From positions 407,001 to 471,000 of the forward strand of contig NZ_SBJL01000001.1 of NCBI RefSeq assembly GCF_004634425.1: a stretch of DNA of 64,000 bases. Direction: 5' to 3'. The stretch's first letter is position 1. Every line of letters starts with the position of its first letter. A model generated the notes under the pieces. It made no database searches. It was not told the origin of the DNA and saw nothing but the letters and a program-made list of their open reading frames with translations. A program made the translations under genes and the position numbers. This document shows positions 1 through 64,000 of the stretch, piece by piece. The stretch is from Vitreimonas flagellata (lineage in GTDB: Bacteria > Pseudomonadota > Alphaproteobacteria > Caulobacterales > Aquidulcibacteraceae).

Positions 1-444
1 CATGGTCTGCGTTTGATGGCGCTCGCACGCGAGACGCCTTCGGAAAATTCTCCGGGATCAACGCACGGCGTACTTGGCCTCGATCATATTGTCGTCCGCA
101 CGCCGGATGCGGAGCGCGCCGCCGCGCTTTATGGCGCGCGTCTTGGTCTCGACATGCGCCTCGATCGCGAGGTGGCGAACCGCCGTCTCATGTTCTTCCG
201 CTGTGGCGATGCGATCGTTGAGGTGCTGCACGATCCTGCCATCGACAATGGCCGCGATTGCTTCTGGGGACTGTCCTGGCGCGTCGCCAACGCCGATGAA
301 ACACGCGCGCGCCTAGCGCACGCGGGTCTAGACGTCTGCGACGTCCGCACCGGCCTTAAGCCCGGCACACGCGTTTTCACCGTGCGCAACGGCACATGCG
401 GCGTCCCCACGCTCATGATCGAACCAAGCACAAAGCCCGATTGA
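1..444 (+). CDS. VOC (glyoxalase-like) family protein, 5'-truncated by window edge
   Basis: The reading frame is open to base 1, so the true start probably lies outside the window. The in-frame TTG at 13 and ATG at 16 precede a residue stretch that looks like a linker rather than an N-terminus. The visible 147 residues contain one beta-alpha-beta-beta-beta vicinal-oxygen-chelate module beginning at LDHIVVRTPD and ending in TLMIEP. VOC proteins of this kind often carry two such modules (about 290 residues), and I infer that the first is off-window. Members bind a divalent metal and act on small substrates (glyoxalase, dioxygenase, resistance proteins). Nothing visible fixes the substrate. Confidence 0.75.
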   Translation, partial: HGLRLMALARETPSENSPGSTHGVLGLDHIVVRTPDAERAAALYGARLGLDMRLDREVANRRLMFFRCGDAIVEVLHDPAIDNGRDCFWGLSWRVANADETRARLAHAGLDVCDVRTGLKPGTRVFTVRNGTCGVPTLMIEPSTKPD

Positions 445-525
445 GGCCGCTTGTCGTCAATCCGTGATTGAACTGGCCGTCGGGGGCGGGCATGTTTTCG
501 CCCTGTGCATCAGCAGGGGGATGAC

Positions 526-1503
526 ATGGCCGAACCGCTCAACGCGACCTTCTTCGCTTTCCGGAAACGCGAGCAGGGTGGCGTATTGGTGCGCGCCTCG
601 ATCGCCTTCGCAATCGTTGGTGCGCTGCTGATCGCGGCGTTTGCGGCGTTGGCTTGGGGCAGCGTCGGCCCCGTGCTCAATTGGTATGCACAGATCATCA
701 CAGCGTCGGCCACCAATGACACGGGCGCGATCGAAGCTGCCGGCTTTCCGACCGAAATTTTTCAATTCTTCGGTCTGATGATCCTTTGGCTCTTTCCCTT
801 CTACATCCTCTGCGCCGCATACGAAGCGGCGTGCCTGCGCTGGATGATCCACGGGGAGACACAAGGCTTCATGGGCCTCTCGCTCGGCGCGCCGACCTGG
901 CGCGTGTGGAGCTGCTATTGGATGTGGTTCTTGCTCAACATGGCGCTCTCGACCGTGATGGGCGTCCTCTCGGCGTTCGTGACGGGCGCCATGGTGATCG
1001 GCTCAGGCGATCCGATGGCCACGTTCGGCGCGATGATGCTGATCAATGTACTCCAATATGTGGTCATGGCGTATTTCGCGATCCGCTTCGCGCCAGGTGC
1101 GGCCACCACGATCGCGCGCCGCAAATTCTCGTTCTTTGAAGCATGGACGGTCACGAAGGGGCGTTTCTTCGCGCTGCTGGGCGCCTTCGTGTTGCTCTGG
1201 TTCATCTACATGCTGTTCAGCGGCGCGTTGACAGTGGCGTGGATTGCGCTGGTGATGAGCAGCACGCCGATTGATTTCGCCGCGCTCTCAGATCCCGCGC
1301 GCGCCGAAACGGCGATCCTCGAATTTTTCCAAGCTTATATACAAACGCTGACGCAACCCCAATCGTGGGCCGTCATCGGCGTGCTCTGGTTCGTAGGCAC
1401 GATCGGCGCGCTCGTGTTCTATGTGGCCGGCTACGGCGTGAACGCGCGTGCAGCCGTCGCTGCGCTGGAAGAGGGCAAAATCCAGCCAGCGCCGACGACC
1501 TAA
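526..1503 (+). CDS. Polytopic membrane protein, tandem paralogue 1 of 3, function unknown
   Basis: This is a 325-residue protein with about six hydrophobic segments. The start is placed at ATG 526 (MAEPLNATFF) because a CAGGGGG Shine-Dalgarno lies seven bases upstream and the next gene begins with the near-identical MAEPLKATFF. Three blocks are shared with the two following genes: an [12 protein letters not shown] block, a block of the form RFAPxAAxxIARRxFSFxEAW, and a C-terminal YGVNARAxxALEEGKI. The stop codon overlaps the next start (TAATG). I do not recognise a named family. The cytoplasmic N-terminus, the lack of a signal peptide and the repeated membrane segments suggest an integral inner-membrane protein. 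No catalytic motif is visible. Confidence 0.8.
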   Translation: MAEPLNATFFAFRKREQGGVLVRASIAFAIVGALLIAAFAALAWGSVGPVLNWYAQIITASATNDTGAIEAAGFPTEIFQFFGLMILWLFPFYILCAAYEAACLRWMIHGETQGFMGLSLGAPTWRVWSCYWMWFLLNMALSTVMGVLSAFVTGAMVIGSGDPMATFGAMMLINVLQYVVMAYFAIRFAPGAATTIARRKFSFFEAWTVTKGRFFALLGAFVLLWFIYMLFSGALTVAWIALVMSSTPIDFAALSDPARAETAILEFFQAYIQTLTQPQSWAVIGVLWFVGTIGALVFYVAGYGVNARAAVAALEEGKIQPAPTT

Positions 1504-2510
1504 TGGCCGAGCCGCTCAAGGCCACTTTCTTCACCCTGCAGCATCGCGACCGCGCGGTGCTGCTGCCGGCGACGCTCGTATTGCTCGTTGGTCTTGTTGT
1601 AATGATCGGCGCGTTTGCGGCGATCAATTGGGGTATGATCTCGCGCATGTTCGCGCTGCTGCAGCAATTTCCGGGTGGACCGGAGGTGCTGACAGAGGCG
1701 GACGGCATGGCGATGTTTCAGGGCATGATGCTGATGTTTCTCAGCATGATCTTGCTCCTGTTTCCCATGTATCTGCTCATCGCAGCGTATGAAGCGGCGT
1801 GCTTGCGCTGGATGATCCGCGGCGAGGTGAAGGGCTTTGCCGGCTTCGCGCTCGATCACGACACGTGGCGCGTCTATGGTGTCTATTGGTGCTGGTACAT
1901 CCTCCAATTCTTGGTCTCGTTCGCCGCGAGCATCATCATGATGCCGGTCATCTTCATGACTATGCCGGGTTTGGTGACCGGAGACGGCGCGATTGACCAT
2001 GAACAGATGTGGCGCTGGCAACTGAGTGTGCAATTGCCGCTCTCGCTTGTCCAATACATTCCGCTGCTCTTCTTCGGCGTACGCTTTGCCCCGTCCGCGG
2101 CGGTGTCTATCGCACGCCGGCGCTTCTCTTTCCTGGAAGCTTGGCCTGTTACGCGTGGTCGCTTTTGGGCGTTGCTGGGATCATTTGCGCTGCTCATGCT
2201 GATCAATGGCGCGGCGATGGCCCTCGTGATGGGCGCCGCTTACTGGGTGCTGTTTTCGGCGATGCTGACGCAATGGTTCGCGGACGGTTGGCCCATGAGC
2301 GGCGGCTTTCCGGATGTCACCGACCAGCAGATTGCACAACTCATGCAGCAAGTATTCCGGCCGCAGACTTTTATGGTTTTAGGCGCGCTGTACGCCGCAC
2401 TGCTGTTGATCACGCTCGTGTACACGCTTCTGAGCTACGGCGTGAACGCGCGTGCCGCGCTGGTCGCGCTCGAAGAAGGTAAGATCGAGCAATTGCCGCC
2501 GACGGACTAG
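1503..2510 (+). CDS. Polytopic membrane protein, tandem paralogue 2 of 3, function unknown
   Basis: This is a 335-residue paralogue of the preceding gene, starting at an ATG that shares its A with the upstream TAA stop, so the two are translationally coupled. It keeps the same landmarks: MAEPLKATFF at the start, [16 protein letters not shown] near residue 95, an ARRRFSFLEAWPVTRGRFWA block around 200, and YGVNARAALVALEEGKIE at the end. It is rich in Met and aromatic residues, with about six predicted membrane helices. Its role is unknown. Three such copies in one operon suggest either a hetero-oligomer or recent duplication with divergence. Confidence 0.8.
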   Translation: MAEPLKATFFTLQHRDRAVLLPATLVLLVGLVVMIGAFAAINWGMISRMFALLQQFPGGPEVLTEADGMAMFQGMMLMFLSMILLLFPMYLLIAAYEAACLRWMIRGEVKGFAGFALDHDTWRVYGVYWCWYILQFLVSFAASIIMMPVIFMTMPGLVTGDGAIDHEQMWRWQLSVQLPLSLVQYIPLLFFGVRFAPSAAVSIARRRFSFLEAWPVTRGRFWALLGSFALLMLINGAAMALVMGAAYWVLFSAMLTQWFADGWPMSGGFPDVTDQQIAQLMQQVFRPQTFMVLGALYAALLLITLVYTLLSYGVNARAALVALEEGKIEQLPPTD

Positions 2511-2533
2511 GCCCGTCGTGTGAGGGGAAATCG

Positions 2534-3481
2534 ATGACTGAGAAACTGAACGCCACTTTCTACGCGTTCCACAAGCGCGAGAAATCCGGCGTGCTGCTAC
2601 GCGCATCAGCGGCGTTCGGCGTGCTCGCGATCGCGCTTACCTGTGCGTTCTTTGGCGCGCTCTACGCGCTGACGGGCGGCGCGCTCTTTGGTCTGACCAG
2701 CGCCGACCCCGCCGCCGCCAACAACGCAATCACGCGCGGCAATCTTGGCGGCATCATGCTCGCGTACATGCTCTTCCTCGTGGCCATGTTCATTCTGATC
2801 GCAGCTTATGAGGCGGCCTGCTTGCGCTGGCTGGTGCGCGGCCAAGAGGGCGGCGGCGTATGCGGCCTCATCCTCGGCGCCGATACCTGGCGGGTTTACG
2901 CGATCTATTGGGTCTGGCTGGTCGTTGCGACCGTGTTGACGGTGCTGTTTGCGGTCACCATCGCTGTTTTGAGCAGCGTTTGGGCGTCCGTACCCAACGC
3001 GCCCTGGCTTGCGATGCTCACGCCGTTGCTTGCCGTGATTGTGCCGCTTTACGTCAGCGTACGCCTGGCGCCGGCCGCGGCGACCGCCGTCGCGAAGAGG
3101 CGCTTTGCCTTTTTCGACGCTTGGAAAGTTTCGCGCGATCGCTTTTGGCCGCTACTCGGCGCGTTCGCGCTGCTCTGGCTCATCTATGTTTTGCTGGTCA
3201 TGATTGTGAACGCGATGTGGCTCGGTGCGACCTCGGTGAACCTCGTCATGGATGTTGCGCTCGGCGGCGTCAACGACACGGACGAGTTGCCGGGCGCCAT
3301 CAATCAAGCCGTTCGGGATTCGCTGAGCTCGCCAACCGGCGTGGCGACCTACGTCGCCGTGCAGGTCGTCACCTGGGTGATCGCGATCTGGCTCTATCTA
3401 GCGCTCTTCGGCGTCAACGCGCGCGTCGCGTCGATCGCGCTCGAAGATGGACGCATCACGCCAGAAACGGCCTCGACCTAA
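2534..3481 (+). CDS. Polytopic membrane protein, tandem paralogue 3 of 3, function unknown
   Basis: This is the third member of the tandem family (315 residues). It starts at ATG 2534, with GAGGGGAAAT upstream as ribosome binding site and 23 bp after the previous stop. It shares [16 protein letters not shown] with paralogue 1, [15 protein letters not shown], the [19 protein letters not shown] block and [17 protein letters not shown]. It is the most diverged of the three. Its stop codon overlaps the uvrA stop on the other strand by four bases (CTAA). Function is unknown, and nothing in the neighbouring repair genes suggests a shared role. Confidence 0.8.
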
Positions 3482-6456
3482 GCCGAGGCGCGTTTCTTCA
3501 GTGCTTTCTTCGCGGTCTTGGGCGCCGGCGCTTCTGCGGCTGCGACCTTGCGCTTCGGCGCTTTGCGCGCGTTCTGTTTGTCCAGCGTTTCGGCGAGGTA
3601 GCGGCCGGTCCAGCTTTCCTGGACCTTGGCGACGTCTTCCGGCGTGCCTTGCGCGACGAGTCTGCCGCCGCCATCGCCGCCTTCCGGGCCAAGATCGAGA
3701 ATCCAGTCGGCGGTTTTGATGACATCGAGATTGTGCTCGATCACCAGCACCGAATTGCCGTTGTCGACCAGCTCGTGCAGCACTTCGAGCAGCTTCTTGG
3801 TGTCTTCGAAGTGCAGACCCGTCGTCGGCTCATCGAGAATGTAGAGCGTGCGGCCCGTGGCGCGCTTGCTCAACTCCTTGGACAGCTTCACACGCTGCGC
3901 TTCGCCGCCTGACAATGTTGTCGCCTGTTGGCCGATATGCACATAGCCGAGGCCAACGCGCTTCAGCGTCTCCAACTTGTCGCGAATGCTCGGCACAGCG
4001 GTGAAGAGATTAGCGCCTTCATCGACGGTCATGTCGAGCACGTCGGAGATCGATTTGCCCTTGTAGAGAATTTCCAACGTCTCGCGATTGTAGCGTTTGC
4101 CCTTGCACGTATCGCACGTGACATAGACGTCCGGCAGGAAGTGCATCTCGATCTTGATGACGCCGTCGCCTTGGCACGCTTCGCAGCGGCCGCCTTTGAC
4201 GTTGAACGAGAAGCGGCCCGGCCCGTAGCCGCGCGCTTTGGATTCCGGCAGGCCGGCGTACCAATCGCGGATCGGCGTGAACGCGCCGGTGTAGGTCGCC
4301 GGATTGGAGCGCGGCGTGCGACCAATCGGTGATTGGTCGATGTCGATGATCTTATCGATGTGTTCGAGGCCTTGGATCGTATCGTGTTCAGCCGGCACAT
4401 CGCCCGCGCCGTGCCATTGGCGCGCGACCGATTTATAAAGCGTCTCGATCACAAGCGTGGATTTGCCGCCGCCGCTGACGCCGGTCACGCAGGTGAAGAC
4501 GCCAAGCGGAATGTCGGCGTCGACGTTTTGCAGATTGTTGCCGCGCGCACCCTTGATGCTGATCTTGCGCTTCTTGTCGGTCCAACGCCGCTTTTCCGGA
4601 ATCGCGATCTCGCGCGCACCCGTGAGGTATGCGCCGGTGATCGAATTCTTGTTCTTTTGAATTTGTTCGGGCGTGCCCTCGGCGATGATCGTGCCGCCGT
4701 GAATGCCGGCGGCTGGTCCCATGTCTATGACGTGATCGGCGGTGAGGATGGCCTCTTCATCGTGCTCGACGACGAGCACCGAATTGCCCAGATCGCGGAG
4801 TCTGCGCAGCGTATCGAGCAGGCGCGTGTTGTCGCGCTGGTGCAGGCCGATCGACGGTTCGTCCAACACGTAAAGCACGCCCGTCAGGCCAGAACCGATC
4901 TGTGAGGCCAAGCGAATGCGCTGACTCTCCCCACCGCTCAGTGTCCCCGATGCGCGGCCTAGCGAAAGATAATCGAGGCCCACATCCACGAGGAAGCGCA
5001 GGCGATCGTTGATCTCCTTCAGAATCCGAACCGCAATTTCCTTTTGCTTCGGCGTCAGCTGGTCGTTCAGTGCGCCGAACCAATCGCGCGCCTGGCGGAT
5101 CGAGAAATTGGACGAATCCGAGATATCGAGCATCGCGACTTTCACCGCGAGCGCTTCAGGCTTTAGACGCTTGCCGTGGCAAGTCGGGCAGGGCGCCTCC
5201 GATTGGTAGCGCTCCAGATCTTCGCGCACCCAAGTCGAATCCGTTTCCTTCCAGCGCCGCTCCAAATTCGGCAGCACGCCTTCGAAATTCTTCGTCGTCT
5301 CGTAGCGGCGCACGCCGTCGTCATAGACGAACTTAATCGGCTCTTTGGTGCCTTTGAGGATCGCGTCCTTCAACGCTTGCGGCAGTTCACGCCAAGCGGT
5401 GCCGCTCTTGGCCTTGAAGTGCTTGGCCAGCGCTTCGAGCGTTTGCGCGTACAGCGGCGAGGGACCCTTGGCCCACGGCGCCACCGCGCCATCCTTCAAT
5501 GACTTGTCGTGATCAGGGATCACCAGATCAGCGTCGAACTTGAGCTGCACGCCCAAGCCGTCGCAAGCCGGGCAGGCGCCCGCCGGATTGTTGAACGAGA
5601 AAAGTCGCGGTTCGATTTCGGGAATGGTGAAGCCGGAAACGGGGCAGGCGAATTTTTGGCTGAAGATCAGCCGCTCGGGCTGCGCGGTCTTGTTCTTCAG
5701 CGTCGCTTTGCCGGTCGCGTCTTCGTTCTTGCTGACGACTTCTGCAAAGGCGATGCCTTCAGCGAGCTTCAACGCTTGTTCTAGAGAATCCGCCAAGCGG
5801 GTTTCAATGCCTGCTTTGACGGCGATCCGATCTACGACGATATCGATGTCGTGCTTGAACTTCCTGTCGAGCGTCGGCGGTTCGCTCAATTCGTAGAACT
5901 CGCCATCGATCTTGGCGCGCTGGTAGCCCTTCTTCAAGTACTCAGCCATTTCCTTTTTGTATTCGCCTTTGCGGTCACGCACGACTGGCGCCAGCAAATA
6001 CAAACGCGTGCCTTCCGGCAGCGCCATGATCCGATCGACCATCTCGCTGACTTGCATCGCCGCGATCGGTTGCCCAGTCGCTGGCGAATACGGAATGCCC
6101 ACGCGCGCCCAAAGCAGACGCATATAATCGTAAATCTCGGTGACGGTGCCGACGGTCGAACGCGGATTGCGCGAGGTGGTCTTCTGCTCAATCGAGATCG
6201 CAGGCGATAAGCCTTCGATCGAATCCACGTCCGGTTTCTGCATCAGCTCCAAGAACTGACGCGCATAGGCCGACAGCGATTCCACGTAGCGCCGCTGGCC
6301 TTCGGCATAGATCGTATCGAACGCCAGTGAGGATTTACCGCTGCCGCTCAAGCCCGTGATCACCACCAGCTCGTTGCGCGGAATATCGACGTTCACGCCC
6401 TTGAGATTGTGCTCGCGCGCGCCGCGGACGCGGATGTGTGTCAGTGCGTCTCTCAT
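3478..6456 (-). CDS. uvrA: UvrABC excinuclease ATPase subunit UvrA
   Basis: UvrA is the damage-recognition ATPase of nucleotide excision repair. It dimerises on DNA and loads UvrB. The 992-residue protein shows two ABC ATPase halves: Walker [13 protein letters not shown] near residue 35 and GVSGGGKST near 660, with signature motifs [13 protein letters not shown] and [15 protein letters not shown]. The zinc modules are ACPACDGLG and CEACQGDG...CDTCKGKRY. The first zinc module begins CPVSGF rather than CPVCGF, a form common in alphaproteobacteria. A Lys/Ala-rich tail of about 30 residues ends the protein. The ATG overlaps the TGA of the upstream dioxygenase gene, so uvrA is the second gene of a unit whose upstream region contains a LexA-type SOS box. 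Confidence 0.98.
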
Positions 6457-7229
6457 GCCGCGAGACCGTAGCCGAACGCTGTCATCGAAATTCCAGGCTG
6501 ATAATGTTGATTGAACACCGTCGCGCGTTCGCCATCGTTACGCGCACCGAGCGCGTAGAACACTGGGAAGAAGTGCTCCCAATCCGGTGCGGCTTCGGAC
6601 GCATCGGGGCGCGTTGCATATTTTAGCACGGCGGCATCTTCCCCAAGCTCCGCAGCGTTCGTCACGAAGTCGTCGAAGCTACGCACCCAAGGCAGCAGCT
6701 CACGCGTGCGGAAGAACGCGGGCAGATTATGTACGATATTGCCGAGCGCGAGGATCAGCACATTCGCGTCGCGCAGCGGCGCCAGCGCCTTCGCGATCGC
6801 ATAATGCTGTTCCGGCCCGCGCCGAACATCGAGGCTGACTTGCACGACCGGCACATCGGCGCGCGGATACATGTGCACGAGAACGCTCCAAGCGCCGTGG
6901 TCCAAACCCCAGCTATCGTCGAGCTCTGCGCCAAAAGGTGTCAGCAGCCTGACAATTTCCCCAGCCAAGGCCGGATCGCCCGGCGCGGGGTATTGGACGT
7001 CGAACAGCGCCTGCGGAAAGCCGCGGCCGAAATCGTGGATTGTCTTGGGCTGGGCGTTCGACATGACGCGCACGCCCTCGGTCACCCAATGCGCCGAGAT
7101 CGCCACGATTGCGCGTGGGCGCGGAAAGCTCGCAGCGACCTCCGCCCAACCGCGCGAGGAGGGCGTATCTTCGATCGCGTTCATCGGCGAGCCGTGGCCG
7201 ACAAAGAGGGCGGGCGCTTTGGTGCTCAT
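6453..7229 (-). CDS. DODA-type (LigB-like) extradiol aromatic ring-opening dioxygenase
   Basis: This 258-residue protein resembles E. coli YgiD, a zinc-dependent 4,5-DOPA-type extradiol dioxygenase. Visible landmarks are [14 protein letters not shown] at the N-terminus (metal-ligand His), [26 protein letters not shown] (catalytic-region His) and [10 protein letters not shown]. The start is set at ATG 7229 (MSTKAPALF), where a purine-rich AAGAAAG lies upstream. An upstream in-frame codon at 7271 would add 14 poorly conserved residues. The gene overlaps uvrA by four bases and lies between it and the SOS box, so it is probably co-transcribed with uvrA. The natural substrate is unknown. Confidence 0.88.
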
Positions 7230-7436
7230 GGGTCTTTCTTGGGGGCCGCCAGCGAGCCCGGCGGACACCATATTTAGTAGTCAGAGTCGCCGAAGCATCA
7301 AGAACAAAGATGGAACGACAGTGGCGGCTACACCGGTGTGCCTGGTTTGGTGGCGGCCTCATTTCGGCGCCGGCCAATTCGCTCCACTGGTTCGGACAGT
7401 TAACAACCCTTTACCAATCACGCGAGTCGGCGTATA

Positions 7437-7451
7437 GAACATAGAGAGAAC
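7437..7451. promoter_or_regulatory. SOS box (LexA site, GAAC-N7-GAAC)
   Basis: The bases GAAC at 7437-7440 and GAAC at 7448-7451 flank seven bases (ATAGAGA). This exactly matches the alphaproteobacterial LexA operator, known as GTTC-N7-GTTC on the other strand. It lies 68 bp upstream of ssb and about 208 bp upstream of the dioxygenase-uvrA unit, in the divergent intergenic region where LexA control is expected. Binding itself is inferred. Confidence 0.85.
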
Positions 7452-7518
7452 ATTTGTCTGGATGCGCCCGACGGATGCCCTCACCATCGAGTAATGCGAA
7501 GGAAACAGGAGGTCGGCG

Positions 7519-8001
7519 ATGGCTGGCAGCGTCAACAAAGTGATTTTGGTCGGTAATCTGGGCAAGGACCCCGAAATCCGCCGTCTCAACAACGGCGATC
7601 CGGTTGTGAACCTCTCGATCGCGACGTCGGAGACGTGGCGCGACAAACAGAGCGGCGAGCGCAAGGAAAAGACCGAGTGGCACCGCGTTGTGATCTTCAA
7701 CGAGAACATCGCCAAGGTCGCGGAGCAATATCTGAAGAAGGGCTCGACGGTTTACATCGAAGGCTCGCTGCAGACGCGCAAGTACGAGCAAAACGGCGTT
7801 GAGAAATACACGACCGAGATCGTGCTGCAGAAATATCGCGGCGAGCTGACCATGCTCGGCGGCAAGGGCGATGGCGGCGGTCGTACCTATGATGATGACG
7901 GCGGCGGCTCGTCCTTCAGCAGCAAAGCCGGCGCCAAGCGCGTCAGCGACGGCCCCCGCGAAAGCTTCAACCAGGATCTGGACGACGAAATCCCATTCTA
8001 A
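7519..8001 (+). CDS. ssb: Single-stranded DNA-binding protein SSB
   Basis: SSB coats single-stranded DNA during replication, recombination and repair. The 160-residue protein has the OB-fold start [20 protein letters not shown], a Gly/Asp/Ser-rich flexible linker, and the canonical acidic tip DLDDEIPF that recruits partner proteins. An AGGAGGT ribosome binding site precedes the ATG by five bases. The gene is divergent from the dioxygenase-uvrA unit with an SOS box between them, and it is followed by a strong intrinsic terminator, so it forms its own transcription unit. Confidence 0.98.
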
Positions 8002-8036
8002 TTCTCCGCGCTCAGATGGGCGAGGTCGAACGATCG

Positions 8037-8070
8037 ACGGCGCTATAGCAAAAGCGATAGCGCCGTTTTT
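8037..8070 (+). terminator. Intrinsic terminator of ssb
   Basis: A ten-base stem ACGGCGCTAT / ATAGCGCCGT encloses a loop in which an AGC/GC pairing can extend the helix, and it is followed by a run of Ts at 8066-8070. It lies 36 bp after the ssb stop codon. Confidence 0.85.
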
Positions 8071-8075
8071 CGTTG

Positions 8076-8097
8076 TCGGACCGCCGGCTTCCAGCCG
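8076..8097 (+). repeat. REP-like palindromic repeat, copy 1 (imperfect)
   Basis: This copy begins TCGGACCGCC and contains the self-complementary core GCCGGCTTCCAGCCG, but it ends in ACC where the other copies have GC. It starts six bases after the ssb terminator T-run. Confidence 0.75.
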
Positions 8098-8142
8098 ACC
8101 CGCGCCAAATTGCGAGGATAGAGCACCCCTCTATCCCACACT

Positions 8143-8241
8143 TCGGACCGCCGGCTTCCAGCCGGCTTCTTTGTTTGACCATACAAGCCCTGTTGAAAGC
8201 CCTGGGTTTTCAACCATGCCGGCTGGAAGCCGGCGGTCCGA
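8143..8241. repeat. REP-like repeats, copies 2 and 3, an inverted pair
   Basis: Copy 2 (8143-8166) and copy 3 (8218-8241, opposite orientation) are perfect 24-base matches to each other. They are separated by 51 bp that contain a smaller hairpin (GTTGAAA 8192-8198 pairing with TTTCAAC 8208-8214). The core GCCGGCT-TCC-AGCCGGC folds on itself, and the two copies can also pair with each other. The arrangement resembles a BIME-type pair of REP elements. Confidence 0.85.
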
Positions 8242-8290
8242 ACGGCAAAATCTATCCGACCCACATCAAACCACGCGCAAACTCCTGCGC

Positions 8291-8770
8291 ATGCAACACA
8301 TCGCCCCCGCCACCTTGACCAAGGAAGAGCTAGAGCGCCAACAGCGCTCGCTCTTCCTGTGGCTGGTGTGGGCGGTGTTGCTCGTGCTGCGCCTGGGTAC
8401 AAACGCGCATCGCTCCAAGAGCCTCGAACGCATCATCAGCAAATGTGAACGCTTCGTCCACGCGCATCTCATCTGCGTGGCGCTCTCGCGCCTGCGCTTC
8501 AACGCGCGTGCGCCGCTCAATGTCGCGCAGGGTGTGCGCGTTCACAAAGCCCATCCGCGCCTGCTGGCGCGCAGCTTCCGCAAGCGCAATGCGAGCTTCT
8601 ACGGGTGCATTCTGCATGCGCTGCATATGTTCAATCATGCCGAGCGCTACATCGCGCGGCTGACGCGCAAACTCCGCGGCGCGCCCGTGCACCTCGTATT
8701 GGCGACACCGACGATGGTCGCACTGCGCAGCGCCGAACCACGCGCGATCGCCTGCGCGGATTCTTCCTAA
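8291..8770 (+). CDS. Hypothetical protein with one membrane segment, flanked by REP-like repeats
   Basis: This is a 159-residue open frame starting at ATG 8291. It has an N-terminal cytoplasmic stretch (TLTKEELERQQRS), a hydrophobic segment LFLWLVWAVLLVLRLG near residues 21-36, and then a basic region rich in Arg, His and Ala. I do not recognise the family. It lacks the conserved His and Tyr pattern of REP-associated transposases, so it is probably not the mobiliser of the surrounding repeats. The frame continues upstream into the repeats, but codon usage there looks non-coding. A reverse-strand frame also spans part of the region. I prefer this one because it has a plausible start, a membrane segment and gene-like composition. 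Confidence 0.55.
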   Translation: MQHIAPATLTKEELERQQRSLFLWLVWAVLLVLRLGTNAHRSKSLERIISKCERFVHAHLICVALSRLRFNARAPLNVAQGVRVHKAHPRLLARSFRKRNASFYGCILHALHMFNHAERYIARLTRKLRGAPVHLVLATPTMVALRSAEPRAIACADSS

Positions 8771-8773
8771 GCT

Positions 8774-8797
8774 TCGGACCGCCGGCTTCCAGCCGGC
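8774..8797 (+). repeat. REP-like repeat, copy 4
   Basis: This is a perfect 24-base copy in the same orientation as copies 1 and 2. It begins three bases after the stop codon of the hypothetical gene, so that gene is bracketed by the repeat family. Confidence 0.85.
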
Positions 8798-8924
8798 CTG
8801 TACGATCTCAACCGTGTGAAGCCCAGCTTCACGCGGCCAAAAGTGCTGCGCGCCGCCAAAATTTCACACATGCAGACAACCGCAGCGCGTTGGCGACATC
8901 GCCGCAAGCGCCCATATTCGTTCT

Positions 8925-9926
8925 ATGATCCCATATTCCGTTCTCGACCTGGCGCCTATCGTAGAGGGCGCGGACGTTGCACAGGCTCTGCGCAATAGTC
9001 GTGAGCTGGCGCAGGCGGCGGAGCGGTTTGGCTACAAGCGCTTTTGGCTCGCCGAACACCACAACATGCCGGGCATCGCGAGTGCTGCGACCGCGCTGAC
9101 GATTCAGAACGCGGCCGCCGCGACGCGCACGATCCGTGTCGGCGCCGGCGGCATCATGCTGCCGAACCACGCGCCGCTCATTATTGCCGAACAATTCGGC
9201 ACGCTCGAAGCGCTTTTCCCTGGCCGCATCGATCTGGGTCTGGGCCGGGCGCCGGGCGGCGATCAGATCACGGCGCGCGCGCTGCGCCGTACGCTCGTCG
9301 GCGGCGAAGACCGTTTCCCGCAGGACGTGCTCGAACTGCAAGCGCTGCTCGGCCCGAGTGAACTCGGCCAAGCACTGCGCGCGGTGCCTGGTGAAAACTC
9401 CAATGTACCACTTTGGATTCTCGGATCGTCCACGTTCGGCGCGCAACTTGCGGCGATGCTTGGCCTGCCGTTCGCGTTCGCCTCGCATTTCGCGCCGGCG
9501 CAGATGATGGAAGCGATTGCGATCTATCGCGCGCGCTTCAAGCCATCGGGCGATTTGAAGGAGCCGTATGTCATGCTCGGCTTCAACATCTTCGCCGCGC
9601 CAACGGACGATGAGGGCCGCTTGCTTTCGACGTCGCTCATGCAGGCGTTCGCGAGTTTGCGCCGTGGCGAGCCGAAAAAGCTACAGCCGCCCGATCCTGA
9701 GTTCGAAAGCAATCTGAGTGTGCCGGAACGCGCCGCGCTCGAATCCGTGCTCGCATGCTCAGCGATCGGCTCGCCGCGCACGGTGAAGCGGAGCATCGAA
9801 GCCTTCATTCGCCGTACCGGCGCCGACGAACTCATCCTCGCCTCGCACATCTACGACCACAGCGCCCGCATTCGCGCGTACGAGATCGCGGCGCAGGTTC
9901 GGGACGAATTGGCGGCGGAAGCTTAG
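8925..9926 (+). CDS. LLM-class flavin-dependent oxidoreductase (MsnO8/YhbW-like)
   Basis: This 333-residue luciferase-like monooxygenase has a TIM barrel that uses reduced FMN. Landmarks are the start [42 protein letters not shown] and [14 protein letters not shown]. These are typical of the MsnO8 subgroup that includes E. coli YhbW. The substrate is unknown. The gene stands alone, downstream of a REP-like repeat, and its stop codon overlaps the stop of the convergent kelch gene by four bases (TTAG). Confidence 0.92.
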
Positions 9927-10924
9927 GGCGCTAGCACATCGACATTGGCGAGGGTGCCGTCGGAGCTGACATTGCGTGCGCCGCCAAGCATATAGATCGC
10001 GCTATCGACGGTGACGAAGCCGTGGCCGTGGCGCGGGGTCGGCATCACGAAGGCTTGCGTCCACGCGCCATTCGCATCGTATTTCCAAAGATTTTCGCCC
10101 ACAGACGGCGGATTGAAAATCTCGCCGCCGCCCACGAATATTTCGCCGCCAAGCTCTGCTGCTGCAAGACCGCCGCGCGGCTCTGGGTAGGGCGCGCCGA
10201 CGCTCCAGCTGTCTGTCTCCGGATTGTAGATGTCATGCGCCGGCGATTGGCCGCCGATGACGTTGCGACCGGAGATCACATGGATCGCGCCGTTGCGAAA
10301 CACGCCGGCGGCCGAGTTGCGCGGTGTGGGCAAGGGGGCGGCGCGTCGCCATGTGCTGGCGCCTGCCTCGAGCACAAAATGATCGCCTACATCGTCGTGA
10401 TCCTGCCAATTGGCATTGTCGCTGCCCTTCGGCGAGCGACCGCCGATCAAATGAATGCGGCCGTTCTCGGCGACCGGCACAGCTTCCCCGATCGGTTTCG
10501 GCAAACTTGGTGCAGGGACCCAACGATCCTCCTCCAGCTTCAACACACGCGACGTGCAGATCCATCGGGTGCGTGACTCTCCGCCAATAAAACCGCCAAT
10601 CGCGTAAAGTTCGCTGTTCAAGCACGCGAGATGCACGTGATGCGACGGCGTTGGCAACGTGGGGCCGTCGCGCCACGCGCCGGTTTCCGGATTGAGAATG
10701 AGGACGCGCTCGGTCGCACCGCGAGCGACGGGAGAAAGGCCGCCCGCGATCCAAATCTCGCCTCGATAGAGCGCAGGATAAATCTCCTGCACCGCGTAAG
10801 GCGCAGGCACAGCGAGACGCCATGTCGGCGTCGGCGGCGGGGCCGCTTGTGGGTCTTCCTGGCACGCGGTGAGAAAAACCGGTGACGCCGCGAGGGAGAC
10901 GGCGAACGCGCGTCGGCTGATCAT
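9923..10924 (-). CDS. Kelch-repeat lipoprotein
   Basis: The 333-residue product begins [10 protein letters not shown] and has a lipobox-like LTAC at about residues 18-21, so it is probably a lipid-anchored envelope protein. The two arginines could also make it a Tat substrate. About six kelch blades follow, each with a Gly-Gly or Gly-rich strand: [43 protein letters not shown] and IYMLGGARN. Kelch propellers serve as binding platforms or as sugar-related enzymes (galactose oxidase, N-acetylneuraminate epimerase). No catalytic residues can be assigned here. Confidence 0.87.
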
Positions 10925-11021
10925 GACCCGCTATGTAGGCCCTCTCGGCAAAAGAGTCTGCGTTGATTGTCGCTAAAATCCTGCGCTTGCGCGTGGCGCG
11001 TGACCGGCGTAGCGAGCGCCT

Positions 11022-11915
11022 GTGACCACGCCCTCGCGCGCCTTCGCGCCGCTCGATTTCCTGCAATTGATCTCAATCGCGCTCATTTGGGGTGTGAATA
11101 ACATCCTTGCGAAGATCGCGATCGACGCCTTGCCGCCGATGATGATGGCAGGGCTGCGCTTTTCGATCGTGCTTATCTTGCTGGCGGTGTGGCTGAAGCC
11201 GCCGCCGAAGGGGCAATGGCGGCTCTTCTTCGCCATGCTCGCCTTCATCGGCCCGCTTCACTTTGCGATTCAATCGATTGGTCTGAAATTGGCGACGGAA
11301 ATGCCGCCTATGATCGTGGCCATGCAGCTCTGGGCGCCCGCGTCGGTCATGTTCGCGGCGCTGTTGCTGGGGGAACGCGTCAGTCCGCTACGGTGGGCCG
11401 GCGTTCTGGTCGCCTTTGTCGGCGCGGCGTCCATGACATTCGACCCGATGGTGTTCGCGCAGGGATGGGCGTTGGCGCTCGTCGCCCTGGCGTCCGCCTT
11501 TTATGGGCTGGGAACTGTGTTGGTGCGCAAGTTGGGCGGCGGGCTCGATCCGTGGGCGACCCAGGCGTGGATCGCTTTAGTCGCCGCGCCCACGCTCTTA
11601 CTGGGTTCCGCTACATTCGAACGCGGCCATGTCGAAGCCGCACAAGTCGCGCACTGGAGCGTCTGGGCGTTCATCGCCTTTGGCGCGATCGTGTCGTCGA
11701 TTGTGGCCAATGCGTTCATGTTCAAGCTGGTGCAGAAATACGAGGTTTCGCGCACCACGCCGTATCTGTTGCTTACGCCTGTGATTTCATTCGGTTTGGC
11801 CGTGCTCATCCTGCACGACACGATCACATGGCGCATCCTCGCCGGCGCAACTCTCACCATGAGCGGCGTTGCCTTGGTGGCGTTGGCGGAACGACGCTTT
11901 AAGGCAGTCGCGTAA
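11022..11915 (+). CDS. EamA-family (DMT superfamily) transporter
   Basis: This 297-residue inner-membrane protein has ten predicted helices arranged as two EamA repeats. The first begins with LISIALIWGVNNILAKIAID and the second after residue 150 with ALVALASAFYGLGTVLVRK. DMT transporters of this type export metabolites and amino acids. The substrate is not predictable from sequence. It starts at GTG 11022 and is divergent from the kelch gene across about 97 bp. Its 3' end overlaps the convergent sodC-like gene by 17 bases. Confidence 0.9.
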   Translation: MTTPSRAFAPLDFLQLISIALIWGVNNILAKIAIDALPPMMMAGLRFSIVLILLAVWLKPPPKGQWRLFFAMLAFIGPLHFAIQSIGLKLATEMPPMIVAMQLWAPASVMFAALLLGERVSPLRWAGVLVAFVGAASMTFDPMVFAQGWALALVALASAFYGLGTVLVRKLGGGLDPWATQAWIALVAAPTLLLGSATFERGHVEAAQVAHWSVWAFIAFGAIVSSIVANAFMFKLVQKYEVSRTTPYLLLTPVISFGLAVLILHDTITWRILAGATLTMSGVALVALAERRFKAVA

Positions 11916-12483
11916 GCGCAGCACACGCGATGCGCGCCCCAGCGCCGCCGATGGGCTGGCTGTTCTGATCGTCCGCCGCAGCGTGGATCATGAGCGCTGT
12001 GCCGTCGCCATCGAGCAGGGGCTCGCGGGCCACGTTGCGCGCCGTGGCGGGGATGCGCTCTGCGCCAAGTACCGTATAGGCCGAGAAGAACTCAGCGGCG
12101 AACGGCCCTGCCGGCGGGGCGAAAAGGTTGGGCAGATCGCCGGCTTCGGGGCCGTGCGGGTTCATCAGCCCGTGCTGGACCCGATCGCCCATGCCCAGAT
12201 GGCCGCCCGACGCTTGGAAGCCGACGGCAAAATCCGAGCAATCGCCGCGTGTGTGCAGATGCAGGCCATGCCAGCCCGGCGGCAGCGCGCCGTTGGAAAA
12301 CTCTAATCTAATCAACACGCCGGTGGGTGCATTCGTGAAGGTGGCCTGGCCGATCGCGCGGCCGTCCTGCGCAACGATCCAGGCATTGCGCGGGGGAACG
12401 GGTGGGGCGTCGTTATTGCCGCCGCCAAAGCTGGCGCAAGCGCCGAGAAGGACTGCGAGAGCGAGAGCGGCGATGGGGCGCAT
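11899..12483 (-). CDS. sodC: Cu/Zn superoxide dismutase-like lipoprotein
   Basis: This 194-residue SodC-family protein would convert superoxide to peroxide in the periplasm. It starts at ATG 12483, giving a signal peptide with lipobox LGACAS. Expected metal ligands are present: the HLH pair in GLHLHTRGDC, His in GGHLGMGD, His in RVQHG, His and Asp in NPHGPEAGDLPN, and His in IHAAADDQN. The C-terminal GAGARIACAAL is the family signature. The Cys in RGDC and the Cys in RIAC would form the conserved disulphide. The gene is divergent from gyrA over 117 bp. Confidence 0.88.
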   Translation of the reverse strand: MRPIAALALAVLLGACASFGGGNNDAPPVPPRNAWIVAQDGRAIGQATFTNAPTGVLIRLEFSNGALPPGWHGLHLHTRGDCSDFAVGFQASGGHLGMGDRVQHGLMNPHGPEAGDLPNLFAPPAGPFAAEFFSAYTVLGAERIPATARNVAREPLLDGDGTALMIHAAADDQNSQPIGGAGARIACAALTRLP

Positions 12484-12600
12484 AAGGCTGTCCTTGGTTT
12501 GCGGCGGGCGGTTCACGATGTTAGTTTGCGACGGATTCGAGAACAGGCTTCTCGGATTATTTTCCGTTGTTTTCCCTAGTCCAGAATAGACCGGCGATCC

Positions 12601-15333
12601 GTGTCAGACACGTCCGATCCCGCCGATACCGGCGGTCCATCCCTTCCCAAAGGCGTCTCTCTCATCACCATCGAGGATGAGCTGAAGCGGAGCTATCTCG
12701 ATTACGCGATGAGCGTGATCGTGTCGCGTGCGCTGCCTGACGCGCGCGACGGCTTGAAGCCGGTGCACCGACGCATCCTCTACGCGATGGATGAGACCGG
12801 CAACACGCATGAGAAGCCGTATCGCAAGAGCGCAAAATCCGTCGGCGAAGTGATGGGTAATTACCACCCGCACGGCGACCAGGCGATCTATCTGACGCTT
12901 GTGCGTTTGGCGCAGGATTTCTCGATGGGCCTGACGCTCATCGACGGCCAAGGCAATTTTGGTTCGATCGACGGCGATATGCCAGCTTCGATGCGTTACA
13001 CTGAAGCGCGGCTCGCGAAATCCGCGCGCGCACTGTTGGACGACATCGACGAAGGCACGGTCGATTTCCAGGACAATTACGACGGCTCGGTGCAGGAGCC
13101 GACGGTTCTGCCGGCGCGTTTCCCAAACTTGCTCGTCAATGGCGGCGGCGGCATCGCGGTCGGCATGGCGACGAACATTCCGCCGCACAATTTGTCCGAA
13201 GTAATCGATGCGACCGTTGCGCTGATCGACAATCCGAACATCGCCGATCTCGATCTGCTCGACATCGTGCCTGGCCCGGATTTCCCGACGGGTGGTGAAA
13301 TTCTTGGCCGCGCCGGCGCACGTATGGCGTTGATGACAGGCCGCGGCTCTGTCGCGATCCGCGCCAAGCACCACACGGAAACGATCCGCGGCCGCGAAGC
13401 GCTCGTGTTCACCGAGATTCCGTATCAGGTGAACAAGGCCGAGATGGTCGACAAGATCGGCGAGCAGGTACGCGAAAAGCGCATCGAAGGCATCGCCGAA
13501 ATTCGCGATGAATCGAACCGCCTCGGCGTGCGCTTGGTCGTCGAACTGAAGCGCGACGCAGTGCCCGATGTCGTGTTGAATCAGCTCTATCGCTATTCGT
13601 CGCTACAGACCTCATTCGGCGTGAACATGCTGGCGCTGAACCAGGGCAAACCCGAGCAGATGGGGCTGCGGAAGATTCTTGAAATCTTCCTGTCCTTCCG
13701 CGAACAGGTCGTCACGCGCCGCACCAAGTTCCGCTTGGCCAAAGCGCGCAAACGCGGCCACGAAACCGTGGGCTTGGCGATCGCGGTCGCCAACATTGAT
13801 GAAGTGATCAGGCTCATCCGTGAGAGCCCCGATCCGGGCGTGGCGCGTGAGCGCTTGATTGCGCGCGATTGGCCGGCTGGCGATATGATGCCGCTGATCG
13901 CGCTCATCGCCGACCCGCGCACCGTGATCAGCGAGGGCGACAATGTTCGCCTTTCCGACGAGCAAGCGCGCGCGATCCTGGCGCTCACGCTCTCGCGTCT
14001 GACCGGTCTTGGCCGCGATGACATCGCAAAGGCGGCGAATGAGATCGCCGAAGAAATCAAGGAACTCCTTTCCATCCTCGGCTCACGCGATCGCATCCTT
14101 GAGATCATTCGTGGCGAGCTGATAGAGGTGAAGGAAGCCTTCGGCGTGCCGCGTCGCACGGCCTTCTCGGAAGCGGACGGCGACATCGACGACGAAGCTT
14201 TGATCCCGCGTGAAGAGATGGTGATCACCGTCACGCACGGCGGCTACGTGAAGCGCACACCGTTGGCGGCGTACCGCACGCAGCGTCGCGGCGGCAAAGG
14301 CCGCGCCGGCATGCAGATGAAGGATGAGGATTTCGTCACGCGCGTGTTCGTGGCCTCCACGCACGCGCCGATCCTGTTCTTCTCGTCCTCGGGCATGGTC
14401 TACAAGATCAAGGCGTGGCGCATTCCTTCGGGCGATCCGCGCACCAAGGGCCGCGCGCTGGTCAACCTCTTGCCGCTCGGCCAGGGCGAAACCATCACGT
14501 CCGTTATGGCGCTGCCGGAGGACGAACGCGCGTGGGATAAGCTCGACGTGATGTTCGCCACCCGCTCGGGCGGCGTGCGTCGTAACAAGCTGAGCGACTT
14601 CACGCAGGTGAACCGCAACGGCAAGATCGCGATGAAGCCCGATGAGGGCGACGGCATTATCGGCGTGCAAATCTGCACCGAAGATGATGACGTGCTTCTC
14701 ACGACAGCCAACGCCATGTGCGTGCGCTTCCGCACCACCGACGTGCGTGTGTTCAAGGGCCGCGACTCAACGGGCGTGCGCGGCGTCGATCTGAAGGACG
14801 GCGACCACGTGATTGGTATGGCCGTGCTGCGCCACGTCGACGTCACGACTGAAGAGGTGGGCGCTTACTTCAAGTGGGACGCACAAGCGCGCGGTGATGT
14901 CGAAGTGAGCGCGGACGACGAAGCGCCGGCTGCAAGCGCCGACGCCAACGTGCCGTTCGAGCGTCTGGCTTGGCTGAAGACGCAGGAGCAATTCATCCTG
15001 ACCGTCACCTCGAACGGTCTGGGCAAGCGCGCCTCGGCCTACGAGTACCGGGTCACCAATCGCGGCGGCAAAGGCCTCATCGCACACCGCATCACGGGAG
15101 ACTCGAACCTGGTCGCCTCCTTCCCGGTGAAAGACGAGGAAGAATTGCTGCTCGTCACCGATAAGGGCCAGCTCATCCGCACCGGCATCGACCAGATCCG
15201 GATTGCCGGACGGGCGACACAGGGCGTCATCCTGATTAATGTCAGCGATGACGAGCACGTCGTGGCGGCCGAGCGCTTGGAAGCGCTGGGCGGCGACACG
15301 GGCGAGGCGGCGGCCGAGGAGGGCGGTGAGTGA
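12601..15333 (+). CDS. gyrA: DNA gyrase subunit A
   Basis: GyrA (910 residues) is the DNA-cleaving subunit of gyrase, which introduces negative supercoils together with GyrB. The catalytic tyrosine is Y133 in ASMRYTEARL, and the C-terminal wrapping domain carries the GyrA box QRRGGKG near residue 565. That distinguishes it from the parC product encoded at 39370. In the quinolone-resistance region the sequence reads HPHGDQAIYLT. The positions matching E. coli Ser83 and Asp87 are therefore Gln94 and Leu98, neither of which is the usual sensitive residue. An insert of about 35 residues rich in Asp, Glu and Ala lies between two C-terminal blades. The GTG start is inferred from protein alignment. 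Its stop overlaps coaD by four bases. Confidence 0.97.
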   Translation: MSDTSDPADTGGPSLPKGVSLITIEDELKRSYLDYAMSVIVSRALPDARDGLKPVHRRILYAMDETGNTHEKPYRKSAKSVGEVMGNYHPHGDQAIYLTLVRLAQDFSMGLTLIDGQGNFGSIDGDMPASMRYTEARLAKSARALLDDIDEGTVDFQDNYDGSVQEPTVLPARFPNLLVNGGGGIAVGMATNIPPHNLSEVIDATVALIDNPNIADLDLLDIVPGPDFPTGGEILGRAGARMALMTGRGSVAIRAKHHTETIRGREALVFTEIPYQVNKAEMVDKIGEQVREKRIEGIAEIRDESNRLGVRLVVELKRDAVPDVVLNQLYRYSSLQTSFGVNMLALNQGKPEQMGLRKILEIFLSFREQVVTRRTKFRLAKARKRGHETVGLAIAVANIDEVIRLIRESPDPGVARERLIARDWPAGDMMPLIALIADPRTVISEGDNVRLSDEQARAILALTLSRLTGLGRDDIAKAANEIAEEIKELLSILGSRDRILEIIRGELIEVKEAFGVPRRTAFSEADGDIDDEALIPREEMVITVTHGGYVKRTPLAAYRTQRRGGKGRAGMQMKDEDFVTRVFVASTHAPILFFSSSGMVYKIKAWRIPSGDPRTKGRALVNLLPLGQGETITSVMALPEDERAWDKLDVMFATRSGGVRRNKLSDFTQVNRNGKIAMKPDEGDGIIGVQICTEDDDVLLTTANAMCVRFRTTDVRVFKGRDSTGVRGVDLKDGDHVIGMAVLRHVDVTTEEVGAYFKWDAQARGDVEVSADDEAPAASADANVPFERLAWLKTQEQFILTVTSNGLGKRASAYEYRVTNRGGKGLIAHRITGDSNLVASFPVKDEEELLLVTDKGQLIRTGIDQIRIAGRATQGVILINVSDDEHVVAAERLEALGGDTGEAAAEEGGE

Positions 15334-15833
15334 CGAAGAAGGTCCGCGTAGGGCTCTATCCGGGCACGTTTGATCCCGTGACCAACGGGCATGTGGATAT
15401 CATCACCCGTGGGGCCAATCTCGTGGACCGCCTCGTCATTGGCGTCGCCATCAACAAGGACAAGGGCCCGCTCTTCACGCTGGAGGAGCGCGTAGCGATG
15501 GTCGAGGAGCAGACGGCCAAGATCAAAGGCGCTGCCGAGATCGTCGTTCAACCTTTCGACACATTGTTGATGAAGTTCGCCGAGAGCGTAGGGGCGCAAA
15601 TCATCGTCCGGGGACTTAGAGCGGTCGCCGACTTCGAGTACGAATTCGCTATGGTTGGGATGAACCAAAAGCTCAACCCGGCCATCGAAACGGTATTTCT
15701 TATGGCTGACCCGACCCACCAGGCGGTGGCGTCGCGGCTGGTGAAAGAAATCGCGCGACTGCAAGGAAGCGTCGCGCACTTCGTGCCTCAAGAAGTAGAA
15801 GGACGACTGAAGGCCAAGTTCGGGGTGTCTTGA
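15330..15833 (+). CDS. coaD: Phosphopantetheine adenylyltransferase
   Basis: CoaD (167 residues) adenylates 4'-phosphopantetheine to dephospho-CoA, the penultimate step of coenzyme A synthesis. The nucleotidyltransferase motif is YPGTFDPVTNGH, with the TxGH element. GLRAVADFEYEFAMVGMNQ is the family signature, and SRLVKEIA lies near the C-terminus. The GTG start overlaps the gyrA stop (GTGA), and the stop overlaps the next ATG (TGATG), so the gene is coupled on both sides. Length is normal for the family. Confidence 0.96.
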   Translation: MTKKVRVGLYPGTFDPVTNGHVDIITRGANLVDRLVIGVAINKDKGPLFTLEERVAMVEEQTAKIKGAAEIVVQPFDTLLMKFAESVGAQIIVRGLRAVADFEYEFAMVGMNQKLNPAIETVFLMADPTHQAVASRLVKEIARLQGSVAHFVPQEVEGRLKAKFGVS

Positions 15834-16726
15834 TGCTGCGCGTAAGAGGAATTTTGGCCGGGGCCCTGCTGGCGCTGGGCTTGGTCGGTGGATTTGATGT
15901 GGCTGCGGCGCAGACGCCGGACCCGCGCAATTGGCGCCAAGTCGATCTGGAGAACACGCTCTACATCGATACGGTCCATGGCCGCATCGTTGTGGAGCTC
16001 TATCCCGAAGTGGCGCCGCGCCATGTGGAGCGGATCAAGGCGCTGACCCGCGCCGGCTTCTATGACGGCATTCTCTTCCACCGCGTCATCGATGATTTCA
16101 TGGCCCAGACCGGCGATCCGCTCGGCACGGGCGAAGGCGCGTCGAGCCTGCCGGATCTGCGTCCGGAATTCATGTTCCGTCGCGGGCCGGACATGCCGTT
16201 CGTGCAGGCCGCCGAGCAAAGCCGCGCACGCTTGGGTTTCTACAAGGCGCTGCCGATCGAAAGCCAACCGGATGCGCAAATGGCGGTGACGGCCGATGGT
16301 CGCGTCTCGGCCAATGCGCTCCATTGCCAGGGCGTCGTCTCGATGGCGCGCGCAGAAGCGGAGAATTCGGCCAACAGCCAATTCTTCATCATGCGCCAGC
16401 CGAACACGGCGCTCGACAAACGCTACACGATCTTCGGCCGTGTGGTCTGGGGTATGGACGCGGTGATGCGCATCGCTGTCGGCAACCCGCCGCCGAACCC
16501 CGATCGCATGCTGGCCGTGCGTATCGCCGCCGATGTGCCGGAGAGCGAGCGCGCCCCTATCTTTGTGCTGCGCACCGATGGTCCGCAATTCCGCGACCTG
16601 ATCGAAGAAACCCGCCGCGATCGCCGCGCCGATTTCTCGGTCTGTGACGTTCAAATCCCGACGCGCGTGCCGCGCGACGGCCAACGAGAGAGAAGCTGGT
16701 GGTCGATAATTCCTTTCATACCCTGA
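15833..16726 (+). CDS. Exported cyclophilin-type peptidyl-prolyl isomerase
   Basis: This 297-residue protein has an N-terminal signal peptide (LAGALLALGLVGGFDVAAAQ, probable cleavage after AAA) and a cyclophilin domain, so it probably assists folding of periplasmic proteins. Cyclophilin landmarks are GILFHRVIDDFMAQTGDP, VVSMARAE and NSANSQFFIM. An insertion of about 50 residues between the second and third landmarks and a C-terminal extension rich in Arg and Asp make it longer than a minimal cyclophilin. It is coupled to coaD by TGATG, and the next, cytoplasmic cyclophilin gene overlaps its end by 28 bases. Confidence 0.9.
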   Translation: MLRVRGILAGALLALGLVGGFDVAAAQTPDPRNWRQVDLENTLYIDTVHGRIVVELYPEVAPRHVERIKALTRAGFYDGILFHRVIDDFMAQTGDPLGTGEGASSLPDLRPEFMFRRGPDMPFVQAAEQSRARLGFYKALPIESQPDAQMAVTADGRVSANALHCQGVVSMARAEAENSANSQFFIMRQPNTALDKRYTIFGRVVWGMDAVMRIAVGNPPPNPDRMLAVRIAADVPESERAPIFVLRTDGPQFRDLIEETRRDRRADFSVCDVQIPTRVPRDGQRERSWWSIIPFIP

Positions 16727-17160
16727 CGCTCGAGCTCGATACGGGCACGGTGAAAATCAAGCTGCGCCCGGATTTGGCGCCGAACCACGTTCAGCGCATC
16801 GGCGAGCTGGCGAACGAGGGGTATTACAACAACGTCCCGTTCCACCGCGTGATTCCGGGCTTCATGGCCCAGGGCGGTGACGGCAAGAATTTCAATGGCA
16901 CGGGCGGCTCGTCGAAGCCGAACCTGAAGCAGGAATTCAACGCCGAGCCGCACGTGCGCGGCGTCTGCTCGATGGCGCGCACGAATGATCCAAACTCGGC
17001 CAACAGCCAGTTCTTCATCTGCTTCGACGACGCACGCTTCCTCGACCGCCAATACACGGTCTGGGGCGTGGTCGAAGAAGGCATGGAAGCCGTCGACGCC
17101 CTGCCGAAAGGCGAGCCGCCGAAGGCGCCCGGCAAGATCATCAGCGCGCGGGCGGAGTGA
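16699..17160 (+). CDS. ppiB: Cytoplasmic cyclophilin-type peptidyl-prolyl isomerase
   Basis: This 153-residue minimal cyclophilin has no signal peptide, so it acts in the cytoplasm. Active-site motifs are VPFHRVIPGFMAQGGD (with the catalytic Arg), VCSMARTND and NSANSQFFICF. It starts at GTG 16699, inside the end of the exported cyclophilin gene. Paired exported and cytosolic cyclophilins downstream of coaD fit one operon with gyrA. A palindromic intergenic repeat follows seven bases after the stop. Confidence 0.92.
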   Translation: MVDNSFHTLTLELDTGTVKIKLRPDLAPNHVQRIGELANEGYYNNVPFHRVIPGFMAQGGDGKNFNGTGGSSKPNLKQEFNAEPHVRGVCSMARTNDPNSANSQFFICFDDARFLDRQYTVWGVVEEGMEAVDALPKGEPPKAPGKIISARAE

Positions 17161-17166
17161 GTCTTC

Positions 17167-17294
17167 ATCCTCCCCCGCATGCGGGGGAGGTGGCGAGCGA
17201 CGCGAGCCGGTGGGGGCAAGTCCAACGGCCGTCACGCCATCCCCCCTCAATCATCGCGCTTTGCGCGCTGACAACTCCCCCGTGAACGGGGGAG
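17167..17294. repeat. Palindrome-rich intergenic repeat, copy A
   Basis: The element opens with a perfect 22-base palindrome (17169-17190, halves CCTCCCCCGCA and TGCGGGGGAGG). It closes with an inverted repeat CTCCCCCGT / ACGGGGGAG (17275-17294). Between them is a GC-rich stretch with further short hairpins such as CGCGCTTTGCGCG. A related element with the same plan lies at 61211-61340. The right arm ends three bases before the queA GTG, so its GGGGGAG serves as the queA ribosome binding site. Confidence 0.8.
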
Positions 17295-17297
17295 CAG

Positions 17298-18356
17298 GTG
17301 CGCGTCGATCTTTTCGATTTTGAGCTTCCGGAAGAGCTGATCGCGCTGCGCCCGGCGCGACCGCGCGATGCCGCGCGGCTTCTGCTGTTGCGCGACGACG
17401 GCATGATCGAGGATCGCTTCGTGCGCGATGCGCCGGCGTTGTTTCGACGCGGCGATCTGCTCGTGTTCAACGACACGCGGGTAATCCCAGCGGCTCTGAA
17501 GGCGACGCGGCCGGCGCGCGATGCGCAATCGCCGGATGTGGCCGTCTCGCTCAATCTCATCGAACGCATCGACGGCGCAACGTGGCGGGCGCTTGGCAAG
17601 CCGGGTAAGCGTTTGAAGGAGGGCGATACGCTCAATTTCGACGGCGGTCTTGTCGCCACGATCGCCGCCAAAGGTGACGAAGGCGAACTCTCGCTACGTT
17701 TCGACCGGACGGGTGCTGCCCTCAATGAAGCCATCGCACAGATCGGCGCCCCGCCGTTGCCGCCCTACATCGCCGCGAAGCGCACGCCGGACGAGGCCGA
17801 CCGCGACGATTATCAAACTGTGTTCGCGGAGAAGGATGGCGCCGTCGCCGCGCCCACAGCGGGCCTGCATTTCACCGATGCGCTCCTGAAACGCCTCGCC
17901 GCCGGTGGCGTGGAAAGCGCGCGCGTCACGCTGCACGTCGGCGCCGGCACGTTTTTGCCGATGAAGGTAGACGACACCGAAGCGCACGTGATGCACAGCG
18001 AATGGCGCGAGATTTCACCGGCGAGCGCCGAAGCGATCAATCGCGCCAAGGCCGAGGGCCGCCGCGTGATCGCGATTGGCACGACCGCGCTGCGTTCGCT
18101 AGAATCCGCGGCGGACGAAAGCGGCCGCATCCGGCCACAAGCGGGCGCGACCGACATTTTCATCACGCCCGGCTATCGCTTTCGCGTGGTTGATGGGCTC
18201 TGGACCAATTTCCACCTGCCGCGCTCGACGCTTTTCATGCTCGTCTCGGCCTTCGCCGGCTTGGAGCGGATGCATGAGGCGTATGCGCATGCGATCGCCC
18301 AGAAGTATCGCTTCTATTCCTATGGCGACGGCTCGCTGCTATGGCGGCCGCAATGA
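17298..18356 (+). CDS. queA: tRNA preQ1(34) S-adenosylmethionine ribosyltransferase-isomerase
   Basis: QueA (352 residues) transfers the ribosyl part of SAM to preQ1 in tRNA, making epoxyqueuosine. Family landmarks are the N-terminus [58 protein letters not shown] and [18 protein letters not shown]. The GTG start lies directly behind an intergenic repeat whose last arm supplies the Shine-Dalgarno. The gene overlaps tgt by four bases (ATGA), so two queuosine enzymes are coupled. Confidence 0.96.
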
Positions 18357-19465
18357 GCGGTTTTCCTTTCGAAATCCACGCCCGCGATGGCGCCGCGCGC
18401 ACCGGCATCCTGAAAACACCGCGCGGCGATATTCGCACGCCGGCGTTCATGCCCGTCGGCACGGCGGGCACGGTGAAGGCGCTCACGGTCGATCAAGTCG
18501 CCTCGACCGGCGCCGATATCATTCTCGGCAACACCTATCATTTGATGCTGCGCCCAGGCGGCGAGCGCATGCAGAAGCTCGGCGGCCTGCATCGCTTCAT
18601 GCGCTGGGTTAGACCGATCCTGACTGACAGCGGCGGCTATCAAGTCATGTCGCTCTCGCAGCTCCGCAAGCTCGATGCCGACGGCGTGACCTTCCGCAGC
18701 CACATCGACGGCGGCGAACATCGGCTGACCCCCGAGCGCGCGATGCAATTGCAAGCCGACCAGATTGGCGCCGACATCATCATGCAGCTCGACGAATGCC
18801 CAGCGCTGCCCGCGCCGCGCGAGACGGTCGAGAAAGCGATGCGGTTGTCGCTCGATTGGGCGGGTCGCTGCAAACGTGCGTTCGGTACGCGCGACGCGCA
18901 AAATTTGTTCGCGATCGTGCAGGGTGGCGTCGATCCGGAGCTGCGCCGTATCTCTGCCGAGGCATTGGTCGCGGAAGGTTTCGACGGGTACGCGATTGGC
19001 GGTCTCGCTGTGGGCGAAGGTCACGAAGCAATGCTCGCGACGTTGGAGGTGACGACGCCATTCCTGCCGCAAGATCGCCCGCGATATCTAATGGGCGTCG
19101 GAAAGCCGATCGATATCGTGGAAAGTGTTGCGCGAGGCGTGGATATGTTCGATTGCGTGCTGCCAACGCGCGCGGGCCGGCACGGCCAAGCGTGGATCGA
19201 GAGCGGTTCGATCAACATCACCAATGCGCGCTTCGCGGAAGATACAAGTCCGCTCGATGAAAGCATCGATTGCCCGGCGAGCCGCGACTATTCCAAGGCG
19301 TACCTGCATCACCTGTTCAAGGCCGGCGAGTTGCTCGGCCAAGTGCTGCTCTCGTGGCACAACATCGCGTATTACCAATCGCTGATGCAGCGCTTACGCG
19401 TAGCGATCGCGGCGGGGCAGCTGCAAGATTTCCGAGAGCAATTCCGCGCGAGCCAGCGCGCTTAA
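18353..19465 (+). CDS. tgt: tRNA-guanine(34) transglycosylase with degenerate zinc site
   Basis: TGT exchanges guanine 34 for preQ1 in the wobble position of GUN tRNAs. The 370-residue protein has the catalytic parts: [13 protein letters not shown], the Asp in [22 protein letters not shown], and the nucleophile region [13 protein letters not shown]. The structural zinc site normally uses CxCxxC plus a later His. Here the stretch reads [14 protein letters not shown], so only the middle Cys (about residue 307) and the later His in SWHNIAYY remain. Two ligands are replaced by Ile and Ser. The start is taken at ATG 18353, which overlaps the queA stop. An in-frame ATG at 18341 would add MAAA. Confidence 0.93.
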
Positions 19466-20007
19466 TTGCGATTACGCGCTGGTTGCGCCGGGGGGGGCGG
19501 CGGAATGATGCTCGGGCAGCCAAGCGACGCGCCATAGCCGCGAAGGAAGGTCCGACGTTGTTGGCCGTTGGCGACAGCGCGCAAAGCTTCGCGCTCAGCG
19601 CGGCTCGCGCCCGAGATGCGACGCACCCACGAGCGGAACGGGATCAAATCTTCCGCTGTGCCTTGCACGGCCTCGATCGCTTGATCCTCGACGAAATCGC
19701 CGCTCCGGTCCCAAATGTTGCGGTCCGGTCCCGGCTGATAGCTCTCCGGGCCAAGCACAGCGTCGAGATTGCCGATCTCCCGCGCGACGGCGGCGCAATC
19801 GGTAAGAGTCGCGGTTGAATACGGGTACTGCAAATTGCGCAGGATCAGCGGGATTTCCTGACGCATCAGATTCACGTCGCGCAGGGGCGTGTAAGCGGCG
19901 TCGGTGATGCCGCGACGTGTGTCCGCGGTGCGCCCGGTGGAGCACGACGCCGCGCCAAGGCTCAGCACCAACACCGCCGCCAACGCGCCCCAAGTTTTCG
20001 CCCGCAT
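19462..20007 (-). CDS. Hypothetical lipoprotein
   Basis: This 181-residue protein has a signal peptide and lipobox GAASC at about residues 18-22, so it is predicted to be lipid-anchored. The mature part contains a predicted helical region from about residue 40 ([18 protein letters not shown]) and three further cysteines or cysteine-adjacent sites, and it ends in a Pro-rich tail ([15 protein letters not shown]). No family is recognised. The gene converges with tgt through a four-base stop overlap (TTAA) and is divergent from hrpB over about 96 bp. Confidence 0.75.
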
Positions 20008-20103
20008 GTCCCACTCCGTGCCTGAACGGCCAGCCTATACCGATCCCAGGTGACAACGCCAATGCGGCGAGACATGGACGGCGCGAAAGGCTAATTCCCG
20101 CTC

Positions 20104-22539
20104 ATGTTGCCGGTTGAGGAGGTTCTGCCCGATTTGTGCGCCGCTTTGGCGGCGCGCAGCGAGGCTGTGCTGGTGGCGCCGCCCGGCGCCGGCAAGACGA
20201 CGCGCGTGCCGCCAGCGTTGCTGGGCGAGCCTTGGGCGCAAGCTGGCAAAATCATCCTGCTCTCGCCCCGGCGTATCGCCGCGCGCGCCGCCGCTGCACG
20301 CATGGCGTTCGAGCTTGGCGAGCGCGTTGGTGAGACGACCGGCTATCGCGTGCGCCTCGATTCGCGCATCGGCCCGAAGACGCGCATAGAGGTCGTCACC
20401 GCGGGCGTGTTCAGCCGGATGATTTTGGACGATCCCGAGCTGAATGGCGTTGCGGCGGTACTGTTCGATGAATTCCACGAACGTAGCTTGGAGGGCGATC
20501 TCGGCTTGGCGCTCGCGCGTGATGCGCAAAGCGCGCTGCGCCCCGATCTGAAGATCGTCGTGATGTCGGCGACGCTCGATGCAGCGCGGATTGCTGCGCT
20601 GCTGAACGATGCGCCCGTGATCGTCAGCGAAGGCCGTATGTTTCCGGTGACGCATGTCTATTGGCCACGCGATCCTCGCGGTCGCCTGGAGGAGGAAACT
20701 GCAGCGGCCGTGCGCGCGGCGTTGTCGGCGGAGCGCGGTAGTGCGCTCGTGTTCTTGCCGGGCGTGCGAGAGATCGAGCGCACGGCGGAAACTCTGCGCG
20801 CGAGTGTGAGTGATCCGAGCGTCGATATTCGCCCGCTCTATGGCGCGATGAGCCCCGCCGATCAGGACGCCGCGATTTCGCCCGCGCCGCAAGGGCGGCG
20901 CAAGGTGGTGCTCGCCACCTCGATTGCGGAAACCAGTTTGACCATCGATGGCGTGCGCATCGTCGTGGACGCGGGCCTGGCGCGACGCCCGCGCTTTGAG
21001 CCGGCGCTTGGTCTGTCGCGGTTGGAAACAGTACGTGCGAGCCAAGCGGCGATCACGCAGCGCGCCGGCCGTGCGGGGCGGTTGGAACCCGGCGTATGTT
21101 GGCGCTTGTGGAGCGAAGGCGAAACGCGCGCGCTGCCGGAGTTTGATCGGCCTGAAATGCTCGACGCTGATCTCTCGGGCTTGGCGCTTGATCTGGCCGC
21201 GTGGGGTGTAAGCGATCCCACGACATTAGCGTGGCTCGATCCGCCGCCAAAGCCGGCTTGGGCCGAAGCAATTGCGTTGCTGAAGCGCATTGGCGCTTTG
21301 GATGAAAGCGGGCGCTTGACGGAGCATGGCGGCGTGGTGGCGCGTTTGCCTTTGCCGCCACGCTTGGCGCACATGGTGATCGTCGCGGCGCGAAATGGCG
21401 AAGCGCTGCTCGCGGCGCGCATTGCGATCTTGCTGACTGAGCAAGGTCTAGGCGGTCGCAGCGCCGATCTGCGTGAGCGCTTACATCGCTTCGGCACGGA
21501 GCGCGGGCAACGTGCGGATGCGGCGCGGAGCTTGGCGGATCGTATCGCGCGCAATGCCGGCGGGGTGCGCAATGATGTAGAGGAGGAACGCGCGGGCGTG
21601 CTGCTGGCGCTCGCTTATCCTGATCGTGTCGCGAAATCGCGCGGCAGCGCGTTCACGATGGTCAATGGTCGCGCGGCGGCGATCGAGCCGGCGTCGCCTT
21701 TGGCGCGCGAGCCATTCCTGGTGATCGCGGACATTTCCGGCGCAGCAGGGCGTGCGCAAATTCTCCTAGGCGCGCCGATCGCATTGGCGGACATCGAGAC
21801 GATGTTTGCAGATGAGATCGAGACGGGCGCCTCCGCCACCGTCGATCCCGCGACAGGCGCCGTGCGTGGTCGGCGCACGCGGCGTTTGGGGCGTGTGGTG
21901 TTGTCAGAAGCCCCGTTGGAGCGGTTGAGCGGCGAGGATTTGCAGCAGGCTTTGCTCGGCGCTGTGCGGGAAGACGGTTTGTCGCTGTTGGATTGGGATG
22001 ACGCGGCGCTGCAGATGCGCGCGCGCGTCGCGTTTATGCATGGGCTTGATGCGGAGATCTGGCCCGACTGGAGCGATGAGACCCTCGTTGCATCGCTTGA
22101 GGACTGGCTCGCGCCAGCGCTGATGAATCGCTCGCGCCTGAAGGATGTCAACGTCGCCGAGGCGCTGGCGAATGCCTTGCCCTACGATCTGCGACGCAAA
22201 CTCGATGCCGAAGCGCCCGCGCGGTTGGAGACGCCGGCGGGCTCGTCGCTGCGGATCGACTACGCGGGGGACGGGGGTCCTGCGCTGGAGGTGCGGCTGC
22301 AGGAATTGTTTGGCCAGGACAAACATCCCAGTGTCGCGAATGGGCGCGTGCCTCTGAGCTTGCGTCTGCTTTCGCCTGCGCATCGACCCGTTCAGACCAC
22401 GAAAGACTTGCCTGGTTTCTGGCGCGGCTCGTATGCGGCTGTGCGCAGCGAGATGCGCGGGCGTTACCCGAAGCATCCTTGGCCCGAAGATCCATTGACC
22501 GCGCCGCCGACGCGTCGCGCCAAACCACGAGGCTCCTAA
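20104..22539 (+). CDS. hrpB: ATP-dependent helicase HrpB
   Basis: HrpB is a DEAH-box helicase. The 811-residue product has Walker A APPGAGKTTRVP near residue 26, DEAH-equivalent DEFHERS, motif III MSATLDA, motif V/VI region ATSIAETSLTIDG and ITQRAGRAGRLEPG, and a C-terminal HrpB-specific domain ending LPGFWRGSYAAVRSEMRGRY. Length matches the family. Its cellular role in alphaproteobacteria is poorly defined. The stop overlaps the next start by one base (TAATG). Confidence 0.95.
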   Translation: MLPVEEVLPDLCAALAARSEAVLVAPPGAGKTTRVPPALLGEPWAQAGKIILLSPRRIAARAAAARMAFELGERVGETTGYRVRLDSRIGPKTRIEVVTAGVFSRMILDDPELNGVAAVLFDEFHERSLEGDLGLALARDAQSALRPDLKIVVMSATLDAARIAALLNDAPVIVSEGRMFPVTHVYWPRDPRGRLEEETAAAVRAALSAERGSALVFLPGVREIERTAETLRASVSDPSVDIRPLYGAMSPADQDAAISPAPQGRRKVVLATSIAETSLTIDGVRIVVDAGLARRPRFEPALGLSRLETVRASQAAITQRAGRAGRLEPGVCWRLWSEGETRALPEFDRPEMLDADLSGLALDLAAWGVSDPTTLAWLDPPPKPAWAEAIALLKRIGALDESGRLTEHGGVVARLPLPPRLAHMVIVAARNGEALLAARIAILLTEQGLGGRSADLRERLHRFGTERGQRADAARSLADRIARNAGGVRNDVEEERAGVLLALAYPDRVAKSRGSAFTMVNGRAAAIEPASPLAREPFLVIADISGAAGRAQILLGAPIALADIETMFADEIETGASATVDPATGAVRGRRTRRLGRVVLSEAPLERLSGEDLQQALLGAVREDGLSLLDWDDAALQMRARVAFMHGLDAEIWPDWSDETLVASLEDWLAPALMNRSRLKDVNVAEALANALPYDLRRKLDAEAPARLETPAGSSLRIDYAGDGGPALEVRLQELFGQDKHPSVANGRVPLSLRLLSPAHRPVQTTKDLPGFWRGSYAAVRSEMRGRYPKHPWPEDPLTAPPTRRAKPRGS

Positions 22540-23489
22540 TGTACGTGCCGACGATCGAAGACGTGAAAGCCGCGGCCGAGCGCATCAAAGGCATCGCCGT
22601 GCGCACGCCGCTGGTGCGCAACGATGTGCTCGACGCGAAACTCGGCGCCAAGGCGTTCGTGAAAGCCGAATGCTTGCAACGCGGCGGGGCGTTTAAGATG
22701 CGCGGCGCGGCGAACGCCATCTCGGCGCTTGCGCCGGACGTGCGCGCCAAGGGCGTGATCGCGTTCTCGTCGGGCAATCACGCGATCGCGGTTTCGACCG
22801 CGGCCAGGCATTTCGGCATCGCCGCCACCATCGTCATGCCAGCAGACGCGCCCAAGATTAAGTTGGAGACGACGCGATCTTTGGGCGCCGACGTGGTGAC
22901 CTATGATCGCGTCGGTGAGAGCCGCGAAGAGATCGGCGCGCGCTTGTTGCGCGAGAAGGGCGGGAGCCTGATTAAGCCGTTCGACGATCCGTTCGTCATC
23001 GCCGGCCAAGGCACGGCCGGTCTCGAGATCGGCGAAGAGATCAGCCCGGACATCGTGTTCGTGCAAGCATCCGGCGGAGGTTTGGCGTCGGGCGTGGCGC
23101 TTGCGCTACCGAACGCGCGCGTGATCGCGGTGGAGCCGGAAGGGCACGACGACATCGCGCGCACATTGGCGGCGGGCTCAATTCAACAAAACCCACCCGG
23201 CATCCGCTCCATCTGCGATGGCCTGCTGACCGAGCGCATGGGCGAAATCCCGTTCGAGATTGCACGCCAGCGTTTCGAGCGCGTCGTCGTCGTGTCGAAC
23301 GACGCGGCGCGGCGCGCGATGAAGTTCGCGTTCTTCAATCTCAAGATCGTGCTCGAACCCTCGGGCGCGGCGGCGTTGGCTGCTGCACTCGAAGGCGGCG
23401 TCGATATCGCAGGCAAGACGGTCTCGATCATCGCCAGCGGCGGCAATGTGGATGCGGAGACGTTTACGACCGCGCTCGCGGTTCAGTAA
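22539..23489 (+). CDS. PLP-dependent threonine/serine dehydratase
   Basis: This 316-residue fold-type II PLP enzyme is similar to catabolic threonine dehydratases and serine racemases. The PLP lysine is in GGAFKMRGA. The phosphate or substrate loops are FSSGNHAIA and ASGGGLASGVAL, and SGGNVD is near the end. No regulatory ACT domain follows, so it is not the allosteric biosynthetic IlvA form. It begins at ATG 22539, coupled to hrpB, and converges with slt with a seven-base overlap. The product would be 2-oxobutanoate or pyruvate plus ammonia. Confidence 0.88.
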   Translation: MYVPTIEDVKAAAERIKGIAVRTPLVRNDVLDAKLGAKAFVKAECLQRGGAFKMRGAANAISALAPDVRAKGVIAFSSGNHAIAVSTAARHFGIAATIVMPADAPKIKLETTRSLGADVVTYDRVGESREEIGARLLREKGGSLIKPFDDPFVIAGQGTAGLEIGEEISPDIVFVQASGGGLASGVALALPNARVIAVEPEGHDDIARTLAAGSIQQNPPGIRSICDGLLTERMGEIPFEIARQRFERVVVVSNDAARRAMKFAFFNLKIVLEPSGAAALAAALEGGVDIAGKTVSIIASGGNVDAETFTTALAVQ

Positions 23490-25546
23490 CGGCCCCGCTG
23501 CAGATCGCGTTCGAGCTGAATTTCGGTCGGCTGGCCGGCGAGGCGATAGCGATAGACCTGAAGGTTCTCAGTCACGCGCTGCACGTAATTGCGCGTTTCC
23601 GAGAACGGGATCAGCTCGATCCAATCCACCACGTCCACTGAAGGTGAACGCGGATCGCCCCAATCATTGATCCAATTGCGGGCGTTCTGTGAGCCCGCAT
23701 TGTACGAGGCGATCGCTAGCACGTATGAGCCGCCGAAGTCATTTACGAGATCGGCGAGGTGCGCCGAGCCAAGCGTGACGTTATATTCGGGATTGCTCGT
23801 CAGCGCCGCCCGCTCAAATGTCATGCCCTCGCGTCGCGCCTGCATTTGCGCGGTTGAGGGAATGAGTTGCATCAGGCCGCGCGCGTTGGCGCTGGAGATG
23901 GCGTTCGGATCGAACTCGCTTTCTTGGCGGATGATGGCGTGCACCAGCGCGGGCTCGATGCGATTGCTCGAGCGCACGACAGGCGGCAGCTCGATGGTCG
24001 GATAGGCGGCGTTGGTGGCGACGACGTTGCGGAAGAGGCCGGCCTTGGCGCTGCGGAGCGCGGTGCGATGGTAATTTTGCTCGCGCGCCATTGCGGCAAG
24101 CAGCTCGAGCTCCATCGGATCGTCCAGCGTGTCGTCGAGATAAAAGGCGATAGATTCGAAATCGCGCTGTGCGCCGACTTCGGACATGAGGCGCAGCGCT
24201 TGCACCAATTCGCGGCTGTTGAAGCGATTGTGCGCTTCGGTCGTGACTTGCGCGGTTTCCGGCAGCGAGAGCATGGCGGTGCGGTTGCCGCGTGTTGCTG
24301 CGAGCTGACCATAGTAAGTGAAGTTGAAGCGGGCGGCTTGGTCGTAAAGCTGGTCAGCCTCCCCGCTGCGGCCCAGCGCACGCGTCGCTTCGGCGCGCCA
24401 GTAAAGCGCGCGCGACAGGCTGACGGGCGATGAGACGTTCTCACTGAGGTGCGAGAAATGTTCCAACGCGCGCTGCGGTTGGTCGAGATAGCGCAGCGAG
24501 AGCCAGCCTGCGAGCCATTCGGCGTCAGCGAAGGATTCACCAGACGTGAGGCCATGGTTGGAAACAAGCTGGTAGGCTTGGCGATAATTGCCGGCGCGCA
24601 TAGCGCGCGGCACGTATAGGCGGCGTTCGCGGAAGATGTCGCTGCGCGCGGCGAGCGGCGCCTGACGCGGATCGATTTCCACCATCAGCGGCAGTGCTTC
24701 TTCCGGGTTGCCGGTGCGGCGACGATATTGCGCGCGGTCGTACATGAGGCCTGGATTGTCGGCGCGCGACGCGGGCACCGCATCGACGGCCGCTTGCAGG
24801 CCGCCGCGTTGACGCGTTTGCAACGCGATGCGCGCGTTCGCGACGAGGCGGTCCGCGGCGGGAATGCGCGGCATCAAACGCTGCGCCGCCGTACGTTGAT
24901 CGCGCCACAGCAGCGCGTCGACGCGCGCGGCATGATCTTCCGCCGTGAATACGGAAGAGAACGCCGCCATGGCGCGGTCTTCGGCGTTGGTGCTCAGCAC
25001 ATCTTCGCGCCACGAGGCGCGCGCGATTTCGTTGGCCTCGGAGCGTTGGCGCGCATCCTGGAGTGCGATCGCCAGTGCGATACGGCCGTCGCCAGTGGCG
25101 GGGCCATTGTCGCTGCGCAGGAATGCGATGCGCTCAGAGGCTGAAAGGCGTGAATCCAGAATGGCCTGCTCGGCGCGCTGACGCATCGTCGTGCGGCCGG
25201 GCCATCCCTGCAGATCGTTCAAGGCGCGCGAGAGGTCATCGAAATAGAGGGGCGCGTCCGTCGATGCCGCCCAGCGCCATTGCAGCATGCGGCGCACCAG
25301 CGGATCGGAGGCGTTGTCGCGCAATTGGGCAAGGCCCACCCAATCGCGCTGTTCTGCGGCGGCCAACCCGTCGCGCAGGCGCATGCGTTCGGCCGATTCG
25401 GGCAGGGCGGGCGGCGCATTGTAGGCGACGGCCTGCGCGGTCGCGGGGCCGGGCTGGGCTGTGGATTGTCCGGCGCTGCCGGAGCCAAGCAGGGCGCTGC
25501 ACGCCACCGCCGCTAAGCCGACGCGGATCAGCTTTGCTGTGTCCAT
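23483..25546 (-). CDS. slt: Soluble lytic murein transglycosylase
   Basis: This 687-residue periplasmic enzyme cleaves peptidoglycan between MurNAc and GlcNAc with anhydro-product formation. The start is ATG 25546, preceded by GGAGGGAG; the frame extends further upstream without a better start. A signal peptide (LAAVACSALLGSGSAGQ) is followed by a long helical superhelix (about residues 50-500) and a C-terminal SLT domain. The catalytic Glu is in RQESEFDPNA, and GLMQLIPSTA and IASYNAGSQN are further SLT motifs. It is divergent from dapA and converges with the dehydratase gene. Confidence 0.93.
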   Translation of the reverse strand: MDTAKLIRVGLAAVACSALLGSGSAGQSTAQPGPATAQAVAYNAPPALPESAERMRLRDGLAAAEQRDWVGLAQLRDNASDPLVRRMLQWRWAASTDAPLYFDDLSRALNDLQGWPGRTTMRQRAEQAILDSRLSASERIAFLRSDNGPATGDGRIALAIALQDARQRSEANEIARASWREDVLSTNAEDRAMAAFSSVFTAEDHAARVDALLWRDQRTAAQRLMPRIPAADRLVANARIALQTRQRGGLQAAVDAVPASRADNPGLMYDRAQYRRRTGNPEEALPLMVEIDPRQAPLAARSDIFRERRLYVPRAMRAGNYRQAYQLVSNHGLTSGESFADAEWLAGWLSLRYLDQPQRALEHFSHLSENVSSPVSLSRALYWRAEATRALGRSGEADQLYDQAARFNFTYYGQLAATRGNRTAMLSLPETAQVTTEAHNRFNSRELVQALRLMSEVGAQRDFESIAFYLDDTLDDPMELELLAAMAREQNYHRTALRSAKAGLFRNVVATNAAYPTIELPPVVRSSNRIEPALVHAIIRQESEFDPNAISSANARGLMQLIPSTAQMQARREGMTFERAALTSNPEYNVTLGSAHLADLVNDFGGSYVLAIASYNAGSQNARNWINDWGDPRSPSVDVVDWIELIPFSETRNYVQRVTENLQVYRYRLAGQPTEIQLERDLQRGRY

Positions 25547-25647
25547 GTCACTCCCTCCGCACCATTCCGAAACACCGGCGCTCCAATCCCCCGGAGACGG
25601 CCGACCACTATTTAACCTTGCCCAACACTGTGGCAGGAATCGCGCCA

Positions 25648-26544
25648 ATGCCACCTCAACCAGAAGCACAGATGATTCACGGTTCGATCCCGGCCCTCAT
25701 TACGCCCTTCCGGAACGGAATCGTAGATGAACAGGCTTTTCAAGCGCTTGTGGAGCGCCAGATTTCCGAAGGTTCCCATGGGCTTGTTCCATGCGGGACG
25801 ACCGGTGAAGCCTCGACTCTGAGTGTCCAGGAGCACGTGCGCGTGGTCGAGCTGTGCGTCGAAGCCGCAGCGGGGCGCGTGCCGGTGATTGCGGGCGCGG
25901 GCTCGAACAATACCGCTCACTCGATCGAACTCGCTAGGCACGCGAAGCGCGTCGGCGCCGATGCGGTGCTGGTAGTCGCGCCCTATTACAGCAAGCCAAG
26001 CCAGGACGGTATCTTCGCGCATTTCAAAGCGATCAATGACGCGGTCGATATTCCCATCGTCGCCTACAACGTGCCGTCGCGCACGGTGGTGGATATTAGC
26101 GTCGAGACGATGGGCAAGATCGCTGGGTTGAAGCATGGGCTCGGCGTCAAGGATGCGACGGGCGACATGACGCGTCTTGCGCGCCATCGCGCGCTCGCCG
26201 GTGACAAATTCATTTTGCTCTCTGGCGATGATCCGAGCGCGCTGGGCTTCAACGCGCATGGCGGCAAGGGCGTTATCTCGGTGACGGCCAATGTGGCGCC
26301 GAAGCCCTGCGCTCAAATTCAGAATCTGTCCGCGCAGGGCGTTTTCGATTCAGCGCGCGCTATCGATGACACGCTGGCGCCGTTGCACAAGGTGATGTTT
26401 GTTGAACCGTCGCCGGGGCCGGCCAAGTACGCTTGTTCGCTGCTCGGCCTGTGCACCGATGAAGTGCGGCTCCCGATCCTGACATTGACGGATGGCGCCA
26501 AGGCGCAAGTGCGCCAGGCCATGACGCAGACAGGGTTGATCTAG
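25648..26544 (+). CDS. dapA: 4-hydroxy-tetrahydrodipicolinate synthase
   Basis: DapA condenses pyruvate with aspartate semialdehyde, the first committed step of lysine and diaminopimelate synthesis. Motifs are [20 protein letters not shown], the Tyr in [10 protein letters not shown], and the Schiff-base Lys in [10 protein letters not shown]. Two starts are possible. ATG 25648 has an AGGAAT ribosome binding site and gives 298 residues. ATG 25672 gives 290 and matches the usual family N-terminus. I chose the first because of the ribosome binding site. smpB starts three bases after the stop. Confidence 0.95.
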
Positions 26545-26546
26545 TC

Positions 26547-27023
26547 ATGGCGAAGAAGAAGGACACCGATAATCGCAAGCTCGTGGCCGAGAACCGCCGC
26601 GCACGCTTCGATTATCTGATCGAAGAGACGATGGAAGCCGGCATTCAATTGCTCGGCACCGAAGTCAAGGCGCTGCGCGCTGGGCGCGCGAATATCGCCG
26701 AGAGTTATGCCGCGCCAGAAAAGGGCGAACTCTGGCTGGTCAACGCGCACATTCCCGAATACGCGCCCGCCGCGCAATTCAATCACGAGCCTCGGCGCAG
26801 GCGTAAGCTCTTGGTCAAAGGGCGCGAATTGAAGAAGCTGATGGGTGCGGTCGAGCGCGACGGCCGCACGATTGCGCCGCTCAAACTCTATTTTAATGAG
26901 CGCGGCGTCGCTAAACTTGAGATTGCGCTCGCCAAGGGCAAGAAAGCCCACGACAAGCGCGAAGCGTCGAAAGATCGTGATTGGAAACGCCAGCAGGGGC
27001 GATTGTTACGGGACCGGGGCTGA
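26547..27023 (+). CDS. smpB: SsrA (tmRNA)-binding protein SmpB
   Basis: SmpB (158 residues) binds tmRNA and delivers it to stalled ribosomes for trans-translation. Landmarks are [64 protein letters not shown] and a basic C-terminal tail [15 protein letters not shown]. The dapA-smpB neighbourhood is common in alphaproteobacteria. Its TGA overlaps the next ATG. Confidence 0.97.
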
Positions 27024-27853
27024 TGAAACGGGCGGCGGCTGGGCTTTTGGTGTTGGCGCTCGCCGCGTGCGGACCTAGCGATCCGCTTGTGCTGGCCGAA
27101 CAGCGAACTGGCGCCTGCGCGACGAGCGCGTTCGAAAATCAACGCATGCTTGCGTGCTCGGCCATCATCGCCGATCCCGCCAGTTCGCCAGAGCAACGCG
27201 TGCAAGCTTTCATAAATCGTGGCGTGGAGCGTGCGCGTTTGGGTGAGCACGGGCGCGCGGTCGCTGATTTTGGTCGGGCTCTGCGCATCGATCCGCAAAA
27301 CGCCAACGCCTATTTGCAGCGCGGCATCGTCCACCAGGATCGCGGCGCCTTCGACAGCGCCGTGGCAAGCTATGACTCCGCACTCGATCTCGATCCGGGT
27401 CTCGATATCGCCTGGCAACGTCGCGAAGAAGCGATGGGCTATACGGTCGAGCCGTGGCGCGGAGAGCTCAACATGCTGAACCAAGCGTTACTGCGCGACC
27501 CGAACAATGTCGAATTGCTCAACAATCGTTGCTGGACGCGGGCAGTGAACGGCGATGACCTCGATCTCGCGCTGGCCGATTGCAACGCAGCGCTTGCACG
27601 CGAGCCGCGCTACAGCGCCGTGCTCGATAGCCGGGGTCTCGTTTATCTAAAGCGCGGCGACTACGCGCGGGCGCTTGCAGACTATGAGGCCGCGTTAGCG
27701 ATTGAGCCGAACAACGGACATTATCTCTATGGTCGTGGCCTCACGCATCGCGCGATGGGGCGAAAGGACTTGGCCGATGCGGATATGCGCCAAGCCGAAA
27801 CGATGGAACCCGGCATCGGCGTGCAATACGCAACGTACAATTTGTCACTCTGA
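27023..27853 (+). CDS. TPR-repeat lipoprotein
   Basis: This 276-residue protein has a signal peptide and lipobox LAACGPS. It then carries four to five tetratricopeptide repeats, seen for example in the blocks ending VADFGRALRIDPQN, VASYDSALDLDPG, LADCNAALAREPR and LADYEAALAIEPNN. TPR lipoproteins usually act as envelope scaffolds. The start is ATG 27023, overlapping the smpB stop (TGATG). The longer frame upstream of that ATG lies inside smpB and is not used. No specific partner can be named. Confidence 0.85.
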   Translation: MKRAAAGLLVLALAACGPSDPLVLAEQRTGACATSAFENQRMLACSAIIADPASSPEQRVQAFINRGVERARLGEHGRAVADFGRALRIDPQNANAYLQRGIVHQDRGAFDSAVASYDSALDLDPGLDIAWQRREEAMGYTVEPWRGELNMLNQALLRDPNNVELLNNRCWTRAVNGDDLDLALADCNAALAREPRYSAVLDSRGLVYLKRGDYARALADYEAALAIEPNNGHYLYGRGLTHRAMGRKDLADADMRQAETMEPGIGVQYATYNLSL

Positions 27854-27960
27854 CGGGATCGCTCGCCGTCGCGATTTGCAGTGAGAACGCAGCCGTGGTG
27901 AGCGTCCATTAAGGCTCTTCTCGTATTGTAGCGTCCACTACGGTGGGCGGGCTCTCCTTT

Positions 27961-29760
27961 ATGATGCGTGTTTTCGGCTGCGTTTTTGAGCAGCACGATC
28001 TGTGGCTCGTTGGCGTTGCAGCACTTGTCTGTGTGCTGAGTTGGGCGGGCGCTCTGATGGTGCTTGAACGCGCCAAGGTGGCGACGGCGCGCATCCGCAT
28101 GCTTTGGTTGTTGCTCGCGGGCGTGGCCGCGGGCGGCGGCACGTGGGCGACGCACTTCGTCGCCATGCTCGCATACCAGCCGCAAATGAATTTGGGCTTT
28201 GACCTCGCCACGACCGTAATCTCTGCCTTGATCGCGGTGACAGGCGCCTGGGGCGCTTTTGAAATTGCATCTCGTCATCTGACGGCGCGCCCCGCGATTG
28301 CGGCGGGCGCTGCGATGTCGCTCACCGTCACAGGCCTGCACTATATCGGTATGGCCGGCGTGGTGGCCATCCAGCGCGAATGGGCCTGGGATTTGATCGT
28401 GGCCTCCGTCTTGATATCGACGGCGGCCTTCATCGTAGCCTTCACGCTGTTGGAGCGCGCAAAGGGTCTGCGCGGTAAGGTGTTTCTTGGGCTCGCGTTC
28501 GTGGGCGGTGTCGTCGCGTTGCACTTCACGGGCATGGGCGCGCTCACCGTGGCGCCGGACCCGTTTGCCGATGCAGCGGACGTGCTCAATCGTGGTGAGC
28601 TGGCCGAAGCCATCGTGATCGGCGCGATGATCATGCTGTTCGTCGCCGCGGTATTTTCCTTCCTGGATCGCCGCTTGGCCGCGGAAAGGTTGGCGGGCGC
28701 CGAGCGCGTACAGCGCCTTGCGGACGCCGCACTTGAAGGCATTTTGCTGCATGACGACACCAAGGTGTTCGACGTCAATGGGCGCTTCTGCGCGCTGTTG
28801 GGTTTTGAGCCGAGTGATCTCATCCATACGCCGATCTTCGATCTGATCGCGCCGCATTCGCGTCCGGACTTGGCCGATGCGCGCGCGGGCCGTCGCGAAT
28901 ATCCGGTGGAAGCTGTGTTGTTGGGCAAGCATGGCCCGGTCGATGTTGAAGTGCACAGCCGCTTGTTCAACGCGGCGGAAGGCCTTTACGTCACGGCCGT
29001 GCGCGACGTTTCCATGCGTCGCCGCGCCGAGCGCGCCGAGCAGGCCGACGTCGCCAAGTCACAATTCCTCGCCAACATGAGCCACGAGTTGCGTACGCCG
29101 CTCAACGCCATCATTGGCTATTCCGAGCTCATCAGCGAGGAGAGCGAGGAAGCGCCCACGCGTGAAGATGCGCAGCGGATTCTCCGCTCCGCGCGCCATC
29201 TGCTGCAATTGCTGAACGAGGTGCTTGATCTCTCGAAGATCGAAGCCGGCAGCATGGAGATGATGGTGGAAGAGTGCGACTTGAGCGCCATGGCCGGCGA
29301 CGTAAGCGACACGATGCGCGCCGTGGCCTCCGCACGCGGTAACACGCTTGTTGTCTCGCTCTCGCCGGGGCTAAAGCCGGTTCAAGCCGATGCTTTCCGC
29401 TTGAAGCAATGCTTGCTTAACCTGACGTCTAATGCCGCGAAATTCTGCGAGAACGGCGTGATCACCATCGCGGTAAAGCAGAGCGTCGGGTGCACTGAGA
29501 TCGCGATCACCGATACCGGCATCGGCATGACGGACGAGCAAGTGAAGCGTCTTTTCCAGCCGTTCACGCAAGCCGACGCCAGCATCACGCGCAAATATGG
29601 CGGCACCGGCCTTGGGCTTTCCATCACGCAGCGTCTGATGCGCTTGATGGGTGGCGAAGTGGAAGTGGTGAGCGCGCCGGGCAAGGGCTCGACGTTCTCG
29701 CTCATCCTGCCGCGTCAGGCGGAAGGTGTGGCGCACGCGCCGGTCGCGCTGGCGTCTTAA
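27961..29760 (+). CDS. MHYT-domain hybrid-less sensor histidine kinase with PAS
   Basis: This 599-residue membrane kinase begins with an MHYT sensor domain of about seven helices. Its repeated motif appears as [17 protein letters not shown] and [12 protein letters not shown] domain follows (about residues 240-355), then HisKA with the phospho-acceptor His in [16 protein letters not shown], and a HATPase domain with N box [10 protein letters not shown]1 DTGIGM and G2 [12 protein letters not shown] domains are proposed to sense diatomic gases through copper. There is no receiver domain and no response regulator gene next to it. An in-frame GTG at 27943 is an alternative start. Confidence 0.9.
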
Positions 29761-30422
29761 GCGAACGCCAGTTCTTTCGCGCGCGTCATCACGGTTTCGA
29801 ACATCTCGGTGGTGAGCCGGCGCGTCTGGGTGTTGTAGCGCGAGCAATGATAGCTGGAGACGAGCCACACGCCGCTCGGCAGCTCGAACTCGACACCGTG
29901 TGCGAATTTGGCCGCGGTGGGTTTGAGACCATGTGCGCGCAGCACGCTTTCATGCGCGATCGAGCCGAGCGCCATGATGGCGCGCAGCTTCGATAATGCT
30001 TCTGTGCGCGACGTCAGAAACGGTCGGCACGTCGCGATCTCCGCCGGGGTCGGCTTGTTCTCCGGCGGCGCGCAACGCACTGCGTTGGTGATCATCGCGT
30101 CTTTGAGTTTCAGGCCATCGTTCGGGTCGGCGCGAAACTCCCCTTCCGAGAGCTTTAGTTTCTTCAGCGTGCCGTAGAGCAGGTCGCCGGCGTAATCGCC
30201 GGTGAATGGCCGCCCTGTGCGATTGGCGCCGCTGCGGCCGGGCGCGAGGCCGACGATCAGGAGCCGTGCGTTAGGATCACCGAACGAAGGCGCTGCGCCA
30301 TTGAACCAAGTCGGCTCGGCGCGTTCGTTAGCTTCACGATACGCGACAAGGCGCGGGCAAAGCGGACACTTGGCCTGGGGGTCTGGCGGCGCTTTAGTCT
30401 CGGTCTTTGTCTTCCTGGGCAT
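29757..30422 (-). CDS. Uracil-DNA glycosylase, type 5 (UDGb) family
   Basis: This 221-residue base-excision enzyme removes uracil and related bases from DNA. The N-terminal [12 protein letters not shown] and the later [10 protein letters not shown] and ATCRPFL supply the four cysteines of a [4Fe-4S] cluster. The active-site motif is [20 protein letters not shown], and motif 2 is [14 protein letters not shown], where most relatives have Pro in place of Cys. The start is set at ATG 30422 (MPRKTKTE), overlapping the end of the NYN gene by 29 bases. It converges with the histidine kinase by a four-base stop overlap. Confidence 0.9.
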
Positions 30423-30993
30423 AATCGTGTCGGCCTTCCGAGCGCTCCCGTGGCGGGCGGCCAATCAGATTAGCCAAATCGACCAGATCGACAAAATTGT
30501 CTGCCGTGCGCCGCACGTCATCGGACGCCATCGGCGGATTCGACTTGATTGTGGAGACGACACTGACGCGCATCCCCTTGCGCTGCACCGCCTCGATCGC
30601 GGCGCGGAAATCGCCGTCGCCGGAGAACAAGAAGGCGTGGTCGACGAATGCCGTCGCTTGCAGCAGATCGACGGTGATTTCGACGTCCATGTCGCCTTTG
30701 AAGCGGCGGCGGCCATTGGCGTCGGTGTATTCCTTGGCGGGCTTCGTCACGAGCGAGTAGCCGTTGTAATCGAGCCAATCGACCAAGGGGCGGATCGGTG
30801 AGAAGTCCTGATCTTCAACGAGCGCCGTGTAGTAATAAGCGCGCACGAGGCGGCCATGCTGCTTGAACTCGTCCAAGAGCTTGCGGTAGTCGATGTCGAA
30901 GGTCAGCCCCTTCGCCGCCGAATAGAGATTTGCGCCGTCAATGAAGAGCGCAATGCGTTCGTCGGGATGAATGAGGCGGTCGAGCAAATTCAT
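30394..30993 (-). CDS. NYN domain (LabA/DUF88-like) protein, putative ribonuclease
   Basis: This 199-residue NYN-domain protein has the PIN-like acidic residues: Asp in ALFIDGANLYSA, Asp residues in FKGDMDVEITVDL, and Asp in LFSGDGDFRAAI. These would bind metal and cleave RNA in active members. Bacterial LabA-like proteins have been linked to RNA turnover, but the target here is unknown. It overlaps the downstream uracil glycosylase gene, so the two are probably co-transcribed. It is divergent from folK across 48 bp. Confidence 0.88.
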   Translation of the reverse strand: MNLLDRLIHPDERIALFIDGANLYSAAKGLTFDIDYRKLLDEFKQHGRLVRAYYYTALVEDQDFSPIRPLVDWLDYNGYSLVTKPAKEYTDANGRRRFKGDMDVEITVDLLQATAFVDHAFLFSGDGDFRAAIEAVQRKGMRVSVVSTIKSNPPMASDDVRRTADNFVDLVDLANLIGRPPRERSEGRHDYAQEDKDRD

Positions 30994-31041
30994 TTTTCTT
31001 CTTTATCCATCAGCGCCGCGCGCGCGATTCAATAAACGGAC

Positions 31042-31569
31042 ATGCACAGCACAAGCGCCTGGATCGCAATGGGAACCAACATGCCGTTCGATGGCGTGTT
31101 TGGCGCCGCTTTGCTTGCGCGCGCGCGTGATGATCTGATGAATGAAGGCGTGAACGTGTTGCGTTGTTCCGGGGTGTGGCAAAGCGATGCTTGGCCTGCG
31201 GGAACGGATCAGCCGGACTATTTCAACGCCCTGTTGGAGGCAGATGCCGGCGATCGCGATCCGCGCGCGCTCTACGCGGTGCTGCGCGCGATCGAGCGGC
31301 GCTTCGGGCGGCAGCGTCGGGAGCGCTGGGGCGTCCGCACGCTCGATCTCGACATCGTCGCGATGGGCGATCTAGCCGGGTCGTTTGACGGCATCGAGCT
31401 GCCGCATCCGCGGATGGCGGAACGGGCTTTCGTGCTTGCGCCTCTGGCCGAGCTGGAGCCGGGCTGGCGGCACCCGGAACTGGGGCAGACCGCCGCTGCG
31501 CTGCTTGCGGCCCTCGCGGCGACAGGGGGTTACCGGCGAATTAGTGATTTCCCCCCGTCGGTGGGGTAG
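31042..31569 (+). CDS. folK: 2-amino-4-hydroxy-6-hydroxymethyldihydropteridine pyrophosphokinase
   Basis: FolK (HPPK) adds pyrophosphate from ATP to the pterin precursor of folate. Signature elements are the N-terminal [22 protein letters not shown] (family NxV region) and the HPPK motif [12 protein letters not shown], followed by [19 protein letters not shown]. At 175 residues it is of normal length. It is divergent from the NYN gene and sits directly upstream of rpoZ. Confidence 0.95.
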
Positions 31570-31678
31570 GGGAGGGCTGTCCTTTTCGCGCCTGCGGTCG
31601 TGCTTCGCATTGCGAAATACCTCCCGGGGCACTAGTTTATGCGCCCGATCCGTCAAATTGACCTGGAGGAAGCACGCC

Positions 31679-32029
31679 TTGGCCCGCGTAACCGTCGAAG
31701 ATTGCGTAGATAAAATCCCGAACCGGTTCTCGCTGGTGCTCCTCTCCGCGCATCGTGCGCGCAATATTTCCTCGGGTTCCGAGCCGCTGGTCGATCGCGA
31801 CCGCGATAAAGACCCGGTCGTGGCGCTCCGCGAAATCGCTGACTCGGCGATCAGCCCGGAAGAGCTGCGCGACAGCTATGTGAACCTCTACCAAGACGTC
31901 GCCCCGGCTGCTCAAGCCGAGGACGAGCAGGATCGCCTGGCGCTCGCCGCTCCGGTCGAGACCAGCGAAGAAGACGTCCTGCGCGCGCTCCAACAAGAAG
32001 CCGAAGCGCAGCGCGACGAACGGTACTGA
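31679..32029 (+). CDS. rpoZ: RNA polymerase omega subunit
   Basis: RpoZ (116 residues) stabilises the beta-prime subunit and helps holoenzyme assembly. It begins [19 protein letters not shown], the alphaproteobacterial form, followed by [11 protein letters not shown]. The start is TTG 31679. GGAGGA at 31665-31670 sits eight bases upstream, and the protein aligns from that codon, so the long upstream frame through folK is not used. It lies just upstream of rsh, a common pairing because omega contributes to the ppGpp site of RNA polymerase. Confidence 0.96.
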
Positions 32030-32033
32030 GCCG

Positions 32034-34280
32034 ATGGCGGGCGGTGACGACGCTGTCGCCGCCAAAATCCCCGCCGGCTCTAAACCAGCTGGCGCGGGAG
32101 ATGCGCCGCCACGAGCACGCTTCCTCCGCCAGTTCGAATTGGTGGAGCGGATGCGTGAGTACGATCCCTCACTCGATGAGAGCCTGGTAAACCGCGCGTA
32201 TGTGTACGCGACGGTCAAACACGGCAGTCAGAAGCGGCACTCGGGCGACCCGTATTTCGCCCACCCGATCCAGGTCGCGGGCATACTCACCGAATACAAA
32301 CTCGACGCGGCCACGATTGTCGCCGGCCTGCTGCACGATACGATCGAAGACACCGACGCCACGCGTGAAGAGATCGAAGGCAGTTTCGGCGAACAGATCG
32401 CCGATCTGGTTGAAGGCGTCACCAAGCTCTCGAAGCTTGAGATCCAGTCCGAGGAAAACAAGCAGGCGCAGAACCTGCAAAAATTTATCTTGGCTTTGTC
32501 GAAGGACGTGCGCGTCCTAATCGTGAAGCTGGCGGATCGCCTGCACAATATGCGCACCTTGGTTCACATCCCGAACCCGACCAAGCGCCGCCGTATCGCC
32601 ACCGAGACGCTCGAAATCTACGCTCCCCTCGCGCGCCGCATCGGCATGGAGAAGATGGCGCGGGAATTGGAGAACCTCTCGTTCCATGAGGCGTATCCAG
32701 AAGCTGAAGCAGCGATTAACGCGCGCCTTGAGCAATTGCGGGTCGAGAAGGGCGCCAACGTCGCCATCATCATTCAGACGATCATGGAAGTGTTCGAGTT
32801 CGCCGGCATCGACGCGCGCGTCTATGGGCGCGAGAAGCAGGCCTATTCGATCTGGCGCAAGCTGCAGCGCAAGAGTGTTGAATTCTCCGATCTCGCGGAC
32901 GTCTATGCATTCCGCGTCATCGTGAGTGATGCGAACGATTGCTATCGCGCCTTGGGGCTCGTGCACCAGACGTGGCGCTGCGTGCCGGATAAGGTCGAGG
33001 ATTACATCTCGAACCCGAAGCCCAACGGCTATCGCTCGATCCACACGATCGTGATTGGCCCGGGCAACGTCCGCGTCGAGATCCAGATCCGCACCGACGA
33101 TATGGATCAGATTGCGGAAAACGGCGTCGCCGCGCACTGGCGCTACAAGAACGAATCTTACGGTTTTGACGAAGAGACCGCGGCTTCCGTTGGCCTCGAC
33201 GCGCGTGAGGCGACGCGCTCGTTGCTTGAGATTGCAGAGCATGGCGGTGACGCGTCGGAATTCCTCGAGCACGCCAAGCTCGAAATGTATCAGGATCACG
33301 TCTTCGCTTTCACGCCGAAGGGCGCGCTGATCCCATTGCCGCAAGGCGCCACACCGCTCGACTTTGCGTACGCCGTGCACTCGGGCATTGGCGACCGCAT
33401 GACCGGCGCGAAGATCAATGGCGTGGAGCGCCCGCTGCGCACCTCATTGCGGAATGGCGACGTGGTTGAAGTTATCATCGGCGACAAAGTTGCGCCCGTG
33501 CCGGGCTTTGAAGCATTGACAAAAACGGGCCGCGCGAAGTCCGCACAGCGTCGCCTGGAGCGTCAAGCCAAGCGCGATGAATTCATGCGCCTCGGCCGCG
33601 ACCTCGTCGCACACGCGCTGCATCGCTACGGTCACGAACTTGCTGACACCGCGCTTCAAAAAGCGGCGGAGCGCCTGGGCAAGGAGGATGAGGAAGAGCT
33701 CTTCATCGCCGTCGGCGAAGGCACGCTGAAAGCGAACGCTGTGGCTGTCGCTGCTTTCCCTGGCCTTGAGGAAAAAGTCCGCAAGGATTCCGGCCGCAAG
33801 CCGATGGAAGCTGAGAAAGCCAAGCTCTACGTCAAAGGGAGCGAGCTTACACCGGGCGTGGCGCTGCACTTTGCCGAGTGCTGCTCGCCCATTCCGGGCG
33901 ACCGCATCATCGGTGTGCAGATCCCCGGCAAGGGCGTCGTGATTCATACGATCGATTGCGAACAGCTTGCGGCTTTGGAAGACGATAAGGACGTCACCTG
34001 GGTCGATCTCGCCTGGACGCCGGCGGCGCTCAACCGTGCGCTCGCGACCAGCCGCGTGCTGGTGACTGTGGAAAACAAGCGCGGCGTTCTGGCTGACCTG
34101 TGCCGCACCATCGCGGAAAACGAAGGTGACATCATCAATCTGCGGCTGGCCAAGCGCACCGCGGATTTCTTCGACATGCAATTCGACATTGAAGTCGCCG
34201 ACGCCAAGCACCTGACCAACATCCTGGCCGCGCTGCGCGCTATTCGGGCGGTGAAGGAAGCCGAGCGGGTCAAAGGTTAA
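32034..34280 (+). CDS. rsh: Bifunctional (p)ppGpp synthetase/hydrolase (Rsh)
   Basis: This single Rel/Spo homologue (748 residues) makes and degrades (p)ppGpp, the stringent-response signal. Domains in order: HD hydrolase (YFAHPIQVA, VAGLLHDTIEDTD, about residues 70-220), synthetase (VYGREKQAYSIW...DVYAFRVIV, about 260-380), TGS (VFAFTPKGALIPLPQGATPL, about 425-485), a zinc or helical region (HFAECCSPIPGDRIIG) and a C-terminal ACT domain (VENKRGVLADLCRTIAENEG). It begins four bases after rpoZ. Confidence 0.97.
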   Translation: MAGGDDAVAAKIPAGSKPAGAGDAPPRARFLRQFELVERMREYDPSLDESLVNRAYVYATVKHGSQKRHSGDPYFAHPIQVAGILTEYKLDAATIVAGLLHDTIEDTDATREEIEGSFGEQIADLVEGVTKLSKLEIQSEENKQAQNLQKFILALSKDVRVLIVKLADRLHNMRTLVHIPNPTKRRRIATETLEIYAPLARRIGMEKMARELENLSFHEAYPEAEAAINARLEQLRVEKGANVAIIIQTIMEVFEFAGIDARVYGREKQAYSIWRKLQRKSVEFSDLADVYAFRVIVSDANDCYRALGLVHQTWRCVPDKVEDYISNPKPNGYRSIHTIVIGPGNVRVEIQIRTDDMDQIAENGVAAHWRYKNESYGFDEETAASVGLDAREATRSLLEIAEHGGDASEFLEHAKLEMYQDHVFAFTPKGALIPLPQGATPLDFAYAVHSGIGDRMTGAKINGVERPLRTSLRNGDVVEVIIGDKVAPVPGFEALTKTGRAKSAQRRLERQAKRDEFMRLGRDLVAHALHRYGHELADTALQKAAERLGKEDEEELFIAVGEGTLKANAVAVAAFPGLEEKVRKDSGRKPMEAEKAKLYVKGSELTPGVALHFAECCSPIPGDRIIGVQIPGKGVVIHTIDCEQLAALEDDKDVTWVDLAWTPAALNRALATSRVLVTVENKRGVLADLCRTIAENEGDIINLRLAKRTADFFDMQFDIEVADAKHLTNILAALRAIRAVKEAERVKG

Positions 34281-34323
34281 GCGCCACGTGACGCGGCTCG
34301 GGCGGAAGGCTATCTAGGCAGCC

Positions 34324-34908
34324 ATGAATCAAGACCAAGTTCTCGACGAATTCCGCGCGGCGGGCGCCCTGCTGGAAGGGCATTTCATTCTTTCCTCCGG
34401 GCTCCACTCCCCCGTTTTCTTCCAGAAGAACGCAGTATTCATGGATCCCGCGCGCACGGAGCGCCTTTGCAAGGCGCTGGCCGAGAAGGCGCAAGCGGCG
34501 TTCGGCAAAATCGATGCGGTGGTGTCGCCGGCAGTGGGTGCGATCATCCCAGGCTACGAGACGGCGCGGCACTTGGGTGCGCGCGCGATGTTTGTGGAGC
34601 GCGAGAAGGGTGAATTCCAATTGCGCCGCGGTTTTGAGATCAAGCAGGGCGAACGCGTGCTGATGGTGGAGGACGTCGTCACCACCGGCCTCTCTTCGCG
34701 CGAATGTCTCGACGCCATTCGTGGTCATCCGGGCGAACTCGTTGGCGCCGCGTGCCTGATCGATCGTTCGGGTGGCAAAGCCGACATTGGCGCCAAGCTC
34801 GTCTCGCTCGCGAGCGTTTCGGCGCCTGCCTATCCCGCCGATCAATTGCCGCCGGAACTTGCCGCGCTGCCGGCGATCAAGCCTGGTTCACGAGGTCTCG
34901 CCGCATGA
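34324..34908 (+). CDS. pyrE: Orotate phosphoribosyltransferase
   Basis: PyrE (194 residues) joins orotate to PRPP to give OMP in pyrimidine synthesis. Seen are the start [35 protein letters not shown], and the PRPP-binding motif [14 protein letters not shown] near residues 118-131. It overlaps pdxJ by four bases (ATGA). Confidence 0.96.
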
Positions 34909-35654
34909 GCACGCACGTGCGGCTTGGCGTGAACATCGACCATGTCGCCACCATTCGTAACGCCCGCGGCGGCGCCGTGCCCGATCCGGTGCGGGCGGCG
35001 ATCATCGCTGAACAATCGGGCGCGGACGGCATCACGTTGCACATTCGCGAGGATCGCCGCCACGTACGCGAAGACGATCTATTCCGCATGGTCGAAGCGG
35101 TGAAATTGCCGATCAATCTGGAAATGGCCTGCGCGGAAGAAATGCTCGCCATCGCGCTCAAAGTGAAACCACACGCGGTCTGCTTGGTGCCGGAGCGGCG
35201 CGAGGAGCGTACCACCGAGGGTGGGCTCGACGTCGCGGGTCACCACAATCACGTCGCGCCCTTCGTGCGCCAATTGCGTGAAGCGGGCGTGCGCGTGTCG
35301 CTGTTCATCGATCCGGATGTGCGCCAGATGGAAGCCGCGCAAAGTCTAGGCGCGCCCGTCGTCGAGATACACACTGGCGCATATTGTGAAGCCGTCGCCG
35401 AAGGCGACCAAGCTCGCGCCGCGCGCGAACTGGAAGCCATTCGCGTCGCCGCGAAAGATGGCGCGGCGCGTGGTCTCGAAATCCACGCCGGCCATGGCAT
35501 CACCTATAAGAGCGTGGCCCCGATCGCGGCCGTGCCTGAAGTGCGTGAGCTGAACATCGGCCACTTCATCATCGGCGAGGCCATCTTCGTCGGCCTGCCC
35601 ACTGCGATCGCGGAGATGCGCCGCCACATTGATCTGGGGCGGAGCGGCGCATGA
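34905..35654 (+). CDS. pdxJ: Pyridoxine 5'-phosphate synthase
   Basis: PdxJ (249 residues) condenses 1-deoxyxylulose 5-phosphate with 3-amino-2-oxopropyl phosphate to form pyridoxine phosphate. Key motifs are [56 protein letters not shown] and [10 protein letters not shown]. It starts at ATG 34905, overlapping pyrE, and ends overlapping acpS, so three genes are translationally coupled. Confidence 0.97.
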
Positions 35655-36076
35655 TCCTGGGCATCGGCTCCGACATCATCGACATCCGCCGGATCGAGAA
35701 GGCGCTGGAGCGCTTTGGCGATCGCTTCACCCATCGGGTCTATACCGAAAAGGAGCGCGCCCGAGCCGAGCGCCGGCCGGAGCAGCGCGCGGCGACCTAC
35801 GCCAAGCGTTTCGCGGCCAAGGAGGCGACCTCCAAGGCGCTCGGCACCGGCCTGAAACAAGGGGTGTTTTGGCGTGACATGGGGGTGGCGAACATGCCCA
35901 GCGGCCAGCCGACCATGCTCTTGACCAATGGCGCGGCTACGCGTTTGGCGAAAATCACGCCACCGGGGCATACCGCATACATCCATGTCACATTGACCGA
36001 CGACTACCCGCTTGCTGTCAGTTTCGTCATTATTTCGGCCGAGTTGACCCCGACAGAGCCGGGGGTTGGCTCGTGA
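35651..36076 (+). CDS. acpS: Holo-[acyl-carrier-protein] synthase
   Basis: AcpS (141 residues) transfers 4'-phosphopantetheine from CoA to acyl carrier protein. The magnesium-binding [13 protein letters not shown] and the second motif [16 protein letters not shown] are intact. A pdxJ-acpS-lepB-rnc-era order is standard in proteobacteria. A 124-bp gap to lepB has no clear terminator. Confidence 0.96.
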
Positions 36077-36200
36077 GGACCCTCCACCCGAATGGGGAAA
36101 AGCTTGGCCGCGCTGGGGCCCGTTACGTCAGTGAAAAGACGCTCGTTTCGTTGGGCGCCCGCCCGGGCCGCCGCCGGGTCGGGTCGCGAGTGAGAAACGT

Positions 36201-36962
36201 ATGAGCATGTCGACCACGGGCAGTTCAGAACCGGCGATGGCCGTCTTTTGGGATAACGTGAAAACGATCCTCTATGCGCTCGCGCTTGCCATGGTGCTGC
36301 GCTTCACGATTGCGCAGCCGTTTCGGATTCCCTCGGGCTCGATGCAGCCGACGCTGGCTGTCGGCGACTACATCGTCGTGACGAAATGGTCGTACGGCTA
36401 CGGCCGCTTCTCGTTCGCGCCTCTTGAGGGCCTGCTGCCGCACGGCCGCTTGTTTGGCAGCGAACCAGAGCGCGGCGACGTCGTCGTGTTCCGCCCGGTG
36501 CCGGAGCCGGATCGCGACTTCATCAAGCGCGTGATCGGCCTGCCGGGCGATACAATTCAAATCATCAATGGCGCGCTGCACATCAACGGCGAGCCGGTGC
36601 AGCGTGAATTGCTCGGCATGACCGACGAATGCCCTGGCGGTCCCAGGCCAGAGGTGGCGATGTATCGCGAGACCCTGCCGAATGGCGTGAGCTACGTCAC
36701 GTGCGACAAGCTCGAGCGCAGCGAACTCGACAACACGCGCGTTTATGAAGTGCCGGAAGGCCATTATTTCATGATGGGCGACGACCGCGACAATTCCGCC
36801 GACAGCCGCGTGCCCTCTGTGGTGGGTTATGTACCGTACGACAATTTGGTCGGCCCCGCACAATTCGTTGTCGTGTCGTTTGACGAAACCACGTCGCTTT
36901 TCCGTCCGTGGACGCTGTTCACCGGCTTCCGCGGCGATCGCTTCTTGAAGGCGGTCGAATGA
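36201..36962 (+). CDS. lepB: Signal peptidase I
   Basis: LepB (253 residues) removes signal peptides from exported proteins. One N-terminal membrane anchor (ILYALALAMVLRFTI) is followed by the catalytic Ser47 in FRIPSGSMQPTL, the catalytic Lys in FIKRVIGLPGD, and the family motif GDDRDNSADSR. The insert between these contains two cysteines (DECPGG, VTCDK), which is common in alphaproteobacterial forms. The start is ATG 36201, with GAGAAACGT before it. Confidence 0.95.
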   Translation: MSMSTTGSSEPAMAVFWDNVKTILYALALAMVLRFTIAQPFRIPSGSMQPTLAVGDYIVVTKWSYGYGRFSFAPLEGLLPHGRLFGSEPERGDVVVFRPVPEPDRDFIKRVIGLPGDTIQIINGALHINGEPVQRELLGMTDECPGGPRPEVAMYRETLPNGVSYVTCDKLERSELDNTRVYEVPEGHYFMMGDDRDNSADSRVPSVVGYVPYDNLVGPAQFVVVSFDETTSLFRPWTLFTGFRGDRFLKAVE

Positions 36963-36972
36963 GCTTGCGGCC

Positions 36973-37671
36973 ATGACCGGGCGCGATCACGACGCCCGGC
37001 TCGCTGAGCTGGAACAACGCATCGGCTATGTGTTCAACGATCGCGCGCTGCTGCGCGAAGCTGTGACGCATGGCAGCGTGGACAATGGTGCTCGGAAGAA
37101 GCGCGATTACGATCGGTTGGAGTTTCTCGGCGACCGCGTGCTTGGCTTGATCGTCGCCGAGCGTTTGCTGGACGAGCACCAGAACGAACAAGAGGGCCAA
37201 CTTGCGCCGCGCTACAATGCGCTGGTGAACAAGCACGCCTGCGCCCGCGCGGCCCGTGCGGCCGATTTGGGAGCGGCGCTCGTGCTCTCCCCTTCCGAGG
37301 AGGCGAATGGCGGGCGGGGTAAAGAAGCCATCCTGGCCGACATCTGCGAATCCGTGATCGCAGCTCTTTACCTAGATAGCGGCTTCGAGACAGCGCGCGC
37401 TTTCGTTACCAAATTCTGGGGCGAGGCCTTTGACGATGTGAAGTCCGCGCCGCGTGATGCAAAAACCGCGCTGCAGGAGTGGGCGGCGGCGCGGAAACGT
37501 GGTTTGAGCTACGTTATGATCAAGCAAACCGGCCCGGAGCACGCGCCGCATTTCGTTATCGACGCGGTGGTCGATGGTTACCCGCCGGTGCGCGGCGAGG
37601 GCGGTTCGAAGCGCGATGCGCAACGCGCGGCAGCGGCCGCGTTCTTGAAGGAGCGTGAGAAGCATGGCTGA
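36973..37671 (+). CDS. rnc: Ribonuclease III
   Basis: RNase III (232 residues) cleaves double-stranded RNA in rRNA processing and regulation. The nuclease signature RLEFLGDRVLGL and the catalytic Asp/Glu in ADICESVIAALYLD are present, and a double-stranded RNA-binding domain follows (about residues 155-230, GEGGSKRDAQRAAAAAFL). The 3' end overlaps era by eight bases. Confidence 0.97.
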   Translation: MTGRDHDARLAELEQRIGYVFNDRALLREAVTHGSVDNGARKKRDYDRLEFLGDRVLGLIVAERLLDEHQNEQEGQLAPRYNALVNKHACARAARAADLGAALVLSPSEEANGGRGKEAILADICESVIAALYLDSGFETARAFVTKFWGEAFDDVKSAPRDAKTALQEWAAARKRGLSYVMIKQTGPEHAPHFVIDAVVDGYPPVRGEGGSKRDAQRAAAAAFLKEREKHG

Positions 37672-38593
37672 GCAACGCTGTGCGGTGGTTGCGGTGCTGG
37701 GTGCGCCGAACGCGGGCAAGTCGACGCTCGTGAACACGCTCGTCGGCGCAAAGGTCGCGGCGGTGACGCAGAAGGTGCAGACGACGCGCGCGCTCGTGCG
37801 CGGCATCGCCATGCACAACGAAGTCCAACTCATCCTGATCGACACGCCCGGCGTGTTCGCGCCGAAGCGTCGCCTGGATCGCGCGATGGTGGCGGCGGCC
37901 TGGAGCGCGCTGGAAGGCGCCGACGCGATCATTCACGTGGTGGATGCGGCCGCGCACGTCGCCGATGCGCCGAAGGGTCAAGATGCGCTCGCAATTGCCG
38001 ATTCCGCCGCGATTTCAGCGAGACTGAAGCAGATGGAATTGGCCTCCATTCTGGTGCTCAACAAAGTCGATGCGGTTTCGCGCCCTCAACTCTTAGCGCT
38101 CACGACCAAACTCGTCGAAGAGGGTTTATACACCGACGTCTTCATGATCTCCGCCAAGAAGGGCGACGGCGTGGACGATATTAAGCGCGTGCTCGCCGAG
38201 CGTGCGCCGGAAGGCCCTTGGCTCTTCCCCGAAGATCAGACGATGGACGCGCCGGCCCGCGTGCTCGCGGCCGAGATCACGCGCGAGAAGGCGATGCTCC
38301 GTCTGCATGACGAATTGCCTTACGACATGATCGTCGAGACCGAGACGTGGGAAGAGCGCAAGGACGGCTCCGCCAAGATTGATCAAACCATTTTCGTCGC
38401 GCGTGAAAGCCAGCGCAAAATCGCCATCGGCGCCGGCGGCCAAACCATCAAGATCATCGGCGAGGCCGCACGCAAGGAAATGGAAGCCGCGTTCGACCGA
38501 CGCATTCACCTCTTCCTGCACGTGAAGCTGCGCGAAAACTGGTCCGAAGAGCGCGCGCTCTATCAGCGGCTGGGTTTGGATTACGAAGCTTAG
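37664..38593 (+). CDS. era: GTPase Era
   Basis: Era (309 residues) binds 16S rRNA and assists 30S assembly. The G domain shows GAPNAGKSTLVN, IDTPGVFAPKR, LNKVDAV and SAKKGDGVDD. A KH domain follows with AIGAGGQTIKIIGE. The start is ATG 37664 (MAEQRCAVVAV), inside the end of rnc. Confidence 0.97.
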   Translation: MAEQRCAVVAVLGAPNAGKSTLVNTLVGAKVAAVTQKVQTTRALVRGIAMHNEVQLILIDTPGVFAPKRRLDRAMVAAAWSALEGADAIIHVVDAAAHVADAPKGQDALAIADSAAISARLKQMELASILVLNKVDAVSRPQLLALTTKLVEEGLYTDVFMISAKKGDGVDDIKRVLAERAPEGPWLFPEDQTMDAPARVLAAEITREKAMLRLHDELPYDMIVETETWEERKDGSAKIDQTIFVARESQRKIAIGAGGQTIKIIGEAARKEMEAAFDRRIHLFLHVKLRENWSEERALYQRLGLDYEA

Positions 38594-38596
38594 GCG

Positions 38597-39325
38597 ATGG
38601 AATGGGTCGACGACGCCATTGTGCTGGGCGCGCGCCATTTCGGTGAAGGCAAACTGGTGGCGGAAGTGTTCTCGCGTGAGCATGGCCGCTATGGCGGCGT
38701 CGTGCATGCGGGCCGTAAATCGCAACCGATCCTGCAGGCGGGCAACGTCGTGCATGCGGGGTGGAAAGCGCGGCTCTCCGAGCAGCTTGGCTTTTACTCG
38801 CCGCTTGAACTCATCGAGCCGCACGCGACGCGCCTATTGGACGACCCGATTGCGTTGGCAGGGCTCTCCTCGGCCGTGACCCTAATCCGCAGCGCTACAC
38901 CCGAACGGCAAGCCTATCCCCAACTTTATGACGCGCTGATCGTGTTGATCGAGGCGATGCCGCATCACGAGATTTGGCCGGCGATTTATGCTCGCTTCGA
39001 ACTCGGCCTGCTTTCGGCGATGGGATACGGGCTCGATCTTAGCCGCTGCGCGGTGACGGGAGAGACCGAGAATCTTGCATGGGTCAGCCCGCGCACGGGT
39101 CGGGCAGCCACTTATGATGCGGGTGCCCCGCACGCCGAGTTGCTGTTGCGCCTGCCGCCCTTCCTCGTTGATGCGGAGGCGGAACTAGAAGAGGGCGACG
39201 TAGCGGATGCTTTTGCACTCGCCGGCTACTTCCTTGAGCGGCGCGTGTTCGACCAAAGGGGCGAGAACCTGCCAGAAACTCGGCGCCGCCTGATCGAACG
39301 ATTGGGTTTTGCTGGCCGACTCTGA
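38597..39325 (+). CDS. recO: DNA repair protein RecO
   Basis: RecO (242 residues) anneals single strands and loads RecA with RecR. It has an N-terminal OB fold (MEWVDDAIVLGARHFGEGKL, VHAGRKSQPIL) and a helical domain in which CAVTGE and WVSPRTGRA correspond to the usual zinc-finger region. Only one of the usual cysteines is seen. It lies four bases after era, ending the lepB-rnc-era-recO run. Confidence 0.92.
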   Translation: MEWVDDAIVLGARHFGEGKLVAEVFSREHGRYGGVVHAGRKSQPILQAGNVVHAGWKARLSEQLGFYSPLELIEPHATRLLDDPIALAGLSSAVTLIRSATPERQAYPQLYDALIVLIEAMPHHEIWPAIYARFELGLLSAMGYGLDLSRCAVTGETENLAWVSPRTGRAATYDAGAPHAELLLRLPPFLVDAEAELEEGDVADAFALAGYFLERRVFDQRGENLPETRRRLIERLGFAGRL

Positions 39326-39369
39326 TCTAACCAGCCAAGAACGCACAAGATCGTTTCGGAGAGCCAAGA

Positions 39370-41613
39370 ATGGCTGATGACGCCACCCGCACGCCGGAAG
39401 AAGGCGGGCGCATTGTTGAGGAGCCGATCGGCGAGGCGCTGGCGAAGCGCTATCTTGCCTATGCGCTTTCCACGATCACGAGCCGGGCGCTGCCGGATGT
39501 GCGCGACGGTTTGAAGCCGGTGCACCGCCGCGTGCTCTACGCGATGAAGCGGCTGAACCTCACCGCCGACGCCGCATTCCGCAAATCCGCGAAAGTCGTT
39601 GGCGACGTGATGGGCGATTATCACCCGCACGGCGATCAATCGATCTATGACGCGCTGGTGCGCCTGGCGCAGGATTTCAACTCGCGCTATCCGCTGATCG
39701 ACGGCCAAGGCAATTTCGGCAACATCGATGGCGATAGCCCCGCCGCCATGCGCTACACCGAAAGTCGCATGACCAAAGCGGCCGAAGCGCTGCTTGAAGG
39801 CATCGACGAAAACGCGGTGGATTTTCGTCCAAGCTATGACGGCTCGAAGGAAGAGCCCTCCGTTTTGCCGGCGGCGTTCCCGAACTTGTTGGCAAACGGC
39901 GCATCGGGCATTGCCGTGGGCATGGCGTGCAGTGTGCCGCCGCACAACGTGGCTGAGCTGATCGATGCATCGCTGCTGCTGATCGACAACTCGAAAGCGA
40001 CGACAGCTGATCTTTTGACGATCATGCCGGGCCCGGATTTCCCGACAGGCGGTATTGTTGTCGAACCGCCCGAGAGCATTCTTGACGCGTACGAAACCGG
40101 GCGCGGTGGTTTCCGCGTGCGCGCGCGCTGGCAGACGGAAGATCTAGGCCGTGGCCAGTGGCGCATCGTCGTCACCGAAATTCCGTACCAGGTGCAGAAG
40201 TCGAAGCTCGTCGAAGCTTTGGCGGCTGTGATTGAAAACAAGAAAGCGCCGTTGCTGGGCGACGTGCGCGACGAGAGCGCCGAGGATATGCGCCTCGTGC
40301 TTGAGCCAAAATCGCGCACGGTTGAACCGGCCGTGCTGATGGAGAGCTTGTTCAAGCTCACAGCACTCGAGGCCCGCATTTCGCTGAATATGAACGTGCT
40401 CGACGCCGCTGGCGTGCCGCGCGTGATGAGCTTGAAAGACGTGCTGCGCGCCTTCCTCGATCATCGCCGCGACGTGCTGCAGCGCCGGACGGCGTTCCGC
40501 CTTGAAAAGATCGCCCAGCGCTTGGACGTGTTGGCCGGCCTGCTCATCGTCTTCCTCAATCTCGACGAAGTGATCCGGATCATCCGCAATGAGGATGATC
40601 CGAAGGCGAAGCTGATCGCGCGTTTCAAGTTGAACGAAACGCAAGCCGAAGCCATCCTCAACACGCGCCTGCGCCAATTGCGCAAACTTGAGGAAATGGA
40701 AATCCGCCGCGAGGACGCTGCGCTGCGTGCCGAGCAGGCGGAGCTGCAAGGCTTGCTCGAAGACACGCGCAAACAATGGCGCAAGATCGCGGGCGAGTTG
40801 AAGGAAACCAAAAAGCTGTTCGGCGCCGGCACGCCGTGGGGCAAGCGCCGCACCGAACTCGGCGAAGCCGGTGAAGTGCCGACCGAGATCGACGTCGAAG
40901 CCTTCGTCGTGCGCGAGCCGGTAACGGTCGTGCTCTCCGAAAAGGGTTGGATCCGCGCCATGAAAGGCCACCTCGCCGATCTCTCCGAGATCAAATACAA
41001 AGAAGGCGATGGGCCGCAGCACATCGTGCAATGCGAGACCACCGACAAGCTTCTGATGTTCGCGTCCGACGGCCGCGCCTTCACACTGGACGTGCACAAG
41101 CTGCCAGGTGGGCGCGGGCACGGTGAGCCGGTGCGCCTCTCCGTTGAGCTTGGCGACATCGACGAGGCGGTGGCGCTTTTCAAATACGAGGAAGGTTCAA
41201 AGCGCGTGGTGGCGAGCCACGAAGGCTACGGCTTCATCATTCCCGAAAGCGAAATGTTGGCGACCAAGCGCTCCGGCAAACAAATCCTCAACGGGCGCGC
41301 CATGCAGGCGGCGAAGGTGTTGGGCGATCAGGTGGCTGTCATCGGCGAGCGCAAAAAGATGCTGATCTTCCCGCTCTCCGAGCTGCCGGAGATGACGCGC
41401 GGCAAGGGCGTGAAGCTGCAAAGCTATGCCGATCGCGGCCTAGCCGACGTGAAGACCTTCGCCAAGGACGAAGGGTTGAGTTGGGAGGATTCCGCTGGCC
41501 GCACCCGTGTGGTGGCGGAGTGGAAGGAGTATCGCGGCAAGCGCGGCGGGGCTGGCAAGGTGGCGCCGAAGGGCTTTTCGCGTTCCGGGCGTTTCTCGGA
41601 CGTGATCGGCTAG
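39370..41613 (+). CDS. parC: DNA topoisomerase IV subunit A
   Basis: ParC (747 residues) cuts and rejoins DNA to unlink daughter chromosomes. The catalytic Tyr129 is in [10 protein letters not shown], and the breakage domain motif is [20 protein letters not shown]. There is no QRRGGKG GyrA box, and the C-terminal domain is short, which separates it from GyrA at 12601. The quinolone position equal to E. coli Ser80 is Gln90. The equivalent of Glu84 is Asp94. It follows recO after 44 bp. Confidence 0.95.
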
Positions 41614-41729
41614 TCGTCCATAGGAAGCCAGGGGCCTCTTTTTAGAGACCGCGGTCACACTGGAAAAACGTGCTCCCCACAGGGCTTTGATATATGTAGG
41701 CCTCTGACTCGTAATCCGAGGGAGCGTCA

Positions 41730-42308
41730 ATGAGCGTCCTACTTATCGTCCTGATCATCGTCGTCGTTTTGGCGGTGCTGCTGATCGGCATCTACAATCG
41801 CCTCGTCGCGCTGCGGCAGAATTGCAATCAAGCGTTCGCCGACATCGATGTGCAGCTGAAGCAACGCCACGACCTGATCCCGAACCTGGTCGAGACCGTG
41901 AAGGGCTATGCCGCCCACGAATCCGGCACGCTCGAAGCCGTGATCAAGGCGCGCAACGCCGCCGTCAGCGCCGAACGCACCGGCGATCCGAAAGCGATGG
42001 GCGCGGCTGAAGGCATTCTGGGCCAAGCGCTCGGCCGCTTGATCGCGCTGTCGGAAGCGTATCCGGACTTGAAGGCGAACACGAATTTCCAACAGCTCCA
42101 AGCTGAGCTTTCGGACATCGAGAACAAGCTCGCCGCCGCGCGTCGCTTCTTCAACAACGCCGTCGGCGAATACAACACCGCGCGGGAACAATTCCCGGCT
42201 GTTATTTTTGCCGGCATGTTCGGCTTCGGCCCGCGTGACTTCTTCGATGTCGGTGAAGACAGCCGCGCGTCGATGGACGCTGCGCCCCCGCAGGTGAAGT
42301 TCAATTAA
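41730..42308 (+). CDS. lemA: LemA family protein
   Basis: LemA (192 residues) has an N-terminal membrane helix (VLLIVLIIVVVLAVLLIGIY) followed by a coiled, helical external domain with the family block YNRLVALRQNCNQAFADIDV and QRHDLIPNLVETVKGYA. The function of LemA proteins is uncertain, but they commonly sit next to M48 proteases, as here. A 116-bp gap separates it from parC. Confidence 0.93.
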   Translation: MSVLLIVLIIVVVLAVLLIGIYNRLVALRQNCNQAFADIDVQLKQRHDLIPNLVETVKGYAAHESGTLEAVIKARNAAVSAERTGDPKAMGAAEGILGQALGRLIALSEAYPDLKANTNFQQLQAELSDIENKLAAARRFFNNAVGEYNTAREQFPAVIFAGMFGFGPRDFFDVGEDSRASMDAAPPQVKFN

Positions 42309-42320
42309 GGATCGACGCCA

Positions 42321-43385
42321 GTGGGCGGCGCCTTCGGCCTCCAGACTCATATCTGGAACAACAATTGGAAGACCGTCCTGCTCATGGCCGGTTTTCCAAT
42401 TCTGTTGTTGTTGCTGACCTACGGGCTCTTTCTGCTCTTCGCCGGTCTCACCGGGATGAGCTATGGGCCTGATCCAATCGCGGGGCCGTTCATCTGGGCG
42501 GGCGACGCGCTCGCTGGCGCTTGGCCGTTCGCGCTTGTCGGTGCGCTAGTTTGGTTTGGGATCGCGTATCTGTCGTACCAAGCGATCATTGATGCGGCGA
42601 CTGGCGCGCGAAAGGTCGAGCGCAGCCAGGAGCCGAAGCTCTACAATCTGCTTGAGAATCTGTGCATCTCGCGCGGCATCACCATGCCTGCGCTGCGGAT
42701 CATGGAGACGGACGGGCTGAACGCCTTCGCGACCGGACTCCATAAGGGACAATACTCGATCACCGTAACACGGGGATTGATGAATAGGCTCAACGATGAA
42801 GAGCTTGAAGCTGTGCTCGCGCACGAGCTGACGCACATTCAAAACGCCGACGTGCGCTTGCTGGTGATCGCGGTGGTGTTCGTCGGTATCTTCTCGTTCG
42901 TGGGCGAGGTCGCGTTTCGCGGGCTTTGGCATTCGGGCGGCGGAACGCGCACGCGGTCGTCTTCATCGTCGGGCGATAGCCGGAATGCCGGCGGCGCCTT
43001 CATCGCCATTCTGGCCGCGCTCGCGATGATCGCGATCGCCTATGCGCTGGCTATTGTCATTCGTTTTGCGTTGTCGAGGCGGCGGGAATATCTGGCCGAT
43101 GCCGGCGCGGTGGAACTGACAAAGAACCCCGACGCGATGATCTCGGCGCTGCAGAAGATTTCAGGCAATGCGGCGGTGAACGCGCCATCTGAGGTGCGCG
43201 AGATGTTTATTGAGAACCCGCACTCGGACTTCGCGTCAATGTTTGCGACGCATCCGCCCATCGGGAAGCGCATCGACGCACTAGTGAAGTTCGCCGGCGG
43301 TCGCGTTGCTGTGCGCCAAACCGAGCCGGTTGCGCCGACACCATCTGCGCCGCAGCCCCCACGCAAACGCGGCCCCTGGGGCTAA
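42321..43385 (+). CDS. M48 family (HtpX-like) membrane zinc metalloprotease
   Basis: This 354-residue inner-membrane protease has two N-terminal hydrophobic segments, the zinc motif HELTHIQNADVR (HExxH) after about residue 165, and two more membrane helices. The third ligand region contains REYLADAGAVEL. The C-terminus is Pro-rich. HtpX-type enzymes degrade misfolded membrane proteins. GTG 42321 is used with AAGGA upstream. LemA and this protease are adjacent and probably an operon. Confidence 0.9.
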   Translation: MGGAFGLQTHIWNNNWKTVLLMAGFPILLLLLTYGLFLLFAGLTGMSYGPDPIAGPFIWAGDALAGAWPFALVGALVWFGIAYLSYQAIIDAATGARKVERSQEPKLYNLLENLCISRGITMPALRIMETDGLNAFATGLHKGQYSITVTRGLMNRLNDEELEAVLAHELTHIQNADVRLLVIAVVFVGIFSFVGEVAFRGLWHSGGGTRTRSSSSSGDSRNAGGAFIAILAALAMIAIAYALAIVIRFALSRRREYLADAGAVELTKNPDAMISALQKISGNAAVNAPSEVREMFIENPHSDFASMFATHPPIGKRIDALVKFAGGRVAVRQTEPVAPTPSAPQPPRKRGPWG

Positions 43386-43388
43386 GCC

Positions 43389-43420
43389 AAAAAATTGGGC
43401 GCGACCCGAAAGCCGCGCCC
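43389..43420 (-). terminator. Intrinsic terminator downstream of the PspC-domain gene
   Basis: The stem GGGCGCG (43397-43403) pairs with CGCGCCC (43414-43420), and on the minus strand a run of six Ts follows (A-run 43389-43394 on the plus strand). It lies between the convergent protease and PspC-domain genes, and only the minus strand has the T-run. Confidence 0.75.
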
Positions 43421-43446
43421 TAGGGCTATGGAGCGGTACGCGAGCG

Positions 43447-44564
43447 CTAGTTCCAGAAATTGGCCCAGTGCGTCGCGAAATCACGGATCACGAGATAGGC
43501 GCCCTCCATCAACTCGCGGGCTTCCGGCCAATACATCCAGGCAAACCAGGCGGTGATGGCGACGATGATGAGCGTCACGATGCCGTCGCCAGCGCCGCTT
43601 TGCGGTTGACCGCTGACGGTGGCGTAGGAAGCTTTGCGCAGCGCGCTGAAGGGCGCCGAGATCGCTGCGTAGGCAACGCAGAGCACCACGATCGCGAGCC
43701 AGATCGGCACATCAGCTGGCGGCGTCCAGCTCAGGATCGAGCCTGCGCCGAGCAGTGAGAAGAACGCGACGAGGAAGGCGATGAAGAGTGCTGCCGTGAT
43801 GATGCTGAACACGAACGCCATGAAGCCGGCGAACACACGCGTCACGTAACCTGCCGGTTGCGCGGGCGCGGCGGAGGGGCCGGCGCCGTGATCGCTGCTG
43901 CGCCAGGATTGATCCCAGCTGCGCATCTGCGCGTTCCAGGCGCGACGCTGCGCGCGCATTTGCGTGCGCCACGATTTGCCGTTGTCTTCGGTGAAATTGC
44001 GATATTCGTGCTTGGCGCGATCGATGATCTCCTGCGCGTTAAAAGGGACGCCGCGTGCGGCCGCCCATTCCGCGCTCGTATTGGCTGAAGGGATCAGGAA
44101 CATCATGGCGATGTAGATGAGGATCATGCCCCCCGACGTCGCGATCGCCGCGATGATGAAGAGCAAGCGGATGATGTTCACATCGAGATCGAAATAGGCG
44201 GCGATGCCGGTGCAAACGCCGGCGATGTTGGCGCCTTCCTTGATCCGATAGAGCCGCTTGCGGCATCATAGCTCGTGTCTTCGGCGCGCGGCGCTTCTTG
44301 GGCTGTGCTCTCGCCCTCGACGGGGCCCATCTCTTCGATGATGCGCGCCATTTCCGCGAGGGAGATCACGCTCTTGCTCGGCGAGAGATAGCCATTGCAC
44401 TTGTCGGCGATCGCTTGCTGCAGATCGCGCACGATCTCAGCTTTATCGGGATTGGCGCCGAGCGCTGTCTCCGCGCGCGAGATATACGCCCGCAGCGCGT
44501 CGTAAGCCGGCTCTTCGAGCTGGTACGGATTGCCGTTGAGATTGATGGTGACAACACGTTCCAT
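43447..44564 (-). pseudogene. PspC-domain membrane protein, split by a frameshift near 44259
   Basis: Two frames together make one protein. The upstream part starts at ATG 44564 (MERVVTINLNGNPYQLEE) and ends as a plausible N-terminal domain near EDTSYDAA. The downstream frame continues without a start through a typical PspC core (KRLYRIKEGANIAGVCTGIA, AAYFDLDVNIIRLLF) and then several membrane segments to the stop at 43447. The switch is a one-base deficit around 44259-44261, so about 101 plus 270 residues would be rejoined by one inserted base. No slippery heptamer is visible. It could be a real null allele or a sequencing error. The gene follows padR by five bases and so shares its operon. 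PspC proteins respond to envelope stress. Confidence 0.8.
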
Positions 44565-44569
44565 TGTTC

Positions 44570-44896
44570 TTAGCGCCCCAAGCTTTCGAGGGTGGTGGTG
44601 AGACGACGCCAATAGGCCGCCAATTCTTCAAGGCGCGCCGCGCCTTTCTCCGTGAGCCGGTAGTATTTGCGCGGTGGCCCCTGGCCGCTCTCGACCCATT
44701 CGTAATCGACGTATTCCTCGCGCCGGAGTTTGGAGAGGAGCGGGTAGAGCGTGCCTTCCTGGGTGGCGAACGGGGTGGGGGCCAAGGTCGAGAGAATGTC
44801 CCCGACATAAACCGTCCGCCCCGACACCACGGTCAGGAGAGCAAATTCCAAAAGCCCCTTACGAAGCCCGGCAAATTGTTCGTTCGCATCCGACAT
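44570..44896 (-). CDS. PadR-family transcriptional regulator
   Basis: This 108-residue winged-helix regulator has the PadR pattern GLLEFALLTVVSGRTVYVGD, TQEGTLYPLLSKLRREEYV, and WVESGQGPPRKYYRLTEKG, followed by a short dimerisation helix. Such regulators often control an adjacent membrane gene, here the PspC-domain gene five bases downstream. A palindrome lies directly upstream of its start, suggesting autoregulation. The ligand is unknown. Confidence 0.93.
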   Translation of the reverse strand: MSDANEQFAGLRKGLLEFALLTVVSGRTVYVGDILSTLAPTPFATQEGTLYPLLSKLRREEYVDYEWVESGQGPPRKYYRLTEKGAARLEELAAYWRRLTTTLESLGR

Positions 44897-44900
44897 AAGC

Positions 44901-44920
44901 TACCTTGTGATAAAAAGGTA
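44901..44920. promoter_or_regulatory. Inverted repeat upstream of padR, candidate PadR operator
   Basis: TACCTT (44901-44906) and AAGGTA (44915-44920) form a perfect six-base inverted repeat around eight bases. It begins four bases upstream of the padR start codon (44896) and overlaps the ribosome binding region, a position where an autoregulatory repressor could bind. The assignment is inferred from symmetry and position only. Confidence 0.5.
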
Positions 44921-45004
44921 TAGTTGCGTGCGAAGGTTGTCAAGCCAGGAAGGGATGCGCGAGCGGTGTGTGCGGCTGAAAGATCGAAGAGGTGTGGAGG
45001 GCAG

Positions 45005-45080
45005 TGGTGCCTGGGGCCGGAATCGAACCAGCGACACGCGGATTTTCAATCCGCTGCTCTACCGACTGAGCTACCCAGGC
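45005..45080 (-). tRNA. tRNA-Phe (GAA)
   Basis: On the minus strand the gene starts GCCTGGG and ends CCCAGGC-A-CCA, with CCA encoded, for 76 bases. The D arm is GCTC...GAGC. The anticodon arm has stem GCGGA/TCCGC and loop TTGAAAA, giving anticodon GAA. The T arm carries GGTTCGATTCC. Confidence 0.95.
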
Positions 45081-45279
45081 GTTCCACGTTTCCGGGCTTC
45101 GGGCGGGGCCCTGGCCGACGGGAGAGGGTCTATAGCCGCGCCGCCCCCGGTTTGTCCACGCCGGTTGCACCGCCGGGCGCAGAAGTTTCCGTCGCCACGA
45201 AACGGTCCTTGCCTCTGCGGCGTTGGGACGGAAGATAGTTACCGCGCGGGCTCGGTCGCGCGGCGTGGGAGGAAGACGT

Positions 45280-46077
45280 ATGTGTGAACATCATGCCGCC
45301 GAGGCGAAGTTGGTCGACGTTTCCAAGATGGATCGACGGCTTCTGCTCCGGGGCCTCGCCGCCGGGACTTTGGTGCTGGTGTCGGGGTGCGCCACGAACG
45401 CCGAGACCGGCCGCAGCCAATTGATTTTGATCGATGAAGCGCAATTGCAGCAGGCCTCGCTCAGCGCCTGGTCGCAGATGCGCCAGCAAACGCGCACCTG
45501 GAATAACGCAGCTGCGCAGCGCCGGCTTGAAACCGTTGGCCGACGTGTTGTGAACGCGGCAGGACGCGGCAATCAGAATTGGGAATTCGTGTTGTTCGAC
45601 AGCCCCGAGAAGAACGCTTTCGTGTTGCCCGGTGGCCAAGTCGGCTTTTACCGTGGTTTGTATGAGATTTCCGAGCGCGACGATTGGATGGCGACTGTGC
45701 TCGGTCACGAAGTTGGCCACGTCACGGGCCGCCACGCTGCGGAGCGCTACAGCCGCGAAGCGGCGACTCAAACAGCGCTGCAAGTGGCTGGTGCGCAGAT
45801 CAACAGTCAATTGGCGATGGCCGCCCTCGGCCTTGGCGCGCAGGTGGGTTTGAGTCTGCCGTTCTCGCGCGAGCAGGAGAGCGAGGCCGACATTCTCGGT
45901 CTCAACTACATGCAGCGCGCCGGCTACGACCCGCGCCAAGCCATTCCGTTCTGGCAGCGTATGCAGTCGGGCGGCGGCGCGCGTGGCCCGGAATTCCTCT
46001 CCACGCACCCAGATCCGGACAACCGGATCGAGCGTTTGCGCAATTATATCAACCAGCAGGGCTGGGGCCCGGTTTAA
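45280..46077 (+). CDS. M48 family metalloprotease, lipoprotein
   Basis: This 265-residue protein has the zinc motif VLGHEVGHVTGRHAAER (HExxH) and a later ESEADILGLNYM supplying the third ligand, as in BepA/LoiP-type periplasmic M48 proteases. A basic stretch MDRRLLLRG leads into the membrane segment LAAGTLVLVSGCAT, which has a lipobox. ATG 45280 is chosen because GGGAGG sits seven bases upstream. This adds 16 residues before MDRR, and starting at ATG 45328 is the alternative. It would act on outer-membrane or periplasmic proteins. Confidence 0.9.
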   Translation: MCEHHAAEAKLVDVSKMDRRLLLRGLAAGTLVLVSGCATNAETGRSQLILIDEAQLQQASLSAWSQMRQQTRTWNNAAAQRRLETVGRRVVNAAGRGNQNWEFVLFDSPEKNAFVLPGGQVGFYRGLYEISERDDWMATVLGHEVGHVTGRHAAERYSREAATQTALQVAGAQINSQLAMAALGLGAQVGLSLPFSREQESEADILGLNYMQRAGYDPRQAIPFWQRMQSGGGARGPEFLSTHPDPDNRIERLRNYINQQGWGPV

Positions 46078-46151
46078 GCCCAGCATCCGCCTTGCTTCTG
46101 GCAGGGGGCGCGGCTAGTTTCCGCGCCCTTGGAAGCCTAGGCTTCTAGAGT

Positions 46152-46227
46152 GCCGCCTTAGCTCAGTTGGTAGAGCACCGGTTTGTGGAGCCGGGTGTCG
46201 CTGGTTCAAGCCCAGCAGGCGGTACCA
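46152..46227 (+). tRNA. tRNA-His (GTG), without encoded G-1
   Basis: The 76-base cloverleaf has acceptor GCCGCCT/AGGCGGT (with a G1-U72 wobble), D arm GCTC/GAGC, anticodon stem CCGGT/GCCGG with loop TTGTGGA (anticodon GTG), and T arm GCTGG-TTCAAGC-CCAGC. Discriminator base 73 is A, and CCA is encoded. The base before G1 is T, so the G-1 typical of most tRNA-His genes is absent. Confidence 0.95.
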
Positions 46228-46262
46228 GCCTCCGCTTGCTTCGCAATCAGGCGCTTTGAGCC

Positions 46263-47261
46263 GTGTCGATCGAGCCCCCGTTTTTGGTAGATTATCGTAG
46301 TGCTCAAGCGCGCTATGCGGCGCGTGCTGCGGCCGCTTGCGGATTTGAGTTCCGTTCTCTTGATGGCGCGGACGGCTATCTTTTCGAGGTCAGCGACGGG
46401 GAGCGGCGTGCGCAATTCGCAGCCGGCGCGGGAACGCCCTATGCGCTGAACGACACTCGCGCGGCCTCGATCGCGCGGGACAAGGCGTTTTCGGCCGAGG
46501 TGCTGCGTGGGGCTGGCGTGCCTGTGCTGGCGGGCGAGAAATTTTTCGTGACGTCGCGTTGGGCCGACATGCGCAATCCTGGACGCGAACCGGCAGATGC
46601 CTTGGACTATGTACGGCGCGCTGCGCTTCCCGTGTTTTGTAAACCGCTGGCGGCGTCGAACGGGCTCTACGCTGAAGTCATCGAGAGCGTCGAGGTGTTC
46701 GAAGACTACGTGCAGCGTGTGTCGCGCGAACATTTCGCAGTGCTGATCCAGCCCTATGTGCGCGGTGTTGAGTATCGCGTGTTCGTACTCGAAGGGCGTG
46801 CGCTCTTCTCTTATCGCAAACATTTACCCAGTGTTGTCGGCGACGGGCGATTGAGTGTTGCGGAGCTCGTCGCGACGCTTCCGCGCGACGCCGGCGCACC
46901 TGTCCCGAAAATTCGCGCAAGAGATGCATCAGGCCATCTGATCAGCACCGATTCAGTGCCGGCAAACGGTGCGAGCGTGACGCTGGAAGGTCCGGCCAAT
47001 CGCGCAGCCGGCGGGGGTGCGGCTGGCGTACGCGATGGTGCGCCCGAAGCGATGGCGCGTTTAGCGCTTGCGGCGGCGGATGCGGTGGGATTGCGGCTTG
47101 CGGCGGTCGATATGTTCGACGTGTCGGCCAACGGTGATGGCTCCGATCTTGTCGTGATCGAGGTCAATTCGAATCCGATGATCGCGACGCTCGAAGACGT
47201 GGAGCGCTGGGATCTGATCATCGAGATATGGAAAGCGAATTTCGCGACGGCGCTGCAATGA
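46263..47261 (+). CDS. CphA-like ATP-grasp ligase
   Basis: This 332-residue ATP-grasp enzyme would join a carboxylate to an amine using ATP via an acyl phosphate. The ATP-grasp features match the cyanophycin synthetase/GshAB group: ALNDTRAASIARDKAF, LPVFCKPLAASNGLYAEV, IQPYVRGVEYRVFVLEG, LPSVVGDGRLSVAEL and SVPANGASVTLEGPANRAAG, ending VVIEVNSNPMI. It starts at GTG 46263, just after tRNA-His, and overlaps the FolC-like gene by four bases. No substrate is predictable. It is not full CphA, as it lacks the Mur-ligase half. Confidence 0.85.
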   Translation: MSIEPPFLVDYRSAQARYAARAAAACGFEFRSLDGADGYLFEVSDGERRAQFAAGAGTPYALNDTRAASIARDKAFSAEVLRGAGVPVLAGEKFFVTSRWADMRNPGREPADALDYVRRAALPVFCKPLAASNGLYAEVIESVEVFEDYVQRVSREHFAVLIQPYVRGVEYRVFVLEGRALFSYRKHLPSVVGDGRLSVAELVATLPRDAGAPVPKIRARDASGHLISTDSVPANGASVTLEGPANRAAGGGAAGVRDGAPEAMARLALAAADAVGLRLAAVDMFDVSANGDGSDLVVIEVNSNPMIATLEDVERWDLIIEIWKANFATALQ

Positions 47262-48466
47262 ATATCTGGCGCGTGCCTTATCCCAAATTCGGCGCCGGGC
47301 CGGGGTTGGAACGCGTGAAGAGAATTGCCGCGCAGCTTGGTGTCGACTTGGCTGGGTTCGGTGCGCAGGGCGCGGTGATTGTCGGCTCGAACGGCAAGGG
47401 CTCGACGGCGGCGATGTGCGCACCCCTGCTACAAGGGGTGAGTGCGCCGGTAGGGCTCTTCACCTCGCCCCATCTCTTTGCTCTGAACGAGCGGTTTCGT
47501 ATCGATGGCGAGGACATAACCGACGCCGAATTGGATCATCATTGGCGGCGTGTCGTTGAAGCCGCAGCGATCACGGGCGAAAGCGACAAACTTGGCGGCT
47601 TTGAGTTTCTGTTTCTGATCGCGGCGGATTGGTTCGCGGCGCGGGGCTGTGTGCACACAATATGGGAAGCGGGGATCGGCGGGCGGCTCGATCCGGTGCG
47701 CCTGATCGAAGCGCGACGCCTTGCGCTTACCTCGCTCGATCTGGAGCACACGCAGCTCTTGGGTGAGACGCGCGCGGAGATCGCACGCGACAAGCTTGAT
47801 GCAGCACCAAGCGGCGCTGGTGTATTCGTCAGCGACAGTTGCGCGAACGAGCATGCGAGTATCGAAGCGCACTGCGCCGAACGACGCGTTTCAGTCAAAT
47901 GGGTGAACGCAAGCGACCTGGAGGCGCCGCTATCAGGTACGCACCAACGTCAAAATCTAGCGCTCGCATTGGCGCTCGCGCGCGACCTACACGCGATCAG
48001 CGATAAACAAGCGCGTGCTGCACTGTTCAAGACGCGCTGGCCCGGTCGGTTGGAGATCATCAACGATGATCCGCTGACCGTGATCGATGTCGGCCATACG
48101 CCCGATGGCGTTCGCGCCGCCCGCGAGGGCTTTCTAGCGATGGCGGCGCCTGCCGTACTCGTGTGCGGCGCGTCGCATGACAAAAACGCGGACCAGATCG
48201 TCGCTGCGCTCGCGCCCGGCTTCTCCACAATTATCTGTGCCGCCGCGCGCCACAAAGGCGCTGCCGCCGCCCAGATCGCGGCTTGCGCCCAGGCGGCGAA
48301 CCGGCAAGCCGAAACAATCATAGCGGAATCCGTGGCCGACGCCCGCCAATTGGCGTTTTCGAAGGCGCTTGGGCGGTCGATTTTCGTCGCCGGCGGGCTT
48401 TTTCTGGCGGCGGAGTTCAGGGCGATCCACCTTGGGCGCGATCCGGCGAGCTTGGCCTTCTTTTGA
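47258..48466 (+). CDS. FolC-like Mur ligase family protein
   Basis: This 402-residue Mur-ligase-fold enzyme resembles folylpolyglutamate synthase. Seen are the P-loop VIVGSNGKGSTAAM, GLFTSPHLFALNERFRI, WEAGIGGRLDPV, SLDLEHTQLLGETRAEIARDK, GTHQRQNLALALAL, RWPGRLEII and VIDVGHTPDG (family DGAHNP). It is shorter than typical FolC (about 430-450). Co-translation with an ATP-grasp enzyme suggests an amide-forming role on another substrate. A true FolC may exist elsewhere in the genome. ATG 47258 overlaps the upstream TGA. Confidence 0.85.
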   Translation: MNIWRVPYPKFGAGPGLERVKRIAAQLGVDLAGFGAQGAVIVGSNGKGSTAAMCAPLLQGVSAPVGLFTSPHLFALNERFRIDGEDITDAELDHHWRRVVEAAAITGESDKLGGFEFLFLIAADWFAARGCVHTIWEAGIGGRLDPVRLIEARRLALTSLDLEHTQLLGETRAEIARDKLDAAPSGAGVFVSDSCANEHASIEAHCAERRVSVKWVNASDLEAPLSGTHQRQNLALALALARDLHAISDKQARAALFKTRWPGRLEIINDDPLTVIDVGHTPDGVRAAREGFLAMAAPAVLVCGASHDKNADQIVAALAPGFSTIICAAARHKGAAAAQIAACAQAANRQAETIIAESVADARQLAFSKALGRSIFVAGGLFLAAEFRAIHLGRDPASLAFF

Positions 48467-48502
48467 CCCGCCGGGCCGGCTACAAAGGGCATGAGGGGAC
48501 CA

Positions 48503-49735
48503 ATGCCCAAGACGCTGTTCGAGCACCTATCGCCCGACACCGGGGCTAAACGCATTCTGTCGCTCGACGGCGGCGGCGTGAAGGGCGTGTTGACGCTCGG
48601 CATGCTGAAGCCGTTGGAGGACGAATTGCGTCGCCGCGCCGGTGACGATCCGGCGTTTCGTCTCTGCGATTATTACGATCTGATCGGCGGCACCTCGACG
48701 GGCGCGATTATCGCCTCGGGTTTGTCGCTGGGCCTCAGCATCGATGAGATGATCGAGCTTTATATGAAGCTCGGCCCCGACGTGTTCGGCAAGACAGCGG
48801 GCGACGGCGTTTTTCTGCAATCGAAATTCGAATCCAAAAAGCTTCGCCGCGCGCTGCAATCGGTGCTCTCAACTAAGACGCTTGGCTCGCAAGACATTCG
48901 AACGGGGCTCGCGATCCACGCCAAGCGCATTGATACGGGTTCGGCCTGGGTCGTCACCAATCACCCGCTCGGAGTGTTTTACGATCCGCCAGCGGAGAGC
49001 GGCATATTCCCGAACAAGCGCTATCGCTTGGCGGACCTTGTGCTCGCGAGCGCCGCTGCGCCGACTTTCTTCGACGAAATCACCATCGATGTGGAGTTCG
49101 ACGAGAAGCGCCGGCCAATCCAGAAGGGTTTCTTCGTCGACGGCGCGGTGAGTGCGAACAACAATCCGAGCCTGCAGCTTTTCATGCTGGCGCTGGAACC
49201 TTCCTATAAGTTTGGTTGGAAGTCCGGCGCCGACAATCTGATGATGACATCTTGCGGAACCGGTATGCGCCGACCGACGGTGGACGGCAAAGCGTTTCAG
49301 GGCCTGCCGCCGGGACTACGCGGCGTTCATGCACTACGGGCGATGGTTTATGATACGCAGGTGCAAGGCGTCATGCTGATGCAGGCGTTCTCGAACCCGC
49401 GCAAACCGTGGCGCATCAATTCCGAGATCGGCGACATGAACGGCGTCTGCATCACAGGCGAGCCGCTGCTCGATTATCAGCGCATGGACGTCATGCTTGA
49501 AGTGAAGCCGCGCGCTAAGAAGCGCAGCGACCCGGCGCCGCCGATGACACAGCTTGAGCGCATGCTCGGGCGCGAACTCGACGCCATCACGCTTGAAGGG
49601 CTTGACCTGATGGACAACGGCAAGAAGGCCAACATGGAGCTCTTGCTTGAGGTGGGTATCGCAGCAGGCAAAACCTATGTGGATGCGACCTATCCCGATC
49701 CGAGGTTCGATCTCGCCGAATGGCGCGCGAGCTAA
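48503..49735 (+). CDS. Patatin-like phospholipase
   Basis: This 410-residue lipase has the patatin catalytic set: glycine-rich oxyanion loop ILSLDGGGVKGVL, nucleophile elbow GGTSTGAI (Gly-x-Ser-x-Gly), and the catalytic Asp in FVDGAVSANNNP. It would hydrolyse phospholipids or acyl esters. The fold and motifs resemble CapV-type effectors of CBASS immune systems, but no CD-NTase gene is near. The start is ATG 48503, with GAGGGG before it; ATG 48491 is an alternative. The RyR-like gene follows by 34 bp. Confidence 0.88.
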   Translation: MPKTLFEHLSPDTGAKRILSLDGGGVKGVLTLGMLKPLEDELRRRAGDDPAFRLCDYYDLIGGTSTGAIIASGLSLGLSIDEMIELYMKLGPDVFGKTAGDGVFLQSKFESKKLRRALQSVLSTKTLGSQDIRTGLAIHAKRIDTGSAWVVTNHPLGVFYDPPAESGIFPNKRYRLADLVLASAAAPTFFDEITIDVEFDEKRRPIQKGFFVDGAVSANNNPSLQLFMLALEPSYKFGWKSGADNLMMTSCGTGMRRPTVDGKAFQGLPPGLRGVHALRAMVYDTQVQGVMLMQAFSNPRKPWRINSEIGDMNGVCITGEPLLDYQRMDVMLEVKPRAKKRSDPAPPMTQLERMLGRELDAITLEGLDLMDNGKKANMELLLEVGIAAGKTYVDATYPDPRFDLAEWRAS

Positions 49736-49769
49736 CGATCGCCTTACGAGTTTTTGTTAAGGTCTGCTG

Positions 49770-50429
49770 ATGGCCGCGCTTAAGAAAAAGCAAACCACTA
49801 AAGCCGATCCGCGCATGGATGCGGCGGTCGATTATTTCGCTGGTCGCTCACACGATGCGTGGCGCAAACAACTTTTGAAAACCAACCCCGAGCAGAAGGG
49901 CCAGCCGCGCATGCGCATGCGCGGAGGGATTATGGTTGATATCAATCAACCATGGTCGAAGCTGCACCCGAATGCCAAGGCTGATAACAAGATCGCCGCG
50001 CGCGATGCGTACGCCGCCGTGATGAGATTCCCGAACGACCGCGAAGCCGCGTCGATCGAAGTGCACAAGGCATGGATCGCGCGCAATAAGCACGACAAGA
50101 GCTTGGATAAGGCATTGTTCAAGCCGTACGCGAAGCTGTCCGAGGTCGAGAAGGACAAGGACCGCGCGCACGTCGACAACATGAAGAAGGCGATCGCCGC
50201 GACGCGGAAGAGCGCCAAGGTTGTGGCGCCGCGCAAGGCCAAGGCGCCGGCGTTCAAGACGGTGCGCATCGAAGCGAAGCATTGGGCCAAGCTCGAAGCC
50301 GCCGCCGCGAAGCTCTCCAAACTCACGGGTCGCACTGTCGCTCCTGAAGCGCTTTTGAGCGCCGGCCTCGAAGCCATCGTCGCCGTGAGCGGCGCGGTCG
50401 CCGCTGAGGCGAAACCGAAAAAGCGCTAA
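49770..50429 (+). CDS. RyR-domain-like protein with C-terminal ribbon-helix-helix-like segment
   Basis: This basic 219-residue protein contains an RyR-like block: SIEVHKAWIARNKHDKSL followed by FKPYAKLSEVEKDKDRAHV (about residues 94-132). These match the IHExW...LxPYxxLxxxEKxxDR pattern of bacterial RyR domains. An upstream SHDAWRKQLL (about residue 27) may be part of the same unit. After a Lys/Ala linker, FKTVRIEAKHWAKLEAA and PEALLSAGLEAIVA (about residues 164-205) follow a strand-helix-helix pattern like ribbon-helix-helix. RyR domains are proposed nucleotide sensors. The role here is inferred from its position behind a patatin lipase gene. Confidence 0.65.
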   Translation: MAALKKKQTTKADPRMDAAVDYFAGRSHDAWRKQLLKTNPEQKGQPRMRMRGGIMVDINQPWSKLHPNAKADNKIAARDAYAAVMRFPNDREAASIEVHKAWIARNKHDKSLDKALFKPYAKLSEVEKDKDRAHVDNMKKAIAATRKSAKVVAPRKAKAPAFKTVRIEAKHWAKLEAAAAKLSKLTGRTVAPEALLSAGLEAIVAVSGAVAAEAKPKKR

Positions 50430-50499
50430 GCGCGAATTCACGCGACCGGCTGCCGCACCGGCCTTGCGCGCCTCCGCCCCAGGGTGGACATGAGACCCC

Positions 50500-51567
50500 A
50501 TGAAAAAGGTCGTCATCGTCGGCAGCGGCGTCGTTGGCTTGTTCTGCGCCGTGCGGCTGCGGATCGCCGGCGCGCAGGTGACGTTGCTTGAGGCCGAAGC
50601 TGAGCATCCGTCGCCGTTCGGGCCAATCGCCTCAGCCGCCGCCGCCGGCATGTTGGCCGTACTCGATGCAGTGCCTTCACCGCACGAACAGCTCGCGATT
50701 GAATCGCTGAAGCTCTGGCGCGAATTACGGCCTGGCGCGGAATGGGCCGACGGCGTTCGCTTTGATGGCGGCGTGCATGTGCGTGCGAACGCCGACGACG
50801 CGCAGAACTTTTTCCGTAACGCGCAGCGCCTGGGTCTCGACGTCAGCGCGCTCAATGCGGGGCAGGCGCGTAAGCGGCTTGGCCTTTCGAAGAAACTTGA
50901 GAACGCGATTTTCGTCGGAGACGAAGGCACAGCCGATCCGCAGCGTGTGCTGACAGGGCTCGCCATGCAGGCGCGCGCAATGGGCGTGGTGATCGAGTAT
51001 CACCGCGACGTCGAGAACGTCACCCAGTCGGCCGTGATGACGCATGACAATCGTGTCTATGAAGGCGATGCTGTCGTACTGGCGCCGGGTGTTTGGGCGA
51101 CCGAAAAATTGATGCGCGCCGCGCCTGCGCTTAAGCATGTGCAGCCTGCAAAGGGCCACGTCGTCGCCGTGGAAACGGATGCGACGCTCGGGCCGAACCT
51201 GCATGCGCCAGATTTCTACATGGTGCGCCGTCGTGAGGACGTCGTAATTGGCGCGACGATGGAGCCTGGGCGCTACGATCGTCGCGTCGATGAGAGCAAA
51301 GTGGATGCGTTGCTCGATGCGGCGCGCGCGTTCTTGCCGGGCGAAGTAAAGGCCGAGGGGCGCGCTTGGGCCGGCATTCGCCCGATGTCGCCGGATGGAT
51401 GGCCGGTGGTCGGGCCTTCTGGCGATGTTTTCGTCGCGGCAGGGCACTCGCGGAACGGCTGGCTCTTGGCGCCGCTCACGGCAGAGATCATTAGTGCATA
51501 CGTATTCAGCCGCGAGATCGAGCCCGCGTGGGCAGCGCTCGCGCCATCGAGATTTGAGGCGTCATGA
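50500..51567 (+). CDS. FAD-dependent oxidoreductase, DAO/ThiO-like
   Basis: This 355-residue flavoprotein of the D-amino-acid oxidase/glycine oxidase group starts with the FAD Rossmann motif VVIVGSGVVGLFCAV (GxGxxG) and ends with the family block WAGIRPMSPDGWPVVG...AAGHSRNGW. It would oxidise an amine or amino acid with oxygen as acceptor. ATG 50500 follows the RyR-like gene by 70 bp. The stop overlaps the acyl-CoA dehydrogenase start by four bases (ATGA). Confidence 0.9.
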   Translation: MKKVVIVGSGVVGLFCAVRLRIAGAQVTLLEAEAEHPSPFGPIASAAAAGMLAVLDAVPSPHEQLAIESLKLWRELRPGAEWADGVRFDGGVHVRANADDAQNFFRNAQRLGLDVSALNAGQARKRLGLSKKLENAIFVGDEGTADPQRVLTGLAMQARAMGVVIEYHRDVENVTQSAVMTHDNRVYEGDAVVLAPGVWATEKLMRAAPALKHVQPAKGHVVAVETDATLGPNLHAPDFYMVRRREDVVIGATMEPGRYDRRVDESKVDALLDAARAFLPGEVKAEGRAWAGIRPMSPDGWPVVGPSGDVFVAAGHSRNGWLLAPLTAEIISAYVFSREIEPAWAALAPSRFEAS

Positions 51568-52736
51568 CCATCGGTATCGAACTCACTGAAGCGCAGGCCG
51601 CGATCCAGGAAGCGATCCAAAAGATTTGTGCGAAGTACGATGATCATTATTGGCTGAAGACGGACGAGACCGGAAAATTCCCAGAAGAATTCGTCGCTGA
51701 TATCGCCGCCGGCGGTTGGCTCGGCGTGGCAATGCCAGAACGCTTCGGCGGCGCCGGGCTTGGCCTCACGGAAGCTGCGCTCATGATGCAGACGGTCGCG
51801 CAATCGGGCGCCGGGTTTTCCGGCGCGAGCGCGATCCACCTCAACATTTTTGGCCTCATGCCGATCGTGAAGTTCGGCACAGAAGAGCAGCAAGCGCGCT
51901 TCCTGCCGCCAGCCATGGACGGCACGGACAAAGCTTGCTTCGCAGTGACTGAGCCAAACTCCGGCCTCGATACGTCGAGCCTTGAAACCAAGGCCGAGCG
52001 CACCAACACCGGCTATCGCATTCGCGGACGCAAGATTTGGACGACTAATGCGCAACGCGCGAACAAGATTTTGCTGATCGCGCGTACGACGCCGAAGGAT
52101 CAAGTGAAGCGGCCGACGGAGGGCCTGTCGCTCTTCTATGCCGATTTCGATCGCAGCAAGATCGAAGCCAATCCGATCCCAAAAATGGGTCGCAAGGCGG
52201 TGGAGTGCAACACACTCTTCATCGAAGACCTTGAAGTTTCGAATGCGGAGCTGATCGGAGAAGAGGGCGCTGGATTCAAAATTCTTTTGACGGGCTTGAA
52301 CCCAGAGCGTGTGTTGTTTGCAGCGGAAGCGATCGGCCTCGGCCGCGCTGCTTTGAAGCGTGCGGCGCAATACGCGAAAGAACGCGTCGTGTTCGGCCGC
52401 CCGATTGGTCAGAACCAAGGCATCCAACATCCGCTCGCAAAATCGTGGGCTGAGCTGGAAGCGGCTGATTTGCTCGCGTTCAAGGCGGCGGCGCTCTACG
52501 ACGCCGGCAAAGATTGCGGCGCCGAAGCCAACGCTGCGAAGTATCTGGGCGCCGAAGCCGGTTTCCGTGCATGCGAAGCCTCCGTGCTGGCGCATGGCGG
52601 CATGGGCTATGCGAAGGAATATTTCGTCGAGCGCTATTTCCGCGAAGCCATGATCGCGCGCATCGCGCCGGTCAGCCGCGAAATGATCCTGAACTTCATC
52701 GCTGAGCGCGTGCTGGGGTTGCCGAAGAGCTATTGA
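51564..52736 (+). CDS. Acyl-CoA dehydrogenase
   Basis: This 390-residue acyl-CoA dehydrogenase has the usual order of N-terminal helical, middle beta and C-terminal helical domains. Motifs include ACFAVTEPNSGLDTSSLETKAER, IRGRKIWTTNAQRA and VFGRPIGQNQGIQHPLA. The substrate chain length cannot be predicted. Coupling to the flavoprotein gene suggests a shared catabolic step. Confidence 0.92.
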   Translation: MTIGIELTEAQAAIQEAIQKICAKYDDHYWLKTDETGKFPEEFVADIAAGGWLGVAMPERFGGAGLGLTEAALMMQTVAQSGAGFSGASAIHLNIFGLMPIVKFGTEEQQARFLPPAMDGTDKACFAVTEPNSGLDTSSLETKAERTNTGYRIRGRKIWTTNAQRANKILLIARTTPKDQVKRPTEGLSLFYADFDRSKIEANPIPKMGRKAVECNTLFIEDLEVSNAELIGEEGAGFKILLTGLNPERVLFAAEAIGLGRAALKRAAQYAKERVVFGRPIGQNQGIQHPLAKSWAELEAADLLAFKAAALYDAGKDCGAEANAAKYLGAEAGFRACEASVLAHGGMGYAKEYFVERYFREAMIARIAPVSREMILNFIAERVLGLPKSY

Positions 52737-52776
52737 ACTCGTTGCGCCCACGCACCAATGCGGCGATGTAACGTGG

Positions 52777-52791
52777 TTAACGCGCGATTAA
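52777..52791 (+). promoter_or_regulatory. CtrA box (TTAA-N7-TTAA)
   Basis: TTAA (52777-52780) and TTAA (52788-52791) are separated by exactly seven bases, a perfect match to the Caulobacter CtrA cell-cycle regulator consensus. It ends 24 bp before the transglycosylase ATG (52815), in the 78-bp gap after the acyl-CoA dehydrogenase gene. Binding is inferred from the match and position. Confidence 0.75.
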
Positions 52792-52814
52792 TCGAATTGG
52801 TCGACGCGTGAGGC

Positions 52815-53588
52815 ATGAGCGATCCGATCGCGCCTCTCGCCCAAGACGCCGTCCGCACCGCGATCCGCCGCGCAGCGGATGCGACCGGCGTGAATTTCTC
52901 GCTGCTTGTTGAAACCGCGCGCCGCGAGAGCGCGATGAACCCGAATGCACGCGCCGCGACATCGAGCGCGACGGGGCTTTTCCAATTCATCGACAGCACG
53001 TGGCTCGACATGGTCCGCCGTCACGGCGGCAATCATGGCCTTGGTCCGCAAGCAGCGGCGTTGAGCAATGGCGCGGACGCCGCGACCCGTCGCGATATTC
53101 TAGCATTGCGCAGCGACCCAGAACTCTCCGCGCGCATGGCCGCCGAACTCGCGCGTGAGAACGCCAACGCGCTGCAGGCGCGTTTGGGGCGCGCGCCAAA
53201 TGCTGGCGAACTCTACGCTGCGCACGTGATGGGATCAGGCGGCGCCATTCGTTTGATCGAAGCGGCGCAGCAAGGCGCGACGAGTGCCGCCGCGATTTTC
53301 CCGCGGGAAGCGGCCGCCAATCGTGGCTTGTTTTATACGAACGGTGAGCCGCGCTCCGCGCAAGGTTTGCTCGATCGCTTGTCGCTCGATGCGGATGCCA
53401 GCATGGGCGCCGGTAGCCACGGTCGGATCGAGTATGGCCGCGACAGCGGCGAGTCGATGTCGCCTGCGCTCGCGCAAGCGTTGTTCAATATGGCTTTGCT
53501 GCCGCTCCTGCGTGGCACGGGCGATGATCAAGAGACGCAAGATCCGCTGCGTGCGCTTGCCGCCTACACGCGCGCGAGCCGCGACTAA
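52815..53588 (+). CDS. SLT-domain lytic transglycosylase-like protein
   Basis: This 257-residue protein has an SLT-type fold. The catalytic Glu is in TARRESAMNPNA, with GLFQFIDSTWLDMV and ELYAAHVMGSGGA. No signal peptide is evident, which is unusual for a wall enzyme. Export by a specialised route (flagellum, secretion system) is possible, or the protein may have a non-canonical role. A CtrA box precedes it, fitting cell-cycle or polar control. It converges with the CoA-transferase gene by a four-base stop overlap. Confidence 0.8.
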   Translation: MSDPIAPLAQDAVRTAIRRAADATGVNFSLLVETARRESAMNPNARAATSSATGLFQFIDSTWLDMVRRHGGNHGLGPQAAALSNGADAATRRDILALRSDPELSARMAAELARENANALQARLGRAPNAGELYAAHVMGSGGAIRLIEAAQQGATSAAAIFPREAAANRGLFYTNGEPRSAQGLLDRLSLDADASMGAGSHGRIEYGRDSGESMSPALAQALFNMALLPLLRGTGDDQETQDPLRALAAYTRASRD

Positions 53589-54778
53589 ACGGCCGCGCCG
53601 CTCTTATAGAGCGCATCGATCTCAGCATCTGAATATCCCAGCTCCGCAAGAACCGCGCGTGTGTGCTCGCCGAAGCGCGGTGCAGGGCCCTTGGGTCCGT
53701 CATCGGCGCCGGGAAAGCGCACGGGCGCAGCAGGCGCGTTAAACACGCCGCCCTCATGCGTCGGCGTTTGCACCACGCAGCCCGCGGCAATCGCCTGCGG
53801 ATCGCTCACGGCTTCGCTGGGCGATAGAATAGGGGCCCACACCAATTCTTCTCGATCCAGCGCTGTTGTCACCTCATCGTACGTGAAGCGTTCGACCGCC
53901 GCGTCAAGCAACGACACGAGCGCAGCCGCGTTCTCGCGACGCGCGCGGCTGCTCGAAAAGCGTGGATCGCTCACCAAGGGGTCAACGCCGATGGCGCGCG
54001 CGATCTTCGGCCAATCCTTATCACCCTGGCGCATCAACAGATTGATCCAGCGATCGTCGCTGGTGCGAAAGGTATTCACGAGCGGATTGGGCACGGCGTT
54101 GCGTGGGCGGTTGGACGCCACGCGGCCGCGTGTGTGTTGGATGGCCAGATCGCTGCCGCCCACATAATGCGCGGTGCGCAACAATGATGCATCGATCAAG
54201 CGGCCTTTGCCGGTCGTGCTGCGTTCGTGCACGGCGGCGAGCACGCCTGAGACAATCGCGAGCGATGCAACATGATCCCCGAACGCCGTGCGCAATTGAA
54301 TTGGATCGCCGCCTTTCGGTCGAAACATCGCGGCGAGCCCCGAGCGCGCCCAGAACGCCGCTGCATCCATGCCGGGGCGATCTGCGTCAGGGCCTTCAAG
54401 ACCGTAGCCGGTGAGCGTTGCGTAGATCAGGCGCGGGCAGCGTTTCAACACGCTCTTCGGCTCGAGGCCCGCACGCTTCAATCCGCCGGGCCGTACATTG
54501 GTGATGAAGATGTCCGCGCGATCAATCAGCTTGAGCAGCGCATCGCGGCCTTCAGGTTTTGTCGTGTCGAGCACGATGCCGCGCTTGCCGCGATTATCCA
54601 TCTCGAAGATCGGATTGGTTTCGGCATCGACACCAAGTGACGAGAAGAAGAGCCGGATCGGGTCGCCGCCAGGCGGCTCGACCTTGATTACGTCCGCGCC
54701 CCAATCGCGCATAATCCCCGCAGCGCCAGGTGCGGCCACATAGGTGGCGTATTCGACGATCTTTAGGCCTTCGAGCAC
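53585..54778 (-). CDS. CaiB/BaiF family CoA-transferase
   Basis: This 397-residue family III CoA-transferase moves CoA between carboxylic acids. Landmarks are VLEGLKIVEYATYVAAPGA, GADVIKVEPPGGDPIR, RGKRGIVLDTTKPEGR and RPGMDAAAFWARSG (with the catalytic Asp). The start is GTG 54778, which has GGGAGG a few bases upstream. The longer frame beginning at TTG 54805 would read through that site and is rejected. The substrate is unknown. Confidence 0.9.
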   Translation of the reverse strand: MLEGLKIVEYATYVAAPGAAGIMRDWGADVIKVEPPGGDPIRLFFSSLGVDAETNPIFEMDNRGKRGIVLDTTKPEGRDALLKLIDRADIFITNVRPGGLKRAGLEPKSVLKRCPRLIYATLTGYGLEGPDADRPGMDAAAFWARSGLAAMFRPKGGDPIQLRTAFGDHVASLAIVSGVLAAVHERSTTGKGRLIDASLLRTAHYVGGSDLAIQHTRGRVASNRPRNAVPNPLVNTFRTSDDRWINLLMRQGDKDWPKIARAIGVDPLVSDPRFSSSRARRENAAALVSLLDAAVERFTYDEVTTALDREELVWAPILSPSEAVSDPQAIAAGCVVQTPTHEGGVFNAPAAPVRFPGADDGPKGPAPRFGEHTRAVLAELGYSDAEIDALYKSGAAV

Positions 54779-54893
54779 CGGGCCCTCCCTTTGTTGTTGG
54801 CGCAATCAAGCTTTCGTTAAGGGCTAGGATCAAGGGTGTTTCTGCGGGGTGGCCAGAGTCGGCCGCCGAACCTGTGACTTGTCAGAGGCCGGA

Positions 54894-56036
54894 ATGTCGA
54901 TCGTCACCATGCGCGCTCATCTCACCGAGAGCGATATCCGTACCCTTATCAAAGGGCCGACGATCGACGATCGCGCGCAAGCCGCGCATAAGCTCTGCCG
55001 CTGCATTGACGAGGCTGACCTTTCCGTTGAGGAACGCAAGCACGCTGAAAGCATCATCGGCATCATGGCTGCTGACGCGGCCGTTTTGGTGCGGCGCGCG
55101 CTCGCTGTGGCGCTCAAGAATTCGCCGCGCTTGCCGCGCGACATCGCCAATAAGCTTGCTCAAGATATAGACACGATCGCGCTGCCCGTGATCATGAATT
55201 CGCCGGTGCTGACCGATGCGGATTTGATCGAGATCATTCGCGCGTGTCCGCCGTCGAAACAGGTGGCTGTCGCGAGCCGCGAACATCTGTCGACGAAGGT
55301 CACCGGCGCGATTGCGGAATACGCCGTCACCGAAGCCGTGGAACGCGCGCTCGCCAACGACAACGCGCTGTTCGACGAAGAGGGGCTCGACACCGCGCTC
55401 TATCGCTTCGCCGGCACGTCGAACATCATGCAGGCAATGGTGCGTCGCAGCGTGCTGCCGGTGGGCGTGACGGAAAAGCTCGTCTCGATGGTGACGGGCG
55501 AATTGTTTGATCACCTCGTCAACAATCACGAATTGCCGCCGCAGATCGCCATTGATCTCTCAATGGCGTCGCGCGAGCGCGCCACGCTCGACATTGTCGA
55601 ACAGGCGATTCGGCAAAGCGACCTGCCGCGCTTCGTGCAGCAATTGAACCTGAACGGACGCCTGACGCCCTCGATCCTGATGCGCGGTTTGTGCTTGGGG
55701 CAGATGGATTTTGTTGAGCACGCGATGGCCGAACTTGCCGGCATGTCGCATCAGCGCATGTGGCTGATGATGCACGATAGCGGACCGCTTGGATTGAAGT
55801 CGGCGTGCGAGCGGGCAGGGCTACCGCCGCGTCTCTTCTCATCGATTCGCGCCGCGATTGACGTCTATCACGGCATCGAGCGCGAAGGTGCGGCGCGCGA
55901 TCGCATTACCTTCCGCAAGCGCATGCTGGAGCGCACGCTCACGCTCTTCCAATCGGTCCCGAAAGACGATCTCGATTATCTGTTGGAGAAGCTGGACGCG
56001 TCCGGTTTGCAGCAGGAACGCGCGGCCGCGATCTAG
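54894..56036 (+). CDS. DUF2336 domain-containing protein
   Basis: This 380-residue helical protein matches the DUF2336 family, common in Caulobacterales and other alphaproteobacteria, with repeat-like helical blocks such as LTESDIRTLIKGPTIDDRAQ and MAADAAVLVRRALAVALKNS. The function of the family is unknown. The start is ATG 54894 (MSIVTMRAHL), with a weak upstream GAGG. The stop overlaps that of the convergent EAL-like gene by four bases (CTAG). Confidence 0.85.
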   Translation: MSIVTMRAHLTESDIRTLIKGPTIDDRAQAAHKLCRCIDEADLSVEERKHAESIIGIMAADAAVLVRRALAVALKNSPRLPRDIANKLAQDIDTIALPVIMNSPVLTDADLIEIIRACPPSKQVAVASREHLSTKVTGAIAEYAVTEAVERALANDNALFDEEGLDTALYRFAGTSNIMQAMVRRSVLPVGVTEKLVSMVTGELFDHLVNNHELPPQIAIDLSMASRERATLDIVEQAIRQSDLPRFVQQLNLNGRLTPSILMRGLCLGQMDFVEHAMAELAGMSHQRMWLMMHDSGPLGLKSACERAGLPPRLFSSIRAAIDVYHGIEREGAARDRITFRKRMLERTLTLFQSVPKDDLDYLLEKLDASGLQQERAAAI

Positions 56037-56698
56037 CGCAGGCCGGCTTCGGCCAGCGGACCGCCGCCGCGATCAAAACCAGCGATCGCCAGAATGCGCG
56101 CTTGGGCGGCGCTGCGCACGCTTTCGGCGGTGATCAACATGCCCGCTTCACGCGCCGCCAGGATGCGACGGCCAAGTGGCGTCCGGTCGCCGTTTTCGAG
56201 CGCCAGGAACGGGTCCGGCGTATCCGGGACGTCGACCACAATCTCATTGTAGAGCGCACGTACGCGCGCGCCGAACGGCAGCGGGCACTGGGGATCGCCA
56301 CGCAACAGCACGTTCCAGCCACGGGCACGGAGACCCTCCGGCAGGGCGGGTCCCGCATTGACGATCTCACGCTCGTTGAGTTCGAAGCCAATCATGTGGC
56401 GCGTGCAGCCGGCCTCGAAGGCGGCTTCGCTCAACAGATCGGCTTCAAGCGTATTCTGAACTTCTGACGCGATCGCGAGCACCAGCGGCGCCTGCGCCCC
56501 ACGCTCGCGCCACGCCATGCGTGCGCCCCGGAGGGTGCGCGCCAGGTTTGAGAAGGAATAGAGATCTTCCAGCTCGCCACGCGGTCGCACCACGCCGGCG
56601 GCCAAAGCGCCGATACGCAGGTCAACGCGCGCGCCAATAGCGAAGGCAAGTGGCTCAGCCTGGGGCTGCGAACGAGGGCGAAAAGGAATGACGTTCAT
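56033..56698 (-). CDS. Degenerate EAL-domain-like protein
   Basis: This 221-residue protein resembles the C-terminal two-thirds of a c-di-GMP phosphodiesterase EAL domain. TLEADLLSEAAFEAG and IGFELNEREIV align with the l.lEitE segment, and MLITAESVRSAAQARIL aligns with the AEGVE segment. The catalytic EAL triplet and the DDFG loop are absent (the latter reads LRGDP), so it is probably inactive. It might bind c-di-GMP or act as a scaffold. It converges with the DUF2336 gene. I am unsure of the family assignment. Confidence 0.6.
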   Translation of the reverse strand: MNVIPFRPRSQPQAEPLAFAIGARVDLRIGALAAGVVRPRGELEDLYSFSNLARTLRGARMAWRERGAQAPLVLAIASEVQNTLEADLLSEAAFEAGCTRHMIGFELNEREIVNAGPALPEGLRARGWNVLLRGDPQCPLPFGARVRALYNEIVVDVPDTPDPFLALENGDRTPLGRRILAAREAGMLITAESVRSAAQARILAIAGFDRGGGPLAEAGLR

Positions 56699-56814
56699 CG
56701 GTCTGCCAGAATTCTAGAGCGCGCTTATCTCACGCACGCAGTTAAAATTCGGGCCGTCGAAGAGGGTGAAGGCCGCGTTAGCGGCAGTTGTCGGCGTGGT
56801 CATATTTGCACGCG

Positions 56815-56839
56815 AAAACGGAGCGGTTCTCACCGCTCC
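56815..56839 (-). terminator. Intrinsic terminator downstream of the small disordered-protein gene
   Basis: GGAGCGG (56820-56826) and CCGCTCC (56833-56839) form a seven-base stem with a six-base loop. On the minus strand GTTTT follows (plus-strand A-run 56815-56818). It lies 31 bp beyond the stop of the gene at 56871-57026. Confidence 0.7.
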
Positions 56840-56870
56840 GATCCATTCGCTCAAGCGTTTCGGTGCGAAC

Positions 56871-57026
56871 TTATTGCGGGCGCTTTTGGTCGCCGTCGCG
56901 ATTCTTATCGATCCGCTCCTGGTCGCGTTCCGGACGCTCTTGGCCCGGTTGGCGATCGCCTTGATCCGGCCGGTCGGGTTGCGCTTGGCGTTCGCGTTCC
57001 TGGTTCGGCTGTTGTTGGTTCGCCAT
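56871..57026 (-). CDS. Small hydrophilic, disordered protein (51 residues)
   Basis: The product is almost entirely polar: Gln, Arg, Asp, Glu, Asn and Pro dominate, with no hydrophobic segment (start MANQQQPNQERERQAQ, end RIDKNRDGDQKRPQ). ATG 57026 has AGGAGCT four bases upstream, and a terminator follows the stop, so it looks like a real single-gene transcription unit divergent from nuoG. I do not recognise it. Such proteins are often stress-related, but this is only inference from composition. Confidence 0.6.
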   Translation of the reverse strand: MANQQQPNQERERQAQPDRPDQGDRQPGQERPERDQERIDKNRDGDQKRPQ

Positions 57027-57265
57027 GGGTAGCTCCTGTGTTGCCCGCCCTTGCGCCACCAACCCTTGAGGGCGCCGGCCGTTCCGGCAAAATCGCAGTT
57101 CCGTCCGATGCTTACGCAGTGAAGCGGAACATCCGCACGGATCGTTTCGGTGACGTTCGAACATGTGCGAACCGTTCGCAAAAAGCACGTCTGAGTACGG
57201 ACGTTTCGCCCCCTTGCGGCGACGCAATAAATCGTTCATGCGCGTCCGCGAAACGGGCCTCTGAA

Positions 57266-59332
57266 ATGACGAAGATTCTCGTCGACGGTGCTGAAGTCGA
57301 CGTACCTCCCGAATACACGTTGCTGCAGGCTTGCGAGGCTGCGGGCGCTGAGATTCCGCGCTTCTGTTATCACGAGCGCCTGTCGATCGCCGGCAATTGC
57401 CGGATGTGCCTCATTGAGGTGAAGGTCGGCGGTAAATCCGGCCCGAAACCGGTCGCGTCGTGCGCGCAGCAAGTGAAAGATTTGCCGCCGCCGCGCGACG
57501 ACAAGCTCAACGAACTCGTCACCAACAGCGCCGTCGTCGACAGGGCGCGCAAGGGCGTGATGGAGTTTCTGCTCATCAATCACCCGCTCGATTGCCCCAT
57601 CTGTGACCAGGGCGGCGAGTGCGATCTGCAAGACCAATCCGTCGCCTATGGCCGTGGCGGTTCGCGCTTCGATGAGAACAAGCGCGCGGTCGAAGAGAAA
57701 TTCATGGGCCCGCTCGTGAAGACGGTGATGACGCGCTGCATTCAGTGCACGCGCTGCGTCCGCTTCGCGACGGAGGTCGCCGGCGTGCCCGAACTGGGCG
57801 CGACGGGCCGCGGCGAGGACATGGAAATCACCACGTATCTGGAAGCGTCGCTCACGAGCGAGCTTTCCGCCAACGTGATTGATCTCTGCCCAGTCGGCGC
57901 GCTCACCTCGAAGCCGTACGCTTTCAATGCACGACCTTGGGAACTCACCAAGACTGAAACCATCGATGTGATGGATGCGCTGGGATCGAACATCCGCGTC
58001 GATGCGCGGGGCGATGCCGTTCTTCGCGTGCTGCCGCGCGTGAACGAGGGCGTCAACGAGGAATGGATTTCCGACAAGACACGCTACGCCGAAGACGGCC
58101 TGTCGCGCCAACGTCTGGATCGCCCATATATCCGCGAAAACGGCAAGCTCCGCGCAGCCACCTGGGCTGAGGCGCTTGAAGCGACGGCGAAGGCGCTTTC
58201 GGGCGATCCGAAAAAGATCGGCGCCATCGCTGGCGATCTCGCGTGCGCCGAGAGCATGAAGGCGACGCTCGATCTCTTCCGTGCGCTGGGCTCGCCCAAT
58301 ACCGATTGTCGCGCCGATGGCGCCCAGATCGGCGGCGGCGCGCGCCAATCGTATCTCTTCAATTCCACCATCGCCGGCATCGACGAAGCCGACGCAATCC
58401 TGCTGATCGGCGCGAACCCGCGTCTTGAAGCGCCCGTGCTGAACGCACGCATACGCAAGGCTTGGCTGCGCGGCGCTGAAGTCGCTGTCGTCGGCGAGGC
58501 GGTGAACCTCTCGTATAAATACAAGCATCTCGGCGCCGGCCCGCAATCGCTGGCCGATCTCGGCGCCTTCGGTGACGTGCTGAAGAACGCGCAGAAGCCG
58601 ATGATCATCGTAGGCAGCGGCGCACTGATGCGTGCCGATGGCGCCGCTGTGTTGCGCGCTGCTGGCAAGCTGGCGGCGAGTGTGGCGAAAGAGGGCTGGA
58701 ACGCCTTCAACGTGCTGCACAGCGCGGCGTCACGCGTTGGCGGTCTCGATCTCGGCTTCCTGCCGGGTGAGGGCGGCAGGAGCGCCTCGGATATGCTGAA
58801 GGGCGGCCTCGATACGCTGCTGTTGCTCGGCGTCGATGAAGTCGCGCTGCCGAACACCGGTACGGTGATTTATGTCGGTACGCACGGTGATGCCGGTGCG
58901 CACCGCGCCGACATTATCCTTCCGGGCGCTGCGTACACCGAAAAGGAAGCCACCTGGGTCAACACCGAGGGCCGTGTGCAATACGGCCGTCGCGCCACGT
59001 TCCCCAAGGGCGACGCTAAGGAAGATTGGGCAATTCTGCGCGCGCTCTCCGGTGCGCTCGGCAAGACGCTGCCGTACGACACGCTGGGCGCGCTGCGCCA
59101 AAAGATGATCGCCGATCATCCGACGTTCGGCCAAGTCGATTACGCGCCGGGCGCGGCGGACGCCGCCGGCTTCAACGCCGCACTCATTGGCGCTGACGGT
59201 ACGATCTCGAACGAGCCGTTCCGCAGCAGCGTCGCAGACTTCTATCTCACCAACCCGATCGCGCGCGCCTCGAAGACGATGGCGGAATGCTCACGCCTGC
59301 GCGCCGGGGCTGACAAGGTGGCGGCGGAATGA
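57266..59332 (+). CDS. nuoG: NADH-quinone oxidoreductase subunit G
   Basis: NuoG (688 residues) is the largest peripheral iron-sulfur subunit of complex I. Clusters seen: [2Fe-2S] in [17 protein letters not shown], a [4Fe-4S] with a His ligand in [19 protein letters not shown], and further cysteines in [12 protein letters not shown] and [11 protein letters not shown] molybdopterin-like C-terminal domain follows. ATG 57266 is chosen from protein alignment, and the frame extends upstream into non-coding sequence. It begins the nuo block without nuoA-F before it. Confidence 0.97.
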
Positions 59333-60462
59333 ATCCGAACGCTGACTACGTTCCGTTCTTCAACTTCCCGGTGGAAGTTGAATGGACGCTGATGAAGTCG
59401 GGCCAAGTGCTCGCCATCATGATCCTGCTGCTGATCTCGCTGGCGTTCTTGCTGCTGTTCGACCGCAAGGTCTGGGCGGCAGTGCAGCTGCGCAAGGGCC
59501 CGAACGTCGTCGGCCCGTTCGGCCTGCTTCAATCCTTCGCGGACTTCTTTAAGTTCGTGTTCAAGGAAATCATTATTCCCGCAGGCGCGAACAAAACCGT
59601 CTTTATCCTAGCGCCGCTCATCACCTTTGTGCTCGCCTTCATCGGCTGGGCGGTGGTGCCGTGGGGCCCTGACGTGGTGATCGCCGACTTGAATGTCGGC
59701 ATTCTCTACCTTTTCGCGATCTCGTCGCTTGGCGTGTACGGGATCATCATGGGGGGCTGGGCTTCGAACTCAAAGTACCCGTTCCTTGGCGGCCTACGCT
59801 CGGCAGCGCAGATGGTGTCCTACGAAGTCTCGATCGGCTTCATCATCATCACCGTCCTGCTGCTGGTCGGCTCACTGAACCTGACCACGATCGTCGACAA
59901 TCAAAGCGACGGCATTTGGATGTGGCACGGCTTTCGCCTGTTCAATTTCGCGGAATTCCCGAACAACATTCTGGTCGGCGTCGTCATGCTGGCGATGATG
60001 GTGATGTTCTTCGTTTCTGCACTGGCCGAAACCAACCGTCCGCCGTTCGATCTACCGGAAGCGGAATCTGAACTCGTCGCTGGCTATCAGGTCGAATACA
60101 GCTCGACGCCTTATCTGCTCTTCATGATCGGCGAATATCTCAACATCGTGATGATGTGCGCGATGACGTCGATCCTGTTCCTTGGCGGTTGGCACCTGCC
60201 GTGGGGTTCGATCGAGAGCCTGGGCCTAAATCCATTTTGGACATCGTTCATCGCGATGGGCGTCTTCTACGTGAAGATCTGGATCATGTTCTTCATGTTC
60301 GCGATGGTGAAGGCGATCGTGCCGCGCTACCGCTACGATCAGCTGATGCGTTTGGGCTGGAAGATCTTCCTGCCGACCTCGCTCGTGGCCGTCATCGCGC
60401 TTGGCTATTACGTGGCGTTCCTGCAGCCCGACGCTGCTGCAACAGCCGTGGCGGGGGGCTGA
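59329..60462 (+). CDS. nuoH: NADH-quinone oxidoreductase subunit H
   Basis: NuoH (377 residues) is the membrane subunit that forms much of the quinone channel of complex I, with about eight to nine helices. Landmarks are [40 protein letters not shown] and [11 protein letters not shown]. It overlaps nuoG by four bases (ATGA) and the following lipoprotein gene by one (TGATG). Confidence 0.97.
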
Positions 60463-60701
60463 TGCGCGTGGCGCTTGCTCTCGCCTCACTCGCCGCGCTC
60501 GGCGCGTGCCAGACGCTGCCGGCGGTGGTCGTGACCGGTGGCGACACGTTCGACGTGCGCTACGACGCGGCCGTGCAGAGCGAGGCGCAGGTCGATGCGC
60601 GCGCAAATGAGTATTGTGGGCGAAGCGCTGCGACGTTCGTGTCCGCCGCCACCCGTTACGATGGTTTCGCGTACCGTACCTATCGGTGCGCGGGGAGATA
60701 G
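60462..60701 (+). CDS. Small lipoprotein embedded in the nuo operon
   Basis: This 79-residue protein has a short signal peptide with lipobox LGACQ at about residues 13-17, then a polar domain with two cysteines (NEYCGRS and YRCAGR) that could form a disulphide. The ATG overlaps the nuoH stop and nuoI begins two bases after its own stop, so it is coupled within the operon. I do not recognise the family. It is not a known core subunit of complex I. Confidence 0.75.
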
Positions 60702-60703
60702 AG

Positions 60704-61192
60704 ATGTCGCGCTTACTCCAAGCCGCGAAGGGCGCTTTGATGCTCGACATGATCGGTGGCTTCGCCATCGGCATGAAGTATTTCTTCACCCGCAAAGCGA
60801 CGGTGAATTACCCGTTCGAGAAGGGCCCGCTTAGCCCACGCTTCCGCGGTGAGCACGCGCTGCGCCGCTACGCCAACGGTGAAGAGCGCTGCATCGCCTG
60901 CAAGCTCTGCGAAGCCATTTGCCCGGCGCAAGCCATCACCATCGAAGCCGAGCCGCGCGAAGACGGTTCGCGCCGCACCACGCGCTATGACATCGACATG
61001 GTGAAGTGCATCTATTGCGGCTATTGCCAGGAAGCGTGCCCGGTCGACGCCATCGTCGAAGGTCCGAACTTCGAGTTCGCCACCGAGACGCGCGAAGAAC
61101 TCTATTACGACAAGGAACGTCTGCTCGCGAACGGCGATCGCTGGGAGCGGGAAATAGCGAAGAATTTGGAACTGGACGCGCCTTACCGATAG
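60704..61192 (+). CDS. nuoI: NADH-quinone oxidoreductase subunit I
   Basis: NuoI (162 residues) carries two [4Fe-4S] clusters that pass electrons to the quinone site. The binding motifs are [12 protein letters not shown] and [15 protein letters not shown] 60704 ([14 protein letters not shown]) is chosen over the upstream frame. It follows the small lipoprotein gene by two bases. A palindromic repeat separates it from nuoJ. Confidence 0.97.
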
Positions 61193-61210
61193 GGCGCGGC
61201 TACTAATCAT

Positions 61211-61340
61211 GCTCCTCCGCTTGCGGGGGAGCTGTCCGCGAAGCGGACTGAGGGGGCGAAGGTGCCTGGCATCCGCCGGACGCACCTCCTCCGTCGTTCG
61301 CTTCGCTCACGACACCTCCCCCGCAATCGGGTGAGGAGAG
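61211..61340. repeat. Palindrome-rich intergenic repeat, copy B, inside the nuo operon
   Basis: The element begins with an imperfect palindrome (61211-61232), then GTCCGC-GAA-GCGGAC (61234-61248), an internal GGTGCC...GGCATCC stretch, and a closing CCTCCCCCGC arm. This is the same plan as the element at 17167-17294. It sits between nuoI and nuoJ, and its right end merges with the purine-rich ribosome binding site of nuoJ. Confidence 0.7.
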
Positions 61341-61353
61341 GAGAGCGTAACGC

Positions 61354-61962
61354 ATGTTGGCGAGCATCGCCTTCTACGTGCTGGCTGCGACTGCGATCTT
61401 ATCCGCGTTTGCGGTGATCTCGGCGCGCAACCCTGTGCACTCCGTTTTGTTTTTGATCCTGACCTTCTTCACGTCGGCGGGATTGTTCGTGCTGCTTGGC
61501 GCCGAATTTTTGGCGATGCTGCTGATTGTCGTCTATGTCGGCGCGGTGGCGGTGCTCTTCCTGTTCGTCGTCATGATGCTCGACGTCGATTTCGCCGAGC
61601 TGAAGCAGGGCTTCCTGAGTTACGCGCCGATCGGTGCGCTGGTCGCGGCGGCGCTGCTGGGGGAGCTTGGCTTAGTCGCCAGCGCTGCAATGTCGGCAGA
61701 CGGCGCCCCGATCGCGCTGACGCCGGCCGCGCCCGGCGACGTCACCAACGCCGAAGCCATCGGCCGCGTGCTCTACACGGACTATCTGCTCGTCTTCCAA
61801 CTCGCCGGCTTGGTGCTGTTCGTCGCCATGATTGGCGCGATCGTGCTGACGCTGCGCCATCGTCCGGGCGTCAAGAAGCAAGACATCGCCGCCCAAGTCG
61901 GCCGCAAGCGCTCCGATGGTGTCGAGCTTAAGGACATCCGCCCAGGGCAGGGGATCGGCTGA
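61354..61962 (+). CDS. nuoJ: NADH-quinone oxidoreductase subunit J
   Basis: NuoJ (202 residues) is a five-helix membrane subunit of complex I. Motifs include [17 protein letters not shown] and [35 protein letters not shown] 61354 lies after GGAGAG, partly supplied by the preceding repeat. The stop overlaps the nuoK start. Confidence 0.96.
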
Positions 61963-62270
61963 TGGAAATAACGCTCGCCCATTATCTGTTCGTCGCCGCC
62001 GCCCTCTTCACGATCGGCGTCTTCGGCATTTTCGTGAACCGCAAGAACGTCATCATCATCCTGATGTCGATCGAGCTGGTTCTGCTCTCGGTGAACATCA
62101 ACCTCGTCGCGTTTTCGGCCTTCCTGCAGAACCTCGAGGGCCAGATTTTCGCGATGATGGTGCTCACGGTGGCCGCCGCCGAAGCCGCGGTGGGCCTGGC
62201 TATCCTCGTGACCTACTTCCGCAATCGCGGCGGCATCGCCGTCGAAGACATCAATCAGATGAGGGGCTGA
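61962..62270 (+). CDS. nuoK: NADH-quinone oxidoreductase subunit K
   Basis: NuoK (102 residues) is a three-helix proton-pumping subunit related to MrpC. The block [20 protein letters not shown] contains the conserved Glu of the second helix, followed by [19 protein letters not shown]. The ATG overlaps the nuoJ stop (TGATG). Confidence 0.97.
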
Positions 62271-62274
62271 GACG

Positions 62275-64000
62275 GTGCAATTCTCCCCCGAAGTCCTGAT
62301 CGTCCTCGGCCCGCTGTTCGCGGCCGCGTTCGCCGGTCTCTTGCAGCGCTATATCGGCGACAAAGTCGCTATGGCGATCACCACCGGTTCGGTCGGCGTC
62401 TCGCTCGCGCTTTCGTGGCCGATCTTCGTCGGCTTCGTCTGGGGCGATGAGACAGCGCGCGTGATCGAGCTCTTCCGCTTCATCGACGTTGCCGGCTTTA
62501 CCTCCACCTGGAGCGTGCGTATCGACACGCTCTCGGCGATCATGCTCGTGGTCGTGAATACGGTCTCGTTCCTGGTTCACGTCTATTCGATCGGCTACAT
62601 GGCCGAAGACCCGCACCGCGCGCGGTTCTTCTCTTACTTGTCGTTCTTCACCTTCTCGATGCTCGCGCTCGTGACGGCGAACGACTTCCTGCAGCTCTTC
62701 TTCGGCTGGGAAGGGGTGGGCGTCGCCTCGTATCTGCTGATCGGCTTCTGGTTCCAGAAGCGCTCGGCCAACGACGCCTCGATCAAGGCGTTCGTGACCA
62801 ACCGCGTCGGCGATTTCGGCTTTGCGCTCGGCATCATGGCCGCGTTCTTCTGCTACGGCTCGATCCAGTACGACGCCGTGTTCGAAGCGGCTGCCGCAGC
62901 ACCCGACATGATGCTCGGCGTCGGCGAGGTGCAATTCCGCGCCATCGAAGTGGTGACGTTCCTTTTGTTCATCGGCGCGATGGGCAAGTCGGCGCAATTC
63001 TTCCTGCACGTCTGGCTGCCGGACGCCATGGAAGGTCCGACGCCGGTTTCCGCGCTCATCCACGCCGCCACGATGGTCACCGCCGGCGTGTTCATGGTCG
63101 CGCGCTGCGGTGAACTCTTCGAAATGGCGCCGCTCACGTCGGGCTTCGTCACCATTATCGGCGCCGTCACGGCGCTGTTCGCGGCGACCGTTGGTCTGGC
63201 GCAAAACGACATCAAGCGCGTGATCGCATATTCGACCTGTTCGCAGCTCGGTTATATGTTCTTTGCCGCGGGTGTCGGCGCCTACAACGCGGCGATGTTT
63301 CACCTCTTCACGCACGCCTTCTTCAAGGCGCTGCTCTTCCTCGGCGCGGGCTCGGTCATCCACGGCCTGCATCACGAGCAGGACATGCGTTACATGGGCG
63401 GTGTGCGTAAGCCCATGATGATCACCTGGGCGATGATGACGATCGGCACATTGGCGCTGATCGGCTTCGGCATTCCGGGCATCGGCGGCTTCGCCGGCTT
63501 CTACTCGAAGGACGCCATCATCGAAGCCGCTTACGGCAGCCACGGCATCGGCGCTCAATTCGCGTTCTGGTGCGGCATCAGCGCAGCGCTGATGACCAGC
63601 TTCTATTCGTGGCGTCTCGCCTTCATGACCTTCGAAGGCAAGTATCGCGGCAATCCCCACGCGCATCATCACGACCATCACAAGCACGCCGCGCACGATG
63701 ATCACGCGCATGTGGCGCATGAGGATCATGGCCACCACGGCCATGACGATCACCACAAACCGGCTGACGGTTCAGCGCCGGCGCATGAATCGCCGTGGGT
63801 GATGCTCGTGCCGCTGTTTGTGTTGGCGGCGGGCGCGGTGCTCGCGGGTTACGTGTTCTATCCTTACTTCCTCGGCCATCACGCCGGTGAATTCTGGGAC
63901 CACGCCATCCCGTTCCACGAAGGCCACCACGATTTCCCGACTTGGGTGCTGTGGGCGCCGCTGGTCGTGACTGTGACGGGCTTCCTGCTCGCTATTATCT
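62275..64000 (+). CDS. nuoL: NADH-quinone oxidoreductase subunit L, 3'-truncated by window edge
   Basis: NuoL is a large antiporter-like proton channel subunit of complex I. The GTG start at 62275 is four bases after nuoK, and the frame is open to base 64000 (575 codons visible). Landmarks are [50 protein letters not shown], and the conserved Lys/His region [20 protein letters not shown] and [18 protein letters not shown]. An unusual cytoplasmic or periplasmic loop at about residues 460-495 is very rich in His. Confidence 0.96.

Follow-up and report, generated by a model that had tools for sequence, protein, structure and literature searches.

The principal outcome of the current analysis is that a pair of overlapping genes in Vitreimonas flagellata probably represents a real and conserved biosynthetic module of two ligases, one of which belongs to a family of Mur-fold enzymes that forms a clade of its own, the sister group of all FolC proteins that we sampled. 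The window, by which we mean the whole stretch of 64,000 nucleotides that was analysed (G000:C1:407001-471000, from a genome of 3.9 Mb), encodes on its forward strand a predicted ATP-grasp carboxylate-amine ligase of 332 residues (46263..47261), of the group that comprises the G domain of cyanophycin synthetase (CphA) and the ATP-grasp of GshAB, and a Mur-fold ligase of 402 residues (47258..48466). We favor, with somewhat better than even confidence, the reading that the two gene products would join two amide bonds into a small peptide or pseudopeptide. The kinds of enzyme involved are already known; the family of the Mur ligase, the companionship between the two proteins and the exchange of partners are unexpected. 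No published description of an ATP-grasp/Mur pair of this type was found among the listed titles and first parts of abstracts, in a search that covered few subscription journals.

The two ORFs, their ATGA overlap and the length of the Mur ligase had been reported in a first-pass annotation of this DNA, with which the coordinates and the sequence agree. At the gene junction (...GCGCTGCAATGAATATCTGG...) the TGA stop codon of the ATP-grasp gene (47259-47261) overlaps the ATG of the Mur gene (47258-47260), and translational coupling, if it takes place, is likely to do so at the four shared bases (47258..47261, + strand). For the ATP-grasp gene the GTG start is putative, and the matches to relatives begin mostly from about residue 10-13 rather than from the GTG at 46263; a tRNA-His gene (46152-46227) lies just upstream. 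A 4-base overlap, either ATGA or GTGA, exists in 18 of the 22 same-genus loci that carry both genes, the locus of the window included, and in three of the other four, from draft or metagenome assemblies, the ATP-grasp frame is broken; in the remaining one the Mur start is displaced 11 bp downstream. The retention of this overlap and the dN/dS values of 0.14-0.20 obtained in seven pairwise comparisons with relatives imply that the pair is more than a coincidence of chance ORFs. Those relatives that carry names, at three loci, are metagenome-assembled Hyphomonadaceae or Caulobacterales.

Both genes were first searched for in 41 genomes. Of 299 genomes in an order-level sample, 41 gave a match to the ATP-grasp (E<=1e-20) and 44 a match to the Mur ligase (E<=1e-80), with all of the 41 contained within the 44, and the aligned ends of the two genes lie no more than 100 bp apart in 39 of these 41 genomes. 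The two exceptions are G108, where the aligned parts are separated by 517 bp on one contig, and G155, where the genes are unlinked and on different contigs. The Mur ligase occurs in 27 of the 30 genomes of the window's genus in this sample (it is absent from G013, G291 and G017, assemblies that are 79%, 57% and 99% complete, respectively) and in five further families. In another genus, that of genome G870, the Mur ligase was found in 25 of 98 genomes and the pair-type ATP-grasp in the same 25; ATP-grasp scores of at least 297 bits were reached in 24 of these 25 and in none of the other 73, and in the twenty-fifth (G1056) the ATP-grasp is a contig-end fragment beside the Mur gene. Adjacency was seen in 19 of the 20 loci examined in that genus, the exception being G1030. 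Because the genomes are related to each other, such counts are not independent and overstate the number of independent events; taken at the level of sequence, they indicate that the two genes are inherited together. The first-pass annotation had made its proposal depend on linkage in relatives, which was thus observed across the order sample and the G870 genus alike.

Beyond the order, the ATP-grasp was matched in 14 of 385 genomes of a class-level sample, the window's included (E<=1e-12). The pair is carried by G338, G420 and G523; G302, G364, G403, G543 and G379 have an ATP-grasp and lack the Mur ligase, the Mur matches of G456 and G599 are at the FolC level only, and the Mur follow-up left out G376, G377 and G464. 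Cyanophycin synthetases are encoded by G376 and G599. The ATP-grasps of G302, G364 and G403 fall within the pair group of the ATP-grasp tree in genomes that lack the Mur ligase, from which it follows that an ATP-grasp of the pair group can exist without a Mur partner. In a phylum-level sample the pair-type Mur ligase was present in four of 398 genomes, the window's included, all of them from the window's class. No pair-type member was recognised in a plasmid collection, where two Rhizobium plasmids carry a distant ATP-grasp, and two viral contigs bear FolC-like genes with scores of 196-211 bits, below the range of the pair. Weak Mur matches in G005, G011, G012, G016 and G022 were set aside as stretches that resemble each other and lack the Mur P-loop; the five loci fetched from these genomes gave no match to the pair-type or MurX profiles (MurX being a further FolC-like ligase, treated below).

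The Mur ligase of the window would, by its general features, be taken for a FolC. It scores 230.7 bits against the NCBIfam folC model TIGR01499, above the cut-off of 162.65, as compared with 41.3 bits for murE (TIGR01085, C-terminal half of the protein) and 19.3 bits for cyanophycin synthetase; it matches the Pfam Mur_ligase_C model and does not reach that for Mur_ligase_M. Its predicted structure (pLDDT 92.7) is best aligned by VIA-align with E. coli FolC (1w78; Z 44.1, rmsd 2.3 over 377 residues), and its closest solved folds are all FolC, the lowest of these at Z 32.8, followed by cyanophycin synthetase at 27.9. In fold and in family profile score the protein thus agrees with FolC. Scores on a profile of the pair-type Mur proteins, on the other hand, are at least 366 bits for full-length members and start at 302 bits for shortened ones, as against a maximum of 259-261 bits for FolC and 280 bits for an archaeal FolP-FolC, and this gap separates two sets of proteins.

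The same separation was obtained in two maximum-likelihood trees, in both of which 22 pair-type Mur proteins constitute one clade (UFBoot 98, SH-aLRT 93) that is unbroken in 98% of the bootstrap trees of the first and 96% of those of the second. The first tree set the pair-type proteins against 33 FolC rows from Pseudomonadota, and the second against 24 FolC rows that included E. coli, Bacillota, Actinomycetota, Thermomicrobiota, Deinococcota and one archaeal FolP-FolC; the rows were chosen by us for spread. The outgroup of eight rows represented MurE (L001 and L002 being overlapping pieces of a single MurE gene), MurC, a MurC-like ligase and three cyanophycin synthetases that exceed the cut-offs for that family, and was without MurD and MurF. 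In both trees the Mur ligase of the window falls outside the FolC clade, and in neither does it group with the M domains of CphA. A recent duplication of folC as the origin of the Mur ligase was ruled out by both trees.

An ordinary FolC exists elsewhere in the same genome. A search with the Mur ligase yielded one other match, a FolC-like gene at G000:C4:381579-382802, which is adjoined on the same strand by accD (aligned parts about 185 bp apart), and a separate FolC was found in all 12 of the Mur-bearing genomes among 19 examined, with a partial match in G201. The first-pass annotation had anticipated that the window carries a second, specialised gene and had named as decisive against this the finding of a sole folC that clusters with canonical FolC; the ordinary FolC beside accD and the separate Mur clade bear out its expectation. 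Its description of the gene as a second FolC copy holds for the gene count but not for the phylogeny, and its label "FolC-like", correct as regards the fold, is not to be taken to denote a folate enzyme. It is exceedingly improbable, in our estimation, that the gene specifies a redundant FolC isozyme beside an unrelated neighbor: the TIGR01499 score would agree with such an isozyme, but the separate clade in two trees, the residue switches considered next and the strict co-occurrence with the ATP-grasp are all at odds with it.

Residues of the 22 pair-type Mur members were compared with those of 40 FolC sequences. The catalytic and metal-site residues of FolC are present: the equivalents of E. 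coli FolC K60, S83, E146, H173, K188, R289, D302 and H305 are invariant in all 22 members, and that of N257 is kept in 21. In the window protein the P-loop GSNGKGS occupies residues 43-49 (47384..47404, + strand), and K179 (47792..47794, + strand) aligns with E. coli K188, presumably the carbamylated lysine. The residues of the dihydropteroate and glutamate sites of FolC are, however, not retained among the 22 members. The position of T122, which we take from annotation of the E. coli FolC structure to be part of the dihydropteroate site, is G in 19 members and T in none; N157 is replaced by R, D172 by E, and N306 by T or S in all 22, and S403 by G in 21. By our alignment S403 corresponds to Ser473 of the M. 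tuberculosis folylpolyglutamate synthase (FPGS), which the available text of a modelling study places, with two valines, around a hypothetical hole for the gamma-carboxylate of glutamate (PMC10861534). The Mur ligase would probably bind its amine substrate in a manner unlike that in which FolC holds glutamate. The switches argue for changed substrates without naming them, since mono- and bifunctional FolC are separated by no motif in the accessible portion of a folate survey (PMC1971073).

These residues also bear on the suggestion that the pair modifies folates or another pterin, with the Mur ligase as a specialised enzyme of the folylpolyglutamate type and the ATP-grasp adding a differently linked residue to the tail. 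The sister relationship to FolC and the exclusively FolC-like solved folds would suit such a role, as would the situation in genome G420, where accD-folC is immediately followed by the pair in the same orientation; the pair there adjoins a thioredoxin gene, relatives of which come after folC in the window's genome and in G017 too. This arrangement is the only hint of a folate link; among the loci examined an ordinary folC stands beside the pair in G420 only (the G523 contig being too short to tell). Between 19 and 22 of the 22 members, however, have other residues at the positions of T122, N157, N306 and S403, and S403 corresponds to the serine that was modelled as holding glutamate in the M. 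tuberculosis enzyme, so that we regard the modification of folates or pterins as unlikely.

The ATP-grasp protein finds its best NCBIfam matches in cyanophycin synthetase (88 bits) and GshAB (55.5 bits), both far under the respective cut-offs, and it covers the former profile only at positions 208-448 of 871, which is the region of the G domain. Its nearest solved relatives by sequence profile are likewise cyanophycin synthetases and GshAB, and by fold CphA1, LysX and ArgX come out equal to within 1 Z (VIA-align of a predicted model with pLDDT 90.1). Fold and metal/ATP residues place it in the ATP-grasp superfamily. In an alignment of 20 rows K74, K127, R172, N246 and D283 are kept throughout and E300 in 19, with D in the other. 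By our own reading of the profile alignment these six match K220, K261, R309, N394, D431 and E450 of TeCphA1, for which residue roles in the G domain are given in the available text of PMC9427784; R172 (46776..46778, + strand), the counterpart of the catalytic Arg309, is among those that are invariant. The ATP, metal and Arg309 residues of the cyanophycin synthetase G domain being present, the ATP-grasp should form an acyl phosphate and from it an amide. Other G-domain positions have diverged. His267 of TeCphA1 is not kept in the alignment (N in the window's genus; R, H, K, G or L elsewhere), and the position of Arg458, described in the same available text as a contact to the aspartate alpha-carboxylate, is not conserved in the family, being A308 in the window protein, R in two of three members from the Caulobacterales family f2 and in all of the f174 pair members shown, and other residues elsewhere. 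Aspartate as a substrate is thus not implied.

The first-pass annotation had drawn an analogy with cyanophycin synthetase, which fits the ATP-grasp by its G-domain catalytic residues but not the Mur half, sister to FolC, nor the lack of an N domain. A split system of this kind that makes a polymer would account for the presence of the same two folds as in CphA and for the closeness by sequence of the ATP-grasp to the CphA1 G domain and GshAB; we nevertheless judge it highly improbable, considering that the Mur half does not belong with the M domains of three confirmed cyanophycin synthetases, that neither protein of the pair includes the N domain and that the Arg458-aligned position varies.

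As a two-ligase module, the pair might act as follows. The ATP-grasp would use ATP to convert a carboxylate to an acyl phosphate, to be captured by an amine; the Mur ligase would then activate the carboxylate of the ATP-grasp product in the same manner, within its FolC-type cleft, and join it to a second amino-acid-like amine, such that the end product would be a small amide-linked peptide or pseudopeptide. Both active sites look intact, and both enzymes would act toward one product; gene order suggests that the ATP-grasp acts first. The outline of a two-step amide pathway, as put forward in the first-pass annotation, is supported by the linkage, co-occurrence and replacement of partners, the latter two of which fit a joint pathway of amide-bond formation, but its Mur half is to be reassigned to the sister clade of FolC. 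The overlapping genes and their strict co-occurrence could also be expected of a single complex that forms one bond, with one protein as a substrate-binding or regulatory partner. We find such a complex decidedly unlikely, as the catalytic sites of both proteins appear intact and under constraint, and as the foreign-type ATP-grasp of G1030, which seems to be a stand-in, is harder to accommodate in a tight complex.

The evidence for replacement of partners comes from genomes in which the Mur ligase is without its usual neighbor. Three genomes of the order sample, G021 and G208 from the window's genus and G237 from family f2, have the Mur ligase and no ATP-grasp match, and in each of these a further FolC-like ligase of 400 to about 440 residues, MurX, lies beside the Mur gene. 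In G021 and G208 it is divergently oriented, whereas in G237 it immediately precedes the Mur gene and overlaps it by 13 bases. Its scores of 96-115 bits on the Mur profile indicate that MurX is not of the same family as the pair-type Mur ligase. Among the 12 Mur-bearing genomes examined for it, MurX was seen only in G021. In alignments MurX retains the P-loop as well as the catalytic lysine positions and loses several ATP-site residues of the C-terminal domain; these losses make its activity less sure, and it may be no working ligase. In G1030 the Mur gene occupies the slot that is usual for its genus without an ATP-grasp there, and an ATP-grasp on another contig groups with those of family f2 (99/97). 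An overlap of this gene with PEP carboxylase was judged accidental, because the family match does not begin until residue 87 of the frame as called. The unlinked ATP-grasp of G155 groups on a long branch away from those of its own family. The unlinked ATP-grasps of G155 and G1030 could be unrelated to the Mur ligase and present by chance.

A different form of replacement is suggested by the G870 genus, in which 25 other genomes have a solo ATP-grasp (114-155 bits). Four of these proteins, when put in the tree, formed a clade different from that of the pair ATP-grasps, which rules out that they are diverged copies of the latter; they keep the catalytic residues. At all ten loci examined the solo gene occupies the slot of the pair, divergent from the same oxidoreductase gene, and in none of the 98 genomes of the genus do pair-type and solo ATP-grasps occur together (E<=1e-30; chance 0.0002 if independent). 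We read the one chromosomal slot as harboring alternative versions of one capability, and it may alternatively be a common insertion site without a common function.

Altogether, where its own ATP-grasp is missing, the companion step of the Mur ligase seems to be exchangeable for MurX or a foreign-type ATP-grasp. Possibly, though we would expect it to fail somewhat more readily than to hold, there exists an undescribed alphaproteobacterial pathway for a new small amide-linked metabolite, built around a constant FolC-sister ligase with interchangeable and unrelated companion ligases: the ATP-grasp, a second FolC-like ligase or, encoded at another place in the genome, an ATP-grasp of foreign type. 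On the same reading, in one genus a single ATP-grasp of another subfamily replaces the whole pair in the same slot.

The genes that surround the pair are less instructive. Downstream of the Mur ligase in the window are a patatin-like gene (48503-49732), whose product matches CBASS-type effector profiles and is below the NCBIfam cut-off, and a RyR-like gene (49770-50426), whose product had no match among solved structures. They are part of a block (M48, ATP-grasp, Mur, patatin, RyR-like, ThiO-like, acyl-CoA dehydrogenase, transglycosylase) that constitutes vertical synteny within family f1, with parts missing in some members, and for this reason a defence-linked cluster of the patatin and RyR-like genes with the pair was rejected. 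Surroundings so largely conserved hold little information on the role of the pair. The f1 neighbors are absent from the 20-kb surroundings of the loci of other families, and no single neighbor gene family accompanies the pair from one family to the next in a rough ORF clustering that included antisense frames, some clusters being found in two.

Patatin-like phospholipase genes do recur near these loci, a feature that the two-ligase reading leaves unexplained. They lie near the Mur gene in all five f2 loci examined (touching it in L095, L096 and L214, about 1 to 4 kb off in L094 and L118) and near six of ten solo ATP-grasps; with three queries, each representing one subfamily, none was detected in the f4, f45 and f127 loci or in three f174 pair loci. 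The patatins comprise three subfamilies that are barely alike (best pairwise E 7e-5), and their recurrence may be coincidental, patatins being common genes.

Pair-type Mur ligases are likely to have been annotated as folate enzymes, given that the one in the window exceeds the NCBIfam folC subfamily cut-off, an assignment that is contradicted by their clade and by their residues. A real module would point to an undescribed peptide-like metabolite in the window's genus and in the five further families, and the replacement of partners would constitute a natural case of a pathway step exchanged between unrelated enzyme folds. There is precedent for the exchange of ligase folds in the operons of other systems, where, in the available text of PMC2922099, other peptide ligases swap for each other, but those systems are different from the ATP-grasp/Mur pair.

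Among the known enzymes, MurE resembles the Mur ligase of the window in an HTPD-like motif of the C-terminal domain, presumably a MurE motif, and differs from it in the N-terminal half and by a distant placement in the trees. The ATP-grasp domain of GshAB and GshF, together with RimK, LysX and ArgX, shares its fold and order of motifs with the ATP-grasp of the window, yet these relatives are distant (about 13-24% identity in structural alignments), and no glutamate-cysteine ligase domain like that of GshAB/GshF is fused to the window protein. Cyanophycin synthetase CphA1, the two reactions of which are treated in the available text of PMC9262961, is alike in that it combines an ATP-grasp and a Mur-type ligase and in the catalytic residues of its G domain, but it unites its N, G and M domains in one chain where the pair consists of two proteins of 332 and 402 residues, its M domain is on a different branch from the Mur ligase and its Arg458 position is variable across the ATP-grasp family. 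FolC/FPGS, as represented by the E. coli (1w78) and M. tuberculosis (2vor) enzymes, has the whole fold in common with the Mur ligase, as well as the P-loop, the metal-site residues and the positions of the carbamyl-lysine, R289 and D302; the Mur ligase nevertheless stands in its separate clade with T122, N157, D172, N306 and S403 switched and, unlike FolC/FPGS, it is accompanied by an ATP-grasp or by MurX.

In one comparison, the ATP-grasp ligase (46263-47261) and the FolC-sister Mur ligase (47258-48466) of the pair have diverged more than the genes that surround them. Between the window and the close relative represented by locus L075, neighbouring genes are 93-98% identical, whereas identity is 87% and 77% for the ATP-grasp (aligned in two pieces) and 78% for the Mur ligase. 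This lower identity suggests that the pair either is evolving faster than its neighbours or has been exchanged.

The pair could be imagined to compensate for a change in the ordinary FolC of the window's genome (L006, G000:C4:381579-382802), which has Lys at the position of E. coli FolC Ser83, a metal-site residue. This does not appear to be the case, since two of the four FolC rows with Lys (L006, L119, L161 and L170, among 40 rows) come from the genomes G013 and G017, which lack the pair. In genome G420, the pair lies directly downstream of accD-folC and on the same strand (L111:7881-12540).

The pair's slot in the ten loci of this kind examined in the G870 genus (L224-L233) is filled by a solo ATP-grasp of a different clade, located ~6-7 kb into each locus, and catalytic residues are kept in all ten. 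MurX, a further FolC-like ligase family (L105:6350-7678, L213:6126-7376 and L214:3513-4715), was seen among the loci examined only beside the Mur ligase and in genomes without the ATP-grasp. FolC-like genes also occur on two viral contigs (L234 and L235; 196-211 bits with the pair profile), and Rhizobium plasmid NZ_CP117269.1 (L191) carries a stand-alone ATP-grasp annotated as "cyanophycin synthetase", although its 1,050 bp are much too few to encode such an enzyme.

In each of the five loci examined from f2, another Caulobacterales family, a patatin-like gene is located close to the Mur gene (L094:13463-14542, L095:6740-7834, L096:7554-8681, L118:15263-16348 and L214:6005-7090). Patatin-like genes are also found near six of the ten solo ATP-grasps (L224, L225, L226, L228, L229 and L233); together these genes constitute two subfamilies beyond that of the window. 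Downstream of the window's pair, the gene of a patatin-like phospholipase (48503-49732) is followed by that of a protein that weakly matches the RyR domain (49770-50426), and the relatives of both genes are syntenic only in family f1; the phospholipase resembles CBASS effectors.
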